Positions 1-21,102 of a stretch of DNA of 21,102 bases are shown here, piece by piece; position 1 is the first letter of the stretch, and the number at the start of each line of letters is the position of its first letter. Location of the stretch: IMG/VR virus record IMGVR_UViG_3300001097_000089, positions 1 through 21,102 of that record. The stretch is one strand, 5' to 3'. The position numbers and the translations under genes are program-made. The notes beneath the pieces were generated by a model. That model was not told where the DNA came from, did no database searches, and worked only from the letters and a program-made list of their open reading frames with translations. This DNA comes from a virus.

Positions 1-1
1 A

Positions 2-517
2 AGCGGTGTCGTGGCTTACAAGTACACCTCTCAAAACAATCCGGCTCTCATGCTCTTTACAGGTAAGTCAAACAAGCCACTCATCCACTGTCGCTTCTAC
101 TCAGAAGAAAGCCGTGAAAAGAAGATTCAAACAGTAGTCTCAAACATCGAGCATAGCGCCACGCGCAAGACTGAAAGGAAAGTCAAACAAACACAGCCAT
201 CATCACTCAAGGTAGGTAGCATCCTTTACACCTCATGGGGATATGACCAGACAAATATCGAGTTCTTCGAGGTTGTCAAGACTTCAGGTAAGCGTACAGT
301 TGAGTTGATGCGCCTACACGTTTCCGTTGATTATGGCACTTACGAGGACCAAGTCATGCCGATTCCAGGATCGTTTATCACTGACGGTTATCGCTCACAG
401 GAAAACGGCACTTACCGGGTCAAGGACGGTAACGTAGTCAGTTTCAACACTTATAAGAACGGTTACGAGTGGGACGGACGGCCTCAAGGACAAACACCAT
501 CAGGATATGGTCACTAA
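2..517 (+). CDS. Conserved phage hypothetical protein, probably 5'-truncated by the window edge
   Basis: The first in-window start is a GTG at 11 (168 residues), but the frame is open back to base 2 with no stop, so the real start may lie outside the window. The central part (VGSILYTSWGYDQTNIEFFE and the following beta-rich stretch) resembles, from memory, a small family of uncharacterised phage and mobile-element proteins with a 'SWGYDQTN' signature; no function is known to me. The N-terminal third is basic and polar, the C-terminus is Gly/Gln-rich. There is no membrane segment and no cysteine cluster. It lies on the plus strand, opposite to the virion genes, and is followed 44 bp later by another small plus-strand gene. 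This pair probably belongs to an early or accessory module continuing to the left. Confidence 0.7.
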   Translation, partial: SGVVAYKYTSQNNPALMLFTGKSNKPLIHCRFYSEESREKKIQTVVSNIEHSATRKTERKVKQTQPSSLKVGSILYTSWGYDQTNIEFFEVVKTSGKRTVELMRLHVSVDYGTYEDQVMPIPGSFITDGYRSQENGTYRVKDGNVVSFNTYKNGYEWDGRPQGQTPSGYGH

Positions 518-561
518 GAAAGACCTATCGGCAATTATCAGTCCCCTAAATAGATAACATT

Positions 562-756
562 ATGACCACCTACACCATCGGAGAGATCTACCGAAAAAAA
601 TTACTTAGGAATCGCAACGGAGAAGCCTACAAAGACAAAGCGACTGTATCAAAAGAGCTTAAAGGAAAGCCTTACACGACAAAGCAAACACCTCACGGTG
701 AATCTAAGCTTTTTTCTCAAGCTGTTCTGGACTCTTTGAATCAGCGCTGGAATTAA
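562..756 (+). CDS. Small basic hypothetical protein, possible DNA-binding
   Basis: The gene encodes 64 residues, rich in Lys and Arg and without cysteines. The N-terminal TIGEIYRKKLL followed by KATVSKELKG could form a helix-turn-helix of the excisionase/MerR-like kind. The tail (QAVLDSLNQRW) looks like a third helix, so a small DNA-binding regulator is possible but unproven. No Shine-Dalgarno sequence precedes the ATG. The 3' end (704-756) overlaps, on the opposite strand, a 44-codon minus-strand gene at 704-838, so the plus and minus transcripts converge and overlap here. Confidence 0.55.
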   Translation: MTTYTIGEIYRKKLLRNRNGEAYKDKATVSKELKGKPYTTKQTPHGESKLFSQAVLDSLNQRWN

Positions 757-838
757 GAGCCTCAACCAACTCTTCAGCATGGCCAACATTATCTTGTTTG
801 GCCTTTTCTAAAAGTTCTTTATTCAATATATCCGCCAT
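704..838 (-). CDS. Small 44-aa protein translationally coupled to the 894-aa gene
   Basis: An ATG at 838-836 lies inside the last codons of the upstream 894-aa gene (20-bp overlap). It opens a frame of 44 codons ending in TAG at 706-704. The product starts MADILNKELLEKAKQDNVGH and continues with AEELVEALNSSADS. It is charged, helical and soluble-looking, with codon use like its neighbours. The overlapping start fits the coupled arrangement used throughout this unit. Its 3' part is antisense to the end of the 64-aa plus-strand gene, so one of the two could be spurious, though the composition supports both. Function is unknown. Confidence 0.5.
   Translation of the reverse strand: MADILNKELLEKAKQDNVGHAEELVEALNSSADSKSPEQLEKKA
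781..807 (+). terminator. Weak candidate terminator of the plus-strand unit
   Basis: Starting 24 bases after the 64-aa gene, GGCCAA (781-786) can pair with TTGGCC (798-803), giving a 6-bp stem. It is followed by TTTTC on the plus strand. The U-tract is short, and the same DNA is coding on the minus strand in the 44-aa gene, so this is tentative. Confidence 0.3.
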
Positions 839-3503
839 ATTGTTCTTTAGTTATTTTACCTTCATCTAATAATCGTTTAGCAATAGCTTTAAACTTCTCA
901 GTGAGTTCTTCTTTTGAAGGATATTTAACTTTAGCATCCATGTACTTCCTGTCAACTTCAGCCGCCTTACCAGCGCCAAGTGAATTATCAATATAGTTAA
1001 CAGTCACTCCTAGATCTTGGAGCTTGCGTACGACATCAAAAGAGTCAATATGATTTGCAGCGACAACTTTAGCTGGTACAAGACGGCCCATTTCATCTGG
1101 GTTATCTATCATACGTTTTATGACTCCATTCTCAAAAGAATCAAAAGGATCACGATACACAAAGTCAATAATAACTCTCTTTTTTGCTTTGTGAGCTTCA
1201 AATATTTTTCCTATAGCAGAATCATAGCTAGATAAATTAGAGTCAACTATCGCGGCACTATTTTTCTGAATTTTAGATAGTCTGGGGATATCTTTAATAG
1301 CAGAAGTTTTACCAGTTCCACTACCGCCAGCCATGAAGCTTACTACTGGTTGAGGATTTTTTAGTGCTTCAGTGTAAGCTTTTTTGGATAAGTAAGAAGA
1401 AGGCTCTTGTACTGCCGCTGCGTTATGTCCTACATAACCAACGTCAGAGAAGAACGGTCTAAAGCTATCGGTATTAATAACCTTACCGTGTTTGACTTTA
1501 TAATCAGCCAGTAACTTTGCTTCATTTGCAGTAATCTTAGCAAACGCTGCTTTTTCAACCTTAGAATTAGCTGTAGATAGAGTGGTGTCATTTTTGAATT
1601 TAGGAACTTCTGCTTTCTTTCCCAAGTTTATCCCCACTTGCGACTTGACCGCTTTGGGTGTAGGATTTTCAGATATGACAGTTTTAATAGGAATAGTTGT
1701 CTTACTTTGGCTAGTTTTTCGACTACCCAAGATGTTTGACTGATTTGGTTTTTTACCAAGGTCCAACACCCCAGTTTTGGGGTTTTTTGGTAGCACCACA
1801 TCTTGTATCGCTGCCTTACCTACGGCCTTTGGAGCTGTAGCGTCTAGCATTGCTTGTGACGCTGACAGTCCTTTTTGGATATCACCGCCAAGCGCCCTGC
1901 TTAGTTGACCACCTTTAATCATGCTGCCAGCTTCAGCACCCATAATAGCTCCAATCGGTCCACCAGCTAAGCCTCCCACCATAGTGCCTATTGTTTGAGA
2001 GAAGTATTTACCTAGACGGCCACCAGATACTACTTTTTTATCCAACTTCTCGACAACGTCTTTAAGGGCTAATATCCTAGACAGCTCAGTGTTAAAGCCT
2101 TTTACATCCATTATGCTTGAATTTTTCTCAACTAGTTCTTTAAAGAATCTAGCTGCTTCTTTATCTATAATATCTGAAGACGGGTTAAGGTAATTATTCC
2201 TACTACCTAGCACAATCTTGGTATCGTGTATTGTTGACAGTGGCACGTTATCACCCAAAAACTGATTGAAAGAATCAAATTGTTTAGCGATTTCTCTTTG
2301 TAGCTCAGCTTTTTGAGACGGAATTAAGCGAGAGTCATCGACAAAAGTAACCGCGTCATTTACGAGCCTGTTTAAGTTTAGGGAACTTCCCTCTTCAGCC
2401 AAAGCTTTCCGCACCTGTCCCATGTACTCAGAAGCAAAATCATCAATATTAAGGAGAGCTTGAGTTGCATCAATTCTACCGTCTGGAGTCATAGCACCAT
2501 TAAGAAGGTTTGTTTCAGACAAAACCTTTTGAGCATCCACGCCACGCTTCTCAGCTTGTTTAAAAATATTATCAATCGGACCACTCTTTGAACGTAAATC
2601 CGCAAACGCTTTTTGTCTTTTAGAAATGGTCCTAGCCTCTCCGAACTTAATGTTTTTAGTTGTCGCTCCGGCTTCAGAGAGAACCGGAATACTCCCACCA
2701 ATCAATGTACCAAGTCCGGGGATAAGAGCTTCCATCCCGTCTCGATCTTCACCTCGTAAGCCCTGAGCGCCAAGACTTACATCTGAGGCGTAACCAATAC
2801 CAGCGCCTGTAGCAATATTGCCAACACCTCTAGCGCTAAATAGCCCACCAGCTTTTTGACCGGAGATAGCCCCTAACTCTGGTAGTCCTACACCTGTAGC
2901 TAAAGCCTTGACCGGACTACCTGTAAGTCCCGGAGCTAATTTACCAACGCCCATAGCAGCTGTCTTGGCTCGATTAAAAGTACCAGCGGTCAGTAAATCC
3001 AGTGCTGTACCACCAAGCTGACCAGCGACTTGCGTTTGAGTTGGTAGCTGCACTAAGTCGCGCGCTGTCTTAGTGGTCTTATTAAGCCGGGACTCACCGT
3101 CATTATATAGTTGTTTAAGTCTGCTTGAGTCAATACCCTTAGAGTCATTATCACGAATTTGCTTAAGTAAATTTGTTTGGGTATCAAAACCAGTAGTAAT
3201 TGAGTCCTGAAGGCCACGATCTGTCTTGCTACCCTGAAAAGCAATACCAGCTAGAGTCTTACCTAGTCCAATTTCTGACGGTATTAAGTTTTCACCAAGC
3301 TTTTGACGGAAACGAGTAAAGAAACTTTTACCAGCTTCTTTGTCTATCGGAACCTGATCTTCTTGAGCGTTAGACAGTCTTTTAGCGCTCGCCTGAGCTG
3401 GACTTTGAGGTACATTAAAAGTAGGACCAGCCGGAGCCGCTGGACTAGGTGTAAAATTAATTCCACCAGAACTATTTTGTTTTGGTTTAAAATCAATAGT
3501 CAT
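819..3503 (-). CDS. Large ejection/internal virion-type protein with C-terminal zeta-toxin-like P-loop kinase domain
   Basis: This 894-residue protein is the last large gene of the virion block. The N-terminal ~50 residues are Pro/Ala/Ser-rich and disordered. Residues 160-280 and especially 505-528 are glycine-zipper-like hydrophobic stretches (GTMVGGLAGGPIGAIMGAEA) that could insert in membranes, as expected of podoviral ejection proteins. Residues 590-660 form a polar linker. Residues ~719-894 hold a kinase-like domain: beta strand PVVSFMAGGS, Walker A GGSGTGKT (726-733), AIVDSN with Asp754 where zeta toxins have a substrate-binding Asp, strand RVIIDFVYRDP (~777-786), and IDNS (~838). Zeta-type kinases phosphorylate UDP-N-acetylglucosamine or nucleotides, and phage 'polyvalent' proteins are known to carry such domains; activity here is inferred. 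It starts at a TAA-T-ATG junction with the preceding gene and has no Shine-Dalgarno sequence. Confidence 0.8.
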   Translation of the reverse strand: MTIDFKPKQNSSGGINFTPSPAAPAGPTFNVPQSPAQASAKRLSNAQEDQVPIDKEAGKSFFTRFRQKLGENLIPSEIGLGKTLAGIAFQGSKTDRGLQDSITTGFDTQTNLLKQIRDNDSKGIDSSRLKQLYNDGESRLNKTTKTARDLVQLPTQTQVAGQLGGTALDLLTAGTFNRAKTAAMGVGKLAPGLTGSPVKALATGVGLPELGAISGQKAGGLFSARGVGNIATGAGIGYASDVSLGAQGLRGEDRDGMEALIPGLGTLIGGSIPVLSEAGATTKNIKFGEARTISKRQKAFADLRSKSGPIDNIFKQAEKRGVDAQKVLSETNLLNGAMTPDGRIDATQALLNIDDFASEYMGQVRKALAEEGSSLNLNRLVNDAVTFVDDSRLIPSQKAELQREIAKQFDSFNQFLGDNVPLSTIHDTKIVLGSRNNYLNPSSDIIDKEAARFFKELVEKNSSIMDVKGFNTELSRILALKDVVEKLDKKVVSGGRLGKYFSQTIGTMVGGLAGGPIGAIMGAEAGSMIKGGQLSRALGGDIQKGLSASQAMLDATAPKAVGKAAIQDVVLPKNPKTGVLDLGKKPNQSNILGSRKTSQSKTTIPIKTVISENPTPKAVKSQVGINLGKKAEVPKFKNDTTLSTANSKVEKAAFAKITANEAKLLADYKVKHGKVINTDSFRPFFSDVGYVGHNAAAVQEPSSYLSKKAYTEALKNPQPVVSFMAGGSGTGKTSAIKDIPRLSKIQKNSAAIVDSNLSSYDSAIGKIFEAHKAKKRVIIDFVYRDPFDSFENGVIKRMIDNPDEMGRLVPAKVVAANHIDSFDVVRKLQDLGVTVNYIDNSLGAGKAAEVDRKYMDAKVKYPSKEELTEKFKAIAKRLLDEGKITKEQYGGYIE

Positions 3504-3504
3504 A

Positions 3505-5283
3505 TTATTGTTGTCTGAACCCTTGCGCTAAGGCTTCTTGTAACTGTGAAGCCGGGATAGTGCCAACTTGCCCGTCTGGAGAAATGACGTTTACCTCTCC
3601 GCCACCGCCACCCACTTCTGGATTAGTGATACTTCGAGACACTTCAACTCGACTAGTTAAGGCTTGCAGCTCTTCTGGTGTAGCATCTGGGAACTCAGCT
3701 TTGTATTGCGCTGGAGTAGTGTTGACACTATTGATCGCTCGGATTCTAGCAAAGCTTTTCTTAATCTTCTCTAGGGTAGTATTTAGCTGAGCTGTAGACT
3801 GACTTGCATCAAAACTACCTTGTGTAGCGGCCAAAAGTTTCAATTCTCGTTCAGTAATTTGACCCAAAGCCCCTCCAGTTGGTGAAGCTGCTCGCATTTG
3901 CGCCAAGGCATCAAATCCAACTAAAGCGTCCAGTGTATCTATTTTTGTTTGGATATCTCTAGCTTCTGTACCCGGTACATTTTGCATTAGCCATCTTCGT
4001 ACTGAGTCAGCTCCTGATCCAATACCGGCAATTTTGCCAAAAATATCATCAATCGTGTCGATAGCTGTGTTAGATGAGTTAACCGCTTGAGTATTAGCAC
4101 CTGTAACTGTTGGATCAGCGTTAGCCATAGCAGTTGCGACTTCGTTACGCATGTTATTCGGTACGTTACTTATCTTAGCCTTACCAGCGGTAATTAAGTC
4201 GGCCCAGTCTTGAGCTGGCTTAGATACAGTTCCACCACCACCACCTGAGCCACCACTACCAGAAGCTGCTTGCGATGGAGTCAAACCTTTATTAATAGTA
4301 ATTAACTTACTGACATCACCGTCCCAGTCATCAGGGATAGCTAGAATACGATTACCAGCATCAATAGTCTTGGTGTAGCCAGTTGGTATACCAAGGTCAA
4401 CCGTTTCAATACGGATTTTATTATCAATAGGGTTTTGCCAAGCGATCACGTATTTACCATTTTCAATACGCTTATCCAAAATAGTCTCTTTTGGACGGTT
4501 AAGTGTAAACTGAGCTTTTAGTAAAGCTTCACCGCCAACTTTTTCAGCTAAGTAAGCGTAGCCCTCTGGGTCCTGAGCTTTATAAGCGTCTGCATCAACA
4601 CCAGTCGCTGATAGAGTGGCGATATTAGAAACTGTCTCTTCAAGGTCAGCCCGTTCTTGAGCCATTCTTGTGTCAGCATCTTCCGTAAATGCCTTACGGT
4701 CAAACGTAGCTCTATTCAAAGCTTTAGCACTGACGTTCCCTAGGATGTTAGCTACTCTAGCCGCTGACTCAGCTCGCACTAAGTCATCTTCTTTTTGATT
4801 GACCTTGCTAGTCTTTTCAGTAGTGACATTCGCTTCAGTACTACCACCTAAACCAGTTAGAGAATTGACTGAGGCTGTCTCACGTAGTCGCTCATCTTGT
4901 CTCGGCTGGAGAGCTGCTAGTTGCTCTGAGGCGTATTGATTTAGAGCGTTTATTTCTGTTTGTGCGTTTCTGGTTTCATCAGCTAGTGCGGTTTTAAAGA
5001 AATCTGGTGTTACGCTAGATGATTCACGAATAGGCCGCTGAATTCCAGTAGACGGGTTATTATTCTTATCTTGACCACCGCGGTTATTTCTAGGCGCTGG
5101 TGTAGGCGCTGGACTATTAGCAATAGACATATCCTTCAAACTGTCAAAGCCTGAAGTGTTAGGCGCTGGTGTAGGCGCTGGTGTATTTCTACCAAAGCGG
5201 ATATTTTGCGCTGCCTCTTCACTAGCCACTTGACTAGGTGTAAGACCTACTGAGCCGTATTTTGTTCTTGGTGTTGGTGGCAT
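3505..5283 (-). CDS. Internal virion / ejection-type structural protein
   Basis: This 592-residue protein has a disordered N-terminus with two PAPTPAP segments (35-41 and 58-64) and a Glu/Arg/Ala-rich helical region at about 100-230. A Gly/Ser linker follows near 345-355. A helical region includes ALVGFDALAQMRAASPTGGA (~453-472) and GQITERELKLLAATQGS. I know this last motif from phage structural and internal proteins of tailed phages. A Gly spacer precedes a short C-terminal module (VISPDGQVGTIPASQLQEAL, ~567-586) that also recurs at phage protein C-termini. Lying between the tail protein and the large kinase-bearing protein, it is most likely an ejectosome component; no lytic transglycosylase motif is visible. 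It starts one base after the preceding stop (TAA-C-ATG). Confidence 0.7.
   Translation of the reverse strand: MPPTPRTKYGSVGLTPSQVASEEAAQNIRFGRNTPAPTPAPNTSGFDSLKDMSIANSPAPTPAPRNNRGGQDKNNNPSTGIQRPIRESSSVTPDFFKTALADETRNAQTEINALNQYASEQLAALQPRQDERLRETASVNSLTGLGGSTEANVTTEKTSKVNQKEDDLVRAESAARVANILGNVSAKALNRATFDRKAFTEDADTRMAQERADLEETVSNIATLSATGVDADAYKAQDPEGYAYLAEKVGGEALLKAQFTLNRPKETILDKRIENGKYVIAWQNPIDNKIRIETVDLGIPTGYTKTIDAGNRILAIPDDWDGDVSKLITINKGLTPSQAASGSGGSGGGGGTVSKPAQDWADLITAGKAKISNVPNNMRNEVATAMANADPTVTGANTQAVNSSNTAIDTIDDIFGKIAGIGSGADSVRRWLMQNVPGTEARDIQTKIDTLDALVGFDALAQMRAASPTGGALGQITERELKLLAATQGSFDASQSTAQLNTTLEKIKKSFARIRAINSVNTTPAQYKAEFPDATPEELQALTSRVEVSRSITNPEVGGGGGEVNVISPDGQVGTIPASQLQEALAQGFRQQ
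5091..5181. repeat. Two perfect 22-bp direct repeats encoding PAPTPAP
   Basis: The same 22 bases occur at 5091-5112 and 5160-5181, with starts 69 bp apart. Each copy itself contains two TAGGCGCTGG units. They encode the two proline-alanine stretches in the N-terminus of the 592-aa protein and probably act as flexible spacers. Confidence 0.85.
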
Positions 5284-5284
5284 G

Positions 5285-6808
5285 TTAGTAGTATTCAGTT
5301 ACGATTATGCTGCCAGCCAGTCCAGTGCCTCCAGTTGAAAAGTCACCAAAAGAGGTATCTCCTTGTCCTCCCATACCAATAACACCCAAAACTGACCGAC
5401 CTCCAATTCCTCTACCAATATTTGGTCCTCCATTACGTGACCCCTCTTCGCCAATTGCTCCGCTTGACTTAATGTCTCCCAGTGTAGGAGTAGCTCCACC
5501 TACTCCCGCTGATAAACCACTACCTGCTAGTCCTCCAGCACAAGATGTTAGCGAACCAAAAGATGAGACACCTCCGGCCACTCCGTTGTTGTTGAGGCTG
5601 TTAGTATTTGTTTCCCCTGTTCCACCTACTCCTACAGTAACTGTTTCAGTGGCTGCTAGTGCCGAAGCTAAGATAAGTCGTTTTGAGTAAGCCCCGCTAC
5701 CACCACCTCCTCCAGAAGTATCGTTAGTTGTGTCATTGGATGCGCCTCCTCCACCACCACCAGCTACTGTTTCCACTACAATATATTTAAGTCCAGGGTC
5801 TTTTGTCCAAGTGCCTGATGATGTAAAGGTGACTACCTCCATTGAGTAAGCTCCAACTACAGCCCCCGTAAACGTAGTCGTACCAGAAAAAGTATTAGCC
5901 CCAGAGAAAGTGTTGTTAAAAACAGTTCGGTCAAGAATTGGATTGAAATACAACACACTGGCCGTTTCAGCCCTACCTAGAAGAATACCGTTGTTGGTAA
6001 CACCTAAAGCCCCAGCTGTAGTTGAGGCGTAGTAGTCAGCTCCAAGTGTAAGCCCGGTATTGACAGTATTCCGGCCCATTATCAAGATACCTCCAGTAAT
6101 GAGGTTATTGTCAGTCCCCGGGCCTTGAGCTATTCCCAGCGGTACGTTGATTGCATTACTAGTACTAGCCCTGCGCCACTCTTGCTCAGCCGCGTTAAAG
6201 AAAAGTAAGTTTCCAGCGACTACTGTTTCACCAGCTTCACCAGTCACAATCAGTTTATCAAAAGCTAAAGTACTCGTACCCGTGATAGCACTCAGCACAT
6301 ACCCCACATCCGCTAGTTGGTCAACTCCACTAGGTACTACTCCCGAAGCATAACTGAGAACATTCTCGAAAGTAGCGCTTCCACTATTTTGTGATTTGAG
6401 ACGTTGAATTAGTGGAAAGTTAGTAATTTTTACACTCGCGCCGCGTCTGTGGGAAAATTTCAAAGCGTTTACTTCAGTAGTTCCGTCTGATGGACTTAGA
6501 CCTCTAGTCACTCCGGTTACACTAGTGCCTGACACAGTACCGCAAACGAACTCAGCTTGTGCCGAACCTTCATCAATGGTGAAGCAGTTAAATAATGAGA
6601 GAGTTCCACCACCACGGACTGAGTTAGAAGTCAGAGTAAAGCTGTTGGCTGAAGCAGTTATTGGCGCGGCTAGTGATGTTTCAAACAAAGCGACAGCGTC
6701 TGGTAAAGGTACACCCACCGCTGGAGACTCAGTGACATTAGTGTATGAAAAGAAAGCTGAAACAGCTATTACTACTCCTGCCAGTCCAGCCATAAGTTTA
6801 TTTATCAT
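5285..6808 (-). CDS. Tail fibre / receptor-binding-like protein with N-terminal hydrophobic segment and glycine-rich C-terminus
   Basis: This 507-residue protein begins with a positively charged start and a hydrophobic segment (residues ~5-22, MAGLAGVVIAVSAFF), resembling a signal peptide or membrane anchor. Residues ~42-130 (FETSLAAPI... to HRRGASVKITN) form a beta-rich module that, from memory, recurs in Patescibacteria genomes and their phages. Residues 295-315 contain NTFSGANTFSGTTTF repeats typical of fibre shafts. From about 325 the sequence follows the 'VVTFTSSGTWTKDPGLKYIVV' pattern and then polyglycine loops to the C-terminus. This is the glycine-rich, receptor-recognising type of phage adhesin. 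The likely role is host-surface recognition on the virion. It opens a transcription unit behind a conserved leaderless-type promoter; the following gene starts one base after its stop. Confidence 0.75.
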   Translation of the reverse strand: MINKLMAGLAGVVIAVSAFFSYTNVTESPAVGVPLPDAVALFETSLAAPITASANSFTLTSNSVRGGGTLSLFNCFTIDEGSAQAEFVCGTVSGTSVTGVTRGLSPSDGTTEVNALKFSHRRGASVKITNFPLIQRLKSQNSGSATFENVLSYASGVVPSGVDQLADVGYVLSAITGTSTLAFDKLIVTGEAGETVVAGNLLFFNAAEQEWRRASTSNAINVPLGIAQGPGTDNNLITGGILIMGRNTVNTGLTLGADYYASTTAGALGVTNNGILLGRAETASVLYFNPILDRTVFNNTFSGANTFSGTTTFTGAVVGAYSMEVVTFTSSGTWTKDPGLKYIVVETVAGGGGGGASNDTTNDTSGGGGGSGAYSKRLILASALAATETVTVGVGGTGETNTNSLNNNGVAGGVSSFGSLTSCAGGLAGSGLSAGVGGATPTLGDIKSSGAIGEEGSRNGGPNIGRGIGGRSVLGVIGMGGQGDTSFGDFSTGGTGLAGSIIVTEYY

Positions 6809-6843
6809 ACATTTACTTTAACAATAATAGTTTTTTTGTGGAA
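6809..6843 (-). promoter_or_regulatory. Late promoter, leaderless type, for the tail/ejection unit
   Basis: On the minus strand TTCCACA (6843-6837) is followed after 16 bases by TAAAGT (6820-6815), then six bases, then ATG. The same arrangement precedes the portal, 84-aa and 288-aa genes. Aligned without gaps, this element and that of the 84-aa gene share most positions over 39 bases. There is no Shine-Dalgarno sequence. Confidence 0.65.
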
Positions 6844-6846
6844 TTA

Positions 6847-8733
6847 TTAGCGAGTTCTTGTTGGTAGATTTTTCCGGCCTTTGTCTCTAATGTCTTTGAA
6901 AGTGATTGAGTTTATCGAAGCGTAACCAACTCCTTTAGCTACAGCTCTTACTCTGATATGAGTAAAACGGTCCGTATTTAGCTTAAAGTCTACCTCATAA
7001 GGTGAAGCTGAAGAGTCACCACCACCACCAACTACTGTGCTACCGATAGTAGGCGCTCCGATAGAAACATCAATCCCTGAGTCAACATAATCAGCATTAC
7101 CCTCGATAGTAAAGACGTTTACAAAAGCCCTGCCATTAGTTGATATTTCAATACCAATAGATTGCTCAGTCTGAATCAGCCCATCAAGTACCATTCTCCG
7201 ACATGTCTTTAAGTTCTCAGTATCTAAGTCCAGGTCACTAGTAGTCCAGTAGTTCTCGATAACATCGCCATCCTCATCAAAGCCTGAGAATAGAATATAG
7301 GCGTTGTTAGATATTGAGTCTCCAGCAATCAGTAGACCGTTGTATTCAACCAAGCAAGAGACGTAGTAATTCAACTTATCCCAAGTCTGAGATACTGTGT
7401 TGAAAATAAAAGTGACTGAGTTGAAAGTATCAATAATACCTAGCGTCTTTTTCTGGACCGCAAATATCTCATAATCACCCCAGCGATAAGCCACACACTT
7501 ACCATGTCCGTATGGTGAGAGGTCCAAAGCGTCTGAAAACGACAGTGGCTCAATAGTATTGATATCAGTACCCTGCAACACTTTCATCTTGCGGTACTTG
7601 GGCTCATTAGGGTTAGCCAAGTCAGCCATGATGATACCGTCTGGAGTCTGGTGTGCTGCCCTTGAATTAGGAATACCAACATTACGATACTCTAAGTTGG
7701 TACTTTGAGTATCGTCAAGCGTAGACTGAAACTGCCAAGTCTTTGATCGGTGGAAACAATAATTAGTGGTACTGATATTGAAAATCGCCATCAAGTTACC
7801 GCCACCGTTATCTTGTCTGAAAGACTTACCTTGACCATTAAGCCCACCAGTGAAGTCTAATATCCCTGTAGTAGTAGCTGTCTCATGGTAGTAGCTGGCG
7901 GTAATATTTTGAAGATTTGTCACAGCGGCTGCGAAAGTAACTGAGATAGCTCCGGTAGCGTAGTTGATAGTTCCAGTACCACCAGCGCTCCCCTCTAAGT
8001 TACCATTACGATCATCTATAAAACTCTCAGTGCCATCGGTCACGGCGACATACATTAAAGTCTTACCGGCTCCGACTACGTTTAGAGTGTCCGTAAATGT
8101 AACCAAAGCACCGTTCCCAACACCTACAACCTCCCCTGTAACCTGTGTGAAGTCGCTCAGCTGGTCTTTGTCGATATATGATAGATATAGACCTGTTTCG
8201 TCATTATTCCCCGCTACAGTACCATTTCGCTGACCTGCGAAGCTTCTATTCTTTCCGATATGGAAAGCTCCCCAGCGATAGTTGTTGACCACCTGGTCCA
8301 CCGCGCTTCCAGGATTAGCCACTGGTATTTTGTAAACACTAGAGTTAGCTGAGCCGATATATATAAAACTTCCGGCCAGTGCTTGATAGGCTCGCATCCA
8401 GACTTGATCGTTGGCGGCAGCGGCTGGTAATAAATTGTTTCCAACCTCTATATTGTCATCCGTAGCGACATTATAATACTTAACCTTGCGCCCGTGAGAA
8501 AACCAGAGTCGTTCAACCCCGTCATAACCGACACCAACACCAAGTCCCGTGACTTCACCAGCTCCGACAACTTCAGTAGCCCCTAAGCGGGTATAACCAC
8601 GCCTTAGTTCAATAGAGTCTCGGAACTTACTAGTTACCCAGTTCAAAGAGTCCGGGCTTGTACCAGGCTTAAGTGTTTTCTTATCGCGTATGGCTGTATT
8701 TAGTCCAAAAAATTGATCTATTTTATAGTCCAT
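6847..8733 (-). CDS. Tail nozzle / stabilisation-type protein, beta-propeller-like
   Basis: This 628-residue protein starts MDYKIDQFFGLNTAIRDKKT and soon contains SPDSLNWVTSKFRDSIELRR followed by GYTRLG. That opening ('...SPDslN...lrrGytrl') is the common signature of podoviral nozzle/tail-needle-platform proteins. The body is almost all beta, with repeated aromatic/Gly strands (LWFSHGRKVKYYNV, SFIYIGSANSSVYKIP) consistent with propeller blades. The C-terminus is basic (KGRKNLPTRTR). It follows the adaptor gene with a one-base gap (TAA-T-ATG), as expected for adaptor and nozzle made together. It likely forms the hexameric tail tube tip below the adaptor ring. Confidence 0.7.
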   Translation of the reverse strand: MDYKIDQFFGLNTAIRDKKTLKPGTSPDSLNWVTSKFRDSIELRRGYTRLGATEVVGAGEVTGLGVGVGYDGVERLWFSHGRKVKYYNVATDDNIEVGNNLLPAAAANDQVWMRAYQALAGSFIYIGSANSSVYKIPVANPGSAVDQVVNNYRWGAFHIGKNRSFAGQRNGTVAGNNDETGLYLSYIDKDQLSDFTQVTGEVVGVGNGALVTFTDTLNVVGAGKTLMYVAVTDGTESFIDDRNGNLEGSAGGTGTINYATGAISVTFAAAVTNLQNITASYYHETATTTGILDFTGGLNGQGKSFRQDNGGGNLMAIFNISTTNYCFHRSKTWQFQSTLDDTQSTNLEYRNVGIPNSRAAHQTPDGIIMADLANPNEPKYRKMKVLQGTDINTIEPLSFSDALDLSPYGHGKCVAYRWGDYEIFAVQKKTLGIIDTFNSVTFIFNTVSQTWDKLNYYVSCLVEYNGLLIAGDSISNNAYILFSGFDEDGDVIENYWTTSDLDLDTENLKTCRRMVLDGLIQTEQSIGIEISTNGRAFVNVFTIEGNADYVDSGIDVSIGAPTIGSTVVGGGGDSSASPYEVDFKLNTDRFTHIRVRAVAKGVGYASINSITFKDIRDKGRKNLPTRTR

Positions 8734-8734
8734 A

Positions 8735-9430
8735 TTAATCTCTATTTATTGCACCGTTCCTATGTTGTGACCCAAGGTAATCAGTCGGATCGTTATGGAC
8801 CAACTCTGATTGTTGTAGCTCATCATCCCATTTTTCAAGAGCTTTCTTCAAGATGTCCATAGTGTTGTAGTGACTAACAGACATTTTCGCTGATATGCTG
8901 TCGTAGTCAACTCCTCCAGCAAAAATCCCCATAGCATAAAAGCCTAGCAACGGTAAGAAGCGCTTAGGAAACTGAGTCCAGACCGCCGTCTCGAGAGCAA
9001 GATCAATATCCGGGCTAGTCGCTATATAATTTAAATACAAAGTCCCACCGAAAGGCACGTTGCCATTAAAGTAAAGCTGGTTATTGTACAAGTCGTGACA
9101 AAAAGTGTTTGATACATCTTTGTAGTCCAAGCGTCTATCAAAAGGCACTTGGTTGAAGCAATCGACTCGATTGTCACCGTCAAAAACTCTTATTGGTTCT
9201 CTTGAGTGAAACCTAGAGAAATCAGTGACCCCGGCTAGACTTACAGGAGCATTAGCCCCGGCAAACACACTCAAATCTGTGTTGGTACGTCTCAAAGCCA
9301 TCCAAGGACGTTCTTCTTCAATTACTGTCTTAGCGTTATCAATCAAAACCTCAAGTAGTGATAAGTCAATAGCTGCATCAGCATTTAGCCCGGTAATGAA
9401 AGTGTTTAATTGTGCGCCTGTAGTTAACAT
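8735..9430 (-). CDS. Head-to-tail adaptor (tail tubular A / gp4-like)
   Basis: This 231-residue protein has helical N- and C-terminal parts: residues 18-50 include LLEVLIDNAKTVIEEERPWM, and 170-215 include HYNTMDILKKALEKWDDEL. A beta-rich middle (FNQVPFDRRLDYKDV, LYFNGNVPFGGTLYLNYIA) lies between them. This fits the adaptor ring between portal and nozzle in podoviruses. Length (about 200 residues in T7- and P22-type adaptors) and position directly before the nozzle gene agree. The family assignment rests on architecture and context rather than a strong motif. It starts one base after the preceding stop. Confidence 0.6.
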   Translation of the reverse strand: MLTTGAQLNTFITGLNADAAIDLSLLEVLIDNAKTVIEEERPWMALRRTNTDLSVFAGANAPVSLAGVTDFSRFHSREPIRVFDGDNRVDCFNQVPFDRRLDYKDVSNTFCHDLYNNQLYFNGNVPFGGTLYLNYIATSPDIDLALETAVWTQFPKRFLPLLGFYAMGIFAGGVDYDSISAKMSVSHYNTMDILKKALEKWDDELQQSELVHNDPTDYLGSQHRNGAINRD

Positions 9431-9431
9431 A

Positions 9432-10298
9432 TTATTTTACGAATTTTCTTAAATCAAAAGGTGGCTTGCTTTCAGCCTCGACAGTGGCCTTTGATTTTCT
9501 TTTAACTGGATGAACCTTTGTCTCATGGACGTATTCAGTGCTGGAAACAGCCTCTTCCATCGTGTCAACAATGAGTTTTGATAGTGTTTTTATGGATTCA
9601 TCAAGCTTGTTATCAATAGCTATCATTTTCTCCTCCACAAACTGACCAAGGTCATCAACCTCAGCCACAATATCAGTGAGGTCAGTCGCTTCAGTCACCG
9701 GCTTCTCATCAATTGAATTAGCTAGGTTCTGGATTCCCTCTAACACTGGAAATAGGTCCACTTCTTTCCGTTCTGACATTCTTTTCAAATCAGCCATCAT
9801 CCGGCCCACATTCTCGGCTGTAAGAGTAATAGCGTCACCATAGTCAGTAACCTTTGGCATTTCAGGGAATTCAATAGGCGCTGGCACTTCTTTTCCTGCT
9901 TCATTTTCATCTAAAACAGCCTTAACCACTCGCTTAATATCAAACAAGTCGAAGTTCACGCCACCACCCTGCGAACCGCCACCGCGATTAGCGACAAAGT
10001 CATAAATGAGATAAGTGTTTTCTTCATCCCCATAGTTATTGCTCTTAGTCGTGTACCCGCTGTCAGTGTAAACAGAAGTGACTATAGAAATATAAGTGCC
10101 TTGTCCAGAACGATCAACTGGCACTCGATAACGCTTTTGAAAGCGCTGACCTCCGAGACTAGTTAGATTAACAGTGTCAAGAGTATTACCATCAGCATCC
10201 CGGACAATCGCTTGGACGTAGTAAGTACCAGCATCTAAGTGGTTACTTATTTGACGTACTATTGGAAAGTCTTTTTGGGGAGCTAGAGTTGGTGACAT
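9432..10298 (-). CDS. Virion-associated protein with beta-sandwich N-terminus and coiled-coil C-terminus
   Basis: This 288-residue protein has an N-terminal ~110 residues that look like a beta-sandwich (AGTYYVQAIVRDADGNTLDT, VDRSGQGTYISIVTSVYTDS, SNNYGDEENTYLI). A Gly-rich linker (NRGGGSQGGG) and acidic helices of coiled-coil type follow at about 160-250, then a basic tail (HPVKRKSKATVEA...FDLRKFVK). From memory the 'SGQGTYISIVTSVYTDSGYT' stretch recurs in uncultured, Patescibacteria-like phages. It could be a head decoration, head-tail joining or tail-tip protein; the sequence does not decide. It heads the transcription unit with adaptor and nozzle and has a leaderless-type promoter. Confidence 0.55.
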   Translation of the reverse strand: MSPTLAPQKDFPIVRQISNHLDAGTYYVQAIVRDADGNTLDTVNLTSLGGQRFQKRYRVPVDRSGQGTYISIVTSVYTDSGYTTKSNNYGDEENTYLIYDFVANRGGGSQGGGVNFDLFDIKRVVKAVLDENEAGKEVPAPIEFPEMPKVTDYGDAITLTAENVGRMMADLKRMSERKEVDLFPVLEGIQNLANSIDEKPVTEATDLTDIVAEVDDLGQFVEEKMIAIDNKLDESIKTLSKLIVDTMEEAVSSTEYVHETKVHPVKRKSKATVEAESKPPFDLRKFVK

Positions 10299-10334
10299 AA
10301 TAGTATTCTATAATTTTCATTAAATAATGTGGAA
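10299..10334 (-). promoter_or_regulatory. Late promoter, leaderless type, for the 288-aa/adaptor/nozzle unit
   Basis: On the minus strand TTCCACA (10334-10328) is followed after 17 bases by TAGAAT (10310-10305), then six bases, then ATG. It has the same geometry as the portal, 84-aa and 507-aa gene promoters. Confidence 0.65.
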
Positions 10335-10341
10335 TATTACC

Positions 10342-10369
10342 GGGCTAATCCCAGCCCCGAAGGGCTGAG
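10342..10369 (-). terminator. Strong UUCG hairpin after the capsid gene, possible attenuator or partial terminator
   Basis: On the minus strand the RNA would fold CTCAGCCC-UUCG-GGGCTGGG (10369-10350), 8 bp with one G-U pair and the very stable UUCG loop, about 18 bases after the capsid stop. No U-tract follows. The next bases, ATTAGCCC, allow an alternative pairing of GGGCT with AGCCC (10346-10342). A partial terminator, an RNA-end stabiliser or a processing site for the capsid mRNA are all possible. Confidence 0.5.
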
Positions 10370-10387
10370 TTAACCTACTAATTAAAG

Positions 10388-11668
10388 TTAGTTAGAAGTG
10401 AACGCTGGAGCAGAGTAAGCGGTTGAGAGGATTGACGCTGCAACAATTTGTGGAGCTTGGTCTGTGAAGACCTTGATTCCGTAAACTGTCCAAGCGATAT
10501 AATCTTTACCAATTTTACCTGACACTGAGTTCTCTTGCAGAGACGGATTCTTTTGGATAACCAAAGAAACTGACTTTGTAAGAGCGAAGATAGCCCGGCT
10601 GATTTCTTTACCAACTGTAAAGATGTTACCAGATGCGGTGAAAGCTTCGGTTACTTCAACAGTACCCTTGCCTGAAGAAACAAGTGTTAGAAGATTAGTC
10701 GCTGCGTCATAAGCAGCTGTAATATTCTTTAGTTTTCTTCGATTGGCGACACTAAGCGCGATGTATGTTGAAACACCAGGAGTTCCAGTACCGTTAATCA
10801 AAGCTTCGAGGTTAGCTCCAGCTAAGTCAACTGTAGTACTGATAGAGTAACCACCAGCTCCGGCAGCAGCTCCGTTGGCATCAGCCTCAAGAGATACACC
10901 GTTGATAGTCATTAGATCTCCAGCAGTAGGGATAGTTGGCAACTCAAGAGTTGCGGTCCAAGCTAGTGAGTTAGAGATGAATACTTCAAACCCGTGGAAG
11001 TAACCACCGTAACCGTTTCGAGAGATTTGATCTCCAAGCATTGTTGCTTTACCACCAAGGTAAAGTTCAATAGCTGTAAGAATCTCTGGAGAAACAATAG
11101 CAATTGGCATACCTTCAGGTACTTCAATCTTCATTCCGGCTGAAGCAGTAAATCGCTTGTTGTAAACAACATTATTCAGTCGTAGCTTCTGCATAGCAGT
11201 AGCGAACAGAGTTGGTACGTTGGTACTAGTTACAGCGTAACCATTACCAGCGACACCAGCGAAACTACCATCATCAAGAGTTGTACCAGCTCCTTGATAA
11301 GCTGCCAAAAGAACGTCACCGTCAATTTGGTTAACTAGGGCATTACCTAGTTTTTGACCATACTTCTTACGAAGTGGTAAGTGAGCTTGCAACTCATCAA
11401 GAGACTTGATGTAGATAGAAGCTTCTTTTTCCTTATTGATAACAAGAGTTTCTTGTGTATCATTAATGGCTTGGGTTGAATAACTACCGTCTCCACCCAT
11501 GTCATTGACGTGAACGTCAGACGCGAATGATCGAGCGATAGTTTGTCCTTTTGTAAGGGACGCTTCAAGACGAGAGTCAGCGAGGATCTGGTATACAGGT
11601 TCTCGGTAGTGACTCATTTGGTATTCCGCTTGGAATACTGTCTTGAAAGTCATTGTATTAGGGTTCAT
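10388..11668 (-). CDS. Major capsid protein, HK97 fold with inserted domain
   Basis: This 426-residue protein has the order expected of a coat protein. The N-arm is followed by GQTIARSF and MGGDGSYSTQAINDTQETLV (58-77). A spine-helix region follows (DELQAHLPLRKKYGQKLGNA, 91-110), then an E-loop/P-domain part and a C-terminal strand (GKIGKDYIAWTVYGIKVFTD, 384-403). From memory this closely matches capsid proteins of uncultured podoviruses. Residues ~241-352 (from LELPTIPTAG to ASGNIFTVG) look like a separate beta domain inserted in the fold. It contains GDLMTINGVSLEA and NLEALINGTGTPGVSTYIAL. The start at 11668 is used; a second ATG at 11653 (Met6) is an alternative. A hairpin follows the stop. 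Confidence 0.85.
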   Translation of the reverse strand: MNPNTMTFKTVFQAEYQMSHYREPVYQILADSRLEASLTKGQTIARSFASDVHVNDMGGDGSYSTQAINDTQETLVINKEKEASIYIKSLDELQAHLPLRKKYGQKLGNALVNQIDGDVLLAAYQGAGTTLDDGSFAGVAGNGYAVTSTNVPTLFATAMQKLRLNNVVYNKRFTASAGMKIEVPEGMPIAIVSPEILTAIELYLGGKATMLGDQISRNGYGGYFHGFEVFISNSLAWTATLELPTIPTAGDLMTINGVSLEADANGAAAGAGGYSISTTVDLAGANLEALINGTGTPGVSTYIALSVANRRKLKNITAAYDAATNLLTLVSSGKGTVEVTEAFTASGNIFTVGKEISRAIFALTKSVSLVIQKNPSLQENSVSGKIGKDYIAWTVYGIKVFTDQAPQIVAASILSTAYSAPAFTSN

Positions 11669-11682
11669 GGAATTAGTGGAAA

Positions 11683-11688
11683 ATTATA
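11683..11688 (-). promoter_or_regulatory. Perfect -10 box (TATAAT) upstream of the capsid gene
   Basis: TATAAT on the minus strand (11688-11683) lies 14 bases before the capsid ATG, just after the scaffold stop. The predicted RNA leader would be only about 7 bases. A clear -35 box is not visible, and TTCCACA is absent at the usual distance, so this unit differs from the other late promoters. Confidence 0.45.
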
Positions 11689-11700
11689 AACCTCAGTGAG

Positions 11701-12585
11701 TTAGATGAGTATTCGGCGGCCTTCTGCATCCGTATGTAACGAATCGCTCGAAGTCGCTTTTTGATATTCTTTATGCCACGCCTCTGACTCCTTATCAGAC
11801 ATCTGAGATAGATCTGCATTTGGGTTAAACTCGAAAGCTTTAACCTCTGGAACATCCAGCGCCCTCTTAGACTCTAGCCCACGTTTTTGCGGGGAAACTA
11901 AAGCCTTGAGAGTGTCCTGGTTCTTAAATGCAATATAATCAATCTCTTTGTCATGGTAAGCATCAGAGTGAGCTAGTTTATCAAGGGCTGCTTTGAGGAC
12001 CTTAGTTTCTTCTGGATTAGCGTTAGTAAACAGTTTTCCTAGAGTCGGTAGTGCGTTTTCAAATTCCTTATCAAACTGCACTTGACTAACGGCTTCGTTG
12101 TTTGTCTTTTGCCAATCTTGAAATTCTTTAAGTTGTTTACTATGCTCTTCTGAAAACTCGCTTTTTGGAGCATTTTTCAAGAACAGCGCTTGCATCCTTT
12201 TTAAAGTCGCTGGATCAGCGTCAATTTCTTTTGCAAAAGCTTCTAGGTCCTCATCATCCGTGGCTTTCGCCGGGACATCAAGCTTGGCTCTTAACTCATC
12301 TCTCTCTCGTTCCGCACTTTCACGTAGCTCTCTCTCAGTTTTGACATCTTGACGAGTGTCCTTCAGAGACTGGTAGATAGAACGCTTCTTTGCAACGGCC
12401 TGAGGTTCGGGTATTAAAGTTGGTTCAACGTCTTCCTTAGCTTTAGGCTCAACTACCACTACAGGCTCTGGGATGACCTCAGGCACTACAACTGGCGTTT
12501 CTTCTAAAGGCTTAGGTTCGGCTTCTGGTGGTAACTCCACTCCCGCTGCCTTATAAGCGTCAAAAGCTTCTTTTTCTGGGTCCAT
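11701..12585 (-). CDS. Scaffolding protein
   Basis: This 294-residue, highly charged protein lies immediately upstream of the capsid gene, the normal place of the scaffold. Its N-terminal ~65 residues are rich in Pro, Glu and Val (PEAEPKPLEETPVVVPEVIP). A coiled-coil region follows at about 75-105 (DVKTERELRESAERERDELR) and helical stretches thereafter. No enzymatic motif and no protease signature is seen. The role inferred is to nucleate and shape the procapsid. The gap to the capsid start is 32 bases and contains the capsid -10 box. Confidence 0.75.
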   Translation of the reverse strand: MDPEKEAFDAYKAAGVELPPEAEPKPLEETPVVVPEVIPEPVVVVEPKAKEDVEPTLIPEPQAVAKKRSIYQSLKDTRQDVKTERELRESAERERDELRAKLDVPAKATDDEDLEAFAKEIDADPATLKRMQALFLKNAPKSEFSEEHSKQLKEFQDWQKTNNEAVSQVQFDKEFENALPTLGKLFTNANPEETKVLKAALDKLAHSDAYHDKEIDYIAFKNQDTLKALVSPQKRGLESKRALDVPEVKAFEFNPNADLSQMSDKESEAWHKEYQKATSSDSLHTDAEGRRILI

Positions 12586-12727
12586 AATGATTTTTATTTA
12601 TATTGCCTCAGTATCACCGAGGTATAAGTATTGTAGTGGCCTTATTTCACTTGCTACTGTAATTTCCCGTAGCCGGTAAAAGCGCTGTTGCGTCTTTTAG
12701 ACAAGGCCTGTGAAGGCCCTGACTAAA
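12586..12727 (-). other. 142-bp structured intergenic leader before the scaffold gene
   Basis: On the minus strand this gap holds GGCCT-TCAC-AGGCC (12718-12705), a short palindrome GTCT-AAA-AGAC, and CCTCGG-TGATA-CTGAGG (about 12623-12607) followed by AATATAAAT. The first hairpin may terminate or slow transcription after the 84-aa gene, although its U-tract is poor. The AT-rich stretch next to the scaffold ATG may hold a promoter, but the TTCCACA element of the other units is absent. No reading frame of note was found. Confidence 0.4.
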
Positions 12728-12982
12728 CTAGACAACCTTTCCGTTCTTCTTTCCTGCGAACTCCTTAGCTAGATCAGCGAAAGCTTCACCATGCACTTCT
12801 CTTGTGTAGGTTCGCTTTCCACCTGACCAGACCACTGAGGCTTCTGACTTGGCTTCCTTAGCTGCTTTAGCTGCTTCTTTAGCGGCTGCGGCTGCTACCT
12901 TTGCTGCGTCTGCTTCTACCCGAGCTGCTTCTTTAGCGGCTGCGGCTGCTTTTACTTCTGCTTCATTATTTGTATTTGTCAT
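12728..12982 (-). CDS. Small Ala/Lys-rich helical protein
   Basis: The 84 residues consist of a long Ala-Lys-Glu helix (residues ~8-48, repeats of AAAAKEAA type) and a conserved-looking C-terminal part (VVWSGGKRTYTREVHGEAFA). The helix is made by internal duplication. It resembles histone H1/TolA-like low-complexity helices. It has its own strong leaderless-type promoter, between the portal unit and the scaffold. This suggests it is needed in quantity, perhaps as a minor capsid, decoration or internal protein. I do not recognise a family. Confidence 0.65.
   Translation of the reverse strand: MTNTNNEAEVKAAAAAKEAARVEADAAKVAAAAAKEAAKAAKEAKSEASVVWSGGKRTYTREVHGEAFADLAKEFAGKKNGKVV
12870..12950. 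repeat. Perfect 27-bp direct repeat within the Ala/Lys-rich gene
   Basis: Identical 27-base copies lie at 12870-12896 and 12924-12950, exactly 54 bp (two repeat lengths) apart, with a degenerate copy between. All keep the reading frame and encode Ala/Lys/Glu helix turns. This is an in-frame coding duplication. Confidence 0.85.
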
Positions 12983-13017
12983 AAATTTATATTAACAATC
13001 ACTTCTTTTTTGTGGAA
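12983..13017 (-). promoter_or_regulatory. Late promoter, leaderless type, for the 84-aa gene
   Basis: On the minus strand TTCCACA (13017-13011) is followed after 16 bases by TAATAT (12994-12989), then six bases, then ATG. It fills the whole 38-bp gap between the 122-aa stop and the 84-aa start. Confidence 0.65.
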
Positions 13018-13020
13018 TGT

Positions 13021-13389
13021 TTAACTTCCAAAAAGTGATATTTGCTGACTAATTTCTCGATTCAACTGCTTGATTTGATTACTTGCGTCCCCACCCATTA
13101 CCTCAAAGATAAGGGAGCAAGCGTCTTTTTTAGCGAATAGTGAAGCTCTCTCTGAGTCTGTTAAATGTTTGCCTGTAGCAAGCACCATCGAGGCACTAAG
13201 GTACTCTTGATTAAACCTAGTAAGAATTTTTAAAGTGATATCATGCTTCTGCCACTCACTAAGAGCTTCGTGTTGTATCAACTCAAGTTCCCAGCGCTGA
13301 ATTTCTCCAAGATTATGTTGGTACGATTCATCATCGACATCAGAGCCTGTGAGAAATACCTCTTTTGCTTTATCAATTAAAGTTGACAT
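13021..13389 (-). CDS. Hypothetical helical protein co-translated with the portal
   Basis: This 122-residue, almost entirely helical protein includes LGEIQRWELELIQHEALSEW in its first third and SERASLFAKKDACSLIFEVM near the end. It has no enzymatic motif and no transmembrane segment. Its ATG overlaps the portal stop (TAATG), so the two are translationally coupled. A virion-assembly role next to the portal is likely, but I do not recognise the family. Confidence 0.65.
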   Translation of the reverse strand: MSTLIDKAKEVFLTGSDVDDESYQHNLGEIQRWELELIQHEALSEWQKHDITLKILTRFNQEYLSASMVLATGKHLTDSERASLFAKKDACSLIFEVMGGDASNQIKQLNREISQQISLFGS

Positions 13390-15458
13390 TATATTCCAGA
13401 TTCATTAACCATATTCATGGCTCGACTTGCGCCACCGGATAGTCCCGGGTTATCAGCCGGAGCCGGCGCTGGAGCTGGAGCCATGCCTGAAGTAGCGTCA
13501 ACTTCAGCGCCCATTTGTTTCTTTTGAAGCTCCACTGACTGCTCAATCATTTGCCTGTCAATATTTGCCTTAGCAATCTCTTGGTGAGCCATCGCGTAGT
13601 CAATCAGTATCTTGTACTTGTCTTTCAACTTAGATTGTTTGTCTGAAGCAAAGTCTACAATCTTCTGCATAAAAGCCACGGTAGCGCCACCCCATAGTTC
13701 CGGCTTCTTACCTCTAATGATAGCCTGGATAGATTCTGAAGCCTTAGATAATGACTTCTTGTCATTGTAAGTCTTAAGGTCTTGAGCCTGAGCAATCTCA
13801 TCATCCTCAAATTCACCAACAGACCGGAGGATTTGCTCATTACGCCAGCTGGCATTAATAGTGTTTGGATCGAGCATACCCAGTGCTTTTGCTCGCCGCT
13901 CAGCTTTCATTTCACTGTCTGACTGTTGCTGATCGGTTGACCGGATAAGAATATTTACATCCTTAGTGGTATTCAAGTCCATTCGAGTAATCTCATCCCA
14001 TTCGTAACCAGACTCACCAAGTAGCTGAATCGCCATCTTAGCCGGCATGTGGTTCTTGAGTCCCCAGATAAACCGCTGACCAAGGTCCCCTATCATGTCC
14101 TGGAACGGTTGCGCTCCCCATCCGATACGCTTAGACACTGACTTCTGCTCAGCGAAAGTTACTGAAGCAAGCTTACTAGCGTCCTGAGTTCCACCCATAG
14201 CTAAATCAGTCGCTCCGGTGTTACGGCCTAGTGAGCCTGTGATCCAGTCAATAAGATTCACCGTACCACCAAGCTCACCAACCTTAAACTCATAGATACC
14301 TTCTCCAATACGTCTCGTACCGCCCTTAGTATCCACCGGAACCAAAGCGTCTGGCCGGTGCATCGACTCATCCAGTTTCCGAACGTCTGTAAACATTTCC
14401 TTGTCGTAAGCTCTTGCGGTGTAGTTCTTCTTCTCACGATTTGTTAACTCTTGGTTGAACATCGCTACAATCGCATCTGAAGCAGCATAAATATCGTCCC
14501 CGTATGCCTTCGAGAGAAAGTTCTCACTATCCTCATGGGTAGCGTAAGTCACATACGGCATCAAGTCTGACTCATCAACATCAGCCCAGCACTCGAAACG
14601 GACCCAAATCTTAGTCCGGGGATCAAAGACAATCACGTAACGCTTACCATCAATCTCTAAAATTTGCTGACATAGCTTGTATACTTGATGTCCAACGTAA
14701 GAGTGGTTATCAGCATCAAGTCCGAGTGGTCTGAAGCGGTCTAGTCTAGTCAGTGCATCAGACGTGTGTTTAGCTTCTAGGTACTCACTATTGCTAGCGC
14801 TAGAAATAAGCTCCTTCACTTTTTCCTTATCGTAAATACCGTTTTTAGCACCTTCAACCAGGTCATACTGAGAACGCTGAATATCCTCAGTCCCAGCAAA
14901 CAAATGATTCTCTAAGTAAAGACCACCGCGCGGCTGAAAGTTAAAGTCTTTTAAAAGTACGTTGTTTAACTCTGATTTATACTTAGGATCTGAAGTCGTG
15001 CTGTATTCCAAGACGGCTCGCCCAGTCATAATAGCGTGCTTTCTAGCCATTCTCAGCTTAGGGTCCCACTTACTATTTTGAGCCGTATTCATTACCTCCA
15101 TTCTCCAAGCACCATTAATCTTTTGTGTCTGAAAATAGTCAGCTGCGTCACCGGCTTCAAACTCTAAAAAGATACCAGTGTCATACTGAGCATTAAGAGT
15201 GTCAATCATCCCGGGAAATACTGGGATTGGCACGTTAAATAGCTGTCGTATTTTCTTTGGAACGTGACCATCGTAGAGGTGATAGAACTTAGAGATAGTC
15301 TTTAGTCGTGGAGCCTTGAAGTCGCCACAAGCCATAACCTGTAGAGTAGCCAAGTTAACCGCCTGGTCAGCTAGATCTCTCTTGGACATGTTTTTATAAC
15401 GTGACTCAAGATTTAACAGCGCGTCTTCGGACTCCTCTTCTTTATAAGTTGCGTTCAT
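13389..15458 (-). CDS. Portal protein, podovirus type
   Basis: This 689-residue protein has the length of podoviral portals. The N-terminal helical part is followed by FYHLYDGHVPKKIRQLFNVP, then a wing region (residues ~130-330), and a stem/crown region with long helices (MIGDLGQRFIWGLKNHMPAK and, near the end, IDRQMIEQSVELQKKQMG). The C-terminus is a Pro/Ala tail (APAPAPAPADN). The GGTQDASKLASVTFAEQKSV stretch resembles the tunnel-loop region of portal proteins. Position after terminase and before scaffold and capsid supports the call. It forms the dodecameric DNA entry ring. It opens a unit with the 122-aa gene behind a leaderless-type promoter that overlaps the end of the preceding zinc-protein gene. 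Confidence 0.85.
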   Translation of the reverse strand: MNATYKEEESEDALLNLESRYKNMSKRDLADQAVNLATLQVMACGDFKAPRLKTISKFYHLYDGHVPKKIRQLFNVPIPVFPGMIDTLNAQYDTGIFLEFEAGDAADYFQTQKINGAWRMEVMNTAQNSKWDPKLRMARKHAIMTGRAVLEYSTTSDPKYKSELNNVLLKDFNFQPRGGLYLENHLFAGTEDIQRSQYDLVEGAKNGIYDKEKVKELISSASNSEYLEAKHTSDALTRLDRFRPLGLDADNHSYVGHQVYKLCQQILEIDGKRYVIVFDPRTKIWVRFECWADVDESDLMPYVTYATHEDSENFLSKAYGDDIYAASDAIVAMFNQELTNREKKNYTARAYDKEMFTDVRKLDESMHRPDALVPVDTKGGTRRIGEGIYEFKVGELGGTVNLIDWITGSLGRNTGATDLAMGGTQDASKLASVTFAEQKSVSKRIGWGAQPFQDMIGDLGQRFIWGLKNHMPAKMAIQLLGESGYEWDEITRMDLNTTKDVNILIRSTDQQQSDSEMKAERRAKALGMLDPNTINASWRNEQILRSVGEFEDDEIAQAQDLKTYNDKKSLSKASESIQAIIRGKKPELWGGATVAFMQKIVDFASDKQSKLKDKYKILIDYAMAHQEIAKANIDRQMIEQSVELQKKQMGAEVDATSGMAPAPAPAPADNPGLSGGASRAMNMVNESGI

Positions 15459-15494
15459 AACTGTATATTAAAAAATCACCTCTGTTTTGTGGAA
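15459..15494 (-). promoter_or_regulatory. Late promoter, leaderless type, for the portal unit
   Basis: On the minus strand TTCCACA (15494-15488) is followed after 17 bases by TAATAT (15470-15465), then six bases, then ATG. The -35-like part is inside the last codons of the 93-aa gene. A GAGGTGA sequence here is Shine-Dalgarno-like but lies about 20 bases from the ATG, too far to act normally. Confidence 0.65.
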
Positions 15495-15757
15495 TTAGGA
15501 TCGCGATAATGCGCCATCAGACACCTATGACAAGCCCCTTTTGCCTTGTGATCCACCATGCTAAAAGGAATACTGCAAAAGATACACCGACCAGACTTAT
15601 TAAACTTAGGGTTATTGGGCTTCTCAGAATAAAAACAATGAGGGCAAGGTGTGTATTGAATTGCTAATATTAATGCGTCGCTGTTACGTTTAATCTTAGG
15701 AATATCAAAGAGCTTCTCACATCGCTCACACCTCTTGCGTAAAGGTTGACTAGCCAT
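15476..15757 (-). CDS. Double zinc-ribbon protein
   Basis: This 93-residue protein has four CxxC knuckles: CERC near residue 10, CPHC near 38, CIFC near 58 and CHRC near 76. They suit two zinc ribbons, each made of two knuckles. The N-terminus (KRCERCEKLFDIP) looks like the zinc ribbons found in nucleic-acid binding proteins. Its start overlaps the end of the 67-aa gene by 8 bases. It ends with TGA. It could bind DNA or RNA or tether terminase, but nothing in the sequence decides. Confidence 0.65.
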   Translation of the reverse strand: MASQPLRKRCERCEKLFDIPKIKRNSDALILAIQYTPCPHCFYSEKPNNPKFNKSGRCIFCSIPFSMVDHKAKGACHRCLMAHYRDPNSTKQR

Positions 15758-15953
15758 TTAAAGGACTTTCATAAGGTGCTTGAATAAACTCTTCTTTACA
15801 TCCACTAGGACACTGATAACCATGCACTTTGTCAAGTATACATTGTTTTTGGTGGTACAAAACCCTACATTGTTTACAACGGAAATAGTTATCTCTGTTT
15901 TTATCTTCAGAGTAATCCTCAGCTTGGTTCTCTACGTTTTGCCATGATTCCAT
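15750..15953 (-). CDS. Small zinc-ribbon protein
   Basis: The 67 residues contain CKQC, a further Cys-His pair (YHQKQC) and CPSGC, consistent with one zinc-binding site or a zinc ribbon. The N-terminus is acidic. It overlaps the 81-aa gene by 22 bases and the 93-aa gene by 8 bases, so the three are co-translated. Family and function are unknown. Confidence 0.6.
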   Translation of the reverse strand: MESWQNVENQAEDYSEDKNRDNYFRCKQCRVLYHQKQCILDKVHGYQCPSGCKEEFIQAPYESPLNG

Positions 15954-16177
15954 ATCTTTTTTTGATGACTACTAGTTAAGTGAAAGTGCTTACAACCTTT
16001 GATTGGACATTTATAAACTCTTAAGTAAACAACGGCTCCATAAGATACCTGCGACAACCGGACTCGTTCGGCTTCATGTTTGGTTTTATATGAAATCTTG
16101 CCCTTAACACAACGGGGTAAGGATGGTTTGAAATCAACCTCTCGTTTTCTAAACCTCTTTTTACCGACAGGAGTCAT
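15932..16177 (-). CDS. Small basic protein with C-x4-C-x2-H-x-H zinc-finger motif
   Basis: The 81 residues start with a strongly basic region (VGKKRFRKREVDF). A helix with KTKHEAERVRLSQ follows, then YLRVYKCPIKGCKHFHLTSS, whose Cys and His residues fit a zinc finger. From memory, very similar 'YkCp...C..wHlts' mini-proteins are common in phages. It begins two bases after the large terminase stop (TAA-CT-ATG). DNA or RNA binding is plausible. Confidence 0.65.
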   Translation of the reverse strand: MTPVGKKRFRKREVDFKPSLPRCVKGKISYKTKHEAERVRLSQVSYGAVVYLRVYKCPIKGCKHFHLTSSHQKKIWNHGKT

Positions 16178-16179
16178 AG

Positions 16180-17796
16180 TTACTCACTGATTAAAGGACT
16201 CACGTACTCAGGCTGCACATAAACTCCTTCTTTACTCACCGCCACCATAGCAAACTTTCTCATTTGCCAAGCAATAGCACACGCTATCAACAAGTCAAAG
16301 TGTCGCGTAGTGAGTCGCGCGTCCTCATCACGGTCCATGATGTCATCCCTGGTGTATGACCGAAGCTCAGCGATTAGAGCCGGGTCTGACAGCTGTAATA
16401 GCCCGTCTTCTACCGCGCTCTTAAGCTCTGACAACATCGAGTATTTAGTCGCGCCATTAGTATTCCAGCCATACGTCCGGGTCCCGGGAGGCACGCCAGC
16501 TCGAACAGCCTTAACCTCAGTGAAGTAAATCTTAGGGTAGTCATTGGACCGCAACACCTGGATTACTGTGTCGTATTTATTATTCTCAGGACCGACCAGA
16601 CACTCACCAAAACGCCGACCTTGCTCAAGCAGCTCGTAACCATAGATATCAGGCTTCACTAAGTTATTAGCGTAAGTTGAGACTACTCTAGCTGGTAGCG
16701 TGCTGAAGTCGATAGTGACATCAGCTGAGCTATCTAGCCCCAGCCCACCAGCGATATCAGCCCCAACACCATAGCTATGAGACGGATTGTAATTGGCGTA
16801 CAACTTGCGGCCAGCAATCTCTTTGACTACCTTAGGCAAGTCTTGTCTATCTAGGACTGAGCGATCAAAGTAAACCGTTAGACCAGCTGACGGCTCGTTC
16901 ATGTATTCGCCGGCGAAGTCTTTTGCTTTGGCTTCAATTTTATTTATATCTTCCATAGTATGTTTGGCTGGCCATGATGGTTTACCATCTTTTTTAATTG
17001 GCGTGAGTAAGATAACTCGACCTGGAACCGGCTGAACTATCTTATGAACATTACCACGTTCTGAAATATAGTTGCATGTGTATATCACACCACTTCTCTC
17101 CTTAGCTAGACCATCAAGTGCCTCTTCCATGTTGTCGTTAATCATGTTCGTCTCCACGGCACTACGCAAAGTCTTTCTAGTCTCGAAGTCGTCAAACCAG
17201 ATCTCATCCGGCCTATTCTCATCCTCAACATCACCACGCTGCTCAACGCCTACAGTGGTTGCCTGAATTGATATACCTGTAGCAGTAACAAACCCTCCCA
17301 TTGTCTCTTGGCGTTTTTCCTTCTCTTCAACCTTAGTAAAAATCTCAGGATAGTAGCCCCGGACCCGGCCAGTAGCAAGCATGTTGTAAATACTAGTGAC
17401 CAGCTTCTTAGCGTTCTTAATTTGCTTGGTAGCAATCTTCAAATACCTCTTAAAGTGTCCCGTGTCGTTGCAAATAACAAAGACCCGGAAGAGCTTTGTC
17501 CTAGTGGTCTTGGCCGCACCTCGAAACGCTCCGTTGACAAATTCATCTATAATGCTCTTGTACACCTCTAGGTTATGGGTATCAATCTCTTGGTGGAAGG
17601 GAGCATCTTCAACAATGTAATACTGTGGGAAAAAGTAAGCGCCCCAGAGATTAAATTTAAATAAAATCATTTCATTAGTCTCAGAAACGTCAAAAGCAAA
17701 CAGCGATCTTACTTCTTCTTTCTCGCCATCATCAAGAATTCTTTTGATTTCCAAGGATTCTTTCGATAAGGCTGTTTGACCTTTCTTGTTTTTCAT
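16180..17796 (-). CDS. Terminase large subunit (packaging ATPase/nuclease)
   Basis: This 538-residue protein has a Walker A-like NGAFRGAAKTTRTKL (88-102), an ATPase Walker B DEIWFDDFET (197-206) and an RNase H-like nuclease domain. Nuclease acidic residues include Asp347 (GVGADIAGG), Glu404 (GPENN) and Asp501 (RHFDLLIACA). It is the motor that cuts concatemers and pumps DNA through the portal. The ATG used overlaps the small-terminase gene by 65 bases, and no Shine-Dalgarno sequence precedes it. A later start (Met43) would lose little of the ATPase, so the start is uncertain. Confidence 0.9.
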   Translation of the reverse strand: MKNKKGQTALSKESLEIKRILDDGEKEEVRSLFAFDVSETNEMILFKFNLWGAYFFPQYYIVEDAPFHQEIDTHNLEVYKSIIDEFVNGAFRGAAKTTRTKLFRVFVICNDTGHFKRYLKIATKQIKNAKKLVTSIYNMLATGRVRGYYPEIFTKVEEKEKRQETMGGFVTATGISIQATTVGVEQRGDVEDENRPDEIWFDDFETRKTLRSAVETNMINDNMEEALDGLAKERSGVIYTCNYISERGNVHKIVQPVPGRVILLTPIKKDGKPSWPAKHTMEDINKIEAKAKDFAGEYMNEPSAGLTVYFDRSVLDRQDLPKVVKEIAGRKLYANYNPSHSYGVGADIAGGLGLDSSADVTIDFSTLPARVVSTYANNLVKPDIYGYELLEQGRRFGECLVGPENNKYDTVIQVLRSNDYPKIYFTEVKAVRAGVPPGTRTYGWNTNGATKYSMLSELKSAVEDGLLQLSDPALIAELRSYTRDDIMDRDEDARLTTRHFDLLIACAIAWQMRKFAMVAVSKEGVYVQPEYVSPLISE

Positions 17797-18349
17797 GTGA
17801 GATATGTCTTACAATACTAACACTCTTCTCCGGAGCGTAACTACCCTTAAGCTTATAAGCCATGTCCAGGGCATTTTTTCTAGCGTTGTTATCAATAGAC
17901 CAGAAATAGACATGACGAGCTGTTTCACCGTGTACTATTTTTCTAACAGTACAGCCGGTGTCGGCTAACAAATCAATTATTTCTCCATCAGTAAGTTTAG
18001 TCCGGTCTTTTTTGATTTGATCTGGAGTTGTATCTTTGTCCGGTGTAGATCCACTAAAATTATCATCATCCTCACCTTTGGGTCCAAGTGGAAATACCAT
18101 GTGGTCCAAGGTTGTGGCTCCGAGTAGTTGTCTATGAGCTTGACCTAGAGATTCATCAGGTAAAAACTCATCCACAATCTGTTTCCAGGCCCGGCTTTCA
18201 GTCAGCTTTTGTGGGGTGTGAGCTGTCGCTGGCGAATAACCAGCATCTATCATAGCCTTGTATAAATTTCCACCATTCACCACCACGTTGTCAATAGCAC
18301 GCTGTTGCTTGATGGAGGGCTTTCTATTTGGTTTTTCTCTAGTTCCCAT
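17732..18349 (-). CDS. Terminase small subunit
   Basis: This 205-residue protein has an N-terminal helix-turn-helix region at residues ~13-52: IKQQRAIDNVVVNGGNLYKA then AGYSPATAHTPQKLTES. This is the pattern of phage small terminases that recognise packaging sites. A middle acidic, disordered part (DDDNFSGSTPDKD) and a basic C-terminal helix follow. It is directly upstream of, and overlaps, the large subunit. It ends with TGA, a useful check on the genetic code. An extended -10 box lies just before its ATG. Confidence 0.8.
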   Translation of the reverse strand: MGTREKPNRKPSIKQQRAIDNVVVNGGNLYKAMIDAGYSPATAHTPQKLTESRAWKQIVDEFLPDESLGQAHRQLLGATTLDHMVFPLGPKGEDDDNFSGSTPDKDTTPDQIKKDRTKLTDGEIIDLLADTGCTVRKIVHGETARHVYFWSIDNNARKNALDMAYKLKGSYAPEKSVSIVRHISHEKQERSNSLIERILGNQKNS

Positions 18350-18356
18350 TACTTTA

Positions 18357-18365
18357 ATAATATCA
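18357..18365 (-). promoter_or_regulatory. Extended -10 promoter of the terminase unit
   Basis: On the minus strand TGA-TATTAT (18365-18357) is an extended -10 element seven bases from the small-terminase ATG. AAGCACA lies 17 bases upstream of the hexamer and partly resembles the TTCCACA of the late promoters. A leaderless or near-leaderless mRNA is expected. Confidence 0.55.
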
Positions 18366-18643
18366 TGCTTATATTCTCTTGTGCTTGGGCTAGACTGAAG
18401 TAGCGGCTACTACATTTCACCGGCAGAGTAAGTTTCGTTGTTTTTATTCAGCCATAGAGACTGCATTTGTGACCAACTTAAAGGGACATAGTACGAAACT
18501 TAAAACCCCATGCTATTACTACTCTTTTAAACACCTAACCCTCGCGAGCAGAACACAATTTTTGTAAGTTTTGTTGGCAGCATAGTTCTGCAACTGAAAT
18601 GCTTTTTGTCTCACACTTAACGGCGCTGAACCGTCTGAACTGC
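18366..18643 (-). other. Structured non-coding gap between coiled-coil gene and terminase; candidate packaging site
   Basis: There is no credible gene on either strand. Several inverted repeats stand out: a 10-bp perfect pair TAAGTTTCGT (18429-18438) / ACGAAACTTA (18493-18502) with 54 bases between; a 7-bp pair GCAGAAC (18548-18554) / GTTCTGC (18585-18591); palindrome CTCGCGAG (18541-18548); and GTAGCGGCTAC near 18410. Location upstream of the small terminase suits a cos or pac site. A structured leader RNA is an alternative. No tRNA cloverleaf was found. Confidence 0.4.
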
Positions 18644-19117
18644 TTACCCCAACTCTACAAGATACTCACCGTACAACTTGATATTCATATCCAGTCGGTC
18701 AACCTCATACGAGTTTTGTCTGATAGCCTTATCATTCTCTCGAAGCTGGTCATTGATATGCGCCACGATGCCCGTCATAGTCTTAATCTGCTCCTTTTGG
18801 CCTTTACTATTAGGCTTAGCAGCTACCTCAGCTAAATCAGCCTCAGCGGTCCCCAGCTTCTCAAGCATCTGCTTGGTCATTTCTTCAACTACCCGGATAG
18901 AGTGACGCAACACGATCTTCTGATTCTCCATTTCATTAATCTGCACCTTCACATCAATAGAGCGCTGAGAATTGTTAGTCGGCTCTCCATCCTCATAAGG
19001 GACTAGCAACTTGCCATCTGAAACAAATATGGACGCTCCGGCAGCTAGTCGAGTCTTCTCTAGTAATTGGTTGATTTCTTCGTGCTGTTCAAACGTGAAT
19101 GATTTTGTTTTAAGCAT
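18644..19117 (-). CDS. Coiled-coil hypothetical protein
   Basis: The 157 residues are mostly helical. A short beta hairpin (ASIFVSDGKLLVPYEDGE) is followed by a long heptad-like region from residue ~55 to the end. This region includes VKVQINEMENQKIVLRHSIR and QLRENDKAIRQNSYEVDRLD. It contains no cysteine, membrane segment or enzyme motif. It sits between the origin-like gap and the terminase unit. It could be a replication accessory, single-strand binding partner or regulator; I do not recognise it. A TACAAT hexamer lies six bases before the ATG. Confidence 0.65.
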   Translation of the reverse strand: MLKTKSFTFEQHEEINQLLEKTRLAAGASIFVSDGKLLVPYEDGEPTNNSQRSIDVKVQINEMENQKIVLRHSIRVVEEMTKQMLEKLGTAEADLAEVAAKPNSKGQKEQIKTMTGIVAHINDQLRENDKAIRQNSYEVDRLDMNIKLYGEYLVELG

Positions 19118-19123
19118 GGCTAA

Positions 19124-19129
19124 ATTGTA
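19124..19129 (-). promoter_or_regulatory. -10-like box directly before the 157-aa gene
   Basis: TACAAT on the minus strand (19129-19124) is one base off TATAAT and lies six bases from the ATG, the same distance as in the late promoters. The nearby TTCCACA (19160-19154) is 24 bases from it, too far for a -35 box, and is better read as part of a DnaA-box-like site. Confidence 0.5.
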
Positions 19130-19153
19130 TATTATTAAGTTATTTTTTGCACC

Positions 19154-19162
19154 TGTGGAAAA
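19154..19162 (-). promoter_or_regulatory. DnaA-box-like site TTTTCCACA
   Basis: The nine bases TTTTCCACA on the minus strand match the relaxed bacterial DnaA-box consensus TTWTNCACA. The site lies at the edge of the repeat cluster next to the helicase gene. A single nine-base match is weak by itself. Confidence 0.4.
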
Positions 19163-19248
19163 CTTTTACGGGCCTATTGACAACTACCAAATAGTATCGT
19201 AGTGACGAGTGACAACTTTTTTCAACTCCAGCGGGATATGTAATACTC

Positions 19249-19286
19249 TTATTATTATTATTATTATTATATATATATAAAAAAAA
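19249..19286. repeat. AT-only tract: TTA triplet repeat, AT dinucleotides and A-run
   Basis: About seven TTA units (19249-19270) run into alternating AT and then an A-run, 38 bases without G or C. It lies inside the repeat cluster, where a DNA-unwinding element of an origin would be expected. Confidence 0.7.
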
Positions 19287-19424
19287 GTTGTCATCTTGTC
19301 ACCAATTCATCTCCCAGCCTTACTATTAGCCATATAATCGGTGACAACTTTGCCCTAAAGTTGTCACCAAGTTGTCATTTTTGCCCTAAAGTTGTCACCT
19401 TTTGCCCTTTTTTGCCCAAAATAC

Positions 19425-19456
19425 AAAAAAAACAGCTCTATTGACTTAGGGCTGTT
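19425..19456 (-). terminator. Rho-independent terminator of the helicase gene
   Basis: On the minus strand AACAGCCCTA (19456-19447), loop AGTCAA, and TAGAGCTGTT (19440-19431) form a 10-bp stem with one G-U pair. It is followed by a run of eight T residues, two of them shared with the stem base. It lies about 70 bases after the helicase stop, inside the repeat cluster. On the plus strand the stem is followed by TATATTG and would not terminate. Confidence 0.8.
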
Positions 19457-19524
19457 TATATTGTGGTGACAACTTTCAGTGACAACTTCAAAATAAAGTT
19501 GTCACCGCTTACGCAAGCCATTTT

Positions 19525-21036
19525 TTAAAAGTTCATGTCATATGTGGTCTGGATTTTAGACATATTTGCCACGAAGTTATGTCCAACTTTTAACTTCAAG
19601 CCAGTGTACCCTCGAAGCTCTTTTGTCCGACCTTTGCCGATCCTAGAAAATTCACTCAACCTGTTGGCTAGTAGTTTTTTATTAAACGACTGAATTGACA
19701 ACCCCTCATTGTACTTTTTAGGAAACTCAGCCACGTAAGCCGCCCGCATTTCTTCAAAAGAGTATCTCACCTCATCATCATTGACTGGGTTAAAATGGTC
19801 ATTCAAAAAAGCACTAAAGTCATCAGAGCTAAGATTATATTCATTCTTACGGTCCAGCTCATTCTCAATACCGCTTAATTTACCCATCTTATTATAATCA
19901 GATAAGCCCTTAAGCATACGATTGAGTACGCCAGATAACTCATTGGCGATAATATTTAGTTTCACCCGCCCGTCTTTAATTCCCTCATCTTGGAACGATC
20001 TCTGAAATAATATATGTCGATAGCGTCTATACATCCCGGCTGGTATATGGTCCGGCATCTCATTAAGACACATGACCAGCTTTAGTTTGTTTGCCACCAG
20101 CGTCTTTTTCTGGATTCCCTTACGCTCAACTCTAATAGTTGGCTGGGTGACTAAATTTTGGAAAGTCTCATTTATATCATTGGTCTTAGGATTAGCTTCA
20201 TCAATAAAACAAAGTGTCTTATCAACCAACTCATCCCCGGTAAACTGATTCTCTCCACCAAGACGGCTCAAGCTGGTAGCCACGGCCTTGTCACCAAGTA
20301 CTTTCATCCATATCTCAGGGACCATAGATTTACCAGAACCAGGACGACCTTCAAAAATTAGCATCTCTTCAGCCTCAATCGTAGAAGTTAAAACGTACCC
20401 GCTAAACTGGTCAATAACCCGGACCTGATCGGTTGGCATCCTGGACTCAATATCTAAAAAGGCATCATATAGTGGACATTCGGCTTCCGGAGAATAATTA
20501 GCAGCACTGACTATCCGGCTGAGTCTCTCTGGAGTGTGTTCAATAAACTCATGGGTGACTAATTCTAACCAACCGTTTTTGGCATGGAACCAGTTATCAG
20601 CGGCATCAAAATCACTGTATAATTTACCGCGTGTCTTATTTTGCGCCCGGTACTTAGCAACTATTGTCTTAGCCGTACCCTCAGTTGCTTCACCGTCAAG
20701 ACCGTCAGTTATCATCAAATTAATAACTAGAGAAAGAACGCTACTGAGCGTCAGTTCGTCATATACCCCCTTCTCAGTATTGTAATTCCAGTAAGTCTTA
20801 TCATCGCCAAACTCATACAGTAAATGTGGATTCAAGTGTGAAAACCATTGGTAGAAGTTAATCACATAACCCTTGCGTAGAGCGCTCAGTTTAGCTTTAC
20901 GGGTTTTTGGGTCGTCCTCACTATCATCATCCATATATCTAAAGTAAGCAGTCCTTGACGGGCAAGGATCTAATTCTTTGACTTCTTCTATTCCTAGTTT
21001 GGCGAGTTCTTCATTTAATTTATTAAGTTGGGACAT
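19525..21036 (-). CDS. SF3 replicative helicase, D5 / phage P4-primase C-terminal type
   Basis: The 503 residues contain the superfamily 3 helicase core. Walker A is EGRPGSGKSM (229-238), Walker B TLCFIDEANPKT (274-285), and motif C KLVMCLNEMPDHIP (319-332) carries the conserved Asn. An Arg-rich YRRYRHILFQR (336-346) follows and may supply the arginine finger. Residues ~60-215 match a D5_N-type helical region in character. No primase (AEP or Toprim) motif is visible, so priming must come from another protein. C-terminal residues 405-503 may form a winged helix for DNA binding. It unwinds DNA at the replication origin. An extended -10 box lies just before the ATG; a terminator follows the gene. 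Confidence 0.85.
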   Translation of the reverse strand: MSQLNKLNEELAKLGIEEVKELDPCPSRTAYFRYMDDDSEDDPKTRKAKLSALRKGYVINFYQWFSHLNPHLLYEFGDDKTYWNYNTEKGVYDELTLSSVLSLVINLMITDGLDGEATEGTAKTIVAKYRAQNKTRGKLYSDFDAADNWFHAKNGWLELVTHEFIEHTPERLSRIVSAANYSPEAECPLYDAFLDIESRMPTDQVRVIDQFSGYVLTSTIEAEEMLIFEGRPGSGKSMVPEIWMKVLGDKAVATSLSRLGGENQFTGDELVDKTLCFIDEANPKTNDINETFQNLVTQPTIRVERKGIQKKTLVANKLKLVMCLNEMPDHIPAGMYRRYRHILFQRSFQDEGIKDGRVKLNIIANELSGVLNRMLKGLSDYNKMGKLSGIENELDRKNEYNLSSDDFSAFLNDHFNPVNDDEVRYSFEEMRAAYVAEFPKKYNEGLSIQSFNKKLLANRLSEFSRIGKGRTKELRGYTGLKLKVGHNFVANMSKIQTTYDMNF

Positions 21037-21042
21037 TCCGCA

Positions 21043-21051
21043 ATCATAGCA
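21043..21051 (-). promoter_or_regulatory. Extended -10 promoter directly before the helicase gene
   Basis: On the minus strand TGC-TATGAT (21051-21043) lies six bases before the ATG, with no Shine-Dalgarno sequence. This matches the leaderless spacing seen elsewhere. Further upstream TTGTCCACA (21089-21081) is one base off the DnaA box TTATCCACA. Confidence 0.5.
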
Positions 21052-21102
21052 TGAAGAAAGAATGAAGAGTTTTACACAGGTGTGGACAAGTGTTCTTAGT
21101 AA

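Follow-up and report, generated by a model that had tools for sequence, protein, structure and literature searches.

The window analysed here, 21,102 bases with 43% G+C, corresponds to an entire viral record, in which profile matches identified a primase-helicase, a terminase, a major head protein and a tail-fibre-like gene, and in which Rfam gave no match. A 689-aa gene was named portal in the preliminary description; its position after the terminase is what suggests the name here, and comparison of this putative portal protein with annotated phage records gave no match. Three small genes for Cys-containing proteins lie beside it, and promoter-like sites are distributed along the minus strand (Table 1). 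Through the putative portal and the major head protein, many relatives were found in IMG/VR, and one more (L034) in a genome bin. The comparison set comprised 34 phages, among them the window, for which the portal leader could be read, and the phage contigs were often fragments. The group is little known and is linked to tiny Patescibacteria.

Table 1. Promoter-like sites and small Cys-containing genes of the window (positions of the whole stretch)
Feature	Position	Strand	Description
507-aa tail protein, putative late promoter	6809..6843	-	Block TTCCACAAA 6843-6835, -10 TAAAGT 6820-6815, 6 nt, ATG 6808; fills a 38-nt non-coding gap
288-aa gene, promoter-like site	10299..10334	-	TTCCACA(TT) 10334-10326, -10 TAGAAT 10310-10305, 6 nt, ATG 10298
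84-aa gene, putative late promoter	12983..13017	-	Block TTCCACAAA 13017-13009, -10 TAATAT 12994-12989, 6 nt, ATG 12982; counterpart in relatives
Portal, putative late promoter	15459..15494	-	Block TTCCACAAA 15494-15486, 15-nt spacer, -10 TAATAT 15470-15465, 6 nt, ATG 15458; geometry and block conserved in relatives
Zn93	15476..15757	-	93 aa, two CxxC/CxxC zinc ribbons; candidate block reader; predicted C-terminal helix at residues 77-85
Zn67	15750..15953	-	67 aa, Cys-rich, conserved family; alternative or partner reader candidate
81-aa Cys-containing small protein	15932..16177	-	Few relatives
Small terminase, host-type extended -10	18350..18365	-	TGA TATTAT (TGATATTAT), 7 nt, ATG 18349
157-aa gene, -10-like box	19118..19129	-	TACAAT, 6 nt, ATG 19117; neither TGn nor block
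Fifth TTCCACA, as TTTTCCACA	19154..19162	-	Resembles a DnaA box; lies in the origin-like gap and is not a late promoter
Helicase, host-type extended -10	21037..21051	-	TGC TATGAT (TGCTATGAT), 6 nt, ATG 21036

The window's five copies of TTCCACA are confined to the minus strand (6837-6843, 10328-10334, 13011-13017, 15488-15494 and 19154-19160). The bare word is not unusual (3.3 copies expected; at least five in 23 of 100 shuffles). The composite TTCCACA-N16/17-TAnnnT-N5/7-ATG, on the other hand, occurs four times on the minus strand, each time before a gene, with 0.01 copies expected and none of the shuffles reaching four. The gap between TTCCACA and the hexamer is 16 nt at the 507-aa and 84-aa genes and 17 nt at the 288-aa gene and portal, and at all four sites the TAnnnT box stands 6 nt from the ATG, within the 5-7 nt used to define a leaderless-promoter box. 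The preliminary description had reported this element before four minus-strand genes, with the hexamers TAAAGT, TAGAAT, TAATAT and TAATAT, gaps of 16-17 and a 6-nt ATG distance, and all of this was confirmed in the sequence, as were the -10-like boxes that it gave for the helicase (TATGAT, 6 nt), the 157-aa gene (TACAAT, 6 nt) and the small terminase (TATTAT, 7 nt). It had also placed minus-strand TTCCACA at the four leaders and once in the origin-like gap, exactly where the five copies lie, and the shuffling check that it proposed for the two-block motif put the frequency far above that of shuffled sequence. The fifth copy has no -10 at promoter spacing. No counterpart of the site at the 288-aa gene (TTCCACATT) was seen before the matching gene of the relatives compared, whereas the portal, 84-aa-region and tail sites do recur; the former is either a gain in the window phage or chance. 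Genes internal to the late operons have neither such a promoter nor an obvious Shine-Dalgarno site.

Across the relatives, the place of the element is constant and its word varies. A 9-nt block precedes the portal -10 in 33 of the 34 phages, at a spacing of 15 nt in 27 and 14 nt in six, while the distance from the -10 to the ATG is 6 nt (11 phages), 7 nt (17), 8 nt (one) or 9 nt (four), that is, 6 or 7 nt in 28 of the 33. The conserved unit is about 9 nt long and ends 14-15 nt upstream of the -10. Its common frame is nnnnAC(A/G)AA (e.g., TTCCACAAA, CGCCACAAA, TGCGACAAA, CGTAACATA, CGCTACGAA and CGTGACAAG), in which the final letters are near-constant and the first four and the seventh are variable. 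TTCCACA itself is common to four mutually closest phages, including the window, and is not found in the others. The preliminary description had stated that loss of the element in related phages would speak against it: the word TTCCACA is indeed lost, but the element is kept with another word. The fixed spacing between block and -10, combined with an ATG distance that drifts from 6 to 9 nt, is what a promoter, and not a translation signal, would be expected to show, and this sustains the earlier claim of promoters with a predicted start on or next to the ATG. The further claim of a phage-specific element in the -35 region is likewise upheld by the block at the same place in 33 of the 34 phages; counted from a start at the ATG, this element would look to sit at about -36 to -28. 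By position it agrees with a T4 middle-type activator box in the place of the -35, a likeness of working and not of descent, with binding being putative. A TTGACA-like -35 at a spacer of 16-18 nt was not found; the words retain ACA only, and the rest varies by phage. The nine distant phages L071, L126-L129, L135-L137 and L139 show no clear block by eye, and several of them still encode a Cys-rich protein before portal.

The late -10 is also unlike the host -10, with TATAAT or TATACT present in 1 of 44 late promoters versus 43 of 98 host leaders. We considered that the block could replace a TGn element; this agrees with the tail promoters (TGn in 1 of 13) but not with the portal promoters (16 of 31), whose TGn is in part supplied by the TGA stop codon of the preceding gene.

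Within one phage, the block recurs at portal, the tail gene and a third gene (the 84-aa region). For example, c28361 has TGCGACAAA at both portal and the tail gene, L034 has CGTAACATA at portal, the third site and the tail gene, and L041 and L008 have CGCTACGAA and CACCACACA, respectively, three times each. When extra sites were counted on the coding strand (at most one mismatch, a -10 at the right spacing, the portal site itself excluded), a phage's own words gave 39 and foreign words 4.0, with the own words giving 3 on the opposite strand. Among the 13 phages with both leaders readable, the portal word matches the tail word of its own phage at 8.2 of 9 letters and that of another phage at 6.7, and 0 of 200,000 permutations were as good (p ~1e-5). 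The portal -10 of L041 was out of register in this permutation test, an error that lowers the observed identity and thus makes the test conservative. The late promoters of one phage therefore behave as one regulon. In the 1.2-Mb bin that contains L034, its block CGTAACATA with a -10 has four matches, three of which are inside the 16.7-kb phage contig, and the other family genomes have 0-2 copies, not above the reversed control; the L034 word is thus largely confined to phage DNA within the host bin.

What is conserved in the element is DNA. In the window and its relatives, the tail promoter, with its own block, fits tightly into a non-coding gap, 32-39 nt long. The portal block shares sequence with the 3' end of the Zn93 gene, read in a frame that differs between phages (TCC ACA AAA in the window, CGC CAC AAA in c15360). 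Block and -10 are also retained at the third promoter, that of the 84-aa gene family, but in most relatives its predicted start does not coincide with an ATG; leaderlessness is thus no constant property of the element.

Of the neighbouring genes, Zn93 is the one kept most consistently: a member of its family is found directly upstream of portal in every phage of the set whose contig covers that stretch. Neither Pfam nor PHROGs gave a confident match to Zn93, and Ogr_Delta (PF04606) gave none at E<=0.1. Its AlphaFold model (mean pLDDT 87.5) predicts that the C-terminal helix follows the last ribbon and carries residues 77, 81 and 85 on the same face; Foldseek and VIA searches with this model returned no solved fold that matches clearly. 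As modelled, residues 77/81/85 could form a recognition helix. In the homologues of L032 and L056 (RC to RD) and of L046 (C to S), the last ribbon has one cysteine fewer, and block position 4 is T there.

Covariation was scanned between block positions and 791 alignment columns of five co-inherited proteins, with correction for portal distance, and p values were obtained by simulating characters on the portal tree (791 columns × six block positions). These tests replaced a first scan (30 shuffles, no tree correction), in which residue 81 was not among the top columns for position 4; the method was thus changed after a first look, and the Zn93 residues named below were picked post hoc. After distance correction, residue 81 of Zn93 is the top-ranked of the 791 columns for block position 4, and tree simulation gave p=0.0007 each for residues 81 and 77 against position 4, p=0.012 for residue 85 against position 7 and p=0.0003 for residue 71 against position 2. 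The top columns for positions 2, 4 and 7 are Zn93 residues 71, 81 and 83. At p<=0.005 there were 7 of 426 tests for Zn93, versus 18 of 4,062 for portal, the large terminase and a 122-aa protein together (0.44%, nominal 0.5%); for Zn67 there were 4 of 258, a small excess that concerns positions 1 and 3. At position 4, G goes with R/K at residue 81 (5/5) and C with M/Q in all cases, A goes with M/Q except for R in L057, and T goes with R, R, V, I and Q. A strict independent-pairs test for position 4 had only two informative pairs, residue 81 ranks 14th when G is tested versus the rest, and positions 1, 3 and 9 are led by columns of Zn67 and the 122-aa protein instead of Zn93. Moreover, the Zn93 gene adjoins the portal block, and recombination could carry both together. 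Judged from these patterns, Zn93 is the foremost candidate for the reader of the block, at somewhat less than an even chance, and Zn67 might be its partner.

Combined with the above analysis, these sites are probably phage-specific late promoters of the activator type, read by a phage-encoded factor, for which Zn93 is the most likely choice. For transcription start, timing, gene order, binding and the identity of the reader, we infer the following. Early in infection, the host polymerase would use host-type extended -10 promoters to express the helicase, the terminase and the small zinc proteins. Later, a phage zinc protein, most likely Zn93 via its C-terminal helix, would bind the block at about -36 to -28 and replace the sigma contact with the -35, at the promoters serving portal, the 84-aa region and the tail. 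The bound reader would recruit the host polymerase, which would read the -10 TAnnnT and begin transcription about 7 nt beyond it, on or beside the ATG. As a counter-point, about half of the portal promoters contain TGn and could work without an activator. A further, more speculative proposal, to which we would give well under an even chance, is that the late programmes are mutually insulated, each lineage having its own 9-nt password and a matching zinc-ribbon reader with a helix-to-base code (residue 81 to position 4; R/K with G, M/Q with C). If true, phages in a shared tiny host would not turn on each other's late genes.

The alternative that survives best keeps the same promoters and assigns them to another reader, namely Zn67, the 122-aa protein, a region-4-like phage protein or a gene beyond the contigs. 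Zn67 has its 4 of 258 tests at p<=0.005 for positions 1 and 3, the 122-aa protein comes out on top when keto and amino bases are contrasted at position 4, weak region-4-like matches below the curated cut-off occur in 3 of 14 records, and fragmentary contigs may omit the gene concerned. Nevertheless, Zn93 leads positions 2, 4 and 7 among the 791 columns and the window contains no region-4-like match, so that we regard another reader as a sizeable possibility, though a smaller one than Zn93.

The connection of the window to a host is made via its relative L034, which belongs to MAG nzgw467, placed by its authors in the Paceibacteria family UBA5272 and reported by them to have three prophages (PMC12455944). 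L034 is a separate contig in this bin, integration was not seen, and host identity rests on the published bin name because no 16S was found in the bin. The host sample of about 0.8 Mb was drawn from the L034 bin and other family members (L061-L070 and L072-L120). Upstream of 608 host-family genes, TGnTAnnnT was found 56 times at exactly 6 nt before the ATG and 12-17 times at 7-9 nt, with no other distance exceeding 8 and most having 1-5; Shine-Dalgarno-like words precede about 7% of the genes. Judging by this sequence pattern, the linked host family seems to use leaderless-type starts as its default, and they appear to be common there; starting at the ATG was probably not invented by the phages. 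The helicase and small terminase promoters of the window are of this host type. The preliminary description had envisaged a special phage programme of leaderless mRNAs, and this part is not supported: the linked host family has the same 6-nt geometry, the third promoter of most relatives lacks an ATG where the start is predicted, and operon-internal genes lack such a promoter. We found nothing on leaderless transcription in Patescibacteria among open-licence papers. UBA5272, with many apparent ATG starts, an extended -10 and no -35, bears on transcription and translation initiation in reduced bacteria. The second contig of the host bin, L071 / L060 (G001:C23), encodes a protein distantly related to the major head protein and has a 104-aa frame whose region-4-like match is strong; on L071, a Cys-rich protein precedes a portal-like gene, and no clear block is present.

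These host leaders also bear on whether the block is simply a -35 read directly by host sigma, with words that differ because hosts differ. The block would lie at about -36 to -28, with a 17-nt spacer its constant ACA falls on that of TTGACA, and the linked host bin encodes sigma proteins with region 4. However, no -35 signal was found in the host leaders with a box at 6 nt (TTGACA-like words in 20 of 98 at normal spacing versus 16 and 18 at the control spacings), the L034 block is almost restricted to the phage contig, and the variable letters are those over TTG, where constancy would be expected under a conserved sigma. Direct reading by host sigma is thus unlikely. Even less probable is an RNA processing or replication element that is no part of a promoter: the portal block does lie in transcribed DNA and contains ACA, but its distance to the -10 is fixed while that to the ATG is variable, and the third promoter retains block and -10 even where its predicted start is not an ATG. 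Reading by a host regulator, for instance DnaA, might be invoked from the likeness of TTCCACA to the 3' portion of a DnaA box, and TTTTCCACA in the origin-like gap of the window is one base off the DnaA box; the words of other phages at the same place (CGTAACATA, CGCTACGAA and TGCGACAAA) are unlike it, which makes this reading highly improbable. The origin-like gap (19208-19506) also holds repeated GTGACAACTTT / AAAGTTGTCACC words in both orientations. A pattern arising from chance or protein-coding conservation, for which the overlap of the portal block with the 3' end of the Zn93 gene could be cited, can be practically dismissed given the 0.01 copies expected for the composite, the 39 versus 4.0 sites, the non-coding tail promoter and the differing portal frames.

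The activator-type arrangement proposed here shares traits with several known systems. In T4 middle promoters, the MotA box replaces the -35 in conjunction with AsiA (PMC7403470). Both systems have a phage-specific box in the -35 place and a host-type -10, with a small phage protein as the reader (here proposed); in our case, however, lineages have different words, a zinc-ribbon protein is the candidate reader, the predicted starts fall on the ATG, and the genes are late rather than middle. Neither MotA nor AsiA was among the Pfam matches of the window proteins scanned, records that are possibly incomplete. P2 late promoters are under Ogr/Delta control at TGT-N12-ACA sites (PMC3931495); they are alike in that a handful of late promoters have a common site and a small Cys4 zinc protein as activator (here a candidate), and unlike in that the block here is a contiguous 9 nt at the -35 place. 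In 14 phage records, Ogr_Delta (PF04606) gave nothing over the cut-off (best E 0.0024, in one record). Since no Ogr_Delta match exceeded the cut-off and MotA/AsiA were missing from the matches of the scanned proteins, we do not file the system as a member of either the T4-middle or the P2-Ogr type. Bacterial leaderless genes have a TANNNT about 12 bp upstream of the start codon (PMC3160421), and the phages and the linked host family share this -10-to-ATG distance; in contrast, the phage late promoters add their own block, whereas the host family uses a TGn extended -10.

As far as can be told, a lineage-specific word across a phage's late promoters, with a zinc-ribbon candidate and in a Patescibacteria-linked setting, is new. 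For Patescibacteria-linked phages it provides a late-gene switch open to testing, in a group whose gene regulation has had little experimental study, and the approximately 20 promoter words with candidate matching readers constitute a natural series for decoding DNA recognition by small zinc proteins. Elsewhere in the window, the plus-strand gene at the left end (11-517), whose 5' end is cut at the window edge, resembles phrog_37844 of unknown function (E 8.9e-24). Residues 714-748 of the 894-aa late-operon protein (819-3503) match the Zeta_toxin model (E 8.5e-6), which likely reflects a P-loop motif only.
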